From Chitinophagaceae bacterium (GTDB lineage: Bacteria > Bacteroidota > Bacteroidia > Chitinophagales > Chitinophagaceae): a stretch of 59,266 nt of DNA. Location of the stretch: positions 1-59,266 of the forward strand of contig SCVJ01000005.1 of the NCBI GenBank assembly GCA_004322425.1, written 5' to 3'. Within the stretch, counting starts at the first letter, position 1, and the number at the start of each line of letters is the position of its first letter. The translations under genes and the position numbers were made by a program. The notes under the pieces were generated by a model. The model saw only the letters and a program-made list of their open reading frames with translations, was not told where the DNA came from and searched no databases. Positions 1 to 59,266 of the stretch are shown here, one piece after another.

Positions 1-631
1 TGATTGAAATGGTGTGAATGTTTCCTGCGATTGGTGCAACTACATTGAAAGTTGAACTGATATTTTCTGCTGTGAGATTTTCAGCAGTTACATTATAGAG
101 CTTCAGTTTTTGTTTTAGCGAATTGAAATTTGAAATTTCAAATTTGTAATCGGCTTCGGCTTTCTGAAAAGTTTTACCTGCGTTGATATTTTCTTGTTGC
201 AAACTTTTTTGTCTTTCAAATTCTGCTTTGAGATAAACAAGATTTGAACTGCTTTGCAAATAGTCCTGTTGCAACTGAATGAACTCGGTGTTCTGAATTG
301 TTGCAAGGGTTTGTCCTTGCGATACCAATGCCCCTTCTTTTACGAAAATATCTTTTACGATACCACCAATCAGCAAACTAACTTGTGCCTGATTTTGCGG
401 TGGCAACATGAGTTTGCCGTTTACTTTGAGTGCTGTTTTCAAGTTACGCATTTGCATGAAACCTAATTGCAAGCCGATTGCTTTTTGTTGTTCCTCACTC
501 AGCTTCACTTCTGCCGAATTTGTTTCGGTGTGTGTTGCATCAGATTTATTTTCTATTTTTTTATTTCCACACGAAGCAAGAAACAAAATTGCTATTGCTA
601 TGATGAATTTATTTTTAAGTATGTATTTCAT
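1..631 (-). CDS. Efflux RND transporter periplasmic adaptor (CzcB/CusB-like lipoprotein), 3' end outside window
   Basis: Membrane-fusion (HlyD-like) adaptor that links the inner-membrane RND pump to the outer-membrane factor. The ATG at 631-629 opens a frame that runs to the window edge (about 210 codons), so the protein is partial. Residues 1-21 form a lipoprotein signal peptide with lipobox LASC (Cys21), so it should be acylated and anchored in the periplasm. A barrel-sandwich half (around residues 85-115, with 'KEGALVSQGQ') is followed by a Gln-rich coiled-coil hairpin, the usual order in this family. It starts 12 bases after the stop of the fused pump gene, consistent with one operon. The missing C-terminal part prevents calling metal-binding residues. 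Assignment to the heavy-metal efflux group rests on the partner pump. Confidence 0.9.
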   Translation of the reverse strand, partial: MKYILKNKFIIAIAILFLASCGNKKIENKSDATHTETNSAEVKLSEEQQKAIGLQLGFMQMRNLKTALKVNGKLMLPPQNQAQVSLLIGGIVKDIFVKEGALVSQGQTLATIQNTEFIQLQQDYLQSSSNLVYLKAEFERQKSLQQENINAGKTFQKAEADYKFEISNFNSLKQKLKLYNVTAENLTAENISSTFNVVAPIAGNIHTISI

Positions 632-643
632 TGTTTGAGAATT

Positions 644-3600
644 TTATTTGTTGATTAAATAATTGAGATTGATGATTGACTGGTTGTAATTATTGAGTGT
701 CAGCAAATAATTACTCCGTATGTCGTAAGCATTTTGAATGTTCAGGATAAATTCGGTGTAACCGATGTCGCCACTTTGATAAGATTTGTTTGCGACCGTA
801 AAAAGTGTGGAAGCTAAATTCAAACCTTCGGTTTGATAATAATTCAAACTCTGATTGTGTTTGTTGAACTGCTGCAAAGCTTCGGTGTAGGCGGTGTTTA
901 AATTCAGTTGGAAGTTTTGCAATTCCATTTCAGAAATTTTAATTCCAAGTTGTGCAGACTTGGTTCTTCCCTGTTGCCCTGTTTTGAAAATAGGAATGGA
1001 AGTGCCGATCATAAAACCGTTGAAGGGTTTTACTTTGTCTAAACTCTGATTGAAGTAACCGAAGTTTATTGACGGCGAAAATTTTGCCTTCTCTAATTTG
1101 TAGTTTGCAATAGTAACATTGAGCTGCTGCTTCTGCAACAAAAACAACGGAGTTGTTTTGAGGGCAGACGTGTCGGTGAGTTGTGGAATTGGCAATTTAA
1201 AATTTTCTATTGTAGAAACAGCAATATTTTCTGTTGTACCAATCCATTGCTTCAGGTTGTTTTGATAGATTTTCAAATTTGATTCTGCCTCCTGTTTCTT
1301 TAGCTGAATTTCTTTCAACTGGCTATGTGCTGAAACCTTTTCGAGCAAGCCTGTTTCGCCAACGGAATATTTTTTGTCAGCAAATTTTGAAAAGTTGGTG
1401 TAGATAATTTCCAAACTATCCAATAAATTCAATTGCTGTAAACTGTATTGCAACAGCACATAAGCAAGGGAAACATTTTTCACCAATGTCGCTTTTGTAA
1501 CATTCAGCTGTGATAATGCCAGTGCAATTTGTTGTTTTTGATATTGCGACTGTGCCAAAATTTCCGTGGGGAATTTTATTCCCGTGGTTGCGGTAATATT
1601 ATAATCGTTAACAGAAGAATTTATTTGTCCACCTGTGTAAGCCATATTCAATGGGTCAAGCGTAAAAATAGTTTTCTTTAGTAGCTGTTGTTGCTGCAGG
1701 GTGTATTCGCTTGAACGGAGTAGTGGATGATTTTTCAGCGAAAGATTTATTGCACTATCTAAACTTAAAGGAGATTGTGCGTTTGCAGAAAATGAAAACA
1801 GGAAAATTAAAATCATTACCGTTCCCGCAATTTTTATTTTCTTCTTACGAATAAATAAAGCATACAAAACGGGCAACACAATTAAAGTAAGAAGTGTAGA
1901 GGAAATCAATCCGCCGATAACAACTGTTGCCAACGGTTTTTGCACTTCACTGCCTGCGGAAGTTGACAAAGCCATTGGAAGAAATCCCAACGATGCAACG
2001 GCTGCTGTTGCTATCACCGGTCTTAGTCGGGCCGCTGTTCCTTTTAGGATTCTCTCTGTAACATTTTCTTCGCCCTCGTCACGCAAGCGATTGAAGTAAG
2101 CAATCAAAACTATTCCGTTTAATACTGCAACACCGAACAATGCAATGAAACCTATTCCTGCGCTGATGCTGAAATTCATTCCCCGCAACCAAATTGCTAC
2201 AACTCCTCCGATGGCTGCCAAAGGAATTGCGGAAAAGATGATTAAACTTTCGGTGATGCTGCGGAAACTGAAAAAGAGCAGCAGAAAAATTAAAAGCAAG
2301 GCAGCAGGAACTGCAACCGACAAACGGTTTTTTGCTTCCTGTAAGTTTTGGAAAGTTCCACCGTAAGTGATGAAATATCCTGACGGCAGTTTTAATTCCG
2401 CGTCTAACTTTTTCTGAATGTCCTCTACCACACTTTGAATATCTCTACCACGAACATTGGCTTCCACAACAATTCTTCGTTCTGCATCATCACGGGAAAT
2501 TTGTGCAGGTGCTGATTGAAAATTTACTTCTGCAATTTGCGAAAGCGGAATTTGTGTTCCGTTTGGAAGTGGCACAAAAATGTTTTTCACTTTTTCTTCG
2601 TCAGCATCACGAACTTTATCCAAACGAACAATCAAATCAAATTTTCTTTCACCATCGTATACAACACCTGCTTTTCCTCCTGCCAATGCAGTATTGAGGA
2701 TTTTGTTTACATCAAAAATGTTCAAACCATATTGTGCAATTCTTGCACGATTGTATTTCACTACCAATTGCGGCATCCCGACAACCTGTTCCACTTTAAT
2801 ATCTGTAACACCATCAACACCTGAAATTATTTTTGAAACTTTATTTCCGTTGTCAAACAAGACATCTAAATTTTCTCCAAATATTTTTATGGCAATATCG
2901 GTTTTCACTCCTGCGATAAGTTCGTTGAAACGCATTTGAATAGGGTGTTCAAATGAGAGTTGAACCCCGGGGATTTCATTCATCTTCTCACTCATCTTTT
3001 CTGCCAACTCGTCTTTGTCTTGTGCTGTTGTCCATTCTTTTTTATCCTTTAAAATAATTATTATGTCTCCGGTATTTACCGGCATCGGGTCGGTTGGAAC
3101 TTCGGCAGTTCCGATTTTACTAACCACATCAATAACTTCAGGGAAATTTGATTTAAGGATTGATTCAAGTTGAGTAAAAGTCAAAATAGTTTGAGGCAAT
3201 GAAGAACCTTGGCGGATTGAAGATTCAATGGCAAAATCTCCTTCGTCTAATTCAGGAATAAATTCTCCGCCCAAAGAATTGAAAAGAAAAATTGCTGCGA
3301 TTAAAAGCAAGAGTGATGCACCAACAACTTTTGTTTTATGCTTTAAAACATTTTTCAAAAAGGGAATGTAAAATTTTAAACACCAAGCAATGAACCTGTC
3401 GCTTAAACTTTCTTTGTGCGTGATTTTCTTATTGAGAAATAAACTGCTCATCAAGGGAACATAAGTGAGCGAAAGAAGTAATGCGCCGATGATGGCGAAT
3501 GAAACAGTTTGCGCCATCGGCAAAAACATCTTTCCTTCTATTCCCGTCAAAGCAAAAATCGGAATATACACGATGAGAATTATTATTTGCCCGAATACTG

Positions 3601-4942
3601 CGCTACTCATAATTTTTGAGGAGTTGCCAATAATTTCTTTATCCATTTGTGATTGAGAAAGTGTGTTGCTGCGGTAATGTTTGGTGAAGATGTACAGCAT
3701 ACTTTCCACTACGATTACAGCGCCATCCACGATTAAGCCGAAGTCCAGCGCTCCCATGCTCATAAGGTTTGCAGTAACACCGAAAACATTCATCAACGAA
3801 ATTGCAAACAGCATTGACAGTGGAATTACAGAGGCAACAATCAGCCCTGCGCGAAGATTTCCCAACAATAAAATCAAAACAAAAATTACAATCAATGCCC
3901 CCTCAATCAAATTGGTTGAAACTGTTCCGATGGTTCTATCAATCAATTTTGTTCTGTCCACAAACACATCAAGTGTTAATCCTTCGGGAAGATTTTTTTC
4001 GATTGACTTCATTCTTTCTTTCACATCGGCAATAACTTTCACGCTGTTTTCTCCTTTAAGCATCAGCACAACTCCACCGACTGCTTCACCTTGACCGTTT
4101 CTTGTCATGGCTCCGTAACGCGGTGCGTAGCCGAATTGCACTTTGCTGATGTCGTGAATTTTGATGGGGATACCGTTCACATTTTTCACTACAATATTTT
4201 CAATGTCTTGTAGACTTTCTATCAATCCTTCGCCACGGATGAAATAAATATTTGGTCCCTTGTCAATGTAACTTCCTCCTGTGTTCTGATTATTTTTTGA
4301 GAGCGCATCAAAAACATCAGTGAGAGAAATATTCATGCTCACTAATTTTTCGGGAGCAACGGCAACTTCATATTGTTTGAGGTAGCCGCCAAAAGTACTC
4401 ACATCAACTACGCCTGCCGTTCCGATTAATTGCCTTCGCACAATCCAATCCTGAATTGTCCGCAAATCCATTGCAGAATATTTTTTTTCAAACCCTTTTT
4501 TAGGGGCAATGGTGTATTGGTAAATTTCTCCCAATCCCGTTGTGGGAGGAAGGATTTCCGGAGTGCCGAAATCTTTCTGTAAATCTTCTTCGGCAATTTT
4601 CAATCGTTCTGAAACCTGCTGCCTTGTAATGTTTACGGGGATTTTGTCTTTAAACACGACTGTGATTACCGATAGTCCGCTCCGGGAAATGGAACGCAAT
4701 TCCGTTACATCGGGAATTGTTTTCATCTGCATTTCTATCGGGTAGGTAATAAATTGTTCCACCTCTTGCGTTGCAAGGTTGGGGCAACTTGTTATAACTT
4801 GCACTTGATTGTTTGTTACATCGGGCAAGGCGTCTATTGAAAGGTTAGTGGTGGAATACACTCCCCAACCTACAAACACCAAAAGAAAAATTCCTGTAAT
4901 GAGTTTGTTTTTGACCGAATACTGAATTATTTTTTCTATCAT
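644..4942 (-). CDS. CzcA/CusA-family heavy-metal RND pump fused to a TolC-like outer-membrane factor
   Basis: A 1432-residue protein with two parts. Residues 1 to about 1035 are a full-length heavy-metal RND pump that uses the proton gradient to export metal ions. The TM4 motif DFGLIVDGAVIVVE (Asp400, Asp406, Glu413) matches the proton-relay residues of CzcA, not the Cu/Ag pump CusA, so a divalent ion (Zn, Co, Cd or Ni) is the likelier substrate; that is inference. Residues about 1043-1432 are an outer-membrane efflux protein (CzcC/TolC type) with the long helical repeats of that family. Between them lies a hydrophobic stretch starting at Met1043 and ending in ANAQ, which looks like a signal peptide with a cleavage site. 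Such fusions are known in Bacteroidota. It follows the DUF6660 gene and precedes the adaptor gene on the same strand. Confidence 0.93.
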   Translation of the reverse strand: MIEKIIQYSVKNKLITGIFLLVFVGWGVYSTTNLSIDALPDVTNNQVQVITSCPNLATQEVEQFITYPIEMQMKTIPDVTELRSISRSGLSVITVVFKDKIPVNITRQQVSERLKIAEEDLQKDFGTPEILPPTTGLGEIYQYTIAPKKGFEKKYSAMDLRTIQDWIVRRQLIGTAGVVDVSTFGGYLKQYEVAVAPEKLVSMNISLTDVFDALSKNNQNTGGSYIDKGPNIYFIRGEGLIESLQDIENIVVKNVNGIPIKIHDISKVQFGYAPRYGAMTRNGQGEAVGGVVLMLKGENSVKVIADVKERMKSIEKNLPEGLTLDVFVDRTKLIDRTIGTVSTNLIEGALIVIFVLILLLGNLRAGLIVASVIPLSMLFAISLMNVFGVTANLMSMGALDFGLIVDGAVIVVESMLYIFTKHYRSNTLSQSQMDKEIIGNSSKIMSSAVFGQIIILIVYIPIFALTGIEGKMFLPMAQTVSFAIIGALLLSLTYVPLMSSLFLNKKITHKESLSDRFIAWCLKFYIPFLKNVLKHKTKVVGASLLLLIAAIFLFNSLGGEFIPELDEGDFAIESSIRQGSSLPQTILTFTQLESILKSNFPEVIDVVSKIGTAEVPTDPMPVNTGDIIIILKDKKEWTTAQDKDELAEKMSEKMNEIPGVQLSFEHPIQMRFNELIAGVKTDIAIKIFGENLDVLFDNGNKVSKIISGVDGVTDIKVEQVVGMPQLVVKYNRARIAQYGLNIFDVNKILNTALAGGKAGVVYDGERKFDLIVRLDKVRDADEEKVKNIFVPLPNGTQIPLSQIAEVNFQSAPAQISRDDAERRIVVEANVRGRDIQSVVEDIQKKLDAELKLPSGYFITYGGTFQNLQEAKNRLSVAVPAALLLIFLLLFFSFRSITESLIIFSAIPLAAIGGVVAIWLRGMNFSISAGIGFIALFGVAVLNGIVLIAYFNRLRDEGEENVTERILKGTAARLRPVIATAAVASLGFLPMALSTSAGSEVQKPLATVVIGGLISSTLLTLIVLPVLYALFIRKKKIKIAGTVMILIFLFSFSANAQSPLSLDSAINLSLKNHPLLRSSEYTLQQQQLLKKTIFTLDPLNMAYTGGQINSSVNDYNITATTGIKFPTEILAQSQYQKQQIALALSQLNVTKATLVKNVSLAYVLLQYSLQQLNLLDSLEIIYTNFSKFADKKYSVGETGLLEKVSAHSQLKEIQLKKQEAESNLKIYQNNLKQWIGTTENIAVSTIENFKLPIPQLTDTSALKTTPLFLLQKQQLNVTIANYKLEKAKFSPSINFGYFNQSLDKVKPFNGFMIGTSIPIFKTGQQGRTKSAQLGIKISEMELQNFQLNLNTAYTEALQQFNKHNQSLNYYQTEGLNLASTLFTVANKSYQSGDIGYTEFILNIQNAYDIRSNYLLTLNNYNQSIINLNYLINK

Positions 4943-5037
4943 CTTTTTAAATTAGCTAATTGAATGAATGAAGAACTGCGGTGGGTTAGTGCCGAAGTTA
5001 ATTTTTTGTCCCGATTATTTCAGGACTTATTAATTCA

Positions 5038-5361
5038 TTAACTAATTTTTGGCGGCTGCCAGATGTTGAAGAAAACTGCCGATACAAAAGAGGAATTGTG
5101 TGCGAAGAATTGTTGTGAAGCAGTGTTAAAATTTTTCGGGACTTCGGTGTAAAAATATTCACCGTTATAAGTTTGTCCGTAACAAGCGCAAACACAAAAA
5201 GGCGGACAGGTTTCGATATCCTCTTGGCAATCGCCGTGGTCGGTAGTGACTAAGGTTGAGGTTGTCTGCCCACTTAAATAGTTACTGCCCATTTTGTCGG
5301 TGCAAGGCAAAAGCGACAAAGCCAAGATGTAAAAACTGAATATGAGAGCAAAAACTTTCAT
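5038..5361 (-). CDS. DUF6660-family small secreted or periplasmic protein
   Basis: Small protein of 107 residues with an N-terminal hydrophobic segment ('FALIFSFYILALSLLPC') and a Cys/His-containing middle part (DHGDC, then CPPFCVCACYG), followed by a Tyr/Phe-rich tail. I recognise it as DUF6660, a Bacteroidota family often found beside metal efflux genes; its function is unknown. The clustered cysteines suggest metal binding, which is inference. The start at 5361 is preferred over an upstream in-frame ATG at 5448, because a TAnnTTTG promoter element lies at 5367-5374 and the signal-like segment begins at this Met. It is the first gene of the efflux operon, 95 bases ahead of the pump gene. 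Confidence 0.75.
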   Translation of the reverse strand: MKVFALIFSFYILALSLLPCTDKMGSNYLSGQTTSTLVTTDHGDCQEDIETCPPFCVCACYGQTYNGEYFYTEVPKNFNTASQQFFAHNSSFVSAVFFNIWQPPKIS

Positions 5362-5366
5362 CGGCT

Positions 5367-5374
5367 CAAAGATA
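5367..5374 (-). promoter_or_regulatory. Bacteroidota -7 element of the metal efflux operon
   Basis: TATCTTTG on the minus strand fits the Bacteroidota -7 consensus TAnnTTTG. It ends only five bases before the DUF6660 ATG, so the transcript would be nearly leaderless. No convincing -33 TTTG at the usual distance was seen. Confidence 0.5.
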
Positions 5375-5511
5375 GATAAATTGTCAAAACTGAAAATGGC
5401 AGTTGCTAATATGTGTTTCGTGTTGTGGCAAAAAAGCAAAAGCGCCAAACAGGGGTTGGTGTCAAATTATTACGAAAATGGGGTTTACTAACTCCCAAAA
5501 AATTGAAAACT

Positions 5512-6909
5512 TTATTTCGTTTGCTGTTTTATCCAATTCAATATTTCTATCAATGCGGCTGGAGAAAATGTTTGTTCAATGGTTGAATATTCTGTCGGGG
5601 AGCCGGTTACACATTCCTGAAACAAATGATTTAAACCGGGCAATTCTTTTATTGTTACGTTCCTGTTGCCTCCTTTTGTCAGCGCTTTTTTTATCGCTTC
5701 TAAATTTTCTTTCGGAGGTACTTGCAAATCGTTTTCTCCATTAATCGCCAAAACAGGACAAGTAACTTTTTCTAAAGTTGATTCGGGATTATAATTTATG
5801 AAATACCGCATCCAAGGGTTTGCAACCTGGTTGATTTGTGGTGCAAAATCAGCATCACTCATCTCTTTTAGTTGCTCACCACTCAGACCCTCTTTCAAAA
5901 GCTGCCTCATGTGAGTCGTTAAATCGATTGTAAGCTGTTCAACGCTTGTAGATTTAATTACAAGGTCAAATATTTTTCTATTTATTACTGCTGATTTTTG
6001 TAACTCTTCATCGCTAACTCCCGCTGCTTTTCCAATTAATTTTTGTTGTAATAAAAGCAGCTGGTCGCCCGGTATTCCCGGTCCCGCAAGCAAAACAATA
6101 AACGCCACATCCGTTGATTTGCTGGCAACAATTGGCGCAATTAATCCTCCTTCGCTGTGCCCCATTAATCCAATTTTTTTGGGATCAATTTCTTTTCTTG
6201 ATTTTAAATAATCTATTCCCGCTTCTACATCTGTTGCAAAATCTAAACTTGTTGCTGTTTTAAAATTTCCTGTTGATAAAGCTGTTCCTCTGTCATCATA
6301 ACGTAAAACAGCAATTCCGTTTTTGGTTAAATAGTCCGACAAAACAAGAAACGGTTTGTGTCCTAATAACTCTTCATTTCTGTTTTGTGGCCCACTACCG
6401 CTTATTAAAATTACCGCCGGAAAAACTCCGTCTTTTTTCGGCAATGTTAAATTGCCGGCTAAATTTATTCCTGCTTTTTTATTCTCAAAAATTACTTCTT
6501 CCGAATAATAAGGATATGGTTTTGTTGGTTCTTGCGGTTTGACGAGATTCGGCTTTTCAATTTTTTCTTTTGATAAATTCATGGGAAAAGATTGTCCGCG
6601 CTGTTTAAAATTGCCAACGATGATATTGTCCTTTCCCAATACGCCTTCATATTCGATTTTGGCGTTATCAATTGTAATTTTCAAAATTGAGTTTTCGAAA
6701 CTTGTAGCTGTCACGGGAATTCCCTTCGCTCCCTGATCCGGGCTGTCCATTGTTGAACTTAAACCACTATCTGTTTTATTAATAGTAAATACAAGTCTTA
6801 ATTGCACAGTCTGAACTTTTAATATCCCGTTCCACTGCCCAATGATTTCTTGTCCAAAACCGGCTAACGAAATCAAACTTATCAAGAAGGGGAGTACAAT
6901 TTTTTTCAT
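5512..6909 (-). CDS. Secreted alpha/beta hydrolase with N-terminal beta domain
   Basis: A 465-residue serine hydrolase. Residues 1-19 are a signal peptide ending near AGFGQ, so the enzyme is exported. Residues about 20-125 form a beta-rich domain of the kind placed before secreted esterases in this phylum ('IGQWNGIL...'). The hydrolase fold follows: GSGPQNRNE oxyanion region, nucleophile Ser252 in GHSEGG, Asp394 in NGENDLQVPP and His428 in LPGLNHLF, giving an intact catalytic triad. The substrate cannot be told from sequence; esterase or acyl-peptidase-like activity on small esters is plausible. It stands alone, on the minus strand, between the efflux operon and the beta-barrel protein. Confidence 0.88.
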   Translation of the reverse strand: MKKIVLPFLISLISLAGFGQEIIGQWNGILKVQTVQLRLVFTINKTDSGLSSTMDSPDQGAKGIPVTATSFENSILKITIDNAKIEYEGVLGKDNIIVGNFKQRGQSFPMNLSKEKIEKPNLVKPQEPTKPYPYYSEEVIFENKKAGINLAGNLTLPKKDGVFPAVILISGSGPQNRNEELLGHKPFLVLSDYLTKNGIAVLRYDDRGTALSTGNFKTATSLDFATDVEAGIDYLKSRKEIDPKKIGLMGHSEGGLIAPIVASKSTDVAFIVLLAGPGIPGDQLLLLQQKLIGKAAGVSDEELQKSAVINRKIFDLVIKSTSVEQLTIDLTTHMRQLLKEGLSGEQLKEMSDADFAPQINQVANPWMRYFINYNPESTLEKVTCPVLAINGENDLQVPPKENLEAIKKALTKGGNRNVTIKELPGLNHLFQECVTGSPTEYSTIEQTFSPAALIEILNWIKQQTK

Positions 6910-6990
6910 TTTTCTATTTTTTGTGTCGGCTATAAAAATTCTGTTAATCCAACAGCAGTGAATTTTTTCACCACTAAAGTAGGGGTTATA

Positions 6991-7027
6991 AAATAAAAAA
7001 ACGTACCGATGAGGTACGTCTTTTTTA
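6991..7027 (-). terminator. Bidirectional intrinsic terminator after the beta-barrel gene
   Basis: Seven-base-pair stem ACGTACC/GGTACGT (7002-7008 with 7014-7020), five-base loop, with an A-run before it (6991-7002) and a T-run after it (7022-7027). It therefore works on either strand; on the minus strand it ends the transcript of the gene that stops at 7098. Confidence 0.8.
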
Positions 7028-7097
7028 TTACCAGAAACTCTTTTTTACTTTAGTCAACATTGATGCACAGAAGAAGGATGACTATTCGTGTTTAATT

Positions 7098-9989
7098 TTA
7101 ATGTTGTTGAAAAATACGAATTTGTTTTCCGCCTCTTTCCAGCATTTGCTGCATTTGCATTTGTCCTTGATTGCCGGCCATTTTATTTAGGTTATAAGTA
7201 AAGCTGAAAGAGAAAAATTGTTTTACCACATTCGTTCTTGTGTCTTCGTAATAGTTGTCGCCCACGTTTCTGTTAACGCTTTTATTTTGATTTAAAATAT
7301 CATAAACTGATAATTTAAATTCGCCGGCTTTATTTTTTAATACTTGTTTAGAAATACTTCCATTCCACATGGTAATGGCTTGGTTGTATCCTTCGCTGCG
7401 CCCGGAATTAATATAATAATCAACATCGGTTGATAATAGAATTCCTTTTTTAAACGTGTAACTAAAATCGGCCGAGTAGGTTTGTGTAAAATAAGAAGTG
7501 TTCAAATTGTTTTGTAAAGAATAGGTGGCTTTATTATAGCCCACATTTCCACTAAGCCCCATATCAAATTTGTCTTTATTATAATTAAATCCAAAAGATT
7601 GTGATAGCGAAATTCGTTGTGTAATATTTTCCTGCTTATTAATCATACTGATATCTCTGTTGTAATTAGAGATCGTACTGAAATTAAGATTAGTTCCTTT
7701 AACTTTTTTCAACGGGAATCCAACCGTAATCAAGCCGAACGTATTGTAGGCTCCGTTTAAGTTAACGGGCTTCGTAATGGTTACGGAACGGTTTAATGTA
7801 TCTAAACTATTTACAATTTTATTATTGGTTGTGTTAACGTTGATATTCGCCGCAAAAAATCTTGAATTAATAATATTGAACGTGTTATAGTTGACACTAA
7901 AACTGTTGATGAACTCTTGCTTTAAAGAAGGGTTCCCTGTTTTTACTTGTAATGGATTACTTACATCCAATACGTCTTGTAGCTGCGACACGCTCGGCGC
8001 ATTTGTTCTTCCGCGATAATTGGCTCTAAAATTTTTTGTTCTGTTCACACTATAATTAAAGTTGGCGCTGGGATAAAAATTAGTGAATCGTTGTGTGATG
8101 GTAGTGTCTTTGCCGGTAGCAGCGCGAAAACTTTTACTGCTCAATTCAGAAAACTGAACTCCCATTCCCAACTGATAATTATACTTTTTTTCCTGCAAGC
8201 GATAATTCATTCCAATGCGACTGGATGTGTTTGAATTTTTGAAATAATTTGTTTGCATCAAATTCGCGGCATCATATTTTCCAGTGCCACTGTTGAAATC
8301 ATGGGTTTTTTTATCGGAGGTGTTTCTGTTGTCAGAAAAAGCATAATTCAACTCAATGATTTTATTATGTCCCACCGGCTCTGTGTACGAAGTGCTAATG
8401 GTGTTATTGTTTGCGTTTGTTGCTTGGTCACCCATTTGATTTTGACTGCGCGAAAAAAGCAACGAACCGTCGGGTTTATAAAAAGAGTTTGGCGAAATGT
8501 TTTTAGTTTCTGCATCACTATTGCTAGTGCTGTTTCTCCAACCCACCGTAACCGTTCTGCCAACTTTTTTAAATTTTTTCCGGTACATCAACTCACCGCT
8601 GTAGTTCAAACCGTTTCTTTCGGTTTGATTAAAAGTTTTTCCGGCAATCGCTAAAAATTTATTGGTGGCATCAGAAAAAGTAAAAGAAGTATCGCTGTAA
8701 GTTCCGTAAGATTCTTGAATGTTTAAGTTAGCGGTATACAATATTGAGTTCATGGAATCAATTGCATATTCGCTTCGAATATTGAAACGGTGATTTTTGT
8801 TATTGTTTTCTGATTCACTTTCCGTAGTGCTATTGGAGCTGGAGTCTTTGGGAAAATAATTTTGTCGGAAACTTCCTTGGCTTAAAACATTGTTACTTTC
8901 CGAATAAAAGTAACTGCTACGAAAATCAATTTTAGGGCTCCATTTATCATTATAATTAAAGCCAGCCGATTTTGCAGTGGTAACACCACTATTGCTTCCA
9001 CCAAAACCGCCACCGCCACCGCCAAATCCTCCGCCTCCAAAATTTCCACCACCGCCGCCCATCGTAACCGTCATCATTCCGCCGCCACCGCCACCACGGC
9101 TGAATTGCGCCATTCCTCCCTGTGAAGAAATAATATCGCTGAAAGAAAATCCTTGTTTATTGGTATTGTTTGCCGCCGCCAAAACTGAAATGCGTTGATC
9201 GCCCCTAAAATGGTTGAAGGATAAATTTCCTTCGAAGCGATTATCGGTTCCGGCACCGGCCGTTATTTTACCAAAATCACCTTTGTTTTTATCTTTTTTT
9301 AATTTAATGTTTATTGTTTTTGCGCGACTACCATCATCAATCTTTGTGAATTTTGCCTGATCACTCATATCGTCAAAAACCTGAATTTGATCCACCATTT
9401 CTGCCGTAATATTTTTGGTAGCCAACTTGGGATCGTTGCCAAAAAACTCTTTTCCATCGACATATATTTTTTGAACATTTTCCCCCATGGCAGTAATTGA
9501 ACCGTCTTTTTGAACCTGCACTCCCGGTAATTTTTTTAATGCATCTTCAACCGTAGCATTGGGTTTTGTTTTGAACGCATCCATTTTAAATTGAATGGTG
9601 TCGTCTTTAACGCGTACTGGTGCTGCATCGGTAATGGTTACTTCTTCCAGCGTTTTAAAATTCTTTTGTATTGAAATTTCGCCGCAATCAACCAGTTTGT
9701 TTTTTTCAGTTATTGAAAATGATTTTCTTAGATTTTCATAACCGGTTACAGAAACAAGCAGGGTGTAATCCTCAAAACCCAAGTTGGCAATTTCAAACAC
9801 ACCTTTGTCGTCTGAAAGTCCAAAACTTACCAATGACGAATCTTTAGCAAGCAATACCGAAACGGTGGCATTTGCAATTTTTTGTTTCGCAACTGTATCA
9901 ACCAGCTTCCCTTTTATTGTGCCTACCGTTTGTGCTTGCGCAGAAAAGGCAACAACAATTGACAACATTGAAAGAATAAAATTTTTCAT
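7098..9989 (-). CDS. TonB-dependent-receptor-like outer-membrane beta-barrel protein
   Basis: About 963 residues. A signal peptide ends near FSAQAQ. Residues about 25-100 are a carboxypeptidase-regulatory-like beta domain ('GTIKGKLVDTVAKQKIANA'). Residues about 105-235 are a plug-like domain ('VEDALKKLPGVQVQKDGSI', 'VDGKEFFGNDPK'). The rest is a long beta-barrel of the outer-membrane beta-barrel family typical of Bacteroidota. Between plug and barrel sits a glycine-rich low-complexity segment (around 9000-9110). No SusD partner is adjacent, so this is not a standard glycan locus; peptide or metal-chelate uptake, or an export role, remain open. The ATG at 9989 is chosen over one nine bases upstream because the signal peptide begins there; a TAnnTTTG element is at 10009-10016. 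Confidence 0.88.
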   Translation of the reverse strand: MKNFILSMLSIVVAFSAQAQTVGTIKGKLVDTVAKQKIANATVSVLLAKDSSLVSFGLSDDKGVFEIANLGFEDYTLLVSVTGYENLRKSFSITEKNKLVDCGEISIQKNFKTLEEVTITDAAPVRVKDDTIQFKMDAFKTKPNATVEDALKKLPGVQVQKDGSITAMGENVQKIYVDGKEFFGNDPKLATKNITAEMVDQIQVFDDMSDQAKFTKIDDGSRAKTINIKLKKDKNKGDFGKITAGAGTDNRFEGNLSFNHFRGDQRISVLAAANNTNKQGFSFSDIISSQGGMAQFSRGGGGGGMMTVTMGGGGGNFGGGGFGGGGGGFGGSNSGVTTAKSAGFNYNDKWSPKIDFRSSYFYSESNNVLSQGSFRQNYFPKDSSSNSTTESESENNNKNHRFNIRSEYAIDSMNSILYTANLNIQESYGTYSDTSFTFSDATNKFLAIAGKTFNQTERNGLNYSGELMYRKKFKKVGRTVTVGWRNSTSNSDAETKNISPNSFYKPDGSLLFSRSQNQMGDQATNANNNTISTSYTEPVGHNKIIELNYAFSDNRNTSDKKTHDFNSGTGKYDAANLMQTNYFKNSNTSSRIGMNYRLQEKKYNYQLGMGVQFSELSSKSFRAATGKDTTITQRFTNFYPSANFNYSVNRTKNFRANYRGRTNAPSVSQLQDVLDVSNPLQVKTGNPSLKQEFINSFSVNYNTFNIINSRFFAANINVNTTNNKIVNSLDTLNRSVTITKPVNLNGAYNTFGLITVGFPLKKVKGTNLNFSTISNYNRDISMINKQENITQRISLSQSFGFNYNKDKFDMGLSGNVGYNKATYSLQNNLNTSYFTQTYSADFSYTFKKGILLSTDVDYYINSGRSEGYNQAITMWNGSISKQVLKNKAGEFKLSVYDILNQNKSVNRNVGDNYYEDTRTNVVKQFFSFSFTYNLNKMAGNQGQMQMQQMLERGGKQIRIFQQH

Positions 9990-10008
9990 GGATAACATTT
10001 ATTGAGGG

Positions 10009-10016
10009 CAAAAGTA
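10009..10016 (-). promoter_or_regulatory. Bacteroidota -7 element for the beta-barrel gene
   Basis: TACTTTTG on the minus strand matches TAnnTTTG, 19 bases upstream of the ATG at 9989. Position and orientation fit a promoter for the outer-membrane protein gene. Confidence 0.5.
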
Positions 10017-10170
10017 GTCTAGTATTTCGTTTGCTTGTTATGATTATGACAAACGGAAAATGAAAAAGGTCACCCACCTGCGAAGTCTTTTATAACAAGC
10101 TGTACGCGTGAGGAATATAAGCGGTCGTTAAATACCTGTTAAGAAAAATCAAAAGCGGATGAACGCAATT

Positions 10171-13100
10171 TTAGCTAAACAAATATTCTACATCTTCTTT
10201 GGTTAATGATTTTACAAAAGTGGCTTCGTCGGTAATTAATTCTTTGGCCAGATTTTTCTTTCGCTCTTGTAGTAGCATAATTTTATCTTCAATTGTATTT
10301 TTACAAATCATACGATATGCAAAAACATTTTTCTCTTGTCCGATACGATGTGTTCGATCGATAGCTTGTTGTTCTACCGCAGGATTCCACCATGGATCAA
10401 CAATGTAAACATAGTCGGCTGCTGTAAGATTTAATCCTACACCTCCGGCTTTTAATGAAATTAAAAATATTCTTACACTGTCATCATTCTGAAAATTTTG
10501 AATGGCCGTTTCTCTGTCGATTGCAGAAGTGCTCCCATCAAAATATTCGAATTTAACACCCAACACCTTGAGGCGCTCTTTTATAAGGGCTAGCATTCCT
10601 AAAAACTGAGAAAATATTAATGCTTTATGATTGCTAATATTTTCTGCTATTTCTCTCGACAGTTCTTCTAGTTTTATTGAATGATTCTCAAACCTATCTT
10701 GTTCATTTAAGATAGCCGGCGAATCGCAGATCTGTCTTAGTTTCATCAAGCCCTGTAAAATATTCAATTGCGACTTTTGCACTCCTTGCTCTTCAATTAC
10801 TCCTAATATTTTTGCTCTAAAATCATTTCGATAGGCGTCGTAAATTTTACGCTGCTCCGATTCCATTTCGCACTCAAGAATTGTTTCTGTTTTTTCGGGA
10901 AGATCTTTTGCCACTTGTTCTTTTGTTCTGCGAAGAATAAATGGATAAACAATTCTTCTCAGGTGTTCCTTGCTTTCTACCTCCCCCAACTTATCAATAG
11001 GAATAGCAAATTCTTGTCGGAAAAATTCCATACTACCTAGCATTCCTGGATTCAGAAAATTCATTTGCGCATAAATATCAAAGGTATTGTTTTGTAAGGG
11101 TGTGCCGCTCATACACAGGCGGTGCTTGGCTTTCAACAACGAAGCTGCTTTTGTTACTTTGCTGCTCGGATTTTTAATAGATTGGCTCTCATCCAAAACA
11201 ATATAATCAAATTCTACGGCCATTAAAAGTTTGATATCACTTCGCAAAGTTCCATACGTTGTAATTAAAATATCGCACTCTGTTAATTTTTCTGCTTTTT
11301 TTATTCGCGATCCTCCGTGGTGAATATGAAAGGAAAGATTGGGTGTGAATTTTTTTATTTCATTGCCCCAATTATATATCAGCGTTGTGGGGCACACTAC
11401 TAGTGCCTGTAGTTTGCCTTTTTCATTTTTATATTGTTGAAAAAAGGAAAGCGCTTGTACTGTTTTTCCCAATCCCATATCATCGGCAAGAATTCCGCCC
11501 CAATTTATTTCGCTCAAATAATTTATCCATTGATAACCCGAAATTTGATACGGCCTCAAAATGTTATTTAATCCGTTGGGTGGTTCAATAGGGTTTATCG
11601 TGAAAAAGTTTTTTATCTTCTCGTGCTTTTCTTCCAACTGTATCGTCAACTCGTTTTCGTCTCTGTTTTCATATAGCTCATCAATTACACTTAAGTGATA
11701 CCGACTTAGTTTTAATCGATCGGCTTTCCCCTCGCTCATCCTAAATAATAAGGCATATTTTTTCAACCACTCCTCTGGCAATATTCCAAGTGTCCCATCT
11801 CCAAGTTGTACAAATTTCTGTTTGTTAGTCAACGCCTGCTTTACCTCGGCAACGCTTACTTGTTGATCGCCAAAAAGAATATTCACTTTTGCATCAAACC
11901 AATCGGTGTTGCTGCTAATAAAAATATTGGTAGAAGGGCGAGCGGTGTTGAAACGAAAATTTTTTAATGCGTCAAACCCATACACGGGTATTTTCATTTC
12001 TTTCATCGCATCAACAAATAAGAAAAACCAATTATTTTTCAACACCTCCGTTCCGCGAATTGCCAACGATTTTGTTTCTTGTTGATAAATAAAATTACTA
12101 TGTAGGTTTTGTACTTTGTTAACTAGCGCCTGCTCTTCCGTGTTATTGCGTTGTATTATTAAAACCTTGTCGCCAACAGGAATTATAATTTCATTGCCCT
12201 GCATTGTATCTATTTCGTGTCCTTCGTAAATAAATGTGGGTTGAAAAAGCAGGTATTCGTTCTGCTCTTTAATCCAAACGCGGCTTTCTGGTTTTCCGGT
12301 TATGCTTTTTTCCAAAAATGTTTTGTCAAAATTTACTTTGTACGATTTGGTAAGAGGAAGAACTTCTTGTTGTAGCGCCTTACTCCATTCTGCAATGGCG
12401 ATTTGTTTTTCTCCGTTCGATTCAAATTGTTCAATTAATTCTAAAACATTTATGTCTTTCCAAAAAAACAATTGATGATTATAAATAAAAAATAGTGTGC
12501 TGTCAGATTCGTTTTCCGACAAGCCATAGCTCATCCCTTTGGCTTTTATTTTTACGACTATTTGTACAACTCCATTATTTCTTGTTATATCAAACGATGG
12601 AATAAGCTCATCAGATTCTGCCCTCAGCGAAATAAGGTTGGCTGTTTTAAACTGTTTCCCTTGTGGTAGTTGAAATAATAATGCTGAATCAAATTCCGCA
12701 ACTATTTTTTTTACCCTCGGATACAAATATTCTCTTGCCAGCACTCGTGTTTCGTCCGGCAAATCATTTTTTTCGTGATGAATAAGATTCTCCCACATAC
12801 CAGAGAATGGAGAATTTCGACTGATAAATTTGCCGATTTCAGACTCTTGTACTTTTCTTAACGCTGCCAGTAATTGGATATCGTTGTCTGAAAAATTTTT
12901 GCTTTCTATATACTTTGCGAGATCAAGTTTTTCAACCTTGCCGATGAATAAATTAGTTTCCCCGTCGGCTTCTCCACAAATTGCATCCACTGTAAAATAA
13001 GGATAGGTTGCTTTGTTGAAATTTAAAACAACACCAATTTTTTTCTCTGTTTCTTTAACAGCCGATGTGGCTACAATTGAAATGTCCGCTTGGGTTTCTT

Positions 13101-13929
13101 CAAATTTTTCAAACTGTACCGGCTGTGTAGTGGTTGTAACCGTTCGTTTGATTTCTGAATTCAATACTCTCAAATATGGCTTTCCTTTTATGTAAGAAAA
13201 CTCGAACCTCCCCTGCAAGTCGTCTTGTAAAGAATAGCCATAAGCCTCGAGCAGTTTATTTTTTTCTTTGTCTCTATTTTGAATGCTATCAAAATAATGG
13301 GGCCCGTACATGTTCAATAATTGTAAAAAAACAATAATCTTGGGAAGGCAGAGCGGATATTGTTCGTCGATAAAATTGCTACTGGTGTCGAAATATTTTT
13401 CTTCGTTTCTTTTTATAATTACAAAATATTTTTCTCCTTCAATTATTACCGAAGCTTTTACAGTTTCGTTTTTAACCTTTTCAATTTCTGGTCGTTGTGT
13501 TCGTAAATATTTTTCGGCTTCCTGATAATTCGTTTGTGAGGAAAGTAGTCGGATTAATTTTGAATCAATATGCTTCATTTTTGCCACCGTGTGGCGTTGG
13601 TCATGTTTTTTTTCGACCGTCTTCAAAAGGCCTTTGTCAAATAAATCCTGCAATTGAAATAAGGCGGCAGCTTCGTGTCGGCAAATATTTCCTACACTGT
13701 AGGGGCAGGTGCAGCGAAGAAAAACATGTTGAGGATCATTTATTTTTTGAACAGTAACCTTATAAAATGTGGCATAATTATCATCCTTTATTCGCAGTGT
13801 TGCCGTGCTAAAAAAATTATCATATTCAACTAATTCTACATAGCCGAAGGCGTGAATTTTTTTGGCTCGTCGAACTACTTCGTCGGTCCCGTGCGTATAA
13901 ACGTGCTTAATAAGATAAGGTAGTGCCAA
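10171..13929 (-). CDS. SNF2-family helicase with N-terminal SWIM zinc finger
   Basis: A 1252-residue Swi2/Snf2-type ATPase, a double-stranded DNA translocase. A SWIM zinc finger lies at Cys73, Cys75, Cys83 and His85 (CxC..CxH). A long middle region of mixed alpha/beta structure has no domain I can name. The helicase core occupies roughly residues 790-1240: Walker A DDMGLGKT (Lys near 822), motif II as DESQ where DEAH or DEAQ is usual, motif III SGTPLQNN, and motif VI DRTHRIGQ. Bacterial relatives (HepA/RapA-like, SWIM-SNF2) are tied to chromatin-like or transcription-recycling roles, but the task of this subfamily is not settled. It is transcribed alone, with a TAnnTTTG element about 55 bases upstream. 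Confidence 0.93.
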   Translation of the reverse strand: MALPYLIKHVYTHGTDEVVRRAKKIHAFGYVELVEYDNFFSTATLRIKDDNYATFYKVTVQKINDPQHVFLRCTCPYSVGNICRHEAAALFQLQDLFDKGLLKTVEKKHDQRHTVAKMKHIDSKLIRLLSSQTNYQEAEKYLRTQRPEIEKVKNETVKASVIIEGEKYFVIIKRNEEKYFDTSSNFIDEQYPLCLPKIIVFLQLLNMYGPHYFDSIQNRDKEKNKLLEAYGYSLQDDLQGRFEFSYIKGKPYLRVLNSEIKRTVTTTTQPVQFEKFEETQADISIVATSAVKETEKKIGVVLNFNKATYPYFTVDAICGEADGETNLFIGKVEKLDLAKYIESKNFSDNDIQLLAALRKVQESEIGKFISRNSPFSGMWENLIHHEKNDLPDETRVLAREYLYPRVKKIVAEFDSALLFQLPQGKQFKTANLISLRAESDELIPSFDITRNNGVVQIVVKIKAKGMSYGLSENESDSTLFFIYNHQLFFWKDINVLELIEQFESNGEKQIAIAEWSKALQQEVLPLTKSYKVNFDKTFLEKSITGKPESRVWIKEQNEYLLFQPTFIYEGHEIDTMQGNEIIIPVGDKVLIIQRNNTEEQALVNKVQNLHSNFIYQQETKSLAIRGTEVLKNNWFFLFVDAMKEMKIPVYGFDALKNFRFNTARPSTNIFISSNTDWFDAKVNILFGDQQVSVAEVKQALTNKQKFVQLGDGTLGILPEEWLKKYALLFRMSEGKADRLKLSRYHLSVIDELYENRDENELTIQLEEKHEKIKNFFTINPIEPPNGLNNILRPYQISGYQWINYLSEINWGGILADDMGLGKTVQALSFFQQYKNEKGKLQALVVCPTTLIYNWGNEIKKFTPNLSFHIHHGGSRIKKAEKLTECDILITTYGTLRSDIKLLMAVEFDYIVLDESQSIKNPSSKVTKAASLLKAKHRLCMSGTPLQNNTFDIYAQMNFLNPGMLGSMEFFRQEFAIPIDKLGEVESKEHLRRIVYPFILRRTKEQVAKDLPEKTETILECEMESEQRKIYDAYRNDFRAKILGVIEEQGVQKSQLNILQGLMKLRQICDSPAILNEQDRFENHSIKLEELSREIAENISNHKALIFSQFLGMLALIKERLKVLGVKFEYFDGSTSAIDRETAIQNFQNDDSVRIFLISLKAGGVGLNLTAADYVYIVDPWWNPAVEQQAIDRTHRIGQEKNVFAYRMICKNTIEDKIMLLQERKKNLAKELITDEATFVKSLTKEDVEYLFS

Positions 13930-13984
13930 TCAGTCTTTGTTAATGATGAATAAATTCTTAACCAGTTCAAAAAAAGTTAATCGT

Positions 13985-13992
13985 CAAAAGTA
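13985..13992 (-). promoter_or_regulatory. Bacteroidota -7 element for the SNF2 helicase
   Basis: TACTTTTG on the minus strand, 55 bases upstream of the ATG at 13929. It fits TAnnTTTG and implies a leader of about 50 bases. Confidence 0.45.
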
Positions 13993-14068
13993 ACGGAACA
14001 CGGGGTTGGGTTGTGTAAAAAAGCTATTTTTCTTTTTTTTGAAAAACTAACGCCGAGAAGTTGCTACC

Positions 14069-14092
14069 TTTGTGAGTTTTTTATCTCACAAA
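14069..14092. repeat. Inverted repeat over the comB stop codon
   Basis: Eight-base arms TTTGTGAG (14069-14076) and CTCACAAA (14085-14092) enclose an eight-base T-rich loop. The comB stop codon (14081-14083) is in the loop. No T-run follows the hairpin on the minus strand, so it is not a standard intrinsic terminator. Confidence 0.5.
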
Positions 14093-14809
14093 CAATTTTC
14101 CGTCTTCATATTCGGGTAGCACGTTGGCTCCATCAGAAGTTAAACAATAGCGGATATCTTTTTCTAATCCATAATTCATGAGCCTATGATAATGGGAAGC
14201 ATTATTGGTATGCATAAAACCAAACAAATTGTCTTTCGCATTATTATATAATATTTCTGACGCTGTTGACGAATCGCAGTTGATGTTAAAATGATCTTTA
14301 ACATTTGCAATTACAGCACCGGCAAATAAACTATCCTCAATATTCACTCGATCTTTCCATGCGGCACAACCCAGAATTACGTTTTTTTTCTTTTTTATCA
14401 AATGATTGCAAACGGCGGATAGGTTTGGAAATGATCCTGTAATAATTTCATTGGCTCCTTTTTCCAAAACCATTTGTAATAATCGAGTGCCATTAGTTGT
14501 TGTTAATACTAATGTTTTGTTTTCAATAAATTCTCTCGGGTATTCAAATGGAGAGTTCCCGTATTCCAGCCCAGGAGCTACTTTTCCGTCTCTTTCTCCT
14601 GCTGTAATGGCGCTAATTTGTTTTCCAAGTTCAATACATCGGCTCACACTATCCACAGGAATCACAAACTTGGCTCCGTTGTAAAGAGCTGTTGCGATAG
14701 TAGAAGTAGCACGAAGCACATCAATAATAACCACAATAGAATTGCTTACATCATATAGGTTAATTAACGATGGAGAAAAAGATGTGTGTAGCGTGGGTTT
14801 GTTATTCAT
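14081..14809 (-). CDS. comB: 2-phosphosulfolactate phosphatase (ComB family)
   Basis: A 242-residue protein of the ComB family, which removes phosphate from 2-phospho-3-sulfolactate to give 3-sulfolactate (Mg-dependent, cytosolic). Family hallmarks visible are IIDVLRATSTIATAL, AGERDG(K), LTTTNGTR and GCAAWKDRVNIEDSLFAGA. In methanogens this serves coenzyme M synthesis. In bacteria it may feed sulfolactate pools or sulfonated products; Bacteroidota make sulfonolipids, but the usual route known there starts from cysteate, so a link is only inference. No ComA or ComC homologue is seen in the window. It has its own TAnnTTTG element. The stop codon lies inside an inverted repeat (14069-14092). Confidence 0.9.
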   Translation of the reverse strand: MNNKPTLHTSFSPSLINLYDVSNSIVVIIDVLRATSTIATALYNGAKFVIPVDSVSRCIELGKQISAITAGERDGKVAPGLEYGNSPFEYPREFIENKTLVLTTTNGTRLLQMVLEKGANEIITGSFPNLSAVCNHLIKKKKNVILGCAAWKDRVNIEDSLFAGAVIANVKDHFNINCDSSTASEILYNNAKDNLFGFMHTNNASHYHRLMNYGLEKDIRYCLTSDGANVLPEYEDGKLFVR

Positions 14810-14829
14810 GAAATAAAAATAGAGAGATG

Positions 14830-14837
14830 CAAAAATA
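14830..14837 (-). promoter_or_regulatory. Bacteroidota -7 element for comB
   Basis: TATTTTTG on the minus strand, 20 bases before the comB ATG at 14809; matches TAnnTTTG. Confidence 0.5.
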
Positions 14838-14884
14838 CGTTATTAAAAAATTTGATTGCTCTTTGAAAGACTCTTATTTCTTGT

Positions 14885-15355
14885 TTATAAAATAGCCCTC
14901 CATTTATCAGTCGTGGCATATTGCCTTATAACTTCAATTCGATGGCTGATTATTTTTTCTAAAAAAGGCGTTACATACATTTTGATTAAAAAATTTCTGA
15001 AAAAATTGGGCGTAAGTTCGTATTCAACAACATCAATCAATATAGTTCCGTTGCTGGCGGACTTAAAAAAATGTTCGTGATTAAAAAAAACAAAATCGCT
15101 TTTGATTATTTTCTCCGCCACCTTTTCGTTTGGTATTAGTTCTGTAATCTTATTGGTGAAAAATCGTGTTTTGAACAAAAATTTAGTCTTCCATGTGGCG
15201 GACTCTTCTTTATTCATCAATCCGGATGTTATACCTGCTATTGGCCAAATTTGGCTTTTTTGAAATGAACTTTTATAAATACTGCTATTGCGACTGAGAT
15301 TATAAACCCGATCAACGGGAGCCGCAATAAAGTTGGTAAGATGAATGGTGGGCAT
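14885..15355 (-). CDS. SRPBCC-fold (START-like) protein
   Basis: A 156-residue protein with the features of the SRPBCC superfamily, a helix-grip fold that binds small hydrophobic ligands: N-terminal strand 'IHLTNFIAAPVDRVYNLSRN', a central 'TWKTKFLFKTRFFTNKITEL' and a Phe-rich strand ('FVFFNHEHFFK') before the C-terminal helix. This matches bacterial cyclase/dehydrase-like members, though no ligand or reaction can be deduced. It starts 21 bases after the gcvT stop on the same strand and has no promoter element of its own, so it is probably cotranscribed with gcvT. Confidence 0.75.
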   Translation of the reverse strand: MPTIHLTNFIAAPVDRVYNLSRNSSIYKSSFQKSQIWPIAGITSGLMNKEESATWKTKFLFKTRFFTNKITELIPNEKVAEKIIKSDFVFFNHEHFFKSASNGTILIDVVEYELTPNFFRNFLIKMYVTPFLEKIISHRIEVIRQYATTDKWRAIL

Positions 15356-15376
15356 CGTCCTGTTTACGATTGTTTG

Positions 15377-16462
15377 TTATTGAAACGGAAGCTTTACAAT
15401 TTTAGCTTGTAACAATTTTTCACGAACCGAAACAAAAATTTCAGAATCGTGGTTTGCATATTCTGAAGTCACATACCCCATTCCAATTGCTTTTTGCAAA
15501 CTTGGAGACTGTGTGCCAGAAGCTACATAGCCAATTTTTTCTCCTTCTTTGTTTTTAAGTTCATAGCCGTGGCGAGGAATCCCTTTGTCAATCATTTCGA
15601 ATGCAACCATTTTTCTTTTTACACCATCGGCTTTTTGTTTTTCTAAAATATTTTTGGCTGTAAACTCTTTTGTGAATTTGGTAATCCATCCAAGCCCGGC
15701 TTCCAATGGCGATGTGGTATCATCAATATCATTTCCATAAAGACAAAATCCCATTTCTAATCGTAGCGTATCTCTTGCGCCCAGTCCGATTGGTTTTAAA
15801 CCCTGTGGTGAGCCTACTTCAAAAATTTTATCCCAAATTTTTTCGGCGTCATTTTCTTTGTTTTCAAAATAAATTTCAACCCCGCCGGAACCCGTATAAC
15901 CCGTTGCGCTTATCAACACATTTTCTACTCCTGCAAATTTCCCTTTAACAAACGTGTAATATTTCAAATTCATTATATCCAAGTCTGTAAGCGTTTGCAA
16001 TATTTTTGTTGCATTGGGTCCTTGAATTGCCAATAAACTTGTTTTATCGGAAATATTGTGCATCTCCACATTTTCAGAATTGTATTTCTGAATCCAGTTC
16101 CAATCTTTTTCAATATTGGAAGCATTAACAACTAACATATACACGTTGTTTTTTTCAATGCAGTAAACAAGTAGGTCGTCAACAATACCGCCATTTTCAT
16201 TGGGCAGACAACTATATTGTGCTTGTCCGTCTGAAAGTTTTGCAGCATCATTTGAGGTAACGCGTTGAATAAGACTCAGCGCACACGATCCCTTTAAAAT
16301 AAATTCTCCCATGTGGCTCACGTCAAAAACTCCTGCTGCTTTTCTTACTGTTGCGTGTTCGTCATTAATTCCAGAATAACTGATGGGCATATTATAGCCA
16401 GCAAATTCGGCCATCTTGGCTCCCAATGCAATATGTTTATCTGTAAACGCGGTTTGCTTCAT
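15377..16462 (-). CDS. gcvT: Aminomethyltransferase (glycine cleavage T protein)
   Basis: A 361-residue GcvT, the tetrahydrofolate-dependent aminomethyltransferase of the glycine cleavage system; it releases ammonia and forms methylene-THF from the lipoyl-bound aminomethyl group on H protein. Visible hallmarks are '[17 protein letters not shown]'-like N-terminus, [50 protein letters not shown] and the C-terminal [12 protein letters not shown]. Length and start are standard for the family. No gcvH or gcvP lies nearby, as is common in Bacteroidota where the genes are dispersed. A TAnnTTTG promoter with a TTG 20 bases upstream is at 16481-16488. Confidence 0.97.
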
Positions 16463-16480
16463 TCGCTTAAATTAAGATTG

Positions 16481-16488
16481 CAAAAGTA
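16481..16488 (-). promoter_or_regulatory. Bacteroidota promoter for gcvT
   Basis: TACTTTTG on the minus strand (-7 element), with TTG twenty bases upstream, close to the Bacteroidota -33/-7 spacing. It lies 18 bases ahead of the gcvT ATG at 16462. One of the best-formed promoters in the window. Confidence 0.6.
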
Positions 16489-16510
16489 TCGTCTTGTTGT
16501 TAGTTGACCA

Positions 16511-16541
16511 ATAACAAAAAGAGCTTCCGTAAAGAAGCTCT
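16511..16541 (-). terminator. Intrinsic terminator after the PspC gene
   Basis: Perfect eight-base-pair stem AGAGCTTC/GAAGCTCT (16520-16527 with 16534-16541), six-base loop. On the minus strand it is followed by TTTTTGTTATT. It ends the PadR-PspC transcript just downstream of the stop at 16564 and shields the gcvT promoter. Confidence 0.85.
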
Positions 16542-16563
16542 AACTTAAAACTCGTTTTCTATT

Positions 16564-18609
16564 TTAAAACTTAATGACAGTAAAAACCGGAGATTCAATA
16601 ATCTCAATTTCGGGAATGTCAACCCTGCTTGATTCCTTTATATTTTCATCCAAATTTTCTTTTGGCTCTTCGATATTATTTTGACTATCCTTTTGATGAA
16701 ATTCTATTTTTGATTTTCGAAATCCTTTCCGCGGATGAAAATCTCTTTTGTATTTGTATTTTCGTTTTACAACAATTTCACTGCCATCTAAGTTTCTTAA
16801 CTCTCCGTCTGCGCCCATGATATAGTCGATGTTTCTCTCCAAATCAAAATGACCGAATTCAAAATTTTCGATCCCGTAGTCTCCTATTTTAAAAGCGATA
16901 TGTTCTTCAACCATTCTAAGTGGATTAAGATCTTGATTCACAGACTTATCAAATCTTATTTTTTTACCAATAGGTACTTGAATTATTACTTCTACCATTT
17001 GGCCGCGATATTTATTTTCTTTGGCAACCAAAAAGCTGTTACTAAGTTGTAATACATTGTTATTTACGCCGGCTGAATATTGAGTTTTTCCCGCTCGTTC
17101 TATGGCATTATTATAACTGTTTCCGGCACTAGATTTTTTAATTTCTACATGATAAGCTGTGTCGGAACTTGCCGCTATATTAAAATATACAATCCCAATT
17201 TTAAGCGTGTCATCAAAAACTCCCCATTCGTTTGATTCTTCATTTAGCCACCAATAATCGGTTTTAAATCTTGCTGGCACATCTGAAACGGCAATGATTA
17301 ATTTATCGTCTTTCGGTTTTATTATTGGAATTGAGGCTACATCATATTCGTAATATTTTATATCATTCACTATACTAGCAGCAAAAAGAGCGGCTGCAAC
17401 CCAACCCAAAAACCAAAGCCCTGCGAATATCCAAGTCAAATAGGTGTTGCGAGAGCGCACATTAACAATTAGTCTAATAATCCAAACAATAAAGGCGCTT
17501 GCTGGAACGCAAAAGAATAAAATCAATGTACACCATGCAAGTGTTTGCTGCATTTCGTTCGCCCATAAAAAACTGGTAATGTGCCCAGTTGAAATTCCTG
17601 TAAAAATCAACGCAATCATCATCATCAGTAAACCAAAAGCAATCGCCCCTCCTATAAATAAGAATATTATTTTAATAATGATTCCTATTGTTTTAAAAAT
17701 TCCACTGGCAATAGGCCGTACTGATTTCGCGGCTGATTTTATCTCGTTACCCATTTCTTTTGATTTATCGCGAACATTTTCACTTATCTTATTTACATCA
17801 ACTTTTTCTCCGCGCATTTCCATTTTCTGATATTCATTTTTTGCCTGCGGCAATACAATCCATAATATTATATACGCAAACATGAAGGTGCCCGACAATG
17901 AGCTAAATATTAAATCGGGAAACATATTGGGAAGAAAAGACGATTCTAGTGTTTTAAAAAATATAAGAAACAAAACCGGCGACAGGATGATTAATCTCAC
18001 TAACCACACTTGCATTCCAAAATAAGAAGCTATACCTCCCGCAACGCCTCCCAAAATTCTTTGTTCGGGATTTCTATAAATCCTTGCTCCAGCAAACGGT
18101 TCCAGCTCCTGCTTTGGAAGCACAATCCAAAGTATGGCATAAATTATTAGTCCCCATCCGGAAAAAAATATGATGGCAAAAAGAACACGAACAATGGTTG
18201 GGTCGATATTAATAAAATTTGCAATCCCTGAGCAAACGCCGCCCAATACTTTATCAACCGTGTTGCGATACAATTTTTTATTTGGTATTGTACTTTTTGT
18301 TTCGCTTTTTTTATTTTCAGGCTCGCTTTGTATTTCTGTTTCCAGTTCGGTTTCAAAATCTTCCGGACGGCCCATCGATAATATCACATCTTCTATGTTA
18401 TCAGAATTTATTGTTGCCGCACCTTTTTGTACTTTTTCATTAAGCAATTCCGCAATGCGTCCTTCAATATCATTAATTATTTCGTCGCGCTCTGTTTCGT
18501 TATTAAAATAAGTGCGAAGGCTGGCAAAATAATTTTTCAGCTTTTCATACGCCGATTCTTCAATCGGTAAAATTCTGCCACTTAGATTTATGTTGATTAT
18601 TTTTTCCAT
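16564..18609 (-). CDS. Double-PspC-domain membrane protein
   Basis: A 681-residue membrane protein. Residues 1-95 are a charged helical region with short repeats, resembling the small domain often placed before sensor-like membrane proteins. Two PspC domains follow: about 112-166 (KLYRNTVDKVLGGVCSGIAN) and about 176-256 (RNPEQRILGGVAGGIASYFG), each with one or two membrane helices ending in 'LWIVLP'. Further hydrophobic helices lie at about 300-420, then a beta-rich C-terminal part likely outside the cytoplasm, and a charged tail. PspC is an inner-membrane partner in phage-shock and envelope-stress responses; a stress role here is inference. The gene starts 21 bases after the PadR gene, which surely controls it. 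Confidence 0.88.
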   Translation of the reverse strand: MEKIININLSGRILPIEESAYEKLKNYFASLRTYFNNETERDEIINDIEGRIAELLNEKVQKGAATINSDNIEDVILSMGRPEDFETELETEIQSEPENKKSETKSTIPNKKLYRNTVDKVLGGVCSGIANFINIDPTIVRVLFAIIFFSGWGLIIYAILWIVLPKQELEPFAGARIYRNPEQRILGGVAGGIASYFGMQVWLVRLIILSPVLFLIFFKTLESSFLPNMFPDLIFSSLSGTFMFAYIILWIVLPQAKNEYQKMEMRGEKVDVNKISENVRDKSKEMGNEIKSAAKSVRPIASGIFKTIGIIIKIIFLFIGGAIAFGLLMMMIALIFTGISTGHITSFLWANEMQQTLAWCTLILFFCVPASAFIVWIIRLIVNVRSRNTYLTWIFAGLWFLGWVAAALFAASIVNDIKYYEYDVASIPIIKPKDDKLIIAVSDVPARFKTDYWWLNEESNEWGVFDDTLKIGIVYFNIAASSDTAYHVEIKKSSAGNSYNNAIERAGKTQYSAGVNNNVLQLSNSFLVAKENKYRGQMVEVIIQVPIGKKIRFDKSVNQDLNPLRMVEEHIAFKIGDYGIENFEFGHFDLERNIDYIMGADGELRNLDGSEIVVKRKYKYKRDFHPRKGFRKSKIEFHQKDSQNNIEEPKENLDENIKESSRVDIPEIEIIESPVFTVIKF

Positions 18610-18630
18610 AAAAAACTGTTTGATTGTTTT

Positions 18631-18972
18631 TTAATTTATTTCTTCTTTTTTGGTTGTTAATCCGTTTACAGCGTTAGAAAGTTCGCTCCATGTTTGCGAC
18701 AATTCAATAAAAAACTTTTCTCCCTTTTCGGTCAATAAGAAATATTTGCGGGGGGGGCCCGAATTACTTTCTACCCATCGATAGGTAAGTATCTCAAAAT
18801 TTTTTAGCCGTGTTAAAAGAGGGTAAAGAGTTCCTTCTAAAATATGCAAGCCTGTTGCTCGCATCTCATCAACAATGTCGCCCGGATATGCTTCGCCTCG
18901 GCGAATGATAGAAAGAATGCAAAACTCCAAAACGCCTTTTCGCATTTGACTTTGAGTGTTAATAATATTCAT
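18631..18972 (-). CDS. PadR-family transcriptional regulator
   Basis: A 113-residue winged-helix protein of the PadR family: 'KGVLEFCILSIIRRGEAYPGD' helix-turn-helix start, 'EGTLYPLLTRLKNFEIL' recognition helix and wing, then SGPPRKYFLLTEKG and a short C-terminal helix for dimerisation. Start at 18972 is preferred over an in-frame ATG at 19005 because the latter falls upstream of the TAnnTTTG element (18992-18999). It is the first gene of a two-gene unit with the PspC protein, an arrangement widespread in Bacteroidota. A perfect 8-8 palindrome (19012-19032) sits over the -33 region, so autoregulation is likely. Confidence 0.92.
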   Translation of the reverse strand: MNIINTQSQMRKGVLEFCILSIIRRGEAYPGDIVDEMRATGLHILEGTLYPLLTRLKNFEILTYRWVESNSGPPRKYFLLTEKGEKFFIELSQTWSELSNAVNGLTTKKEEIN

Positions 18973-18991
18973 TTGAAGTTTGTTTGTAAAG

Positions 18992-18999
18992 CAAATATA
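18992..18999 (-). promoter_or_regulatory. Bacteroidota -7 element for padR-pspC
   Basis: TATATTTG on the minus strand, 19 bases before the ATG at 18972; fits TAnnTTTG. Confidence 0.55.
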
Positions 19000-19011
19000 G
19001 TGCAATAGCTG

Positions 19012-19032
19012 GTACTATGCATAACATAGTAC
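19012..19032. promoter_or_regulatory. Palindromic operator, probable PadR binding site
   Basis: Perfect inverted repeat GTACTATG-N5-CATAGTAC (19012-19019 and 19025-19032). It lies 12 bases upstream of the padR -7 element, over its -33 region, so a bound dimer would block RNA polymerase. PadR proteins bind such dyads; ownership by the adjacent PadR is inference from position. Confidence 0.7.
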
Positions 19033-19108
19033 TGTTAAACTTTATTTAACTTTTCATTTTTACCTTAAACATTTAGTTTTCATACTTTTACACAATCAAA
19101 TAAATCCT

Positions 19109-20146
19109 ATGAATCGGCGTTTCCATATTTCTTTTGTATCGATTTTTTCAATTTTTGTTAGTTTTTCATGCTCCACAAACAAAATTGCCACTACAAAAAT
19201 TCAGTATAATTTTAAGAGTGCTGACGGAAAACCGGATTATTCAAATTTAGATTATTGGGCTGCTCATCCCTGGAAATGGGACCCCTCCGATAGCGTTCCT
19301 GCTCCACTAATACACGAAAAGAGAGATTCCGTAGTTGATGTGTTTTTTCTTCATCCAACAATTTATACCGAAGAGAAAAGATTTGAAAAAATAAATGTTG
19401 CAATTGATGATGCTTATAACAATGAAAAAACAGATTTCTCAACTATTCTTTATCAGGCAAGCGCATTTAATCAACTCGCAAGGGTTTTTGCGCCGCGGTT
19501 TAGAGAAGCACATTTGAGTGTTTTTTCTATGCAAGACAAAGTACTTGCAAAACAAGCTTTAGATTTTGCTTATGAAGATGTGAAAGCTTCGTTTGAATAT
19601 TATTTGAAATATTATAATAATGGACGCCCTATTATTATTGCATCTCACAGCCAGGGCACTACGCACGCCTTACGATTATTGAAAGAATATTTTGAAAACA
19701 AACCATTGCACCAACAGCTTGTTACAGCTTATGTTATTGGAATGCCGATACCTGAAAATTATTTTTCTGTTTTACAGCCCTGTATTGGTCCACTTCAAAC
19801 AGGATGCTTTAATGGATGGAGAACATTTAGAAAGGGATATACTCCCGAGTTTGTTCAAAAAGAAAAATTTACTTCTTGGGTTACCAATCCGCTAACATGG
19901 AAAATTGACAACCAGCCCGCTGATCGAAGTTTAAACGAAGGAAGTATTCTTTATAATTTTAATAAATCATTTCCGGAAACAGCGGGGGCTCAAGTAAACT
20001 CCAATATGCTTTGGGTGGATAAGCCAAAATTTCCCGGTGGTTTATTATTTACAGCAAACAATTACCACGTTGCAGATATAAATCTTTTCTATATAAATAT
20101 CAGAAATAATGTAGCTGATAGAGTTCAACAATTTTTGATACAGTGA
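19109..20146 (+). CDS. DUF3089 alpha/beta-hydrolase-like lipoprotein
   Basis: A 345-residue protein of the DUF3089 family. The N-terminus is a lipoprotein-type signal with Cys21 (SFSC), so it is probably anchored in an envelope membrane. The body has 'DVFFLHPTIYTEEKRFE', 'FAPRFREAHL', the nucleophile-like SHSQG, and 'YVIGMPIPENYF', all typical of DUF3089, whose fold is an alpha/beta hydrolase. Substrate unknown; lipase or esterase action is the common guess. It is divergent from padR with about 135 bases between starts, so the PadR palindrome might also affect it, though it lies about 80 bases upstream. Confidence 0.88.
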   Translation: MNRRFHISFVSIFSIFVSFSCSTNKIATTKIQYNFKSADGKPDYSNLDYWAAHPWKWDPSDSVPAPLIHEKRDSVVDVFFLHPTIYTEEKRFEKINVAIDDAYNNEKTDFSTILYQASAFNQLARVFAPRFREAHLSVFSMQDKVLAKQALDFAYEDVKASFEYYLKYYNNGRPIIIASHSQGTTHALRLLKEYFENKPLHQQLVTAYVIGMPIPENYFSVLQPCIGPLQTGCFNGWRTFRKGYTPEFVQKEKFTSWVTNPLTWKIDNQPADRSLNEGSILYNFNKSFPETAGAQVNSNMLWVDKPKFPGGLLFTANNYHVADINLFYINIRNNVADRVQQFLIQ

Positions 20147-20152
20147 CTGTTA

Positions 20153-20788
20153 TTATTTGATAATAACACCTGTTAATTGAGTGGTGTCTGAAAAACTTAA
20201 TCCCGGAAGCCCCACGGTTAAAATAGATTCAACGCTTCCTATATTTTTTGCATAATAATTTTTTCCGCTTCCTACATTGATAACGCCGCCGAGGGGACTT
20301 GCAATAGAAAGCTGATAGCCCACTTCAATTACTTTAAAATATTTTTCGCCGGCAACCACTTTTTGTCCATCACGTGCAACAATCGTGTATCTGTGATAAT
20401 TATTTACGCCTCCAACAGCAACTGTATCTGTCCAGTTTGTTCCAACGGCGGTATCTTTTAAATACGTCATTACAATTGAGGAGGCTAATGGAACCGCCAC
20501 TCCAAATTGCCGATAAATTCCATTGGTTTTGCTTTTATATAATCTTGTTATTATTCCGCCAGTGCCACCGGTGTTTTGATCGAATGAATAATATTTTCTC
20601 CCATTAATACTTGTGTCTGTTCCTGCTGAAGTAATTTTAAAGTTGCCCGTAACGGATGAGGTATAATTCCATTCAGAACCAAACGACACTGGTTGATAGT
20701 CGCCAACAATATCTGCATCAATTTCTTTTTGACAAGCAGTAAAAATAAAAACGGAACTGATTAAAATAATTTTCAAAAGCAATTTCAT
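20153..20788 (-). CDS. Hypothetical lipoprotein, beta-rich
   Basis: A 211-residue protein with a clear lipoprotein signal: hydrophobic core then TAC with Cys19, followed by QKEID. The mature part is rich in Gly, Thr, Val and Tyr and reads as beta strands ('FGSEWNYTSSVTGNFKITS'), as in many Bacteroidota surface lipoproteins of unknown role. No known domain is recognised. The ATG at 20788 is chosen because the upstream in-frame ATG at 20839 would overlap the asnS coding end and disrupt the signal peptide. It lies 13 bases after asnS and may be cotranscribed with it. Confidence 0.75.
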   Translation of the reverse strand: MKLLLKIILISSVFIFTACQKEIDADIVGDYQPVSFGSEWNYTSSVTGNFKITSAGTDTSINGRKYYSFDQNTGGTGGIITRLYKSKTNGIYRQFGVAVPLASSIVMTYLKDTAVGTNWTDTVAVGGVNNYHRYTIVARDGQKVVAGEKYFKVIEVGYQLSIASPLGGVINVGSGKNYYAKNIGSVESILTVGLPGLSFSDTTQLTGVIIK

Positions 20789-20801
20789 AAAATAATAAAA
20801 T

Positions 20802-22241
20802 TTAAAACTCTGCGTTTTTGGGTGTGCGGGGAAAAGCAATCACGTCGCGAATATTACTCATGCCGGTAACAAACTGAACCATTCTTTCAAATCCCAATCC
20901 AAAGCCGGCATGTGGCACGGTACCAAATTTTCTAGTATCTAAATACCACCACAATTCTTCGGTGGGGATATTCATTTCTTTCATTCGCGTTTCAAGCTTT
21001 TCCAATCGCTCTTCTCGTTGCGATCCTCCTACAATTTCTCCAATGCCTGGTGCTAAAATATCCATAGCGGCTACGGTTTTGCCGTCTTCATTTTGCCGCA
21101 TATAAAAAGCTTTTATTTCTTTGGGATAATTGTAAATGATGACGGGTTTTTTAAAGTGCTTTTCCACCAAATAGCGTTCGTGTTCACTTTGTAAATCCAT
21201 TCCAAAACCTGTTATCGGATATTGAAATTTTTTCTTTTTGTTGTGATTGCATTCCTTCAAAATTTCAATCGCCTCTGTATAAGTTATTCTTTCAAAATTA
21301 TTGCCGAATACAAATTCTAATTTTTCAATCAACCCTAGTTCGCTTCGTTTTTCTTGTGGTAATAGTTTCTCTTCTTCTGCTAATCGCTGTGCAAGAAAAT
21401 CTAAATCCTCGCGATTATTTTCCAACACATACTTAATAATATACTTGATAAATTTTTCGGCAACATTCATATTGTCTTCCAAATCGCAAAAAGCCATTTC
21501 GGGTTCTATCATCCAAAACTCGGCAAGGTGACGAGCAGTGTTTGAATTTTCCGCACGGAAAGTGGGGCCGAAAGTATAAATTTCTCCAAGCGCAGTTGCC
21601 GCTAACTCACCCTCCAATTGCCCGCTGACGGTAAGATTGGTGGCTCGGCCAAAAAAATCTTCTTTAAAGTTTATCGAACCGTCGCTGTTTTGTGTTGCAT
21701 TATTTAATGGGAGAGTAGTTACCTTAAACAATTCGCCGGCGCCCTCTGCATCGCTAGCGGTAATTATTGGCGTGTGCAGATATAAAAACCCCAACTCGTG
21801 AAAAAATTTATGAACAGCAAATGCTAATGAGTGACGAACGCGAAAGACAGAACCAAAAGTGTTTGTTCGGAATCGTAAATGTGCATTTTCCCTCAAAAAT
21901 TCCATGCTGTGTTTTTTGGGTTGCAGTGGATATTTTTCTGGATCCGAGTCGCCCAAAATTTCAAGAGAAGTTGCTTTGATTTCTATTTTTTGCCCACGGC
22001 CTTGCGACTCCACAACAACGCCTGTAACTTTTATTGCGGCCGAAGTAGTAATTCTTTTTAATTCATCGTCCGAAAACTCGCCCAACCCCAACACCACCTG
22101 AAGATTTGTATTGGTTGATCCATCATTTAACGCAACAAACTGGTCGTTTCTAAAAGTACGCACCCAACCCATTACAGTAACCTGATTTCCGAAACTTTCC
22201 TGTTGTAACAGGTCCTTAATTTTAATGCGTGTATTAAACAT
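20802..22241 (-). CDS. asnS: Asparaginyl-tRNA synthetase
   Basis: A 479-residue class IIb aminoacyl-tRNA synthetase that charges tRNA-Asn. An OB-fold anticodon-binding domain occupies about residues 15-105 ('[22 protein letters not shown]'). The catalytic domain follows, with motif 2 around [21 protein letters not shown] and motif 3 [16 protein letters not shown] near the C-terminus. Length is normal for bacterial AsnRS and shorter than the AspRS, which carries a GAD insertion absent here. TATCTTTG at 22256-22263 provides its promoter. Confidence 0.97.
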
Positions 22242-22255
22242 AGCTGGTAAAAAAA

Positions 22256-22263
22256 CAAAGATA
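22256..22263 (-). promoter_or_regulatory. Bacteroidota -7 element for asnS
   Basis: TATCTTTG on the minus strand, 14 bases before the asnS ATG at 22241; matches TAnnTTTG. Confidence 0.55.
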
Positions 22264-22352
22264 ACGGCGAATGAACAAAAAATATTCTGGATTACCTACC
22301 TTTAGTTTTCGTCATACGGCTACCCGTTATTAGGGGTATGCGCCACTTTATG

Positions 22353-22375
22353 GTTGCTATAAAAAAGATAGCAAC
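22353..22375 (+). repeat. Inverted repeat in the leader of the tiny lipoprotein gene
   Basis: Perfect stem GTTGCTAT/ATAGCAAC (22353-22360 with 22368-22375) with a seven-base loop of A and G. It lies 15 bases upstream of the ATG at 22391, so it would fold in the 5' untranslated region if transcription starts near a TACCTTTA element at 22297-22304 (one base off TAnnTTTG). Confidence 0.55.
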
Positions 22376-22390
22376 ATTAATAACCGACTC

Positions 22391-22528
22391 ATGATACATT
22401 ATTTTCTTTTTGCGCTGCTATTAATTTTGGGTTCTTGTAAATCCGCTGTTAAAAATGTCGAAGCAAACACCATGCCCGAAGATAGCGTTACAAGTATCCA
22501 AGAAACGTCATTAATTGTATTGGTATAA
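22391..22528 (+). CDS. Very small lipoprotein (45 residues)
   Basis: Short open frame with a good lipoprotein signal: 'HYFLFALLLILGSC' with lipobox LGSC (Cys16) followed by Lys-Ser. The remaining 29 residues are hydrophilic with no motif. Bacteroidota encode many short lipoproteins of this type (often toxin-like entericidin relatives or unknown). Support comes from the signal peptide, its own promoter-like element and the lack of any competing frame. No function can be assigned. Confidence 0.5.
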   Translation: MIHYFLFALLLILGSCKSAVKNVEANTMPEDSVTSIQETSLIVLV

Positions 22529-22558
22529 TACTCCCCAAATAAAAAACAAACTTAAATT

Positions 22559-22939
22559 ATGACAGAAGAACAAAAATCATTGCCCAAGCGGATACTTATT
22601 GTATCGGGTCTTTTGGCATTAATGGAGCTTATGGTAAGTTTATCATTATGCATTTCTCCGCAATCGGTTTTGGAGACAGTTGACCTTAACGCAAAAGGCG
22701 TTGACTACTTAATTTATATGTGGGCTGCCCGACAATTTGCACTTGGGTTTATCTTTGGTTTTGCGACATATAAAAAGTCAACCCCTATGTTGACCGTTGC
22801 TTATATTTTCTTTTTAGTAATGATGGTTGGCGACTTCTTTATTGGAATTTCACAAAAAAACAATTCACTTATCATTGGCGCTTTAGCAATGTGTATTATC
22901 TCTTCAGTATTGATATTTGCAATAAATAAGAGAAAATAA
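22559..22939 (+). CDS. Small multi-pass membrane protein, unknown
   Basis: A 126-residue protein with about four hydrophobic helices ('ILIVSGLLALMELMVSLSL', 'LIYMWAARQFALGFIFGFA', 'MLTVAYIFFLVMMVGDFFIG', 'LIIGALAMCIISSVLIFAI'), short loops and a positively charged C-terminus. It resembles DUF4345-like or other four-helix membrane proteins, but I cannot place it in a family with confidence. It lies 30 bases after the small lipoprotein, on the same strand. Confidence 0.7.
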   Translation: MTEEQKSLPKRILIVSGLLALMELMVSLSLCISPQSVLETVDLNAKGVDYLIYMWAARQFALGFIFGFATYKKSTPMLTVAYIFFLVMMVGDFFIGISQKNNSLIIGALAMCIISSVLIFAINKRK

Positions 22940-22992
22940 TATTTGCGTGTTGCGCCAACACAGGATTTATGCGAAACAAATAATAATTTCAA

Positions 22993-23192
22993 ATGGCGGA
23001 TAAAAAAACAAAGCTGGTTGAAATAAAAACCAAACCAACCTTAGCAAGTGTGGAGGATTTTATCAATAATATTACAGATGAACAATAGCGCAAAGACAGT
23101 TTTATTCTTTTGGAAACGATGCAATTCATCTTGAAGATTCGAAATCTTTCACCAATGAACTAAAAAACTATCTTGCAGTAAATAAAAATTAA
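22993..23192 (+). pseudogene. Broken DUF1801 (YdhG-like) gene remnant
   Basis: From ATG 22993 the frame reads MADKKT..TLASVEDFINNITDEQ, typical of the N-terminus of DUF1801 proteins, then hits TAG at 23086-23088. The same frame continues RKDSF beyond the stop, as intact family members do at this point (DEQxRKDSF), so a sense codon has become a stop. After about 11 further residues the similarity ends, and a different frame (about 23092-23192) reads '..SFGNDAIHLEDSKSF' to a TAA. The normal protein is about 115-145 residues; most is deleted. Confidence 0.55.
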
Positions 23193-23203
23193 AACAAACT
23201 ATT

Positions 23204-23614
23204 ATGAGTCCAATCATTAAAAACATTTTAGCTGTTGTTGTAGGATTTATTTTTGGCAGTGTTGTAAATATGGGGCTAATCAAAGCTGGTCATGCGCTAT
23301 TTCCGATTACAGGTATTGACCTTAATGACATGAGCGCTTTGGCGGCCATTATGCCAACCCTAGAATTCAAACATTTTATTTTTCCTTTTTTAGCGCATGC
23401 GCTTGGCACATTTGCTGGGGCGTTTTTGGCCGCCATCATTGCCGCCAATCATAAAATGAAGTTTGCTTTAGCTATTGGTTTACTTTTTTTAGCAGGCGGA
23501 ATCTCAATTATTTTTATGCTTCCCTCTCCAGCCTGGTTTACAATAGTTGACTTAGTCGGCGCTTATATTCCTATGGCTTATCTCGCTGGAAAATCAGCAG
23601 TCAAGAAAAAATAA
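23204..23614 (+). CDS. Small four-helix membrane protein, unknown
   Basis: A 136-residue membrane protein with four predicted helices: 'IIKNILAVVVGFIFGSVVNMG', a second at 'FIFPFLAHALGTFAGAFLAA', a third at 'FALAIGLLFLAGGISIIFML' and a fourth at 'DLVGAYIPMAYLAG'. The Gly/Ala-rich helices and the His in the second helix recall small Bacteroidota membrane proteins of unknown role. It begins 12 bases after the DUF1801 remnant. Confidence 0.75.
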   Translation: MSPIIKNILAVVVGFIFGSVVNMGLIKAGHALFPITGIDLNDMSALAAIMPTLEFKHFIFPFLAHALGTFAGAFLAAIIAANHKMKFALAIGLLFLAGGISIIFMLPSPAWFTIVDLVGAYIPMAYLAGKSAVKKK

Positions 23615-23670
23615 ATTCTTTCCCATCCCAGAAACAATTGGGATTGATTTCTCTTCCACTATCAAAGCGT

Positions 23671-23678
23671 TACTTTTG
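23671..23678 (+). promoter_or_regulatory. Bacteroidota -7 element for thiL
   Basis: TACTTTTG on the plus strand, 17 bases before the thiL ATG at 23696; matches TAnnTTTG. Confidence 0.5.
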
Positions 23679-23695
23679 CTGCTTATTTTTATCTC

Positions 23696-24727
23696 ATGAT
23701 GGAACGAACAGAAATAAATGAGTTGGGCGAATTTGGTTTGATTGATCGCCTCACGAAAAATATAGAGATTAAAAATGCATCAACAGTTTTGGGTGTTGGC
23801 GATGATGCTGCCGTGATAGATCCTTTGGGTAAACAAATTGTTATTACCACCGATTTATTATTGGAGGGTGTTCATTTCGACTTAACCTATACACCGCTCA
23901 AACATCTGGGCTATAAATCTATAATTGTTAATCTAAGCGATGTGTATGCTATGGGCGCAACCCCCACGCAGGTTACTGTGAGTATTGGCATTAGCAATCG
24001 GTTTGGCGTAGAAGCAATAGAAGAATTTTACGAAGGTGTTTATGCAGCTTGCGAAAAATACGATGTGGATCTTGTTGGTGGCGACACATCTTCTTCGCAA
24101 AAGGGATTTGTTATTTCTGTAACCGCAATCGGAGAAGTGTTGGCAGATAAATTTATTCAACGCAATGGCGCTAACAAAAGCGACCTTCTTTGTGTAAGCG
24201 GTGATTTGGGTGCCGCTTATTTGGGTTTACTTTTTTTGGAACGAGAAAAGAAAATTTTTATGGAGGCGCCAAAAGTTCAGCCCAATCTCGAAGGCGAGGC
24301 GTATGTGGTGGGACGTTTATTAAAACCAGAGGCCAGAAAAGATATTATTTCTTTTTTTGAAAAACAAACACTTGTTCCAACTTCTATGATCGACATTAGC
24401 GATGGCCTTAGTTCCGAAATTTTACACCTTTGCAAACAAAGTAATTTGGGTTGTGTTTTATACGAAGAAAAAATTCCTATTAAAGAAGAAGCCAAAAACG
24501 CAGCTTTTAAGTTTGAAATAGATCCAACCGCTTGCGCCCTTAGTGGTGGCGAAGATTACGAGCTTTTATTTACGATTGCCCAATCGGATTATGAAAAACT
24601 AGATTCGAGTATCCCTATAACGGTGATTGGTTATATGACTGAGCCAGAGCTGGGCACACATCTTATTACAAAAGGAGGAAGCAAACATCCGCTTATAGCG
24701 CAAGGCTGGAACGCGATGAACAAATAG
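23696..24727 (+). CDS. thiL: Thiamine-monophosphate kinase
   Basis: A 343-residue ThiL, which phosphorylates thiamine monophosphate to thiamine diphosphate with ATP, the last step of cofactor synthesis. Signatures: GVGDDAAVI, TTDLLLEGVHFD, NLSDVYAMGATP, GGDTSSS, MIDISDGLSSE and SGGEDYELLF, all as in the AIR-synthase-like ThiL fold. Two successive ATGs (23696 and 23699) could serve as start. It sits after the small membrane protein but has its own promoter element. No other thi genes are nearby and no TPP riboswitch is seen upstream. Confidence 0.95.
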   Translation: MMERTEINELGEFGLIDRLTKNIEIKNASTVLGVGDDAAVIDPLGKQIVITTDLLLEGVHFDLTYTPLKHLGYKSIIVNLSDVYAMGATPTQVTVSIGISNRFGVEAIEEFYEGVYAACEKYDVDLVGGDTSSSQKGFVISVTAIGEVLADKFIQRNGANKSDLLCVSGDLGAAYLGLLFLEREKKIFMEAPKVQPNLEGEAYVVGRLLKPEARKDIISFFEKQTLVPTSMIDISDGLSSEILHLCKQSNLGCVLYEEKIPIKEEAKNAAFKFEIDPTACALSGGEDYELLFTIAQSDYEKLDSSIPITVIGYMTEPELGTHLITKGGSKHPLIAQGWNAMNK

Positions 24728-24844
24728 TTAGCCAATACTTTTTTAAGAAAAGCTTACAACAAATAAAAAGTCCGTTCGATGATTTGTAGATATGTCGGTT
24801 AAAGAACCTTGGGAACAACAGGTTTGGCAAAAGTGTCGGTTCAG

Positions 24845-25627
24845 TTATATTTCAATATGAAAATCATCGCCGTCTTTTTGAAACGGCAGCTTTTCTCTAA
24901 TTTGATTTACTGTTTCTTTTTCTAATTGAATAGTAAAAATATCTTCTTCTTTTGTTTTAGAATACAACACTTCGCCCATTGGGTTAATTACAGCGCTGTC
25001 CCCGCTATGATAAACTCCGTGTCCGTCATCACCCACTCTATTTACGCCAACTACATAAGATTGGTTTTCTATTGCTCTTGCTTGCAACAGCGTTTTCCAT
25101 GCTTGGTTGCGCCGCTCGGGCCAGTTGGCTACATAGATTATTAAATCGTAGTCATTTTCTTTTGTCCGGCGGCTCCATACCGGAAACCGCAAATCATAAC
25201 AAATAAGTGGACTAATTTTCCAGTCGTTTACCGAAATAATAATTTTTTTGTTGCCTGCATTATATTTTTTGTCTTCACCGGCATAAGCAAACAGGTGTCG
25301 CTTGTCGTAATGATAAATAATTCCATTGGGTAAAACCCACAATAGTCGATTGTAATAATTTTCGTCTTCTTTAATAATTACGCCTCCTGTAAGAATTATT
25401 TTTTTTTCTTTCGCTATCCGCCTCATCCATTGTGTTGTTTCTCCGTCCATAGTTTCTGCAAACAATTCTGGCTGCATTGTAAATCCCGTGCTGAACATTT
25501 CTGGCAATACCACTATTTCATTTTTTCCATTGATAGAATTTATTTTTTCTTCAAAGGAGTTTAGGTTGGCGCTTTTGTTTTCCCAATGCAATGCCGATTG
25601 AATAATGGTGATATGAAGCGAAGACAT
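24845..25627 (-). CDS. Nitrilase-superfamily amidohydrolase (omega-amidase, YafV-like)
   Basis: A 260-residue carbon-nitrogen hydrolase. The catalytic triad is visible: Glu in LPEMFSTGFTM, Lys in YHYDKRHLF, Cys in PLICYDLRFPVWSR. This set of motifs and the length match YafV/omega-amidase enzymes, which hydrolyse 2-oxoglutaramate or 2-oxosuccinamate left by glutamine transaminases. A methionine/glutamine-type aminotransferase is present at 36690-37838, a possible partner in methionine salvage; that link is inference. It starts 9 bases after recX stops, likely one transcript. Confidence 0.92.
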   Translation of the reverse strand: MSSLHITIIQSALHWENKSANLNSFEEKINSINGKNEIVVLPEMFSTGFTMQPELFAETMDGETTQWMRRIAKEKKIILTGGVIIKEDENYYNRLLWVLPNGIIYHYDKRHLFAYAGEDKKYNAGNKKIIISVNDWKISPLICYDLRFPVWSRRTKENDYDLIIYVANWPERRNQAWKTLLQARAIENQSYVVGVNRVGDDGHGVYHSGDSAVINPMGEVLYSKTKEEDIFTIQLEKETVNQIREKLPFQKDGDDFHIEI

Positions 25628-25636
25628 GTTGTAAAA

Positions 25637-26122
25637 TTATTGTTTTGTATCGGTTATTTTTTTTATTGCCTCCAAAATCAAATTGGGCTCGTACCCTTTT
25701 TGCAAAAGATAGTTTTTTGTTTTTGATAGTTTCACAAATCGATTTACTCCTGTGCCTTTTATTGACTTCCATTTTTCTTCCGCCAGTTTAGTAAGCACTT
25801 TAGAGTATGCGTCCTCTTCAATAGAGCTCATTGCTTTTTTAATACAGTACAGACTTATTCTTTTTTGTTTTAATTCATATATAATTTTTATTCGCCCCCA
25901 TTTTTTAATCCTAAATTTTCCACCCGCAAACTGAATAGCAAATCGTTCTTCGTTTAGATAATTTTCTTCAATTAATTGTGCCAATATTTCATCCACCTCT
26001 GTTTTTCTTAGCCCGTGCGAAAACGCTTTTTCTTTGGCCTCATAATGGCTTCTTTCTTGCCATTCACAATAGAGTTTAAGCATTTGAAAACCCTGTTCTT
26101 TTGTAAGTTGTTTTTTATACAC
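25637..26122 (-). CDS. recX: Regulatory protein RecX
   Basis: A 161-residue RecX-family protein, which binds RecA filaments and limits recombinase activity. Typical three-helix repeats: 'FQMLKLYCEWQERSHYEAKEK', 'EVDEILAQLIEENYLNEERFA', 'GGKFRIKKWGRIKI' and 'KGYEPNLILEAIKKI'. Length normal. It is divergent from dnaN and not linked to recA in the window, as usual for this phylum. Confidence 0.92.
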   Translation of the reverse strand: MYKKQLTKEQGFQMLKLYCEWQERSHYEAKEKAFSHGLRKTEVDEILAQLIEENYLNEERFAIQFAGGKFRIKKWGRIKIIYELKQKRISLYCIKKAMSSIEEDAYSKVLTKLAEEKWKSIKGTGVNRFVKLSKTKNYLLQKGYEPNLILEAIKKITDTKQ

Positions 26123-26229
26123 GCATTAAAAATAGCCCACAAAAAATCGCTATAAAAATTTTTCAACACCGCTCTTTCTTTTGTTCCCTTTCTGTCAAAA
26201 ATCATTAGCTTCGCCCCAAACCAATTACA

Positions 26230-27345
26230 ATGAAGTTTATAGTTTCTTCCTCGGCTCTCTTAAAGCAACTACAGCATATTTCCGGAGTTATTAATAACAA
26301 CACGGTATTGCCAATTTTGGAAGATTTTTTGTTTGAAATTGAAAAGGGTCGCCTAAGTGTTGTGGCCACCGATCTTGAAACCGTTATGCGTGTTCAGCTA
26401 GATGTTGAAGCTAAAGAAAATGGACGCGTTTGTATTCCGGCAAAAATTTTATTGGATAGTTTAAAAAATCTTCCCGATCAACCACTCACTTTTAATATTG
26501 AAAAGGGATTTGGTATTGAAATTACGAGCGACAATGGAAAATATAAAGTGCCTGGCGAAAACCCGGAAAATTTTCCAAAAGAACCACAGCCCGATGACAC
26601 CACTTCTTTTACCGCTTCATCGTTGGCTTTGTTGACCGCAATCAATAAAACGCTTTTTGCGGTTAGTAGCGATGACCTGCGTCCAGCTATGACTGGTGTG
26701 TTTTTTGAGTTAGATAAAAAGGGGCTTCAGCTTGTTGCTACCGATGCGCATAGATTAGTTCGATATAAAAGAAAAGATGTGAGCTGCCCTAAAAGCGATT
26801 CTTTTATTGTTCCCAGAAAACCTCTTTCATTACTAAAGTCGGCATTGCCAATAAATGAAGACGAAATAACAATTAGCTATAACAGCAATCATTTTTTTGT
26901 TAAACACAAAAACACACAATTAAGCTGTCGATTAATTGATGCCCGCTTTCCTGATTATAAAGTTGTAATTCCTTCTGATAACCCCTATAAGCTGATTGTT
27001 AATAAGGCAGAGTTTCAGGGTGCGCTTCGCCGTGTAAGCATCTTTAGTAATAAAAGTACAAATCAAGTGGCGCTTGCTATTTCCGGTAGCAATCTAGAAA
27101 TTACCGGACAAGATTTAGATTTTAATTTTGAAGGCGATGAGCGGTTAGCTTGTCGTTATGATGGTGAAGATTTAACGATTGCCTTTAATGCAAAATTTTT
27201 AATCGAGGTTCTTTCTGCCGCCGATGGCGACGAGGTAAAGCTGGAGCTTTCTACGCCTACAAAAGCGGGAATTATTAAACCCGTGGAGCAAACAGAAAAA
27301 GAAGAGCTGATGATGCTAGTAATGCCGCTGATGCTTAATCAATAA
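26230..27345 (+). CDS. dnaN: DNA polymerase III beta sliding clamp
   Basis: A 371-residue sliding clamp, the ring that tethers DNA polymerase III to template. It contains three clamp domains (about residues 1-120, 130-245 and 250-371) with 'GVINNNTVLPILEDFLFE', 'LATDAHRLVRYKR'-like VATDAHRLVRYK, 'VPRKPLSLL', 'LSCRLIDARFPDY' and the C-terminal 'VMPLML' that lines the hydrophobic partner pocket. It is not next to dnaA or recF, unlike in many phyla. It heads a plus-strand run with DUF2007, a hydroxylase and a glycosyltransferase. Confidence 0.97.
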   Translation: MKFIVSSSALLKQLQHISGVINNNTVLPILEDFLFEIEKGRLSVVATDLETVMRVQLDVEAKENGRVCIPAKILLDSLKNLPDQPLTFNIEKGFGIEITSDNGKYKVPGENPENFPKEPQPDDTTSFTASSLALLTAINKTLFAVSSDDLRPAMTGVFFELDKKGLQLVATDAHRLVRYKRKDVSCPKSDSFIVPRKPLSLLKSALPINEDEITISYNSNHFFVKHKNTQLSCRLIDARFPDYKVVIPSDNPYKLIVNKAEFQGALRRVSIFSNKSTNQVALAISGSNLEITGQDLDFNFEGDERLACRYDGEDLTIAFNAKFLIEVLSAADGDEVKLELSTPTKAGIIKPVEQTEKEELMMLVMPLMLNQ

Positions 27346-27353
27346 TTTTTTTA

Positions 27354-27554
27354 ATGGCACTTGTAATAATTAAAACCTTTTCCAGTTACATAGATGCAAA
27401 TATTGCAAGGGGTGTTTTGGAAGCTATTGATATTCCTTCTTTTTTAAAAGATGAGGCTTCGGCAACAATTTTTCCGGTTACCTTAATTAAATTATTGGTT
27501 TCAGAGGAGTTTGTTGATTCTGCTATTGCTGCATTAAATCAAACAGATAGTTGA
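27354..27554 (+). CDS. DUF2007 domain protein (putative signal-transducing)
   Basis: A 66-residue protein with the compact ferredoxin-like DUF2007 fold: 'VIIKTFSSYIDANIARGVLE', 'IPSFLKDE', 'IKLLVSEEFVDSAIAAL'. Function unknown; the family is often described as a putative signal-transducing protein (GlnB-like fold). It lies 8 bases after dnaN and 42 bases before the next gene, so it is probably cotranscribed. Confidence 0.85.
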   Translation: MALVIIKTFSSYIDANIARGVLEAIDIPSFLKDEASATIFPVTLIKLLVSEEFVDSAIAALNQTDS

Positions 27555-27596
27555 TGGGGTTTTTATTTCTTTCCTATCTTTCCAAAAACTACAAAT

Positions 27597-28424
27597 ATGG
27601 GATCGGGTTTTATTAACTATTTTAATACACTTGAGCAGCGCCCCGCAGAACGGCTTGCATTTATTATAGGCAGCCTTTTATTACTTTGGATAGCTGAGGG
27701 ATCAATTCCGTTATTAAATTTGAACTATAAAAAGACAAAGCTTCGACATGCTAGTGTTAATCTTTTCTTCACTGTGGTTCATATTATTATTCATACAGGA
27801 TTTGCTTTGTTGATTATTTTCTTAGCCGACCTTACCAAGGAAAAACAATTTGGTTTGGTTTATTGGTTTAGCGCTTCGGCAATTGGTACAATAATTATTG
27901 CTGCGTTGGTGTTGGATTTTTTTGGCGGCTGGCTTTCTCATATTGTAGAGCACAAGATTCCACTTTTTTGGCGCATGCACATTGTTCATCACGCAGACAA
28001 TAATGTAGATGTTACCAGCGGGCTTCGTCATCATCCACTTGAAAGTATTTGGAGGGGTTTGTTTTTTCTTATGGGAATAATTCTTTGTGGGGCACCCATG
28101 TATGCTGTAATGATTTATCAAACCGTGCTAACGGTTTTTACGGGGATTACTCACGCAAATATTTCTCTACCAAAAACGGTTGATCGTTTTTTGAGCTGGG
28201 TTTTAGTTTCGCCAAATATGCACAAGGTTCATCATCATTGGAAACAGCCATTTACCGACAGTAACTATGGCGCCGTTTTTTCAATCTGGGATAGACTATT
28301 GGGAACTTTTAAAACGCTTGATAAAAAAGAATTGCGTTATGGACTCGACCGATATTATCCAAATGAAAAAGATGAAGACGTTTGGGCGTTATTAAAAGCT
28401 CCTTTTAAAAAATTAGACCGCTAA
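27597..28424 (+). CDS. Sterol desaturase / fatty acid hydroxylase family protein
   Basis: A 275-residue integral membrane di-iron enzyme. Histidine clusters typical of the fatty acid hydroxylase superfamily are visible: HIVEH, HIVHH, and HKVHHHW near the C-terminus, between four or more hydrophobic helices. Members hydroxylate or desaturate lipid acyl chains or carotenoids with oxygen and an electron donor. The substrate is not evident; modification of membrane lipids is plausible for this phylum. Part of the dnaN-led plus-strand run. Confidence 0.9.
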   Translation: MGSGFINYFNTLEQRPAERLAFIIGSLLLLWIAEGSIPLLNLNYKKTKLRHASVNLFFTVVHIIIHTGFALLIIFLADLTKEKQFGLVYWFSASAIGTIIIAALVLDFFGGWLSHIVEHKIPLFWRMHIVHHADNNVDVTSGLRHHPLESIWRGLFFLMGIILCGAPMYAVMIYQTVLTVFTGITHANISLPKTVDRFLSWVLVSPNMHKVHHHWKQPFTDSNYGAVFSIWDRLLGTFKTLDKKELRYGLDRYYPNEKDEDVWALLKAPFKKLDR

Positions 28425-28435
28425 TCTGTTTTTCC

Positions 28436-30079
28436 TTGGAACAACCTCTTTTTTCTAGTCGGCTTTATTTTTTCCTTTTTTTGTTTTTAGGAATAGTTTA
28501 TATCCCCGGTTTGTTTGTTCCTTTAATGGATAACGATGCAGCACACCACGCTAATATTTCGCTTCGAATGTTTTTAACCGGCGATTATCTCAATTTAATA
28601 GATCACAACGGAGATTATTTAGATAAGCCACATTTCCTTTTTTGGACATCGGCGCTTAGTTATCATATTTTCGGAGTTACTTCATTTGCATATAAGTTTC
28701 CTTCTTTTCTTTTTACCATTTTGGGGGTTTATTCAATTTACAGATTAGGAAAGGTGTTGTATAATAATGAAACTGGACGGCTTGCCGCGTTAATTGCGGC
28801 TTCTTCTTTTGGTTTTTTGCTTACTAACAATGATGTAAGGATGGACGCTATTTTAGTTGCGTGTGTTTCTTTTTCTACGTGGCAGCTTATTGTTTTATTT
28901 AGTAATAAAAAAAATATTTTTGTTTTTGGTGCGGCGCTTGGGCTGGCAACGGGATTTATGACAAAGGGGGTGGTCGGCCTTATCCTTCCGTTTATTGCTT
29001 TATTTTTTTACGCCCTTTATAAAAAAGAGTGGAAAGCTTTTTTACATTTTAAGTGGGTTTTTCTTTTTTTCCTTTTCTTTCTTTTTATCTCTCCTGTGCT
29101 TTATTGTTTTTACCAACAATTTAATCTGCACCCTGAAAAAATTATTCGTGGGAAAAATAACATTAACGGTTTGGCTTATATTTTTTTAAATCAAAGCGTA
29201 GATCGGATTGGTGGAAAAATGGGAGCTGAGGGTGATCCTTTGTTTTTCTTTCATACTTTTTTTTGGTTTTTTGCGCCATGGGGGCTTGTTACACTTGTTT
29301 CCTTTTTTTCTCGCATCCGCTCTTTTTTAAGAGTAAAAAAAGAGTGGCTGACAATTGGCTCTTTTTTATTATTGCTGCTCTTAATTAGTTTTTCAAAATA
29401 CCAACTGCCACATTACTTATTATTAGCGACGCCCTGGGCGGCAGTTTTTTCTGCAGACTACTTTCTTTCTTTTAAAAAAACACCTCAAAATGCTCGCTGT
29501 TTTTTCGCCACACAGGTTTTCATTTCGTTGCTTATTCTTGTTTTTTTTCTTCTTCTTTGTTATTTTTTCTTTTCAACTTCATTTTTGATTATTGGTGGAG
29601 TTCTTTTTATTCTTCTTTTCGTTTTTGTTTATAAACTCCCCGCTATATTAATTAAAAAATCAATTCTTGTATCGGTGTTTTTTATTGGCTTTCTTTTTTT
29701 ATTTCTTAACTGCTTTTTTTATCCAACACTTCTTCGTTATCAAGCAGGAAAACCGATTACTGATTTATCGGCCACTATTGCTAGCCCAAAAGATGTTTAT
29801 TTCTTGAAAAACGTTTTCTCTTCTTCGTATAATTTTTATAGCGCCTCCTTGCGACAAGAGTTTAATCCAAAAGATTCTACTCTACTTAAAAAACCTTTTT
29901 GGTTATATTATGATAAAAAAAGCAAAGCTGGAGTTGATTCGCTTGGTTTAATTATTGGGCGTAGTTTTATAGTTTCTGATTATGAAATAACCCGGTTGAA
30001 AAAAAACTTTATACTTCCACAAACTAGACCTAACGCTCTTTCGGTTGTTTTTTTAGTAGAGGTGCTAGGTAAGAAATAA
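28436..30079 (+). CDS. ArnT/PMT-like glycosyltransferase 39 family protein (TTG start)
   Basis: A 547-residue membrane glycosyltransferase of the GT39/PMT fold. The first loop carries 'PLMDNDAAHHANISLRMF' and 'DYLDKPHFLFWTSALSY', the acidic and KPP-like motifs where the lipid-linked sugar donor and acceptor bind in ArnT-like enzymes. Around eleven hydrophobic helices follow with a short periplasmic C-terminal part. Such enzymes move a sugar from polyprenyl phosphate to a lipid or protein acceptor. The likely start is TTG at 28436, eleven bases after the hydroxylase stop: the conserved first loop begins about residue 30 and the first ATG is too late (MDND). It converges with nadA. Confidence 0.88.
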   Translation: MEQPLFSSRLYFFLFLFLGIVYIPGLFVPLMDNDAAHHANISLRMFLTGDYLNLIDHNGDYLDKPHFLFWTSALSYHIFGVTSFAYKFPSFLFTILGVYSIYRLGKVLYNNETGRLAALIAASSFGFLLTNNDVRMDAILVACVSFSTWQLIVLFSNKKNIFVFGAALGLATGFMTKGVVGLILPFIALFFYALYKKEWKAFLHFKWVFLFFLFFLFISPVLYCFYQQFNLHPEKIIRGKNNINGLAYIFLNQSVDRIGGKMGAEGDPLFFFHTFFWFFAPWGLVTLVSFFSRIRSFLRVKKEWLTIGSFLLLLLLISFSKYQLPHYLLLATPWAAVFSADYFLSFKKTPQNARCFFATQVFISLLILVFFLLLCYFFFSTSFLIIGGVLFILLFVFVYKLPAILIKKSILVSVFFIGFLFLFLNCFFYPTLLRYQAGKPITDLSATIASPKDVYFLKNVFSSSYNFYSASLRQEFNPKDSTLLKKPFWLYYDKKSKAGVDSLGLIIGRSFIVSDYEITRLKKNFILPQTRPNALSVVFLVEVLGKK

Positions 30080-30083
30080 TAAT

Positions 30084-31094
30084 TTATAGGCCTGCTTTTT
30101 TACTAATTTCTAACATTTTTATTATTGGATTTTTGGCCTTTTTTATTGTTTCTTCATCCATAATAATTTCTGGTGCTTCATATTTCATACATAGATAAAG
30201 TTTTTCTAAAGAATTTAATTTCATGTGTGGGCAATTATTGCAGGCACAATTATTTTCTGGTGGTGCTGGAATAAATTTTTTGTTTGGATTATTTTTTTCC
30301 ATCTGATGAATAATCCCCGCTTCTGTAACGATGATATATTCTAACGCTTCGTCTGTTTTTGTAAAATTTAAAAGTCCGCTAGTAGATCCAATAAAATCAG
30401 TAATTCTTAAAACAGCATCTTCACATTCTGGGTGTGCTATAACTTTTGCTTGTTTGTGTTTTTCTTTAAGTTTTAGTATTTTTTCGAGACTGAATTGTTC
30501 GTGAACAATACAAGAACCATTCCATAAAACCATTTCTCTTTTGGTGATTTTATTCATGTACGCACCAAGGTTTTTATCGGGAGCAAAAATAATTTTTTGC
30601 TCCTTTGGAAAGCTTTCAATAATTGCTTTAGCATTACTACTGGTGCAAATTACATCTGAAAGTTTTTTTATTTCTGCGCTGCAATTTATGTAGCTGATTA
30701 CGATATGATCTGGGTGTTTGTTTATAAATTTTTTAAACAAATCTGGAGGGCATCCTTCGCTTAAAGAACAACCAGCGTGTAAATCTGGTAGTAATACTTT
30801 TTTATTTGGATTTAAAATTTTTGCAGTCTCTGCCATAAAATGAACTCCGGCAAAAACAATAATCTCTGCTTGTGTTTTTTCTGCTATTTGCGCTAATTTA
30901 AGGCTGTCGCCGATATAATCAGCAACGTCTTGAATGTCGGGTTCTTGGTAGTAATGTGCTAAAATAACTGCTTTTTTTTCTTTCTTTAGTTTTTCGATTT
31001 CTAAAAAAAGATCCATAGTTGGACTAACTTCTAAATCAAGAAATCCTTTTTTTAAAATATTATTTTGAGCTTCCTGTAGAATTATTTCTTGCAT
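30084..31094 (-). CDS. nadA: Quinolinate synthase A
   Basis: A 336-residue NadA with a 4Fe-4S cluster, which condenses iminoaspartate with dihydroxyacetone phosphate to give quinolinate in de novo NAD synthesis. Visible: '[21 protein letters not shown]' with the conserved His-Tyr-Tyr, '[18 protein letters not shown]' with a cluster Cys, '[16 protein letters not shown]', 'GSCIVHE', 'VIAHPECED' and the C-terminal '[18 protein letters not shown]' with the last cluster Cys. The ATG at 31094 is chosen over one at 31118 as the conserved part starts there. It faces the candidate origin region. nadB and nadC are not in the window; nadD is at 48.1-48.7 kb. Confidence 0.96.
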
Positions 31095-31225
31095 AAAAAA
31101 CTTTTTCAGAGGGCACAAGATAGAAAAAGAAAAATTATTTTTTTATCTTCTTTTGTTAAATCGCAATACTATAATAAGTATATAATACTATATTATTTAA
31201 AAATAAAACCTATTACTATTAGGGC

Positions 31226-31526
31226 TGTTAATTTGTGGAAAAAGAAGATTATTTTTTAAGAACCAAAACTTTAAGTGCAATAATTAACAGAAAAGATAAG
31301 GTAATTAACAAACTAAAATCAATAGGACGAAAGAAAAAGAGTAGAAATTAACAAGATTGTTAATAACCAAAAGAGAGAATGTGAATAATATAAACAGAAC
31401 AAGTGGAACGAAAAAAATGTGAGTAAAATAATATGGGAAAACAAAAAAGCAAAAAACGGCAATAAGAAAAATTATTAAAAGAATTAACCAAGGTGTTCGC
31501 CAACGTTTCACACATACTAATTAACA
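31226..31526. repeat. Repeated octamer AATTAACA (five copies)
   Basis: Exact copies at 31282-31289, 31303-31310, 31346-31353 and 31519-31526, and one inverted copy at 31226-31233; near copies at 31481-31488. They are interleaved with the DnaA-box matches. Repeated short motifs of this type can be iterons or protein binding sites; in A/T-rich DNA some chance copies are expected, but five in 300 bases is more than composition alone should give. Confidence 0.5.
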
Positions 31527-31623
31527 AAATAAAAAATCTACCCACATGGTTTGTGAATAAAAAAGATCACAAACTGTCTAACCAATAAAACAAGTGATGG
31601 CAAAGGAAAAGCATAAAATATCC

Positions 31624-31631
31624 TATTTTTG
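31624..31631 (+). promoter_or_regulatory. Bacteroidota -7 element for the ppiD-like gene
   Basis: TATTTTTG on the plus strand, 29 bases before the ATG at 31661; exact TAnnTTTG match. Confidence 0.5.
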
Positions 31632-31660
31632 CCCTCCTTAAATTAAAGAGTAAAAATAAT

Positions 31661-33820
31661 ATGTCTGTAATTCAAAAAATAAGAGAAAAATACGCAAAAT
31701 GGGCTGTAGTTGCTATTGCTTTAGCTTTAGTGGGTTTTATATTAACAGACTATTTGTCTACGCAAGGAAAAACATCCGGTGCCGGCGAAACGGTTTTGGG
31801 TAAAATCAACGGAGTTGAAGTTGATTTTATAAGCTTCGAAACCAAGGTTAAAGCACAGGAAGAACAAATGGCCGCCCAAGGACAAGAGGTTGGAGAAGCT
31901 GGTAGACAGCGTATTCTTGAAGGAATATGGGACCAAGAAATAGGCCAAGTAATAATGAATGAAGAGTTTGATAAACTTTCTTTAGAAATTGGCAAAAAAG
32001 AAATAAACGATATTTTGTTTGGGGCCAATCCGCCACAAGACTTAAAACAAAGGTTTTCTAACGAGCAAGGCAAATATGATGCGGCATCGGCGCAGAGTGC
32101 AATTAACCAAATGAAAAAGAGCACAAAGAAGGGAGAAAAAGAGCAGCTAAATAATTATATCATCAGTCTTGAGCAGAACAGAAAAATGGAAAAATATAAT
32201 GCGCTTCTTACCAACTCCATTTATCAGCCCAAGTGGCGCATCGAAAAACAAAATACAGAAAACAGTCTGGTTGCTAAAGTTTCTTATGTTTCTTATCCCT
32301 ACGCTAAAATCGCCGACAGTACAATAAAAATTTCTGACGAGGAAATAAATGATTACGTTGAAAAAAACAAAGACCAATATAAGCAAGAGGAAAACAGGTC
32401 AATTGCCTATGTAATGTTTAATGCCGCGCCTACAACAGCTGATAGCGGCGCTATAATCAATCAGCTTTCGGCATTAAAGAATGAGTTTTTGGTATCAAGC
32501 GACGTTACCTCTTTTATGGCCCGCTATGGCAGCGCACAACAATTTTATGACGGCTACAATGGGAGGTCACAAATCCTTGTTCCAAACAAAGACAACATTT
32601 TAGGATTGGCAACAAACGACGTTTATGGGCCATACCTCGACCAGGCCTCATTTGTTTTAGCAAAAATGATTGATTCAAAAAATCTTCCCGACTCTGTTAA
32701 AGCAAGACATATTCTAATTCAAACAACAAACCCACAACAGGGGCAAAAGCTTTTAGAAGACAGCACGGCTAAAAAAAGAATTGATAGCATTGCTTTGGCA
32801 ATTAAAGGCGGCGCAAGCTTTAACGAGTTGGCTATAAAGTTTTCTGACGACAAAGGAAGTGGAGTGGTTGGCGGTTTATTGTCTAATCCACAAAATCCAC
32901 AAACAAATTACTTCAACATCGGTCAGATGGTGAAAGAGTTTAATGATTTTTGTTTTGAGGGAAAAGCCGGAGAAAAGCAAATTGTTAAAACAGCATTCGG
33001 TTATCATCTGGTTGAAATATTGGATCAGAAAAATTTTCAACCCCACTTTAAAATTGCTTATTTTTCTAAACAAATTGTTGCCAGCGATGAAACCCACCGC
33101 TTGGCCAGTAACGCCGCAAGTAGATTTGCAAGCGATAGCCGCAACCAAAAAACATTTGAGGAGAACTTTGAAAAAACACTTAAGCCGCAAGGAGCCCAAA
33201 AGTTTTTTTCTACCAATATTAAACCCAACGATTATTTAGTGGAAGGAGTAAACGCCTATGGCGCATCTCGACAATTAGTAAGAGAAATTTATAAAGCAAA
33301 AAAGGGGGATGTTTTACAACCACAGCTAATTGGCAATAAATACATTGTAGCAATAGTTACAGAAACTTATGATAAAGGAACTCAAGAAGCGGCAATGGCG
33401 AGAGTTGGAGTTGAGCCAGTGTTGAGAAATAAAAAGAAAGCAGAACAAATTATTAAAAACGCAGGATTGCTTTCTGGAATTGAAGCGGCGGCGACGAAGT
33501 TTGAAGATTCAATAAAAATAGTTGAGGAAATAAAATTTTCTGGAAACTCTGCACTGGGTTTCGAGCCAAAAGTTGTAGGCGCTATATTTAATACGCAAAA
33601 CAGCGGCAAGTTTATAGGTGAAGCAATTATTGGCGTAGCCGGAGTTTATGTTGTTTCGATAAATTCTGTATCCACAATACCCAATGCTGTTGCAAATATT
33701 GAAGAGCAGCGTTTTGTATATCAGCAGCAAGCAAAACAAATGGCGGGATATTATAATCAACCCATACAAATACTAAAGAAAAAGGCGAAGATTGTAGACA
33801 ACAGAAAAAATTTCTATTAA
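31661..33820 (+). CDS. PpiD/SurA-like peptidyl-prolyl isomerase, membrane-anchored
   Basis: A 719-residue periplasmic foldase. Residues about 10-33 form one membrane anchor ('KWAVVAIALALVGFILTDYL'), followed by a SurA-type N-terminal chaperone domain ('LGKINGVEVDFISFETKVKA'), a linker, and a parvulin rotamase domain at about residues 345-455 ('VKARHILIQT', 'LAIKFSDDKGSGVVGGLLSN', 'FGYHLVEILDQ'). The C-terminal part resembles a second, degenerate parvulin-like domain. PpiD assists folding of outer-membrane and secreted proteins at the translocon. Large members like this are universal in Bacteroidota. It is followed 58 bases later by the DUF2480 gene. Confidence 0.93.
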   Translation: MSVIQKIREKYAKWAVVAIALALVGFILTDYLSTQGKTSGAGETVLGKINGVEVDFISFETKVKAQEEQMAAQGQEVGEAGRQRILEGIWDQEIGQVIMNEEFDKLSLEIGKKEINDILFGANPPQDLKQRFSNEQGKYDAASAQSAINQMKKSTKKGEKEQLNNYIISLEQNRKMEKYNALLTNSIYQPKWRIEKQNTENSLVAKVSYVSYPYAKIADSTIKISDEEINDYVEKNKDQYKQEENRSIAYVMFNAAPTTADSGAIINQLSALKNEFLVSSDVTSFMARYGSAQQFYDGYNGRSQILVPNKDNILGLATNDVYGPYLDQASFVLAKMIDSKNLPDSVKARHILIQTTNPQQGQKLLEDSTAKKRIDSIALAIKGGASFNELAIKFSDDKGSGVVGGLLSNPQNPQTNYFNIGQMVKEFNDFCFEGKAGEKQIVKTAFGYHLVEILDQKNFQPHFKIAYFSKQIVASDETHRLASNAASRFASDSRNQKTFEENFEKTLKPQGAQKFFSTNIKPNDYLVEGVNAYGASRQLVREIYKAKKGDVLQPQLIGNKYIVAIVTETYDKGTQEAAMARVGVEPVLRNKKKAEQIIKNAGLLSGIEAAATKFEDSIKIVEEIKFSGNSALGFEPKVVGAIFNTQNSGKFIGEAIIGVAGVYVVSINSVSTIPNAVANIEEQRFVYQQQAKQMAGYYNQPIQILKKKAKIVDNRKNFY

Positions 33821-33862
33821 AAAAGAAATCACCTACAGAGAGGTGGTGCATGAATTGTAGTT

Positions 33863-33870
33863 TATTTTTG
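33863..33870 (+). promoter_or_regulatory. Bacteroidota -7 element for the DUF2480 gene
   Basis: TATTTTTG on the plus strand, eight bases ahead of the ATG at 33879, so the leader would be very short. A small CACCT/AGGTG hairpin (33829-33844) lies just upstream. Confidence 0.45.
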
Positions 33871-33878
33871 CAATAGAA

Positions 33879-34385
33879 ATGGAAGATCAAATTATAAATA
33901 AAGTTGCAGAAAGCGGAGTGGTTACCCTTGACCTTAGCCAATATATTCCATCTAAAGACGGCGTACTTTTTGATATTAAAGAATTTCTTTTTGCGGGTTT
34001 AATCTTAAAAGAAAAAGAATTCAGAGAGACCTTAAAAAAAGAGGCTTGGGAAAAATACAGCAATAAAAATATCGCTATTACATGTTCGGCCGACGCCATC
34101 GTGCCTGTTTGGGCTTACATGCTGATAGTTTCCTATTTACAACCACACGCAAACGAAATAATTTTTGGAACAGAAAACGATCTTTACGCGGCAATAATTA
34201 TTAAAAACATTTCTAAAATTAACACGTGTGAATTTACCGATAAACGAGTTGTTGTAAAGGGGTGTGGCGACAAAAAAATTGATGAGCTGGCGTATGTCGA
34301 AGCAACCAAAATATTAATGCCCGTTGTAAAAAGCATTATGTACGGCGAGCCCTGCAGCACGGTGCCGATTTATAAAAAAAAGTAA
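33879..34385 (+). CDS. DUF2480 family protein
   Basis: A 168-residue cytosolic protein of the DUF2480 family, found almost only in Bacteroidota. Recognisable sequence: 'SGVVTLDLSQYIP', 'FDIKEFLFAGLILKEKEFRE', 'ITCSADAIVPVWAYMLIVSY', 'VVVKGCGDKKIDELAYVEAT', 'GEPCSTVPIYKKK'. It has conserved cysteines (CGD, EPCSTVP) that could bind metal. Function unknown; in other genomes it often lies near iron-sulphur cluster assembly genes, which I cannot confirm here. Convergent with the corA remnant, 3 bases apart. Confidence 0.9.
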   Translation: MEDQIINKVAESGVVTLDLSQYIPSKDGVLFDIKEFLFAGLILKEKEFRETLKKEAWEKYSNKNIAITCSADAIVPVWAYMLIVSYLQPHANEIIFGTENDLYAAIIIKNISKINTCEFTDKRVVVKGCGDKKIDELAYVEATKILMPVVKSIMYGEPCSTVPIYKKK

Positions 34386-34388
34386 AAA

Positions 34389-35497
34389 CTAAAGCCACTT
34401 ATTTTTTTTAAAATAAAAAAGCATCAAGGCTGGAATTAAAAACATAGAAGAAACGGAAAGCCAAAAAGCAAGTCGCTCATAAGCTTGTTGGATAACTACA
34501 AAATTCATTCCAAATATTCCACCAATAGCCATAGCAGGAGCAAGAACACTAGTAACAATAGCCAACCATTTCATTATTTCATTTAGTCGAAGATTTACAC
34601 TGCTAATATAAAGCTCTTGAAAGCTTGTCGTCATATCTCGATAAGTTTCACTCAGGTCGTATGCTTGAATAATATGATCATGAACATCCTTGAAATATTT
34701 CATACTTCCATCGCTTAACAACTCGCTATCGCTTCTAATAAATCCATTTACCAAATCGCGAACAGGGGCCATATTTCTTTTTAATACAATCAACTCTTTT
34801 CGCAACAAATTAATTTTAGCCAAACTTCGCTTATTGCTATTGCGTACCACTTCTTCTTCCAATAACTCAATACGATCACTCAATGCATCCATCACAACAA
34901 AATAATGATCAACAATAAGATCAAGCATTTCGCAACAAAGGCGGTCGGCACCCGACTGGCGAACCCGACCTGGCGGAAGTTTTAGTTTTTCGCGAAGCGG
35001 CGTAAACACATCTTTGGCGGCGTCTTCTTGAAAACTTATCACAACATTTTTTAAAAGGACAATACTAATCTGTTCCTGCTCTATGGTGTGGAGTTCGTTA
35101 TTTAATAAAGCATATTTAATAAACAAAATAAAACCTCCTCGCTCTCTTCTATTTTAGGGCGCTAGTTAACGCTTAAAATATCTTCCTGTATTAAGGGGTG
35201 AATACCAAAATAATTACAAATAGCCTCGACATCTTTTTTTCTAATTCCATCAATATTAATCCATGTAATGGTGTTGGTGTGAAAAAAGGGAAAACACTCT
35301 TCAAGAGTATTAAGTTCTTTTACAAAATATTCTTTATCATTATAATCATGAACAGAAATTTTTATTTCTTTTGAATCTTCATGAATGGGAGTCGTGTTCG
35401 GGTTTTGATTCAAAACCTGCCTAGTTCTTTTTGTACCAAATAAGGTTAGTAATAAAAGATGGCGAATTCCTCCCTCGTTTTTATTTTGTTTTACCAT
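34389..35497 (-). pseudogene. corA: corA magnesium/cobalt transporter, broken by a nonsense codon and a frameshift
   Basis: Two adjacent frames together make one CorA. The 5' part (35497-35162) carries the cytoplasmic N-terminal domain and ends '..PLIQEDILSVN' at TAG 35164-35162, where CorA normally continues with Gln and RPK. The same frame does go on as RPKIEESEEVLFCLLNMLY after the stop, then meets TAA (around 35113). One base off, the second frame resumes with NNELHTIEQEQISIVLLK and runs to the end with two membrane helices and the GMN signature. So one stop and one -1 shift, about 50 bases apart, disable the gene. The loop after GMN also lacks the usual MPEL. It ends the kdsB-led minus-strand run, 4 bases after the kdsB stop. 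Confidence 0.85.
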
Positions 35498-35501
35498 CGA
35501 A

Positions 35502-36215
35502 TCAAGAATTTAATAATTGCCGAGCATACAATAAATCCTCTGGTGTGTCTATTGCTACACTTATATAATTGGTTTCTACCATATTTATCTTTATGCCGTT
35601 TTCAAGAAAGCGCAACTGCTCCAAGCTTTCCACCTGTTCAAGCATAGATTTTTTCCAGCCGCTAAAAGCCAACAATATTTCTTTTTTGTATCCGTAGATT
35701 CCAACATGTAAAAACGGTTCAACGGATTCGTTTCTTTGATATGGAATTGGGTGTCGGCTAAAATAAAGAGCGTTGTTATTTTTATCTACTACAACCTTTA
35801 CCGCGCTTGGTTTTAAAGATTCTTCGCGAGTAATTTTGCGCATTAATGAAGCCACAAGAGTAGTTGGATTTTTAAATGAGAAAACCAATTTTTCTAAAGC
35901 TTCTTTTTGAATAAAGGGCTCGTCTCCTTGAATATTTACAACAATATCAACATCCATATTCGCAACCGCTTCTGCAATTCTATCACTTCCGCTTTCGTGT
36001 TCTTTCTTGCTCATAAAAGCCACCCCGCCATTCGAAATTATTTCCTCATATATTATTGTACTGTCGGTTGCAACAAATACCGAATCAAACAAACCGGACG
36101 CAACAACATTATCATAAACATGACGAATAACAGACTTGTTTCCTAATGTTTGCATTAGTTTTCCAGGAAAACGAGAAGCATTATATCGAGCAGGAATTGC
36201 GGCAACTATTTTCAT
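35502..36215 (-). CDS. kdsB: 3-deoxy-manno-octulosonate cytidylyltransferase
   Basis: A 237-residue KdsB, which activates KDO with CTP to CMP-KDO for lipopolysaccharide inner core synthesis. Signatures: 'AAIPARYNASRFPGKLM' (nucleotide loop), 'VFVATDS', 'VNIQGDEPFI', 'YFSRHPIPY' and 'HVGIYGYKKEIL', ending 'VAIDTPEDL'. The ATG at 36215 starts right before the conserved loop; an in-frame ATG at 36254 would add residues not seen in the family. It lies between arsC and corA. The isomerase kdsD for the same pathway is at 53.7-54.7 kb. Confidence 0.96.
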   Translation of the reverse strand: MKIVAAIPARYNASRFPGKLMQTLGNKSVIRHVYDNVVASGLFDSVFVATDSTIIYEEIISNGGVAFMSKKEHESGSDRIAEAVANMDVDIVVNIQGDEPFIQKEALEKLVFSFKNPTTLVASLMRKITREESLKPSAVKVVVDKNNNALYFSRHPIPYQRNESVEPFLHVGIYGYKKEILLAFSGWKKSMLEQVESLEQLRFLENGIKINMVETNYISVAIDTPEDLLYARQLLNS

Positions 36216-36279
36216 AACAAGAAAATACAAAGGGTTATAATTCAAAGAAACCAATTATATGGCGATTTATCACAAAATT

Positions 36280-36675
36280 CTATAATGAATTTAACAAGTC
36301 CAACACCTTTGATTTTATAAGATCCCGCACGATTCTAAATTCTGAAAGTTCCATTTCTTTTGGATCTGGAATATTCCAATCTACAAATTTTTTGTTAGGT
36401 ATCAACGGGCAAACATCACCACAGCCCATTGTTACCACAACATCAAAAGGAGAAAGGTGCTCAATTTCTTTTAGTGATTTACTGCTGTGTTTGCTTAAAT
36501 CATAATCCAACTCCTGCATTGTAAGAATAGCTTTTGGGTTTATTTTTCCGGAAGGAGCAGAGCCGGCGCTGTACGCACTAACCCAATCTTTACCAAGAAT
36601 AGTTGCAAACGCTTGCGCCATTTGACTTCGATTACTATTCTCGACACAAACAAAAAGCAATTTCTTTTTCATCAA
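36280..36675 (-). CDS. Arsenate reductase / low-molecular-weight phosphatase family (ArsC-like)
   Basis: A 131-residue protein with the low-molecular-weight tyrosine phosphatase fold: the P-loop CVENSNRS near the N-terminus (Cys-x5-Arg) and a later CGDVCP pair at 'VTMGCGDVCPLIP' that could form the disulfide relay of thioredoxin-linked arsenate reductases, then the Asp in 'NIPDPKEM'. These features support arsenate reduction to arsenite. No ArsR, ArsB or Acr3 is adjacent, so other phosphatase roles are possible. It is 14 bases downstream of the aminotransferase gene. Confidence 0.85.
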   Translation of the reverse strand: MMKKKLLFVCVENSNRSQMAQAFATILGKDWVSAYSAGSAPSGKINPKAILTMQELDYDLSKHSSKSLKEIEHLSPFDVVVTMGCGDVCPLIPNKKFVDWNIPDPKEMELSEFRIVRDLIKSKVLDLLNSL

Positions 36676-36689
36676 AACAGGCTGTATTA

Positions 36690-37838
36690 TTATATTAACG
36701 AAAGCCGCTCTGCTGCCAACTCAAGAGTTTCTTTCTTTTTTGAAAAACAAAAGCGCAACACATGATGATCTTGACCATTGTGATAAAAATGTGAAACAGG
36801 AATAGTCGCAACACGAAAGTCTTTTGTAAGACGGATAGCAAAATCTTTATCTCCCTCTTCACTAATTCGATTATATTTTGCGCAGATAAAATAACTACCA
36901 CCGCTTTCTAAAAGTGAAAATCTAGAACTTGTCATCAGCTGTTTGAAGTAATCTCTTTTTTCTTGCATGATAGCCGATAATGAAATAAAAGCTTCTTTGT
37001 TTTTTAAAAACGAAGAAAGGGCAACCTGTGCCGGGGTAAAACAAGAAAATGCATTGAACTGATGAACTTTTCTAAATTCTTTTGTAAGTGAGGGTGGAGC
37101 CACGCAATAACCCAATTTCCAACCCGTACAATTATATACCTTACCTAATGAAAAGCAAACAAAGCTTCTTTCCAACAAATCAGGATAGCGTAAAATACTT
37201 TGATGGGCAACGCCATCAAAAATGATATGTTCGTAAACCTCATCGCTGATAATTATTATATTGGTTCCCTCCACTACAGATCGAAGTTGATTAATATCTT
37301 CTTTGCTCAACACGCTACCTGTTGGGTTATGCGGCGAGTTTATGATTATTGCTTTTGTTTTCGTAGTAATTGCATTTTTTACCGCCACCCAATCAATTTT
37401 ATAATCAGGAAAACTTAAAAGCAGCGGAACAACCCTTCCTCCATTAATTTCAATATTGGGAATATAGCTATCGTAAGCGGGTTCAAAAATAATTACTTCG
37501 TCGCCGCTATTAATTATTGAAGTTAATGCTGTGTAAATAGCATACGTGCCACCTGGCGTTATTGTAATTTCAGTATCTGGGTTAATACTTGTTGTATAAA
37601 GTAGTTCTATTTTTTCTGCAATCGACTCACGAAGTGGTATCCAGCCAGACACCGGCGCATATTGATTATTGTCATCTTTCATGGCTTGATTTACCAAAGA
37701 AATTAATTCTTCGCTCATCGAATAATCTGGAAATCCTTGACCAAGATTTACGGCATTATATTCTACCGCCAAAGCACTCATTGTTGTAAAAATAGTTGTG
37801 CCAACCGCAGGAAGTTTTGATATTAAATTTGATGCCAT
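36690..37838 (-). CDS. PLP-dependent aminotransferase (methionine/kynurenine type, YbdL-like)
   Basis: A 382-residue fold-type I aminotransferase. Hallmarks: 'NLGQGFPDYSMSEELI' at the N-terminus, 'ITPGGTYAIYTALTSI' PLP-binding, 'SPHNPTGSVLS', 'IISDEVYEHIIFDG', the Schiff-base lysine in 'FSLGKVYNCTGWKLGYC' and the C-terminal Arg in 'VLRFCFSKK'. The NLGQGFPD start and GKVYNCTGW match methionine or glutamine-type transaminases (YbdL, MtnE, kynurenine aminotransferase). With the omega-amidase-like nitrilase at 24.8 kb it could act in methionine salvage (inference). ATG at 37838 is used; an upstream ATG at 37916 would run into the divergent selD start. Confidence 0.92.
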   Translation of the reverse strand: MASNLISKLPAVGTTIFTTMSALAVEYNAVNLGQGFPDYSMSEELISLVNQAMKDDNNQYAPVSGWIPLRESIAEKIELLYTTSINPDTEITITPGGTYAIYTALTSIINSGDEVIIFEPAYDSYIPNIEINGGRVVPLLLSFPDYKIDWVAVKNAITTKTKAIIINSPHNPTGSVLSKEDINQLRSVVEGTNIIIISDEVYEHIIFDGVAHQSILRYPDLLERSFVCFSLGKVYNCTGWKLGYCVAPPSLTKEFRKVHQFNAFSCFTPAQVALSSFLKNKEAFISLSAIMQEKRDYFKQLMTSSRFSLLESGGSYFICAKYNRISEEGDKDFAIRLTKDFRVATIPVSHFYHNGQDHHVLRFCFSKKKETLELAAERLSLI

Positions 37839-37901
37839 AGCTAAATACAAAGCAAACGAAATAAACTTGAATTGAAAACAATTTATGAACTTGCGTAAAT
37901 T

Positions 37902-38960
37902 ATGGACAACGAACAAATTAAACTTACAGAGTTTGCAAGTGGCGCAGGATGTGGTTGTAAGATTCCGCCCAAAATTTTGGACGAAATTTTAAAAAGCACA
38001 ATTAGTTTACTCGACACGAAAAAACTTTTAGTTGGCAACAATACAAAAGACGATGCTGCTGTGTATGATTTAGGAAATGGAACGGCGCTAATTTCTACCA
38101 CAGATTTTTTTACACCCATTGTAAACGATGCGACTGATTTTGGAAAAATTGCTGCCGCCAACAGTATCAGCGATGTTTATGCGATGGGTGGAAAGCCGAT
38201 ACTTGCCATTGCCATATTGGGCTGGCCCGTAGATAAACTTCCCGCCGAATTAGCGCAAAAAATTATTGAAGGGGCAAAAATTATTTGTAGCGAAGCGGGT
38301 ATTCCGTTGGCAGGCGGCCATAGCATAAACTCACAAGAACCGATTTTTGGTTTGGCGGTAAATGGAATTGTTCCAATAAAAAATCTTAAAAAAAATAATA
38401 CAGCAACCGTTGGCGATTATTTATTTTTAACAAAGTCAATTGGAACCGGAGTTTTGGCCGCAGCGCAAAAAAGAAATATTTTAAAAGAAGAACACCTTGC
38501 GCCATTAATTGAACAAATGACTTGTTTAAATAAAATTGGCGAGCAACTTGGAAATATTGATGGAGTTACCGCAATGACCGACATAACGGGTTTTGGGTTA
38601 TTGGGCCATCTTATTGAAATGACGGAGGGAAGCGGATTGTCGGCAACAGTACAGTATCATAAAATTCAGACGATGGCCGGCGCAAAAGAATATGTAGCAC
38701 AACGAATTTTTCCAGATGCAACAACAAGAAACTGGAATGCCTATAGTGAGAAAGTAAAATTTGAAAAAGGAGTCAACGTGATGGAGGCGTTTACTTTATT
38801 GCCAGATCCTCAAACCAACGGCGGTTTATTGTTTTCGGTAAAAGAAGACTCGACGGAAGATGTTCTTTTATTATTAAACAAATCGGGACTGAGTAAGTTT
38901 TTAGACCCTATTGGAAGAATGATAGCAAGGAGCGATAAAGCGATTATAGTAACAGCGTAA
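37902..38960 (+). CDS. selD: Selenide, water dikinase (selenophosphate synthetase)
   Basis: A 352-residue SelD that makes selenophosphate from selenide and ATP. The catalytic loop near residue 15 is GAGCGCK with Cys in place of the selenocysteine found in some organisms and the essential Lys next to it. Other marks: 'DDAAVYDLGNGTALISTTDFF', 'SDVYAMGGKPI', 'LAGGHSINSQEPIFG' and 'TDITGFGLLGHL'. The likely user of its product in this window is MnmH at 57.6 kb; no selA, selB or selenocysteine tRNA gene is seen here. Divergent from the aminotransferase with 63 bases between starts. Confidence 0.96.
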   Translation: MDNEQIKLTEFASGAGCGCKIPPKILDEILKSTISLLDTKKLLVGNNTKDDAAVYDLGNGTALISTTDFFTPIVNDATDFGKIAAANSISDVYAMGGKPILAIAILGWPVDKLPAELAQKIIEGAKIICSEAGIPLAGGHSINSQEPIFGLAVNGIVPIKNLKKNNTATVGDYLFLTKSIGTGVLAAAQKRNILKEEHLAPLIEQMTCLNKIGEQLGNIDGVTAMTDITGFGLLGHLIEMTEGSGLSATVQYHKIQTMAGAKEYVAQRIFPDATTRNWNAYSEKVKFEKGVNVMEAFTLLPDPQTNGGLLFSVKEDSTEDVLLLLNKSGLSKFLDPIGRMIARSDKAIIVTA

Positions 38961-38970
38961 CTGAAATAAA

Positions 38971-39891
38971 TTATTTCTTTTCTAAAAATATTTCTGCCAT
39001 CATACAGCGTACGCTGCCACCTTCGCACTCTTCAATCGTATTTACTGGGATGACCAAAACCTGTGTGTATTTTTTTAATAAAGAGGATTGATTATTTGTT
39101 AGACAATCGAAAGCCCACTGACTCATTATCAAAACTGGGGCATCCTTTTTATTTTTCAGCTGAAGCATATTGCCAGCAAAGCAATGCATTTGCTCAATTG
39201 ATATCTGAATAATTTCTCGTCCTGTTGATAAAAGTCGCTTTATTATTTCCAATCGTTCCGTTTCGTTTTCAATAGCATCGGTACAGATTACTGAAAAGCC
39301 AGCCCCTAAACACATCATAACATTGGTGTGATAAATTAGATTTCCATTTTTGTCTTTGGCCAAAAAACTAAAACAATTAAATCCATTTTTTTTTGCAAAC
39401 TTTTCTACTAATGAAGAATTAGTTCTTGGCGAAAGACAGGAAAAAATTATTTTGTTATCGTAATCAATTACCAGACTTCCGGTGCCCTCCAGAAAAAGTT
39501 CATCTGCTTCAAAGCCGCCCCAGTCTTGGAAATCAACAACTAAGTATTTTTGTTTTATCCACTGAATAATATCGTCCCTTTTTTCAACCCTTCTGTTCGC
39601 GGCACTCATCGGATAAACGATTAGCGATCCGCCAGGAGTTGTGCTCAACCAGTTGTTCGGAAAAATAGCAGAAGGTTTTTTAGGAATTGGCGTGTCATCA
39701 ATTACCAAAACTTCAATGTCATTAACTCTTAATACTTCAACCATATTGTCGAATTCTACCAACGCCGATTGTTGTAATTGTTGACGACTTGTTGATTGGG
39801 GGTTTGATTGAAAATAATTATCAACAGATGTTTCTTGGTTAAAGCCGAACGCCGCCGGCCGAATCATTAGTATCGAGGAAGCAAGTATCAC
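38971..39891 (-). CDS. ctlX: Citrulline hydrolase / arginine deiminase-related protein (CtlX family)
   Basis: A 306-residue protein of the guanidino-group modifying (GME) superfamily, CtlX-like. Signatures: '[18 protein letters not shown]' at the start, '[19 protein letters not shown]', '[12 protein letters not shown]', the catalytic His in '[10 protein letters not shown]' and the catalytic Cys in '[12 protein letters not shown]'. Members described in Francisella hydrolyse citrulline to ornithine; others remain untested. It overlaps the preceding pterin dehydratase gene by four bases (ATGA at 39888-39891), which suggests translational coupling. Convergent with selD. Confidence 0.88.
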
Positions 39892-40130
39892 GATGTTTTT
39901 AACAAAAGCAAATCTATTTTTTCAGCCAGTTGTTTATCCTTTTCGGTAACAACATTTCCCGCACTATGCGTGCTGAGCTCTATTTCAACCACATTCCACA
40001 CGTTGCTCCATTTGGGATGGTGGTCCATTTTTTCTGCTTCAAACGCTACGCGAGTCATAAAAGAAAAAGCCTCGCTAAAGTTTTTAAAAACAAATTTTTT
40101 ATAAAGACAATTATTTTTTTCTTGCCACAT
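39888..40130 (-). CDS. 4a-hydroxytetrahydrobiopterin dehydratase (pterin-4a-carbinolamine dehydratase)
   Basis: An 80-residue member of the PCD/DCoH family, complete as a single domain: '[20 protein letters not shown]', then the active-site motif [14 protein letters not shown] with the two His that dehydrate the pterin carbinolamine, and '[20 protein letters not shown]'. It recycles pterin after aromatic amino acid hydroxylases, but no phenylalanine hydroxylase gene lies in the window; a role in molybdopterin or folate metabolism has been proposed for such proteins. It overlaps ctlX by four bases. Confidence 0.93.
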
Positions 40131-40175
40131 AAAAAAGAATTTATATTAAAAATTAAAAGTCAGCATTATAAAAAG

Positions 40176-40613
40176 TTAAAAAACAAGATGACTTTTGTGT
40201 TTTATTTTTTCATTTGTCAATTCCACCACTAACTGTACGGCATCAATAGCACGAACACTTTCCGCCAACAAATGAAAAGAATCATTGGAAACAACATCGC
40301 CTTTTAAAAGCCACAAATAATCTAAGTGTTTAAGTTCGGGCAATAAATATTCGCCATCGTAGTGGTTGTTATATATGTAATATTCCAAGGAAATAGAGGG
40401 GGCGCAATATTCATAAATGCTAAAAAAATAATCTCGATTCTTTTTAATGAGCTGTATTTCTAATTCATTATTTATTCTAAAATCTGTTCCCAAATTAAGA
40501 TTGAGTAAATGGCAAAACTTATAATCGTCAAGCGGCGCCATAATTCCAAGAAGTCGAGCATCTTCAAAAAAATCCTCGCTCAATGTTTTTGTATCAAGAA
40601 CGAATTTGCTCAC
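40176..40613 (-). CDS. IPExxxVDY family protein
   Basis: A 145-residue protein of the IPExxxVDY family, restricted to Bacteroidota and of unknown function. The recognisable parts are 'DFFEDARLLGIMAPLDDYKF', 'FCHLLNLNLGTDFRI', 'FSIYEYCAP', 'LLPELKHLDYLWLLKGD' (the degenerate signature, here LLPELKHLDY in place of IPExxxVDY) and the C-terminal 'AIDAVQLVVEL'. It lies between the M28 peptidase and the pterin dehydratase, all on the minus strand. Confidence 0.8.
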   Translation of the reverse strand: MSKFVLDTKTLSEDFFEDARLLGIMAPLDDYKFCHLLNLNLGTDFRINNELEIQLIKKNRDYFFSIYEYCAPSISLEYYIYNNHYDGEYLLPELKHLDYLWLLKGDVVSNDSFHLLAESVRAIDAVQLVVELTNEKIKHKSHLVF

Positions 40614-40639
40614 CGATTAAATTTTAGACAAAGTACAAA

Positions 40640-42295
40640 TCAAAATTGAACTTCAGTTATTAGTGTTTCTCCACTCCGGCTATATTTTACAATAACACGG
40701 TCGCCCTTTTTAAACTTGCCAAGCACCTGCATATAAGACTCAACAGAACTAATCTCGTAATCGTTGATTTGAAGAATTACATCACCAGTGCGAATTCCTG
40801 CCTTTTGCGCGGGGCGCCCCTCGCTTATACCGTCGCAACGAACACCAGCTCCTGAATAGGAGTAATCGGGCATAATACCCATACTTACACTAAAACGCGC
40901 CGAAGTAGTAGTTTGGGCTTCTCTGGTTTTAGCAAACACCAATTTTTGATTCGTATAATTTGTGTTTAAAATAATTTTATAAATAAAACTGATGAGTCGG
41001 GTTTCGCCACGATAATTTATTTTTTCAAAATCATCTCCAGGCTTATGATAGTCTGTGTGTAGCCCGGTAAAGAAAAATAAAACTGGAATATCTTTTCTGT
41101 AAAATGATGTATGGTCGCTTGGCCCCGTTCCGCTACTGTCAAATTTTAGAGCAAAAGAATTTTTTTTATTTGCCTCATTAATAATTGAATTCCATTGTGG
41201 CGAAGTACCAAAGCCGCCAACGGTTATAGAATTTAAACTATCGTTCAGTCGTCCAACCATATCCAGATTTATCATATAATTAGTACGCGTTAATTCAATG
41301 GTGGGATTTTCGGTAAAATATTTTGATCCGATCAGACCGAGCTCTTCTGCCGAAAATGCAATAAACAAATAATTATTATTTTTTAATGTACTCGATTTTA
41401 ATTTTCTAGCCAACTCGATAAGGGCAGCAGTCCCACTTGTATTATCATCTGCTCCATTATGAATAAGTTTTTCACTTGTACGCAACATGGAATTTCCATC
41501 TTCACCATATCCTAAATGATCAAAATGGGCACCCAATACAACGGTTGTTGCTGCGCTGTTATCAATGTAGCCAATTATATTACCGGCCCTCCTTTTGATT
41601 TCTCCGACATCTACTTTTAAGTCAATATTTAGAGTGGCCGAATCGTCAGAAAGATATTTTTTAATTATACCCTTGGTTAAGTAAAGAACAGGGATTTCAA
41701 ATAATGATGTTTTGTTTTTACTTTCAAAAGCAAGCCCATCTTCTATTTCTGAGCTATTAAAAAATATGATGGCCGATGGGCCTTTTTGAGACTCTTTTTT
41801 TATTGTAGACAAAATGGCCTCGTTCAAATCAAAATGTGGATTGGTTTTGTTTTCTTCCAAAATAGTTTTTAAATCAAAAAACCACGGCATAGAAATTTCC
41901 TGAACCGACACAATGGGAGCGGCAACAAGGCTACTGTTGGCAGAAAAAGGAAACGGGAAGAAATCTTTATTAATTGTAAGCGAGTCTCCATTTATAATTA
42001 AATATGTAGAGCGGTTGATTTGCTTTCCACCATAGATGGAAAATGGTTGATAAAAGCCATCGGCCCCTTTTGGCTCTAATCCAATTTTTTTAAACTGTGT
42101 AATTATATATTGCTGAGCAAGAGCCTCACCCTTTGTTCCGGCCCGCCTGCCTTCCAGCGAATCGCTAGCTAAGTAGCTAATATGTTCTTTTAGATTGGAA
42201 ATAGTTTTTCGATTGGCAGAGGAGTTCGTTTGCGCAAATCCAAGTTGGTAAGAGAACAGTAAAACTGGTAAAATAAATTTCAGAAAGGTAGTCAT
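40640..42295 (-). CDS. Secreted M28-family zinc aminopeptidase with C-terminal PDZ domain
   Basis: A 551-residue exported peptidase. Signal peptide ends near GFAQ. The M28 catalytic domain has the five zinc ligands in order: His in VLGAHFDHLG, Asp in NGADDNTSG, Glu of SAEELGLIG, Asp in NLDMVGR and His in GPSDHTSFY. A protease-associated insertion lies between residues about 110 and 240. The last ~95 residues are a PDZ domain ('PAQKAGIRTGDVILQINDYE', 'VIVKYSRSGE'). Such enzymes trim peptides in the periplasm or outside. It starts the minus-strand run that continues with the IPExxxVDY gene. A promoter element is at 42318-42325. Confidence 0.93.
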   Translation of the reverse strand: MTTFLKFILPVLLFSYQLGFAQTNSSANRKTISNLKEHISYLASDSLEGRRAGTKGEALAQQYIITQFKKIGLEPKGADGFYQPFSIYGGKQINRSTYLIINGDSLTINKDFFPFPFSANSSLVAAPIVSVQEISMPWFFDLKTILEENKTNPHFDLNEAILSTIKKESQKGPSAIIFFNSSEIEDGLAFESKNKTSLFEIPVLYLTKGIIKKYLSDDSATLNIDLKVDVGEIKRRAGNIIGYIDNSAATTVVLGAHFDHLGYGEDGNSMLRTSEKLIHNGADDNTSGTAALIELARKLKSSTLKNNNYLFIAFSAEELGLIGSKYFTENPTIELTRTNYMINLDMVGRLNDSLNSITVGGFGTSPQWNSIINEANKKNSFALKFDSSGTGPSDHTSFYRKDIPVLFFFTGLHTDYHKPGDDFEKINYRGETRLISFIYKIILNTNYTNQKLVFAKTREAQTTTSARFSVSMGIMPDYSYSGAGVRCDGISEGRPAQKAGIRTGDVILQINDYEISSVESYMQVLGKFKKGDRVIVKYSRSGETLITEVQF

Positions 42296-42317
42296 GAATT
42301 TGTGTGATTAATTTTCG

Positions 42318-42325
42318 CAAAGTTA
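42318..42325 (-). promoter_or_regulatory. Bacteroidota -7 element for the M28 peptidase
   Basis: TAACTTTG on the minus strand, 22 bases upstream of the ATG at 42295; fits TAnnTTTG. Confidence 0.5.
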
Positions 42326-42436
42326 TTCTAGTTTTTTATTTGTGAGCTGCAGTTATTTGTAAAAAAAAATTAGTTTTTTTCAAAAAAGCCTATTTCGTAA
42401 GCGAGATTGAAAGCCGCCGCCTACATTTGCAATCGA

Positions 42437-44557
42437 ATGAGCGAGAATCAAGTACACATTGCTTTAGTGGGAAATCCCAACAGCGGAAAAAGCTCCTTGT
42501 TTAATTGTCTTACAGGGCTAAACCAGCACGTGGGCAATTTTCCGGGCGTTACGGTAGAAATGAAGGTGGGGGTTTCCAAAATTTCAGAAACTATCGAAGC
42601 GGAGTTTTTGGATATGCCCGGTACTTATAGCCTTTATCCAAAGCGCAGCGACGAACAAGTAACATACGACTTGTTAATGAACGAAGATCACGAAGAACAC
42701 CCCAATGTTTTAGTTGTAATTGTGGACGCTTCGAATCTTAGAAGAAACTTATTGTTTGCTTCTCAAATCATTGATTTAAAAATTCCAACTGTTATAGCGT
42801 TAACCATGATGGACCTTGCCCACAAGAAGGGAGTAGAAATTGATATACTTGCACTAGAAAGAGAACTTGGCGTTCCCGTTCTTTCCATTAATCCAAGAAA
42901 AAATAAAGGCATTGAACAGTTAAAAAAAACAATTGCCAATATTATTGCCCATCCTTTACAGGCGCCAGTTCGAAATTTTGTTCAGCAGGCATATTGGGGC
43001 AGAGAGTTTGTAGAAGCAATTAAAGAAAAAATTCCGCAGCTAAGCGACTACAAAGCACTCCACCTTTATTATTCGTATAATGAAATAATAAAGAACGATG
43101 ACGAAAAAAAAATTGTTGAAGATGTAATAGGGAGATTTCCAATTAACAAATCAGCACAGCAGGCGCAAGAAATAATGGATCGTTATACCCGCATAAAGCA
43201 AATCATGCAACATGCTGTTTCGGAGCCAGATCCGCTACTGAAAAAATTGTTTACCGATAAGCTTGATAATATTTTGTTGCATCGAAAGTGGGGTTATGTA
43301 ATTCTTCTATCAGTCTTGTTTTTACTTTTTCAATCTGTTTTTTGGCTAGCACAACATCCTATGGATTGGATTGAAATGGGATTTGCAAAACTGAGTAGTT
43401 CGCTTTCTACAGCATTGCCGGATATTTGGTGGAGCGATCTTTTTATAAATGGAATACTGGCCGGGCTTGGCGGCATACTTGTGTTTGTGCCACAAATAAT
43501 GATATTATTTGCACTTATTACTTTGATAGAGGACACAGGATACATGGCGCGCATCAGCTTTCTCAGCGATAGATTAATGCGAAGCGTGGGACTAAATGGA
43601 AAAAGTGTGATGCCTATGATTAGCGGATTTGCTTGTGCCGTTCCGGCTATTATGAGCGCCAGAAATATTGAAAACAAAAAAGAGCGGCTATTGACAATAC
43701 TTATTACTCCTTTAATGAGCTGCTCGGCGAGGCTGCCAGTTTTTACTATTTTAATCGGACTTGTAATTCCAAAAACTTATCTGTTTGGATTCTTAGGAAT
43801 TCAGGGACTTGTAATGATGGGTTTGTATTTGTTGGGAATAATAACGGCGCTTCTTGTTTCGGCGGTAGCTAGATGGTTTATTAATATAAGCGAAAAAAGT
43901 TTTTTTATTCTTGAGCTACCCACTTATCGAGCTCCACGTTGGGGAAACATAATTCAAACGATGGTGAACAAAGCAAGAATATTTGTAGTTGAAGCCGGCA
44001 AAGTCATCATGGTTATTAGTTTAATATTATGGGCACTAAGTAGCTTTGGGCCACAAGGGAAAACAGAAGCAATTACAAAGCAGTACAATCTTTCAAAAAA
44101 CAATCCACTTCTTAACAAGGAAGAGCTTACCAAAGAATATCACGCAGCAAAACTAGAAAATTCGTATGCGGGTATTTTAGGAAAAACAATTGAACCAATA
44201 ATTTCACCATTGGGATTTGATTGGAAAATAGGAATTGCGTTAATTACATCTTTTGCTGCCAGAGAAGTTTTTGTTGGCACGATGGCCACACTTTATAGTG
44301 TTGGTGAATTGGATGATAATAGTTTGCTTCTGCGCGATAAAATGAAAGCGGCAACTAATGTAAATGGTACGCCGGTATATAATCTTGCCAGCGGATTATC
44401 GCTCATGATTTTTTATGTATTTGCAATGCAATGTATGAGTACGCTGGCCATTGTAAAACGAGAAACAAAATCATGGAAGTGGCCGATGATTCAGCTTGTT
44501 TATATGACGGGCTTGGCGTATTTAATGAGTTTGTTGGTGTATCAACTATTTAAATAA
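42437..44557 (+). CDS. feoB: Ferrous iron transporter B
   Basis: A 706-residue FeoB that imports Fe2+ across the inner membrane. The N-terminal GTPase domain has G1 GNPNSGKS at about residue 12, G2 in 'VTVEMKVG', G3 DMPGTYSL and G4 TMMD. The membrane part has the two Gate motifs with 'MISGFACAVPAIMSARN' and 'PLMSCSARLPVFTIL'. The C-terminus ends 'LVYQLF'. The ATG at 42437 (MSENQ) is preferred over 42407, since FeoB proteins begin just before the GTPase. No Fur box was identified. FeoA is not upstream as usual; a feoA homologue is at 48.7-48.9 kb on the other strand. Confidence 0.96.
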   Translation: MSENQVHIALVGNPNSGKSSLFNCLTGLNQHVGNFPGVTVEMKVGVSKISETIEAEFLDMPGTYSLYPKRSDEQVTYDLLMNEDHEEHPNVLVVIVDASNLRRNLLFASQIIDLKIPTVIALTMMDLAHKKGVEIDILALERELGVPVLSINPRKNKGIEQLKKTIANIIAHPLQAPVRNFVQQAYWGREFVEAIKEKIPQLSDYKALHLYYSYNEIIKNDDEKKIVEDVIGRFPINKSAQQAQEIMDRYTRIKQIMQHAVSEPDPLLKKLFTDKLDNILLHRKWGYVILLSVLFLLFQSVFWLAQHPMDWIEMGFAKLSSSLSTALPDIWWSDLFINGILAGLGGILVFVPQIMILFALITLIEDTGYMARISFLSDRLMRSVGLNGKSVMPMISGFACAVPAIMSARNIENKKERLLTILITPLMSCSARLPVFTILIGLVIPKTYLFGFLGIQGLVMMGLYLLGIITALLVSAVARWFINISEKSFFILELPTYRAPRWGNIIQTMVNKARIFVVEAGKVIMVISLILWALSSFGPQGKTEAITKQYNLSKNNPLLNKEELTKEYHAAKLENSYAGILGKTIEPIISPLGFDWKIGIALITSFAAREVFVGTMATLYSVGELDDNSLLLRDKMKAATNVNGTPVYNLASGLSLMIFYVFAMQCMSTLAIVKRETKSWKWPMIQLVYMTGLAYLMSLLVYQLFK

Positions 44558-44562
44558 TAACG

Positions 44563-45438
44563 CTACGGCTTTCCATAATATTCCCACAATAATTTTGAAA
44601 TTTTTCTTGCTAAAGTCCATGCTTCATTTTCGTGTGTCCAGCGTTGATCTTTATTATTCTTGGTAAAAATGCAAAAGATATAAGGGTTTTTATAGGCGTT
44701 CACCAACAATACCTCGCTGCGACTAGCGTCAACGCAGCCATTTTTACTAAACACTTCAATCGTTGGCGGAATCTGCGATAATGCTTCATCTTCATCCCAA
44801 TAATTTCTTCCAAGTAATCGAAGCATCTTCGTACTAGCTTCTTTCGAGAATAATTCTTTTCTATAAATCTTTTCGAATAGAGTACCCATTTCTTTTGGCG
44901 TTGTTTGTCCCCAACCATATTGTGTTCTATTGTTTGTTCGGCCTGGAGTTCTGGAGTTTACTCGGGTAGAAACAAACCCAAGGCCATCCATAATTTCGTT
45001 GATGCGGGTTCCGGTTCCGGAATAATTTTGTAACCATAAGCTAGCTGTATTGTCGCTAGTGGTTAACATCAACATCACTACTTTTTTTAAAGCAATTTTT
45101 TCATCGGCTTTAAAGGATCCTAAAATATCTTCGCCTTCATACAACAAAGAATCTTTGTAAACAAGTTGTGAATCGAAACTCAATTCATTCTTTTGTATTT
45201 TATCCATAATGCCAATTAGTATTGGCACCTTTACAATGCTGGCGGTTGGAAAAACCGTATCGGCATTTACAGCAACTATTTTTCCTGTTCGTAAATTTTT
45301 TATGTAAATACCAAGATCGCCTTGAAACCCAGAAACAGCAGCCTCAATTTTTTTTTGTAATCGACCATCTGTTTTTTGAGAAAAGCCGACATTGGTACAA
45401 AGAAAAAATACAACAGCCAAAAAGAAATGTTTCATCAA
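44563..45438 (-). CDS. Class A beta-lactamase-related serine hydrolase
   Basis: A 291-residue exported serine hydrolase with the penicillin-binding/beta-lactamase fold. Signal peptide ends near GFSQ. SxxK is at Ser67-Lys70 (SIVK), SDN at 128-130. The third motif reads KNG (232-234) where beta-lactamases have KTG, and I see no ExxLN loop with the Glu needed to deacylate. Thus it may be a D-Ala-D-Ala carboxypeptidase-like or other hydrolase more than a resistance enzyme. It overlaps the preceding M20 gene by four bases (45435-45438) and is convergent with feoB. Confidence 0.88.
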   Translation of the reverse strand: MMKHFFLAVVFFLCTNVGFSQKTDGRLQKKIEAAVSGFQGDLGIYIKNLRTGKIVAVNADTVFPTASIVKVPILIGIMDKIQKNELSFDSQLVYKDSLLYEGEDILGSFKADEKIALKKVVMLMLTTSDNTASLWLQNYSGTGTRINEIMDGLGFVSTRVNSRTPGRTNNRTQYGWGQTTPKEMGTLFEKIYRKELFSKEASTKMLRLLGRNYWDEDEALSQIPPTIEVFSKNGCVDASRSEVLLVNAYKNPYIFCIFTKNNKDQRWTHENEAWTLARKISKLLWEYYGKP

Positions 45439-46769
45439 AATGGTTTTTTCTCAACACTTAACTTTGAACCTGTTTGACTATTCATATAGTCAAACACTAA
45501 ATTGCAAAATGCTTTGATTCCTGTTTTCATACCGCTTTCATCAATCCAAAAATCGGGCGTATGGTGTGGAAACACTTTGCTGGCATCAATATTTTTTTGC
45601 TTCCCGCCAATGAAAAAGAAAAGAGAGGGAACTTTTTCTCCAAAAAAAGAAAAATCTTCTGCTCCGGTAATAGGGTCTATCTCTTCCACATTTTCTTCTC
45701 CTGCCGACTTGATAAAACTGGGAATCATTTGTTGGGTTAACGCCGGATCATTATAAGTAATCAATGTTTTTTTATCAATAATTGTTTCGGCGGTAGCTCC
45801 CGAAGCTTCGGCAATTTTAGTTGCAGTAAGAACTATTTTTTCATGAATAATTCTTTGCGTGCCCGTATCTAATGTTCTAATTGTTCCAGTAAGCGTAATG
45901 TCTTCTGGAATAATATTAGATCGAACTCCTCCGTGCACCGTGCTGACAGAAATTACAGCAGGGTTTTTTGTAAGATCAGTTTGTCGGCTTACAATAGTTT
46001 GTAATCCATTAATAATTTGTGCCGAAACAACAACAGGATCAACTCCGGCCCAAGGCTGAGATCCGTGAGTTTGTTTTCCTTTTACTTTAATCGTGAACCA
46101 ATCAGACGCAGCCATTGTTCCGCCTGAACGATACGAAATTTTTCCTACATCTCTTTGCGATCCAATATGCAAACCAAACATGACATCTACTTTTGGATTT
46201 TCGAGAACACCTTCTTTAATCATTAATGGCGCGCCACCCTCTTCACCTTCTGGTGGCCCTTCTTCGGCGGGTTGAAAAACAAACTTCACAGAACCAATCA
46301 GTTCATTTTTCATTCCTGCTAATATTTCTGCAACACTCATCAGCATTGCCACATGTGTATCGTGACCACAAGCGTGCATTACTCCAACCTCTTGTCCATT
46401 ATATGTTGTTTTTACTTTTGATGCAAAAGGGAGATCAACTCTTTCTACCACAGGTAAAGCATCTATGTCGGCCCTTAATCCAATGCAAGGACCCGGCTTG
46501 GCTCCCCGTAAAAGGCCAACCACACCAGTTTTGCCAACACCTTCTTTTACTTCAATACCCAAAGAGCGAAGATGGCTTGCAATTAATTTTGCAGTTCTAA
46601 ATTCACTATTTCCCAACTCCGGGTTTTGATGAATGTCTCGTCTCCAACTTATACATTTTGCTTCAATTTTATCAACAGCAACTGTTAGAGCCGAAGAAAT
46701 GTCAACCGGTTTTTTCTGAGCAACTAAAAAAGTCGGGATTAAAAAAAGACAGATGAATAGTTTGCGCAT
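45435..46769 (-). CDS. M20-family amidohydrolase, exported
   Basis: A 444-residue metal-dependent amidohydrolase of the M20D group (IAA-amino acid hydrolase / N-acyl-amino acid amidohydrolase type). A signal peptide (ends near LVAQK) implies export. Metal ligands are in GEVGVMHACGHDTHVAM-like VMHACGHDTHVAM and 'FQPAEEGPPEGEEGG'; dimerisation domain follows, with the last His in 'FPHHTPDFWID'. Substrates are N-acyl amino acids or peptides. The Glu/Gly-rich insertion after PAEEGPP is a little longer than in common IAA hydrolases. Coupled by overlap to the serine hydrolase, which suggests joint action on cell-wall or peptide material (inference). Confidence 0.9.
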   Translation of the reverse strand: MRKLFICLFLIPTFLVAQKKPVDISSALTVAVDKIEAKCISWRRDIHQNPELGNSEFRTAKLIASHLRSLGIEVKEGVGKTGVVGLLRGAKPGPCIGLRADIDALPVVERVDLPFASKVKTTYNGQEVGVMHACGHDTHVAMLMSVAEILAGMKNELIGSVKFVFQPAEEGPPEGEEGGAPLMIKEGVLENPKVDVMFGLHIGSQRDVGKISYRSGGTMAASDWFTIKVKGKQTHGSQPWAGVDPVVVSAQIINGLQTIVSRQTDLTKNPAVISVSTVHGGVRSNIIPEDITLTGTIRTLDTGTQRIIHEKIVLTATKIAEASGATAETIIDKKTLITYNDPALTQQMIPSFIKSAGEENVEEIDPITGAEDFSFFGEKVPSLFFFIGGKQKNIDASKVFPHHTPDFWIDESGMKTGIKAFCNLVFDYMNSQTGSKLSVEKKPF

Positions 46770-46858
46770 GTGAAAAATATTTTTGTGAATTTAGGGTAAT
46801 TGATAATTACATAACCTCCGCTAATCAAATATTCTAAATTATTTTTATATTTATTGCC

Positions 46859-48115
46859 ATGCTGCTCAGACATGTTGGTTTTTTAAAGACTGTTTTTTGG
46901 TACACCCTTACCGCTTTTGGAGGACCACAAGCTCATTTTGGGATGATGTTAAAAACATTTGTGCAGCGAAAAAAATACCTTTCTGAGCAAGAGCTAATCG
47001 AATACAACTCATTTTGCCAACTACTTCCCGGCGCCTCCTCTACACAAACAATCACATTAATTGGATATAAAAGAGGCGGAATACCTTTAGCGGCACTGAC
47101 TTTAATTATTTGGATAGTTCCCGCTTGTTTCATTATGGGGCTGCTTTCTTTTTTGCTGCGATATTTTGATCGGCGTGCCCTACAGGTGGATATTTTCAAA
47201 TTTATTCCACCTATGGCGGTTGGTTTTTTAGTTTTTGCTACAGCCCAAGCGTTTCGTATTTCCATTAAAAATTTTATTACGTGGGTAATTATGATAGTTG
47301 CAGCAATTACAACATTTTTTTTCTTCAAACTTCCCCTTGTTTTTCCAATTCTAATTGTTTTGGGTGGGATGGTGACCAATATCAGTAAAAAAAGAATTAC
47401 AACTATTCAACAAAAACCGCACAAAATAAAATGGTTAAATATTGGGCTTTTTGTTTTTATATTTTTGATAACAGCATTTTTGAGTGAAACTGCTAGAAAA
47501 AATAACTGGCCCAATAGAGCACCTATAAATCTTTTTGAAAATACATATAGAATGGGAAGTTTCGTTTTTGGTGGCGGACAAGTATTGATGCCGATGATGT
47601 ATGAACAGTTTTCTGTTCGTCCATTTTCACGAAAAGAAAAAGATCCAGAAGTAATTAAAATAAATAAAGAAGATATGTATACAGGAATGGGAATCGTGAG
47701 CGCAGTTCCCGGACCCGTATTTTCTATTGCTTCATTTGTTGGCGGAATGGCGTTGAAAGACAGCGATGGCACAACTTCCAAAAGAATTGGTATGCAGGCG
47801 CTGGGGTGTATTATTGGCACAGCTGCTATTTTTTTACCAAGCGCATTATTAGTATTATTCTTTTTCCCCGTCTGGCACAACATAAAAAAATACACAGTGG
47901 TTTATCGTTCTCTCGAAGGAATTAATGCTGTTGTGGTTGGGTTTATGATTGCTGCCGCTTTTTATTTAATTAAAGATATTTCGTTGTTAGAAGTTAAGCT
48001 CGGAAGTTTATTAAATGCAATCGTCATCTTGGGAACAGCGGGAATATTAATGTATAGTAAATTACCGCCCCCTATTATTGTGGCACTGTGTTTATTATTG
48101 GGAATTATTTTCTAA
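46859..48115 (+). CDS. chrA: Chromate transporter
   Basis: A 418-residue long-chain ChrA with two homologous CHR halves. N-terminal half: '[21 protein letters not shown]', '[20 protein letters not shown]'; second half: '[20 protein letters not shown]', '[20 protein letters not shown]'. About ten to twelve membrane helices. The family exports chromate or exchanges it for sulfate, although many homologues have unknown true substrates. Its last four bases overlap the convergent nadD end. No regulator ChrB adjoins it. Confidence 0.92.
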
Positions 48116-48690
48116 TTCTTTTTTAGAAAAAAACTTCGCACTTCAATTTCTTCTCTTACGGCTTCCGGAACAAGATAACGAATCGATTTTCCGGCTTTAA
48201 TTAAATCGCGAATTTGTGTTGCGGATAATTCAATTAACGGCGCATTCAAAATAGTTAATTGAGCATTGTGTTTATTGTTGATTTCAAAACCAAACCGTTT
48301 GTAAATAATAAGAGGAAATTGGCCGAGGATTTCCGAAAAGTTTTTCCAGTGTTCAATATTTTGAAAACTATCACCGCCCAACAAAACCGAAAAATTGTGA
48401 GTTGGATATTTTTCTTTCAAATAGATTAAGGTGTCAATGGTGAAGGATGGTTTGGGTAAATGAAATTCTATGTCCATGGGCTTTATTCGAATATCTCCCT
48501 CTGTTGCTAGGCGAACCAAATGCAATCTGTCAAACTCATTAAGAAGAGAATTGCTTTTTTTTAACGGGTTTTGTGGAGAAACAATAAACCAGATTTTATC
48601 AACAGCGGTTTCGTTTAATGCAGAATTAGCAATTAATAAATGCCCGACATGTATAGGATTAAAAGAACCAAAGTAGAGCCCTATATTCAT
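48112..48690 (-). CDS. nadD: Nicotinate-nucleotide adenylyltransferase
   Basis: A 192-residue NadD that makes deamido-NAD from nicotinate mononucleotide and ATP. Hallmarks: '[20 protein letters not shown]' with the HxGH nucleotide motif, '[12 protein letters not shown]', '[15 protein letters not shown]' and the '[20 protein letters not shown]' signature (ISSTxIR type). ATG at 48690 is used; the conserved sequence starts at once. It is 14 bases after feoA and may share its transcript. With nadA it forms part of NAD synthesis. Confidence 0.96.
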
Positions 48691-48704
48691 TATTATATTG
48701 AAAA

Positions 48705-48935
48705 TCAATTAATTACATCAACAAAAACATGTTCAGCTTCATTTAGCCGAAGGCTTAAAGCGTATCCGGATACGGCAATTGAAATTGGATCACCCAATGG
48801 GGCAATTTGTTCCAATAAAATTTTTTCGCCAGGCAAGCAACCCATTTCCATCAACTTCAGGGAAATTTCGTCGTTATCAAATTGACGAATAATTGCCTCT
48901 TGCCCTGGTTTTAAATCACTAAGTCGTAGTTTCAT
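48705..48935 (-). CDS. feoA: FeoA-family iron transport accessory protein
   Basis: A 76-residue SH3-like FeoA: 'LRLSDLKPGQEAIIRQFDND', 'LKLMEMGCLPGEKILLEQIA', 'PISIAVSGYALSLRLNEAEH'. FeoA binds the FeoB GTPase domain and is needed for full iron uptake. Here it is about 4.1 kb from feoB, on the opposite strand, and next to nadD. It has its own promoter element (48946-48953), so it is expressed independently of feoB. Confidence 0.95.
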   Translation of the reverse strand: MKLRLSDLKPGQEAIIRQFDNDEISLKLMEMGCLPGEKILLEQIAPLGDPISIAVSGYALSLRLNEAEHVFVDVIN

Positions 48936-48945
48936 AATTCAAACA

Positions 48946-48953
48946 CAAAGCTA
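48946..48953 (-). promoter_or_regulatory. Bacteroidota -7 element for feoA-nadD
   Basis: TAGCTTTG on the minus strand, ten bases ahead of the feoA ATG at 48935; matches TAnnTTTG and implies a very short leader. Confidence 0.45.
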
Positions 48954-48991
48954 AATCTGTTGAGTTACATTTGCTTGCGAAATATGAAATT

Positions 48992-49429
48992 ATGTCGGCC
49001 ACGCAAAAAATAAATTTTTTTTCTGATGATATCAGCCCGACACTTAGAAACAGAACCAAGCTGAAAGACTTTATTGAGGATGTTTTTAAGAAGGAAAAGA
49101 GAGAAATTGAGCTAATAAGCTATATTTTTTGCTCCGATAAGGCACTTCTCTTAATTAATAAAAAATTTTTAAAGCACGATTTTTTTACCGACATAATAAC
49201 TTTTGACCTATCCTCCGGCAAAAAGAAGATATCAGCCGAGATTTATATTAGCGTGGATAGGGTAAAGGAAAATGCCAAAATACTTGGGGTTTCTTCCCGA
49301 TCAGAACTTCACAGGGTGATTTTTCACGGCGCGCTACATCTTTGCGGATTTAAGGATAAATCAAAAAAAGACGCTGAAAAAATGCGGAAAACGGAAAATA
49401 AGCTACTGGACAAATTCTTAATCAGGTAA
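48992..49429 (+). CDS. ybeY: Endoribonuclease YbeY (rRNA maturation factor)
   Basis: A 145-residue YbeY, a single-strand-specific RNase for 16S rRNA 3' end processing and ribosome quality control. The metal motif is HGALHLCGFKD: two His and an Asp in the third position, as in Bacteroidota members, versus the third His in E. coli. Upstream marks: 'FFTDIITFDLSSGKKKISAEI' and 'YISVDRVKENA'. The ATG at 48992 is preferred over an in-frame TTG at 48971. It stops just before the parS-like sites and lies 5' of mnmG. Confidence 0.92.
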   Translation: MSATQKINFFSDDISPTLRNRTKLKDFIEDVFKKEKREIELISYIFCSDKALLLINKKFLKHDFFTDIITFDLSSGKKKISAEIYISVDRVKENAKILGVSSRSELHRVIFHGALHLCGFKDKSKKDAEKMRKTENKLLDKFLIR

Positions 49430-49430
49430 A

Positions 49431-49446
49431 GGTTTCACAAGAAACA
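49431..49446. promoter_or_regulatory. parS-like site 2 (weaker)
   Basis: GGTTTCACAAGAAACA differs from the parS consensus TGTTTCACGTGAAACA at three positions, two of them in the CG/TG centre, and keeps both outer half-site arms GTTTCAC and GAAACA. It begins one base after the ybeY stop and lies 24 bases before the stronger site. It may be a low-affinity ParB site. Confidence 0.5.
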
Positions 49447-49454
49447 CGGCTATT

Positions 49455-49470
49455 TGTTTCACGTGAAATA
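49455..49470. promoter_or_regulatory. parS site (ParB centromere-like sequence)
   Basis: TGTTTCACGTGAAATA matches the widely conserved parS consensus TGTTTCACGTGAAACA at 15 of 16 bases, with a perfect 12-base palindromic core TTTCACGTGAAA. It lies in the ybeY-mnmG intergenic region. ParB binds this site, spreads and loads SMC, so it marks the origin region of the chromosome. Direct sequence match is strong; that this strain's ParB uses it is inference. Confidence 0.8.
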
Positions 49471-49519
49471 TTACAATATGGCCAAGCTAGCTTCATCTAT
49501 TTGCTTCTTTTAATGAGCG

Positions 49520-49527
49520 TATCTTTG
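49520..49527 (+). promoter_or_regulatory. Bacteroidota -7 element for mnmG
   Basis: TATCTTTG on the plus strand, eight bases before the mnmG ATG at 49536, with TTTG sixteen bases upstream (49500-49503). The transcript would start almost at the ATG. Confidence 0.55.
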
Positions 49528-49535
49528 CGCTCTTT

Positions 49536-51398
49536 ATGTTTAAAAAATACGACGTAATAGTGGTTGGTGCGGGGCATGCGGGCTGCGAGGCGGCTGCTGC
49601 TGCTGCAAATCTTGGATCAAAAGTTCTTTTGATTACGATGAATTTGCAGACAATTGCCCAAATGAGCTGTAATCCAGCCATGGGAGGAATTGCCAAGGGG
49701 CAAATTGTAAGGGAAATAGATGCCATGGGTGGATATTCCGGAATTGTTAGCGACTTTTCTATGATTCAATTCAGGATGCTGAATCGTTCAAAGGGGCCTG
49801 CTATGTGGAGCCCAAGAACTCAGAATGACCGCATGCTTTTCTCTAAAAAGTGGCGGGAAATGCTCGAACAAACCCCAAACGTTGATTTTTATCAGGATAT
49901 GGTAAAGGGGCTTTTAATTAAGGAGGGAAAGTGTTCTGGGGTTATTACAGGACTCGGTAATGAAATAAGCGCCGATTCGGTTGTGCTTACAAACGGAACT
50001 TTTTTAAACGGAATCATACATATTGGGGAAAAAAATTTTGGCGGCGGAAGAATGGCCGAAAAAGCATCTTCTGGCATTACAGAACAATTGGTTTCGCTTG
50101 GATTTAAAAGCGATCGCTTAAAAACTGGAACTCCGCCACGCATTGACGGGCGCAGTTTGGACTATTCTAAAATGGAAGAACAGCTAGGTGATCAGTATGT
50201 TACAGGTTTTTCATATCTAAAAATCTCAAAGCCCGAAAAACAAAAAAGCTGTTGGATTACATATACCAATGAAAACGTACACGATATTTTAAAAACAGGG
50301 TTTGATAAAAGCCCCATGTTTGCTGGCAGAATTGATGGTGTTGGCCCAAGATACTGTCCAAGTATTGAAGATAAAATTGACCGATTTGCAGAAAGGGATC
50401 GACACCAATTATTTGTAGAGCCGGAGGGGTGGGACACAGTTGAAATTTATATTAACGGATTTTCCACTTCACTGCCAGAAGATGTGCAAAACAGGGCGCT
50501 GAAATTAATACCAGGATTTGAAAATGCTAAAATGTTCCGACCGGGTTATGCTATTGAGTACGACTATTTTCCACCAACACAATTAAAATACTCTCTTGAA
50601 ACACAACTGATTGATAATCTGTTTTTTGCAGGACAAATAAATGGAACTACCGGTTATGAAGAAGCCGCATGTCAAGGGTTAATGGCGGGTATAAATGCTC
50701 ACCAAAAATCTAAGAACCAAGATCCTTTGGTGTTGAAAAGAAGCCTGGCTTATATTGGTGTTTTGATTGACGACCTAGTTAGCAAGGGAACAGAAGAGCC
50801 ATACAGAATGTTTACATCGAGGGCCGAGTTTAGAACTTTACTTCGACAAGACAACGCAGATTTAAGGCTGACAGAACTGAGCTACAAATTAGGGCTAGCC
50901 TCAAAGGAAAGAATGGATCTTGTTGAAAATAAAAAATATGAAGTTGAAAAAATAAAAAAAATTTTATCAGAATTGACGCTCAATCCAAATGAGATTAATC
51001 CTGTATTAGAGAGTAAAAATTCAGCCCTTATAAGCGAAAAACAAAAGGCAGATAAAATTCTATTAAGACCAAATGTTGAATTAACCAACCTAATAGAACA
51101 TCTTCCTGGTTTAAAAAAAGATGTGAAAATGTTTTCTCAAGAAGCTATTGAACAAGCGTCCATACAAATAAAATATCAAACCTATATTGAAAAAGAAAAC
51201 GATTTGGTTCGGCGTATGTCTGAATTAGAAGAGCTGGTTATTCCTGAAACGTTTGAGTACAAAAAAATTAAAGCATTGGGAAATGAGGCCCGAGAAAAGC
51301 TTTCTAGAATGAAGCCCGCTACGCTTGGACAAGCTAGTCGAATATCGGGGATTAACCCCAGCGACGTACAAATACTGATGGTATATATGGGAAGATAA
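49536..51398 (+). CDS. mnmG: tRNA uridine-5-carboxymethylaminomethyl modification enzyme MnmG (GidA)
   Basis: A 620-residue FAD protein that with MnmE adds the carboxymethylaminomethyl group to U34 of several tRNAs. FAD motif 'VVGAGHAGCEAAAAAANLGS', then 'MSCNPAMGGIAKGQIVREID', 'NGTFLNGIIHIGEKNFGGGR', 'KTGTPPRIDGRSLD', 'TGYEEAACQGLMAGINA' and a C-terminal helical tRNA-binding tail ('GQASRISGINPSDVQILMVY'). Length normal. In many bacteria this gene lies near oriC; the parS pair just upstream fits that. It forms a functional set with mnmH and selD in this window, all acting on wobble uridine. Confidence 0.97.
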   Translation: MFKKYDVIVVGAGHAGCEAAAAAANLGSKVLLITMNLQTIAQMSCNPAMGGIAKGQIVREIDAMGGYSGIVSDFSMIQFRMLNRSKGPAMWSPRTQNDRMLFSKKWREMLEQTPNVDFYQDMVKGLLIKEGKCSGVITGLGNEISADSVVLTNGTFLNGIIHIGEKNFGGGRMAEKASSGITEQLVSLGFKSDRLKTGTPPRIDGRSLDYSKMEEQLGDQYVTGFSYLKISKPEKQKSCWITYTNENVHDILKTGFDKSPMFAGRIDGVGPRYCPSIEDKIDRFAERDRHQLFVEPEGWDTVEIYINGFSTSLPEDVQNRALKLIPGFENAKMFRPGYAIEYDYFPPTQLKYSLETQLIDNLFFAGQINGTTGYEEAACQGLMAGINAHQKSKNQDPLVLKRSLAYIGVLIDDLVSKGTEEPYRMFTSRAEFRTLLRQDNADLRLTELSYKLGLASKERMDLVENKKYEVEKIKKILSELTLNPNEINPVLESKNSALISEKQKADKILLRPNVELTNLIEHLPGLKKDVKMFSQEAIEQASIQIKYQTYIEKENDLVRRMSELEELVIPETFEYKKIKALGNEAREKLSRMKPATLGQASRISGINPSDVQILMVYMGR

Positions 51399-51500
51399 AA
51401 CAAAAGTAGAGCAAATAACATTTCTGTAAATATTAGAGTGTTGGTGTGGGCAGTTAAGAAAGGCACACCGAATTTTTGGCGAAAAATCAATTATTGTTTG

Positions 51501-51537
51501 TCTAATGAAACACTTGTCTGTTAAGGATTTCATTAGA
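51501..51537 (+). repeat. Inverted repeat downstream of mnmG
   Basis: Ten-base arms TCTAATGAAA (51501-51510) and TTTCATTAGA (51528-51537), 17-base loop, followed on the plus strand by TTTTGTTACATTTT. It is about 100 bases after the mnmG stop and could act as a weak intrinsic terminator; the stem is A/T-rich. Confidence 0.45.
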
Positions 51538-51585
51538 TTTTGTTACATTTTCTCGTATTTATTTCACAAATAAAAGTCGTTTAAA

Positions 51586-51610
51586 GCTATAAAGGTCAAT
51601 TGTTTATAGC
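51586..51610 (+). repeat. Second inverted repeat in the mnmG - tRNA-Phe intergenic region
   Basis: Eight-base arms GCTATAAA (51586-51593) and TTTATAGC (51603-51610) with a nine-base loop. No T-run follows directly. Role unknown; with the preceding repeat it may belong to an untranslated RNA or the mnmG 3' end. Confidence 0.45.
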
Positions 51611-51623
51611 GATTTTAAAAGTG

Positions 51624-51716
51624 CTAAGTAAAGCAGAAAAATGCAAATAAATATCGAAAAAAAGGCCCTCCAAAAATGTCTCCGAAAGTACTCGGCCAAA
51701 GGGGGTTTTTATGCAT
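51624..51716 (-). CDS. Possible 30-residue peptide downstream of tRNA-Phe
   Basis: Short frame from ATG 51716-51714 to TAG 51626-51624. It begins MHKNPLWPSTFGDIFGGP and then turns hydrophobic and Phe-rich. The 'FGDIFGGP' then aromatic segment recalls short Bacteroidota membrane peptides, but I cannot match a family. On the minus strand it lies beyond the tRNA-Phe terminator; no promoter element was found. It may be a chance frame. The 51399-51775 stretch otherwise holds only the inverted repeats listed. Confidence 0.2.
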   Translation of the reverse strand: MHKNPLWPSTFGDIFGGPFFRYLFAFFCFT

Positions 51717-51723
51717 TTCGTAG

Positions 51724-51769
51724 CAACAAAAAAGGCTGATAATCAACAAATTAGTGATTTTCAGCCTTT
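51724..51769 (-). terminator. Intrinsic terminator of tRNA-Phe
   Basis: Long hairpin: AAAGGCTGA (51731-51739) with TCAGCCTTT (51761-51769), one T/T mismatch, then AATCA (51741-51745) with TGATT (51755-51759). On the minus strand a T-run follows (TTTTTTGTT), so it terminates the tRNA-Phe transcript, about 6 bases after the tRNA 3' end. Confidence 0.85.
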
Positions 51770-51775
51770 AAAAAG

Positions 51776-51848
51776 TGGTGTGGGCCGGGATCGAACCGGC
51801 GACACAAGGATTTTCAGTCCTTTGCTCTACCGACTGAGCTACCGCACC
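51776..51848 (-). tRNA. tRNA-Phe (GAA)
   Basis: 73-base tRNA on the minus strand, anticodon GAA in the loop CTGAAAA. All arms fold: D-arm GCTC/GAGC, anticodon stem AAGGA/TCCTT, variable GTGTC, T-arm GCCGG-TTCGATC-CCGGC. The acceptor arm GGTGCGG/CCACACC has one C5-A68 mismatch. The CCA end is not encoded; the discriminator is A. A TATTTTTG promoter element lies 17 bases upstream and a terminator immediately downstream, so it is transcribed alone. Confidence 0.96.
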
Positions 51849-51865
51849 ATCCTTATTTGGGGCAG

Positions 51866-51873
51866 CAAAAATA
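51866..51873 (-). promoter_or_regulatory. Bacteroidota -7 element for tRNA-Phe
   Basis: TATTTTTG on the minus strand, 17 bases from the mature 5' end of tRNA-Phe at 51848, with the protein-coding run upstream ending at 51919. Confidence 0.55.
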
Positions 51874-51918
51874 GAAGTAATTGCTGAAAGGTTAAAATCT
51901 TTTCGGTAAAAAAGTTCA

Positions 51919-52638
51919 TTAACTAGCCAGTTCAATATTTTCTTGTTTGATTATTGACTGCCCCTGTAGTCGCAGAAAAATTTGTGCTACCGTAATCACG
52001 TCTTTTTGGCAATACGTAACAATGCGGGTTAAATTTTTATCATTCCAATAAACACTCCACACCACGCTTCCGTCAATATCATCTTTGGGAGTTGGAATTC
52101 CCAAGGCGTGTGCTAAAAGATTCAACGATGTATAGTTTTTATAATCGCCAAACTTCCAAAGCTCTAGCGTGTCGAAATGAGCCACTTCCCATGGTTTTTT
52201 ACCACTTATGTTTAGTATTGATGGAATAGAAAGGTTGTTAATAATTAACCGGCGACATAAATAAGGGTAATCAAATTCTTTTCCATTGTGTGCACATAAA
52301 TATTTTTGATCTGATCCCGACCATTTTTTAATCATCTCACAAAAATCGGAGAGCACTAATTTTTCATCGTCTCCGTAAAAAGATTTAAGGATTATTTTTT
52401 TTGTATCGCCACTTCCCTGTATTACTCCACAACTGATACAGATTATTTTACCAAACTCGGCATAAATACCGGCACGATGATAAATAGTTTCCGTTGTTTC
52501 TTCTTCGTGATATTTTAATAGCGAAGCAGATTTTAAATCCCAAAGTGCAAGCCATTCTTTTGGAAGCGAATGATAATCGGCATATTGCGGAACTGTTTCA
52601 ATGTCTAAAAATAATATATGATGAAGAGGAGCCAACAT
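51919..52638 (-). CDS. DEDDy-type 3'-5' exonuclease (PolB-like exonuclease domain)
   Basis: A 239-residue 3'-5' exonuclease of the RNase H fold. DEDD residues: Asp and Glu of 'FLDIETVPQ', Asp in 'CAHNGKEFDYPYLCRR', and 'YCQKDVITVAQ' with the last Asp. This form matches the predicted PolB-associated exonuclease-like family common in Bacteroidota, whose role (RNA or DNA repair trimming) is not established. It begins 9 bases after the manC stop on the same strand, the last gene of the kdsD-manC run. Confidence 0.88.
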   Translation of the reverse strand: MLAPLHHILFLDIETVPQYADYHSLPKEWLALWDLKSASLLKYHEEETTETIYHRAGIYAEFGKIICISCGVIQGSGDTKKIILKSFYGDDEKLVLSDFCEMIKKWSGSDQKYLCAHNGKEFDYPYLCRRLIINNLSIPSILNISGKKPWEVAHFDTLELWKFGDYKNYTSLNLLAHALGIPTPKDDIDGSVVWSVYWNDKNLTRIVTYCQKDVITVAQIFLRLQGQSIIKQENIELAS

Positions 52639-52647
52639 ACCATAAAG

Positions 52648-53730
52648 CTACAAATATTTATCCCCTTTGTTTCGTTTTACCTCTGCAACATATTCTTTAA
52701 CTTCTTGTTCTTTATCTCTTTTGCAAATCAGCAACACATCTTTTGTGTCAATCACAATAAAATTATCTAATCCCTGCAATACGGCTAATTTATTATCAGG
52801 AACATGTACGGTACATTTTGTATCGTCCACAATCATTACATTTTTACCAATTACGGCATTTTCAAAATAATCTTTTTCCATATTATCCCAAACACTGTTC
52901 CATGTTCCAAGGTCGCTCCAGCCAAAGGATGCGGGCAAAACAAAAACATTAGCTGCTTTTTCCATTATCCCAAAATCGATGGAGATATTGGTGCATTGAG
53001 GATAAATTTTTTCCAGCGCGGCAGCCTCTTTCGAAGTATTTAATTTTTCTTTTTCAGCCGCAAACATCTCGTACATTGTCGACAAATATTTTTCAAAAGC
53101 GGTAAGAATATTTTTCACTTTCCAAATAAAAATGCCCGAGTTCCAAAGAAAATCGCCACTGGCTAAAAAGGTTTTTGCCAAATCAAGATTTGGTTTTTCG
53201 GTAAATGTTTTTACTTTATAAAAATCGTCCGCTACAGATTCTACTCCGTGCTGAATATAGCCGTATCCTGTATTGGGATGGGTGGGCTTGATGCCAAGCG
53301 TTATTAAAGCATCATGGTGTTCTGCAAAATGAAGTGCCTTCTTTGATGTTTCAACAAACTCATCCGATTCTAAAACCAAGTGATCGGCGGGCGCAATTAC
53401 CAAAAGCGATTTTGGATCTTTTTGAAATAATTTAAAAGAAATATAGGCCACACAGGGGGCTGTATTTTTTCGAGATGGTTCGCCTAAAATATTTTGATCA
53501 GCAACTTTCGGTAATTGTTTTTTTACAATCGGGATGTATTCTGCCGAAGTAATAATATAGATATTTTCTGTGGGCACTAATTTTTGATACCGCTCAAATG
53601 TTTGTTGAATGAGGGTTTTGCCAGTATTTAAAATATCTAGAAATTGTTTTGGATAACCCGTGCGGCTCATTGGCCAAAAACGGCTACCAATACCTCCCGC
53701 CATTATTGCTACATAATTGTGTTTGTTCAT
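52648..53730 (-). CDS. manC: Mannose-1-phosphate guanylyltransferase
   Basis: A 360-residue nucleotidyltransferase that makes GDP-mannose from mannose-1-phosphate and GTP, a donor for surface glycans and fucose synthesis. Motifs: 'IMAGGIGSRFWPMSRTGYPK' (pyrophosphorylase signature), 'VIAPADHLV', 'GYGYIQHG', 'FTEKPNLDLAKTF', 'LWNSGIFIWK' and 'SIDFGIMEKA'. It lacks the C-terminal isomerase domain of long ManC/AlgA proteins (about 470 residues). It lies between kdsD and the exonuclease with 9- to 10-base gaps. Confidence 0.95.
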   Translation of the reverse strand: MNKHNYVAIMAGGIGSRFWPMSRTGYPKQFLDILNTGKTLIQQTFERYQKLVPTENIYIITSAEYIPIVKKQLPKVADQNILGEPSRKNTAPCVAYISFKLFQKDPKSLLVIAPADHLVLESDEFVETSKKALHFAEHHDALITLGIKPTHPNTGYGYIQHGVESVADDFYKVKTFTEKPNLDLAKTFLASGDFLWNSGIFIWKVKNILTAFEKYLSTMYEMFAAEKEKLNTSKEAAALEKIYPQCTNISIDFGIMEKAANVFVLPASFGWSDLGTWNSVWDNMEKDYFENAVIGKNVMIVDDTKCTVHVPDNKLAVLQGLDNFIVIDTKDVLLICKRDKEQEVKEYVAEVKRNKGDKYL

Positions 53731-53740
53731 TACTAAAACT

Positions 53741-54721
53741 TTAAACTAATCCTTCGCGGATTAGATCGTGTAAATGAATAAAGCCCAAATATTTATTGTT
53801 GTCAGTTACGGCTAGTTGTGTAATGGAGTTTTTTCGCATTATATCCAAGGCTTCAATTGCCAACTCGTTAGCACCTACTGTTTTTGGATTTTCTGACATC
53901 AACATATCGGCAGTCAGCTTTTCTAGAGAATTATTTTTCTCCAACATTCTTCTTAAATCACCATCGGTAATAATTCCCAATAAATTATTTTTATCGTCAA
54001 CAACGGCGGTAGCGCCTAATCGTTTTGAAGATATTTCTACAATAACCTCTTTTAGTGATTGTGTTGCAAAAACGCAAGGAGTTTCATTATTTTTATAAAG
54101 ATCGGCAACACGCCAATACAGTTTTTTCCCTAATGCTCCACCAGGATGAAACTTTGCAAAGTCGTTGCTGTTAAATCCTTTCAGCTCCATTAAACAAACC
54201 GCCAAAGCATCGCCCATAACCAATTGGGCTGTGGTGCTGCAAGTAGGAGCAAGATTATTGGGGCAAGCCTCTTGTTCAATCGTAGTGTTTAAAAAAATAT
54301 CGGATTGTTGAGCGAGATAAGAGTTAGCATTTCCCACCATGCCAATCAAAATATTTTTTTTATGATTAGCGAAACCGAAATTTTTTATCAATGGGACCAA
54401 CACCTTTATTTCTGGGCTTTCACCACTTTTGCTGATAATCATAACTATATCTTCTTCTTGAATAATCCCAAGATCGCCATGAATAGCGTCAGCAGCATGA
54501 AGAAAGATAGAAGGAGTGCCGGTGGAATTAAATGTGGCAACAATTTTTTGCGCAATGATGGCGCTTTTACCAATACCACTAACTACTAGGCGGCCTTTTA
54601 TTTTTTCAATTGCACGAATTGATTTCTCAAAATCATCGTTAATGAACTTGGACAAGTCATTAATGGATTGCGATTCGAGGGCAATAGTTTTTAACGCAAT
54701 ACGCTGTAAAGGAGTTTCCAT
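53741..54721 (-). CDS. kdsD: Arabinose-5-phosphate isomerase (KdsD/KpsF/GutQ family)
   Basis: A 326-residue sugar isomerase that turns ribulose-5-phosphate into arabinose-5-phosphate, the first step of KDO synthesis. SIS domain at about residues 35-170 ('VVSGIGKSAIIAQKIVATFN', 'MISKSGESPEI'), followed by two CBS domains ('TDGDLRRML', 'NSITQLAVTDNNKYLGFIHL'). ATG at 54721 (METPLQ) is used, as an in-frame ATG at 54733 lies inside the -7 promoter element (54731-54738). kdsB of the same pathway is at 35.5 kb. First gene of the kdsD-manC-exonuclease run. Confidence 0.95.
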   Translation of the reverse strand: METPLQRIALKTIALESQSINDLSKFINDDFEKSIRAIEKIKGRLVVSGIGKSAIIAQKIVATFNSTGTPSIFLHAADAIHGDLGIIQEEDIVMIISKSGESPEIKVLVPLIKNFGFANHKKNILIGMVGNANSYLAQQSDIFLNTTIEQEACPNNLAPTCSTTAQLVMGDALAVCLMELKGFNSNDFAKFHPGGALGKKLYWRVADLYKNNETPCVFATQSLKEVIVEISSKRLGATAVVDDKNNLLGIITDGDLRRMLEKNNSLEKLTADMLMSENPKTVGANELAIEALDIMRKNSITQLAVTDNNKYLGFIHLHDLIREGLV

Positions 54722-54730
54722 TTCTATTAT

Positions 54731-54738
54731 CAAAAATA
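54731..54738 (-). promoter_or_regulatory. Bacteroidota -7 element for kdsD, which decides the start
   Basis: TATTTTTG on the minus strand, nine bases before the ATG at 54721. It overlaps the earlier in-frame ATG at 54733, which therefore cannot be used from this promoter. Confidence 0.5.
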
Positions 54739-54852
54739 GAGATTTGTTTAAGATTATTCACGTATAAAATAAAAGAAACATCTTGATGAATATTTCAACC
54801 AACAGCAACGATTCTTGTATTAGCATTTACCGAGTTGAAAAATAATAATTGG

Positions 54853-54885
54853 GTACCCTTAAGAAAAAGGCGTACCTTAAGAAAA
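54853..54885. repeat. Two direct repeats upstream of recQ
   Basis: GTACCCTTAAGAAAA (54853-54867) and GTACCTTAAGAAAA (54872-54885), differing by one base insertion, 4 bases apart. Each contains the palindrome CTTAAG. They end about 40 bases before the recQ ATG, and could be an operator or a replication slip. Confidence 0.5.
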
Positions 54886-54924
54886 TCTATTTTATTGAAC
54901 TAAGTAAAAGAAAAAGAGTTGAAT

Positions 54925-57213
54925 ATGGCGGGGACAAAATCAAAAGTTGCTTCAAGGGGCAATAAGGAAAAACCGAAAGAGCAAGAAACGAAAGACAAAA
55001 TCATTAAATCGGCTAAGAAAACAAAAAGTCTTTTGCCGGCACTAAAAGAAAATTTTGGATTTGATTCTTTTGTAGGAAATCAAGAAAAAATAATCGAAGC
55101 ACTTTTAGCAGGCACGGACGTGTTTGTCATTAAACCCACTGGTGGCGGTAAAAGTATGTGTTATCAATTACCGGCATTAATCAGCGAAGGGGTGGCTATT
55201 ATTGTTTCGCCTCTCATTGCATTAATGAAAAATCAGGTGGATTTAGTTCGCGGTTATAGCAGTAAAGACGATGTAGCGCATTTTTTAAATTCTACGTTAT
55301 CAAAGAAAGAGATTACCGCTGTTCACGATGACCTTAAAAGTGGGAAGACAAAAATGTTATACGTGGCACCAGAAACTTTAACCAAGCAGGAAAATTTAGA
55401 ATTTTTCAGCGATTTGAAAATTTCATTTTTTGCTGTGGACGAAGCTCATTGTATATCCGAGTGGGGGCACGATTTTCGTCCCGAGTATCGTCGCCTTCGT
55501 GAAATGATGGTTCAAATCAATCCGGAAATTCCCATGATTGCGCTGACTGCAACGGCAACACCAAAAGTTCAAAGTGACATTATTAAAAACCTTGATTTAC
55601 GAAATCCACTAGTATTTATTTCTTCTTTCAATCGCCCCAATCTTTATTATGAAGTAATTCCAAAAATAAAAAAAGAAGAAACGCTAAAAAGCATTACCAA
55701 ATTCATTTTACTAAACAAGGGCAAAAGCGGAATTATTTACACGACCAACCGTCGAACAACCGAAGAGTTGGCGGATATGTTAATGGCCAATGGCATAAAA
55801 GCAGCTGCTTATCATGCCGGACTTGATAGTAAACTTCGCTCTAAAAGACAAGATCAATTTCTCAAAGAAGAAAATATACAAGTCGTCGTAGCCACTATTG
55901 CATTTGGAATGGGAATTGATAAACCAGATATACGATTTGTTATACATTATAATATTCCCAAGAGTATTGAAAATTATTATCAGGAAACAGGAAGAGGTGG
56001 ACGAGATGGCTTGGAAGGGAAATGTATTCTTTATTATTCGCACAAAGATGTAAGCAAGTTGGAGCATTTAATGCGCGATAAGGCACTAAGCGAAAGAGAA
56101 GTGGGTACGCAATTAATTAGTGAAACCGTTGCCTTTGCCGAAAGTGGAGTATGCCGAAGAAAAATACTGATGAATTATTTTGGAGAAGAATATGAAAAAG
56201 ATAAATGTGGAAATTGTGATAACTGTAAACATCCAAAAGAAAAAATAGAAGCAAAAGAAGATGCGCTTAAAGTATTAAATATCATCAAAGCATTAGATGA
56301 ACGGTTTGCTTCGGAGTATATTATTAATATTATTAGTGGAAGAATGACGCCACAAATTACGATGTATCGTCACGAAGGAATGCCGCTCTTTGCTTGCGGA
56401 AATGATAAAGAGAATCATTATTGGAATTCACTGATTAGGCAAATATCGTTGGAGGGGTTATTAAAAAAAGATATTGAAGAATATGGCGTACTAAAGTTTA
56501 CACAAAAAGGATTAGACTTTTTGAAAAAACCGAAGTCGTTTAAAATCGTTTTAAATAATCAATATAACGACGCCAATGAAGACGATGACGAAGGAGCTGA
56601 AGCTGAAGTAGGCGCTGCTTCCGACGAACCATTATATGAAATACTGAAAGAGCTTCGTCAAAAAGAAGCCAAGAAGAAAAACCTTCCACCGTTTGTGCTT
56701 TTTCTTGAAGCTTCGTTACGGGATATGTCAACAATTTATCCGATTACTATTGTTGATTTAGAAAAATGTCAAGGTGTTAGCAAGGGAAAAGCGCTTCGTT
56801 ACGGGAAACCATTTGTTGAATTAATTGCTAAATATGTTGAGGAAAATAACATTGAACGTCCCGATGATTTTGTAATGAAAAGCGTGGTTAATAAAAGCGG
56901 CAATAAAGTTTTTATCATCCAAAACGTAGACAAAAAAATTGCACTGGAAACTATTGCAAGAAACAAAGGGTGGAAATTAAGTGAATTATTGGAGGAGATG
57001 GAAACCATTGCGGCTAGCGGCACTAAACTTAATTTAGATTATGAAATAGAACAAATGTTGGATGAAAATGATCAAGAAGATATTCTCGATTATTTTAAAA
57101 ATTGTGACACCGGAAGTATTGAAGTAGCGCAAGACGAATTGTCGGAACATAATTTTACACTAGAGCAATTAAAAATAATGCGCATAAAATTTTTAAGCAA
57201 ATACGGCATGTAA
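54925..57213 (+). CDS. recQ: ATP-dependent DNA helicase RecQ
   Basis: A 762-residue RecQ helicase for recombination and repair. A basic N-terminal tail is followed by the helicase core: Walker A 'KPTGGGKSMCYQLPAL', motif II DEAH in 'FAVDEAHCISEWGHDFRPEY', motif III 'IALTATATP', motif VI 'YYQETGRGGRDG'. The zinc-binding RQC part has 'CRRKILMNYFGE' and 'CGNCDNCKHP' Cys ligands, then winged helix. An acidic linker (DDDEGAEAE) precedes the HRDC domain, and there is a further helical C-terminal region typical of Bacteroidota. The ATG at 54925 is used; TTG at 54919 is in frame but less likely. Upstream direct repeats could be control sites. Confidence 0.96.
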   Translation: MAGTKSKVASRGNKEKPKEQETKDKIIKSAKKTKSLLPALKENFGFDSFVGNQEKIIEALLAGTDVFVIKPTGGGKSMCYQLPALISEGVAIIVSPLIALMKNQVDLVRGYSSKDDVAHFLNSTLSKKEITAVHDDLKSGKTKMLYVAPETLTKQENLEFFSDLKISFFAVDEAHCISEWGHDFRPEYRRLREMMVQINPEIPMIALTATATPKVQSDIIKNLDLRNPLVFISSFNRPNLYYEVIPKIKKEETLKSITKFILLNKGKSGIIYTTNRRTTEELADMLMANGIKAAAYHAGLDSKLRSKRQDQFLKEENIQVVVATIAFGMGIDKPDIRFVIHYNIPKSIENYYQETGRGGRDGLEGKCILYYSHKDVSKLEHLMRDKALSEREVGTQLISETVAFAESGVCRRKILMNYFGEEYEKDKCGNCDNCKHPKEKIEAKEDALKVLNIIKALDERFASEYIINIISGRMTPQITMYRHEGMPLFACGNDKENHYWNSLIRQISLEGLLKKDIEEYGVLKFTQKGLDFLKKPKSFKIVLNNQYNDANEDDDEGAEAEVGAASDEPLYEILKELRQKEAKKKNLPPFVLFLEASLRDMSTIYPITIVDLEKCQGVSKGKALRYGKPFVELIAKYVEENNIERPDDFVMKSVVNKSGNKVFIIQNVDKKIALETIARNKGWKLSELLEEMETIAASGTKLNLDYEIEQMLDENDQEDILDYFKNCDTGSIEVAQDELSEHNFTLEQLKIMRIKFLSKYGM

Positions 57214-57221
57214 GTTCATTT

Positions 57222-57635
57222 ATGCAACGCACTAATTATTCATCAGGAGCAAAGTGGGAAGAAATTGTGGGATACAGCCGCGCCGTAAAAATGGGAAATA
57301 TTATTGAAGTAACCGGCACGGTTGCCATTGATGACAGCGGACAGCTTGTAGGGGGAAATAGCGCGTACGAACAAACAAAATTCATTCTTCAAAAAATTGA
57401 CAAAGTATTGCAACAGGCCGGAGCCTCGTTAAAAGATATTATACGAACCAGAATGTTTGTTACAGACATTAGTCGCTGGGAGGAATACGGAAGGGCACAC
57501 GGAGAAGTTTTTAAAATCATTAAACCCTGTACATCAATGATAGAAATTAAATCGTTGATAGCTCCTGAATATTTAATAGAAATTGAAGCAACAGCAGTGC
57601 TTGATAAAGAACTTAATGCAAAAGCTTGTTGTTAG
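57222..57635 (+). CDS. ridA: RidA-family enamine/imine deaminase
   Basis: A 137-residue YjgF/YER057c/UK114-family protein. RidA removes reactive 2-aminoacrylate imines formed by PLP enzymes. Fold and residues: 'VGYSRAVKMGNIIEVTGTVA', 'QTKFILQKIDKVLQQAGASL', the catalytic-pocket Arg in 'IIRTRMFVTDI', and 'PCTSMIEIKSLIAPEYLIEIEATAV' ending with the Glu. This longer start and 'VTGTVAIDDSGQLVGG' place it in a RidA subfamily different from canonical RidA, so the substrate may vary. It follows recQ by 8 bases. Confidence 0.9.
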   Translation: MQRTNYSSGAKWEEIVGYSRAVKMGNIIEVTGTVAIDDSGQLVGGNSAYEQTKFILQKIDKVLQQAGASLKDIIRTRMFVTDISRWEEYGRAHGEVFKIIKPCTSMIEIKSLIAPEYLIEIEATAVLDKELNAKACC

Positions 57636-57644
57636 TGTTCTTTC

Positions 57645-58685
57645 TTAGGAATCCACCAATAATTTAGAAACGTTTAATGGCGTTACAGTTTCGCAAAAAA
57701 TTGTTGAAAGTGCTGAGTTGTTTTCTTTTCTTTTGCTCAACCCCTTTTCATACCAACGATCGTAATATGTAAGTAATATACGGAAGCAAGAAACAGTATC
57801 ATTGTTTAATAGATGATCGATGGCATTTTTAGTTTCTAGTCCACCAAGCCGTTGTTGTATTCTGCCAACCGCGTCAATCATTTTTTGTTTTTCTAAAATA
57901 CCGTATTCTTCAACAATGTGGTGTAGCCGTTCTTCAAAATCTACAGCTAAAAAATAAACCGGCGCTTTTCTCATGTTGTTCCAAAAATCATTGGGAATAT
58001 TTACAAGTCCAATTCGTTGACTTTCGTCTTCAATCCAAATTTTTTCTTTTTGTACAACAAACTGATTAAGATTTGTAGCAAGAATATTTTCGAACATTTC
58101 CTGAGTGGGCTGCAGTTGCAAACCAATATTTCCAAAAGCAGAACCTTTATGATGAGCAATTTTTTCCAAATCAATAATGGCCTCTCCTTTTTTTTCTAAT
58201 TGGTGCAATAGTTCTGTTTTGCCTGAACCGGTATAGCCGCCAAGTATATGAAGATTGAAATCAGCACGAAAAGTTTCCAATACATATTTTCTAAAATTTT
58301 TGTAACCGCCTGTCAATGTAAATACTTTAAAGCCATACATATCCAATAACCACGCTATTGTAGCACTTCGAAGTCCACCGCGCCAACAATAAATGAGAAT
58401 TGTTTTTGAAGAGATAAGATTATTTGCACAAAGCTCTTCTACATTTTCTACCAGCAATTTCATTTTTGGTCCAAAAAAATCCAATCCCAGCTTGATTGCC
58501 TTTTCACGGCTTTCTTGTTTATACGCAGTTCCAATAATTGCTCTTTCATCATTGGTAAATAATGGTAAACTATATGCTCCAGGAATATGGGCATGTTGAT
58601 ATTCCGCCGGACTACGAACATCAATTATGGGGGATTGTTTAGCTAACAATAAAAAAGGTTCAATATTTATTTTTTCAATTCCCAC
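57645..58685 (-). CDS. mnmH: tRNA 2-selenouridine synthase (GTG start)
   Basis: A 346-residue MnmH (YbbB/SelU), which converts 2-thiouridine at tRNA position 34 to 2-selenouridine using selenophosphate, through a geranylated intermediate. N-terminal rhodanese domain with the catalytic Cys in 'ILIYCWRGGLRSATIAW' and 'DVRSPAEYQHAHIPGA', then a P-loop domain with Walker A 'GGYTGSGKTELL'. GTG at 58685 is preferred: the in-frame ATG at 58721 falls inside the rho terminator hairpin, and family members begin at the equivalent of VGIEKINIEPF. It takes its substrate from selD. Convergent with ridA. Confidence 0.93.
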   Translation of the reverse strand: MGIEKINIEPFLLLAKQSPIIDVRSPAEYQHAHIPGAYSLPLFTNDERAIIGTAYKQESREKAIKLGLDFFGPKMKLLVENVEELCANNLISSKTILIYCWRGGLRSATIAWLLDMYGFKVFTLTGGYKNFRKYVLETFRADFNLHILGGYTGSGKTELLHQLEKKGEAIIDLEKIAHHKGSAFGNIGLQLQPTQEMFENILATNLNQFVVQKEKIWIEDESQRIGLVNIPNDFWNNMRKAPVYFLAVDFEERLHHIVEEYGILEKQKMIDAVGRIQQRLGGLETKNAIDHLLNNDTVSCFRILLTYYDRWYEKGLSKRKENNSALSTIFCETVTPLNVSKLLVDS

Positions 58686-58689
58686 TTTT

Positions 58690-58729
58690 TTCAAAAATAA
58701 AAAAGCCAATGTAATTAACATCGGCTTTT
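58690..58729 (-). terminator. Intrinsic terminator of rho
   Basis: Twelve-base-pair stem (58701-58712 with 58718-58729) with one G-U pair on the minus-strand RNA, five-base loop, followed on that strand by TTTTTTATTTTT. It lies 31 bases after the rho stop and overlaps the upstream ATG of the mnmH frame. Confidence 0.85.
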
Positions 58730-58759
58730 AGGATTATAATTGTACGTTAAACTGCCGAT

Positions 58760-59266
58760 TTACTTATTCATGCTGGCAAGAAACTCTTCGTTGTCTTTTG
58801 TTCCCCTCATACGATTTTGTAATTCCCGCATGGCTTCTTCCGAATTCATATCATTCAAGAAAACGCGAAGCAAATTCATTCGTTTCAATACATCTTTATC
58901 AAGCAATAAATCATCACGTCGAGTAGAGGAAGAAACCAAGTCGATTGCCGGATAAATACGTCTGTTAGACAATCTTCTATCCAATTGTAATTCCATATTA
59001 CCCGTTCCTTTAAATTCTTCAAAAATAACTTCATCCATTTTTGAGCCGGTATCAACTAGTGCAGTTGCAATGATGGTTAAAGATCCACCATTTTCTATTT
59101 TTCTTGCAGCACCAAAAAACTGTTTCGGCTTTTGCATCGCATTGGCTTCAACACCTCCTGATAAAACTTTTCCAGAGGAGGGAGCTACTGTGTTATGAGC
59201 CCGAGCCAATCGAGTTATGGAATCTAAAAGTATAATTACATCGTGTCCACACTCTACCAATCTTTT
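58760..59266 (-). CDS. rho: Transcription termination factor Rho, C-terminal part (5' end outside window)
   Basis: The last 168 residues of Rho, an RNA-dependent ATPase hexamer that ends transcription. Visible: Walker B '[16 protein letters not shown]', '[20 protein letters not shown]' (Q/R loop region), '[20 protein letters not shown]', '[19 protein letters not shown]' and '[20 protein letters not shown]'. The frame is open at the window edge without a start, so it is partial. It ends with a strong terminator. Confidence 0.96.

Follow-up and report, generated by a model that had tools for sequence, protein, structure and literature searches.

Comparative analysis showed that the gap between nadA and a ppiD-like gene is most probably the chromosomal replication origin (oriC) of Chitinophagaceae bacterium, at a probability of roughly 0.94 as judged from sequence. 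A candidate origin had been proposed here in an earlier note on this DNA, and the proposal was supported by three lines of evidence: the layout and conservation of an unwinding module in the gap, the position of the strand-skew switch in three of four relatives, and the persistence of the module in its place in most of the checked cases in which a neighbouring gene had moved or was not found. The window, meaning the whole stretch of DNA that was analysed (59,266 nucleotides), is one entire contig (C100) of a draft genome of 318 contigs and 2.24 Mb. Comparison of its NadA placed the closest named relatives in Chitinophagales and Chitinophagaceae. The main parts of the locus are as follows:

31119 to 31660, no strand: candidate oriC between the divergent nadA and ppiD-like genes, 542 b, GC 0.25
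30084 to 31118, minus strand: nadA (quinolinate synthase, PF02445), with the candidate oriC element 5' of it
31661 to 33820, plus strand: ppiD-like peptidyl-prolyl isomerase gene (SurA_N/PPIC protein, PF13616 and PF13623)
49455 to 49470, plus strand: parS-like site TGTTTCACGTGAAATA, 1 mismatch, about 18 kb from the gap

The gap, described earlier as free of genes, exactly fills the space between the NadA gene on the minus strand and the gene of the SurA_N/PPIC protein on the plus strand. The dnaN gene (26230-27345), which had been put 5 kb away, lies 3.8 kb from its end to the gap. A pair of parS sites had also been reported; scored against what we take to be the parS consensus, the site at 49455 was good and at about the distance given, while the second (49431) had 3 mismatches. 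Sites with up to 2 mismatches were expected 0.24 times by chance, and at least one match occurred in 23 of 100 shuffles; the site at 49455 fits an origin-proximal region. Within the gap, positions 31502-31513 (AACGTTTCACAC) are identical in the window and in the sibling genome G005 and resemble half a parS site. AT skew changed sign at the gap and GC skew went from -0.043 to +0.012 there, a weak change in the expected direction that the divergent gene orientation alone could produce.

The DnaA boxes and repeated octamers of the gap are listed below:

31234 to 31242, minus strand: box 1, the first DnaA box of the unwinding module, TTTTCCACA, an exact match to TTWTNCACA and 1 mismatch from TTATCCACA
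31380 to 31388, minus strand: exact DnaA box TTATTCACA, a TTWTNCACA match
31552 to 31560, minus strand: exact DnaA box TTATTCACA; G005 has a box at almost this position
31358 to 31366, minus strand: one-mismatch DnaA box TTATTAACA, which includes ATTAACA
31282 to 31289, 31303 to 31310, 31346 to 31353 and 31519 to 31526, plus strand: octamer AATTAACA
31226 to 31233, minus strand: octamer AATTAACA, within the second box of the module

The gap contained exactly three exact TTWTNCACA boxes, each of them on the minus strand, in agreement with the earlier claim of three in one orientation, while the one-mismatch boxes numbered four (31358, 31418 and 31420 on the minus strand and 31506 on the plus strand) and not two. 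The expectation of far fewer than one exact box also held, with a mean of 0.10 boxes in shuffles of the gap and at least three in 2 of 20000 of them. The window as a whole contained 9 exact boxes against 11.5 expected, so that only their clustering is unusual; for the whole genome the count was 280, with the reversed pattern giving 251. On whether boxes are equally dense elsewhere, which the earlier note had raised against its own proposal, the result was divided: among the 270 of the 280 boxes with listed positions, the gap held the only triplet within 542 b (one further triplet was present within 1000 b), but an equally tight triplet arose somewhere in 384 of 2000 trials when 280 boxes were scattered randomly over 2.24 Mb. 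Box density alone was rejected as proof of an origin on this ground, and the case for an origin therefore rests on comparison. The repeated octamer was present as had been described, with 5 copies of AATTAACA in the gap, a count that none of 2000 shuffles attained, and 10 in the whole window. The form ATTAACAG was present in 20 of 41 gaps, compared with 1.6 expected.

The gap was searched for an unwinding module of the Bacillus subtilis type (BUS). According to PMC8287927, a BUS has a box with at most 2 mismatches, a spacer of at most 16 b, and at least three trios with a middle A on the opposite strand. In Helicobacter pylori oriC2, trios read 5'-CTA-3' on the box strand, and since reversed trio polarity blocks unwinding, orientation matters (PMC8235120); the trio orientation used in the search follows that source. 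At least three NTA triplets were required, which is narrower than the NAN rule given in the available text of PMC8287927. An exact pattern, TTWTCCACA-N12-TAATAGTAATAG, matched only 2 of 59 genomes (the source genome and G005) and was rejected as too strict, and the published mismatch rule was therefore adopted. Besides box 1, the module in the gap consists of:

31226 to 31234, minus strand: weak second DnaA box AAATTAACA, 4 mismatches, sharing one base with box 1
31223 to 31225, minus strand: GC-rich spacer GCC (gcc, ccc or gct in most aligned elements)
31211 to 31222, minus strand: DnaA-trio-like repeat CTA-ATA-GTA-ATA (plus strand 3'-GAT TAT CAT TAT-5')
31164 to 31209, no strand: A/T-rich stretch adjoining the trios, GC 0.11

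Read along the minus strand, the order is TTTTCCACA, the overlapping AAATTAACA, GCC, CTA-ATA-GTA-ATA and the adjoining A/T-rich stretch. Results of the search showed TTTTCCACA followed by a box-to-trio spacer of 11 and four trios, with AAATTAACA passing the 4-mismatch filter for a tandem box in the window, and the module was found once in the 59-kb window, in the gap. The features expected of an oriC were also present, namely a box cluster in non-coding DNA and an A/T-rich region adjoining the boxes. The A/T-rich stretch is the probable first melting region; it had been described as pure A/T at 31167-31207, where 3 of the 41 bases are G or C, the longest pure run being 31189-31208 (20 b). With the weak AAATTAACA as second box in the window, the repeated octamer is partly a degenerate DnaA box. 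In aligned relatives the second box is mostly WATYCACA and usually nearer the consensus than AAATTAACA, and the box at 31234-31242 is conserved in position and form. Only the first of the window's four trios reads 3'-GAT-5', and the first base varies in relatives. Single-strand folding of 31140-31260 gave nothing above shuffles (z -0.56).

The divergent arrangement of nadA, gap and ppiD recurs in relatives, with gaps of 431-943 b. A total of 42 nadA-ppiD gaps, the window included, were compared, with one duplicate pair (L021 and its repeat L101); among the loci, L042 also repeats G008 (L186). At least one exact box was present in 38 of the 42 gaps, at least two in 32, and none in 4. The BUS was found in 36 of 42 gaps against 1.7 expected from shuffles, and the best matches of all 36 lay on the nadA coding strand (the L054 match had a different spacing). 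No module was found by the NTA rule in the other six (L024, L034, L036, L039, L055 and L087), and one of these, L087 (Chitinophaga E66 chromosome), lacks it although its skew agrees with the nadA gap. Alignment showed one layout in 34 of 41 gaps and in 12 of 12 further loci: TTATCCAC-x-AATTCACA comes first, then a triplet that is mostly GC-rich, then NTAATARTAATA and finally T- and A-rich sequence, the spacing being demanded by the filter itself.

The density of exact boxes was compared between the 900 b upstream of nadA and the rest of the same loci. Groups were assigned from titles, and three loci titled 'Bacteroidetes bacterium' (L036, L055 and L070) were counted as Chitinophagaceae on account of their ppiD gene. 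In 28 Chitinophagaceae loci the boxes were 12.7 times denser upstream of nadA (2.78 vs 0.22 per kb), and in 20 Sphingobacteriales loci 9.4 times denser (1.78 vs 0.19 per kb). The 11 other Bacteroidota loci gave 0.95 vs 0.15 per kb, 16 Saprospiraceae loci gave equal density upstream and elsewhere (0.14; a 17th had too little upstream sequence), and 4 loci outside the phylum had zero exact boxes. The reversed-pattern control gave 4 matches upstream and 32 elsewhere in Chitinophagaceae (0.16 vs 0.11 per kb) and 7 vs 26 in Sphingobacteriales (0.39 vs 0.12 per kb), so that part of the box excess in Sphingobacteriales may be due to composition. Of the 28 Chitinophagaceae regions upstream of nadA, 23 carried the BUS itself against 1.2 expected; among these 23, L053 has it on the opposite strand and L054 with another spacing. 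The Chitinophagaceae form was not above chance in Sphingobacteriales (1 of 20 vs 1.1 expected), where the sole match, L067, has the Chitinophagaceae layout, nor in Saprospiraceae (0 of 16) or other Bacteroidota (1 of 11). A separate element, ACACACTA, was observed in 10 of the 20 Sphingobacteriales nadA upstream regions (L046-L105) against 0.4 expected, and maybe represents a different unwinding core in that group.

A 19-base consensus pattern, WTYCACANNNVTAATARTA, was run on 147 family genomes, source genome included, in 132 of which nadA was located. The pattern gave 84 sites in 77 genomes and zero in 70, G005 among them. A large proportion of the sites (62 of 84, in 62 genomes) lay by nadA, the distance to the 5' end of its match running from -5 to 166 b with a median of 60, and 60 of these 62 were on the nadA strand; the remaining 22 were elsewhere. 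The modules of the window and of G005 have differing second boxes and were therefore missed, while two unrelated sites were found in the source genome, so that the pattern is far from catching every module. The same 19-base match was observed far from nadA in two genomes of one genus (G006:C11:63433-63451 and G129:C17:3097-3115), in which nadA or the origin may have moved.

Genomes without an adjacent ppiD bear on which neighbour anchors the element. Their ppiD is either at a distance of about 3 to 105 kb or on a separate contig, and 9 of the 10 nadA loci examined from them carry the module upstream of nadA. The ppiD gene is about 28 kb away in G027 and 105 kb away in G023, and the module and boxes stay by nadA; the regions upstream of nadA there (L185 and L188) contain 4 exact boxes in G027 and 7 in G023. 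A Peptidase S46 gene (PF10459) is inserted between ppiD and nadA in L033, L042 and L090, and the boxes and module are on the nadA side. The reading of ppiD as sole anchor was rejected, as the element usually stays by nadA where ppiD is not adjacent. No nadA was found in G022 (completeness 96%), and its module lies 385 b upstream of ppiD (C37, L032:3934 onward). The module thus kept its place in most of the checked cases in which a neighbouring gene had moved or was not found, the exception being G006, where it was absent at nadA (L187) and at ppiD (L030).

These rearrangements bear on the alternative that the gap is a regulatory region of nadA and/or ppiD, bound by DnaA or another factor, and no origin. 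Such a role would suit an element present a short distance upstream of nadA in 62 genomes, and in many relatives the upstream part of a promoter-like ATTTG...TATTTTTGCC is directly adjoined by TTTTCCACA or TTATCCACA, located at about -57 to -89 relative to ppiD. The element follows neither gene strictly, however, remaining by nadA with ppiD about 28 or 105 kb off and by ppiD in G022, which argues against a simple operator; trios with an adjoining A/T-rich stretch are not operator features, and the skew switch follows the element in three of four chromosomes. The regulatory alternative was accordingly rated very improbable. Just upstream of ppiD in the window, TATTTTTGCC is present at 31624-31633 and is conserved in relatives; it resembles the Bacteroidota promoter element.

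Strand skew, which the earlier note had named as a check, was examined in relatives using 20-kb stretches sampled from four complete genomes and one incomplete genome (G026). With roughly even samples, the best origin interval of the coarse fit included the nadA gap in G027 (R2 0.87), G059 (R2 0.73) and G023 (R2 0.78). Denser sampling placed the best fit at 640000 for nadA at 640084 in G027, at 5615000 for 5617383 in G059 and at 2385000 for 2375545 in G023, distances of 0.1, 2.4 and 9.5 kb, respectively, although the added samples were denser near the candidate and kb-level precision is somewhat favoured by this design. The incomplete G026 contig had negative skew before 0.60 Mb and positive skew from 0.64 Mb, with nadA at 0.6346 Mb. 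The check thus showed the minus-to-plus switch at the nadA gap in three of the four complete chromosomes and failed in G009, where the best interval, with an R2 of 0.42, was 2.8-3.06 Mb; the fit at its nadA gap (3.71 Mb) reached only 0.15. GC skew in G009 (L016) is weak and irregular, though boxes and module sit at its nadA gap; a rearrangement, a misassembly or another origin are the explanations offered.

The resolution of the skew fits is no better than about 5-10 kb, a distance at which the gap could be a DnaA-titration or secondary DnaA-binding locus near, and not at, the true origin, and clustered DnaA boxes alone would suit a titration locus. Boxes combined with correctly oriented trios and an A/T stretch at fixed spacing form an unwinding core, however, and no second module was found in the 59-kb window, which left titration or secondary binding very improbable.

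An origin beside dnaA, as in many bacteria, with an incidental box cluster in the gap, was also considered. The dnaA gene is the usual oriC indicator gene (PMC10225481, accessible portion), and two boxes lie near dnaA in the source genome. That gene is on another contig than the gap, and in the four relatives dnaA and the nadA gap are 0.78 to 1.94 Mb apart by the shorter way round. When the coarse skew fit was placed at dnaA, its sign was wrong in three of the four relatives, and R2 was 0.19 in the remaining one. None of six dnaA loci scanned (the source genome's own and five relatives') had more than two exact boxes, and the trio module was absent at four of the five relatives' dnaA loci, the match in L115 (G005) having other spacing. 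An origin beside dnaA was rejected on the skew and on these box and module scans, its probability being close to nil. The earlier suggestion that the origin is not beside dnaA agrees with these results, with dnaA far off and the relatives' skew favouring the nadA gap in three of four.

The nadA-gap element was compared with known systems as described in the accessible portions of the sources. It shares with the Bacillus subtilis type of BUS oriC (PMC8287927, PMC10721633) the order of box, second box, GC-rich spacer, trios and A/T-rich sequence and the conserved middle A of the trios on the opposite strand, and its box-to-trio spacer of 11 is within the published peak of 10-13. Unlike in BUS oriC, the Chitinophagaceae boxes overlap by one base (an 8-nt step, 34 of 41 aligned gaps), most trios read 3'-NAT-5', their first base being variable and the canonical 3'-GAT-5' standing only first in the window, and the module is not beside dnaA. 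Helicobacter pylori oriC2 (PMC8235120) shares the 5'-CTA-3' trios on the box strand and differs in box consensus and in its bipartite layout. Origins predicted by Ori-Finder/DoriC (PMC10225481) rest on the same kind of evidence (skew, indicator genes and box clusters), and the word Bacteroid is absent from the main text of that paper. The literature search, which covered titles and abstract openings, returned no paper linking nadA to oriC.

By analogy with the B. subtilis system (PMC8287927, PMC10721633, accessible portions), DnaA binding, melting, helicase loading and origin use would be expected in the source organism. DnaA would bind the boxes of the gap, including the pair at 31226-31242, from which a filament would extend onto the plus-strand trios at 31211-31222 and open the A/T-rich sequence at 31164-31209, towards nadA. 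Helicase loading would follow, and then two forks, one through nadA and dnaN and the other through ppiD. Further boxes, at 31380 and 31552, may help to build, regulate or time the complex, possibly together with the ATTAACA sites.

On the sequence evidence, the gap appears to be a DnaA-dependent oriC of an ordinary kind whose core is a BUS, while its location, conserved and distant from dnaA, is unusual. A further, joint proposal is tentative and is put at somewhat under even odds: that Chitinophagaceae have a core of their own, with boxes overlapping by one base, a GC-rich spacer fixed at 3 bases and trios of the form NTA, that its anchoring at nadA is as old as the family and perhaps extends, in another form, to Sphingobacteriales, and that the ATTAACA octamers are a second, weak class of DnaA site, one of which replaces the second box in this species. 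The 19-base pattern beside nadA, there in 62 of 147 genomes, gives Chitinophagaceae an oriC marker that can be used on draft genomes, and such a marker is useful where dnaA is far from the origin, as in the four Chitinophagaceae chromosomes checked. The family also provides a natural comparative set for which parts of an unwinding core are fixed and which are variable.
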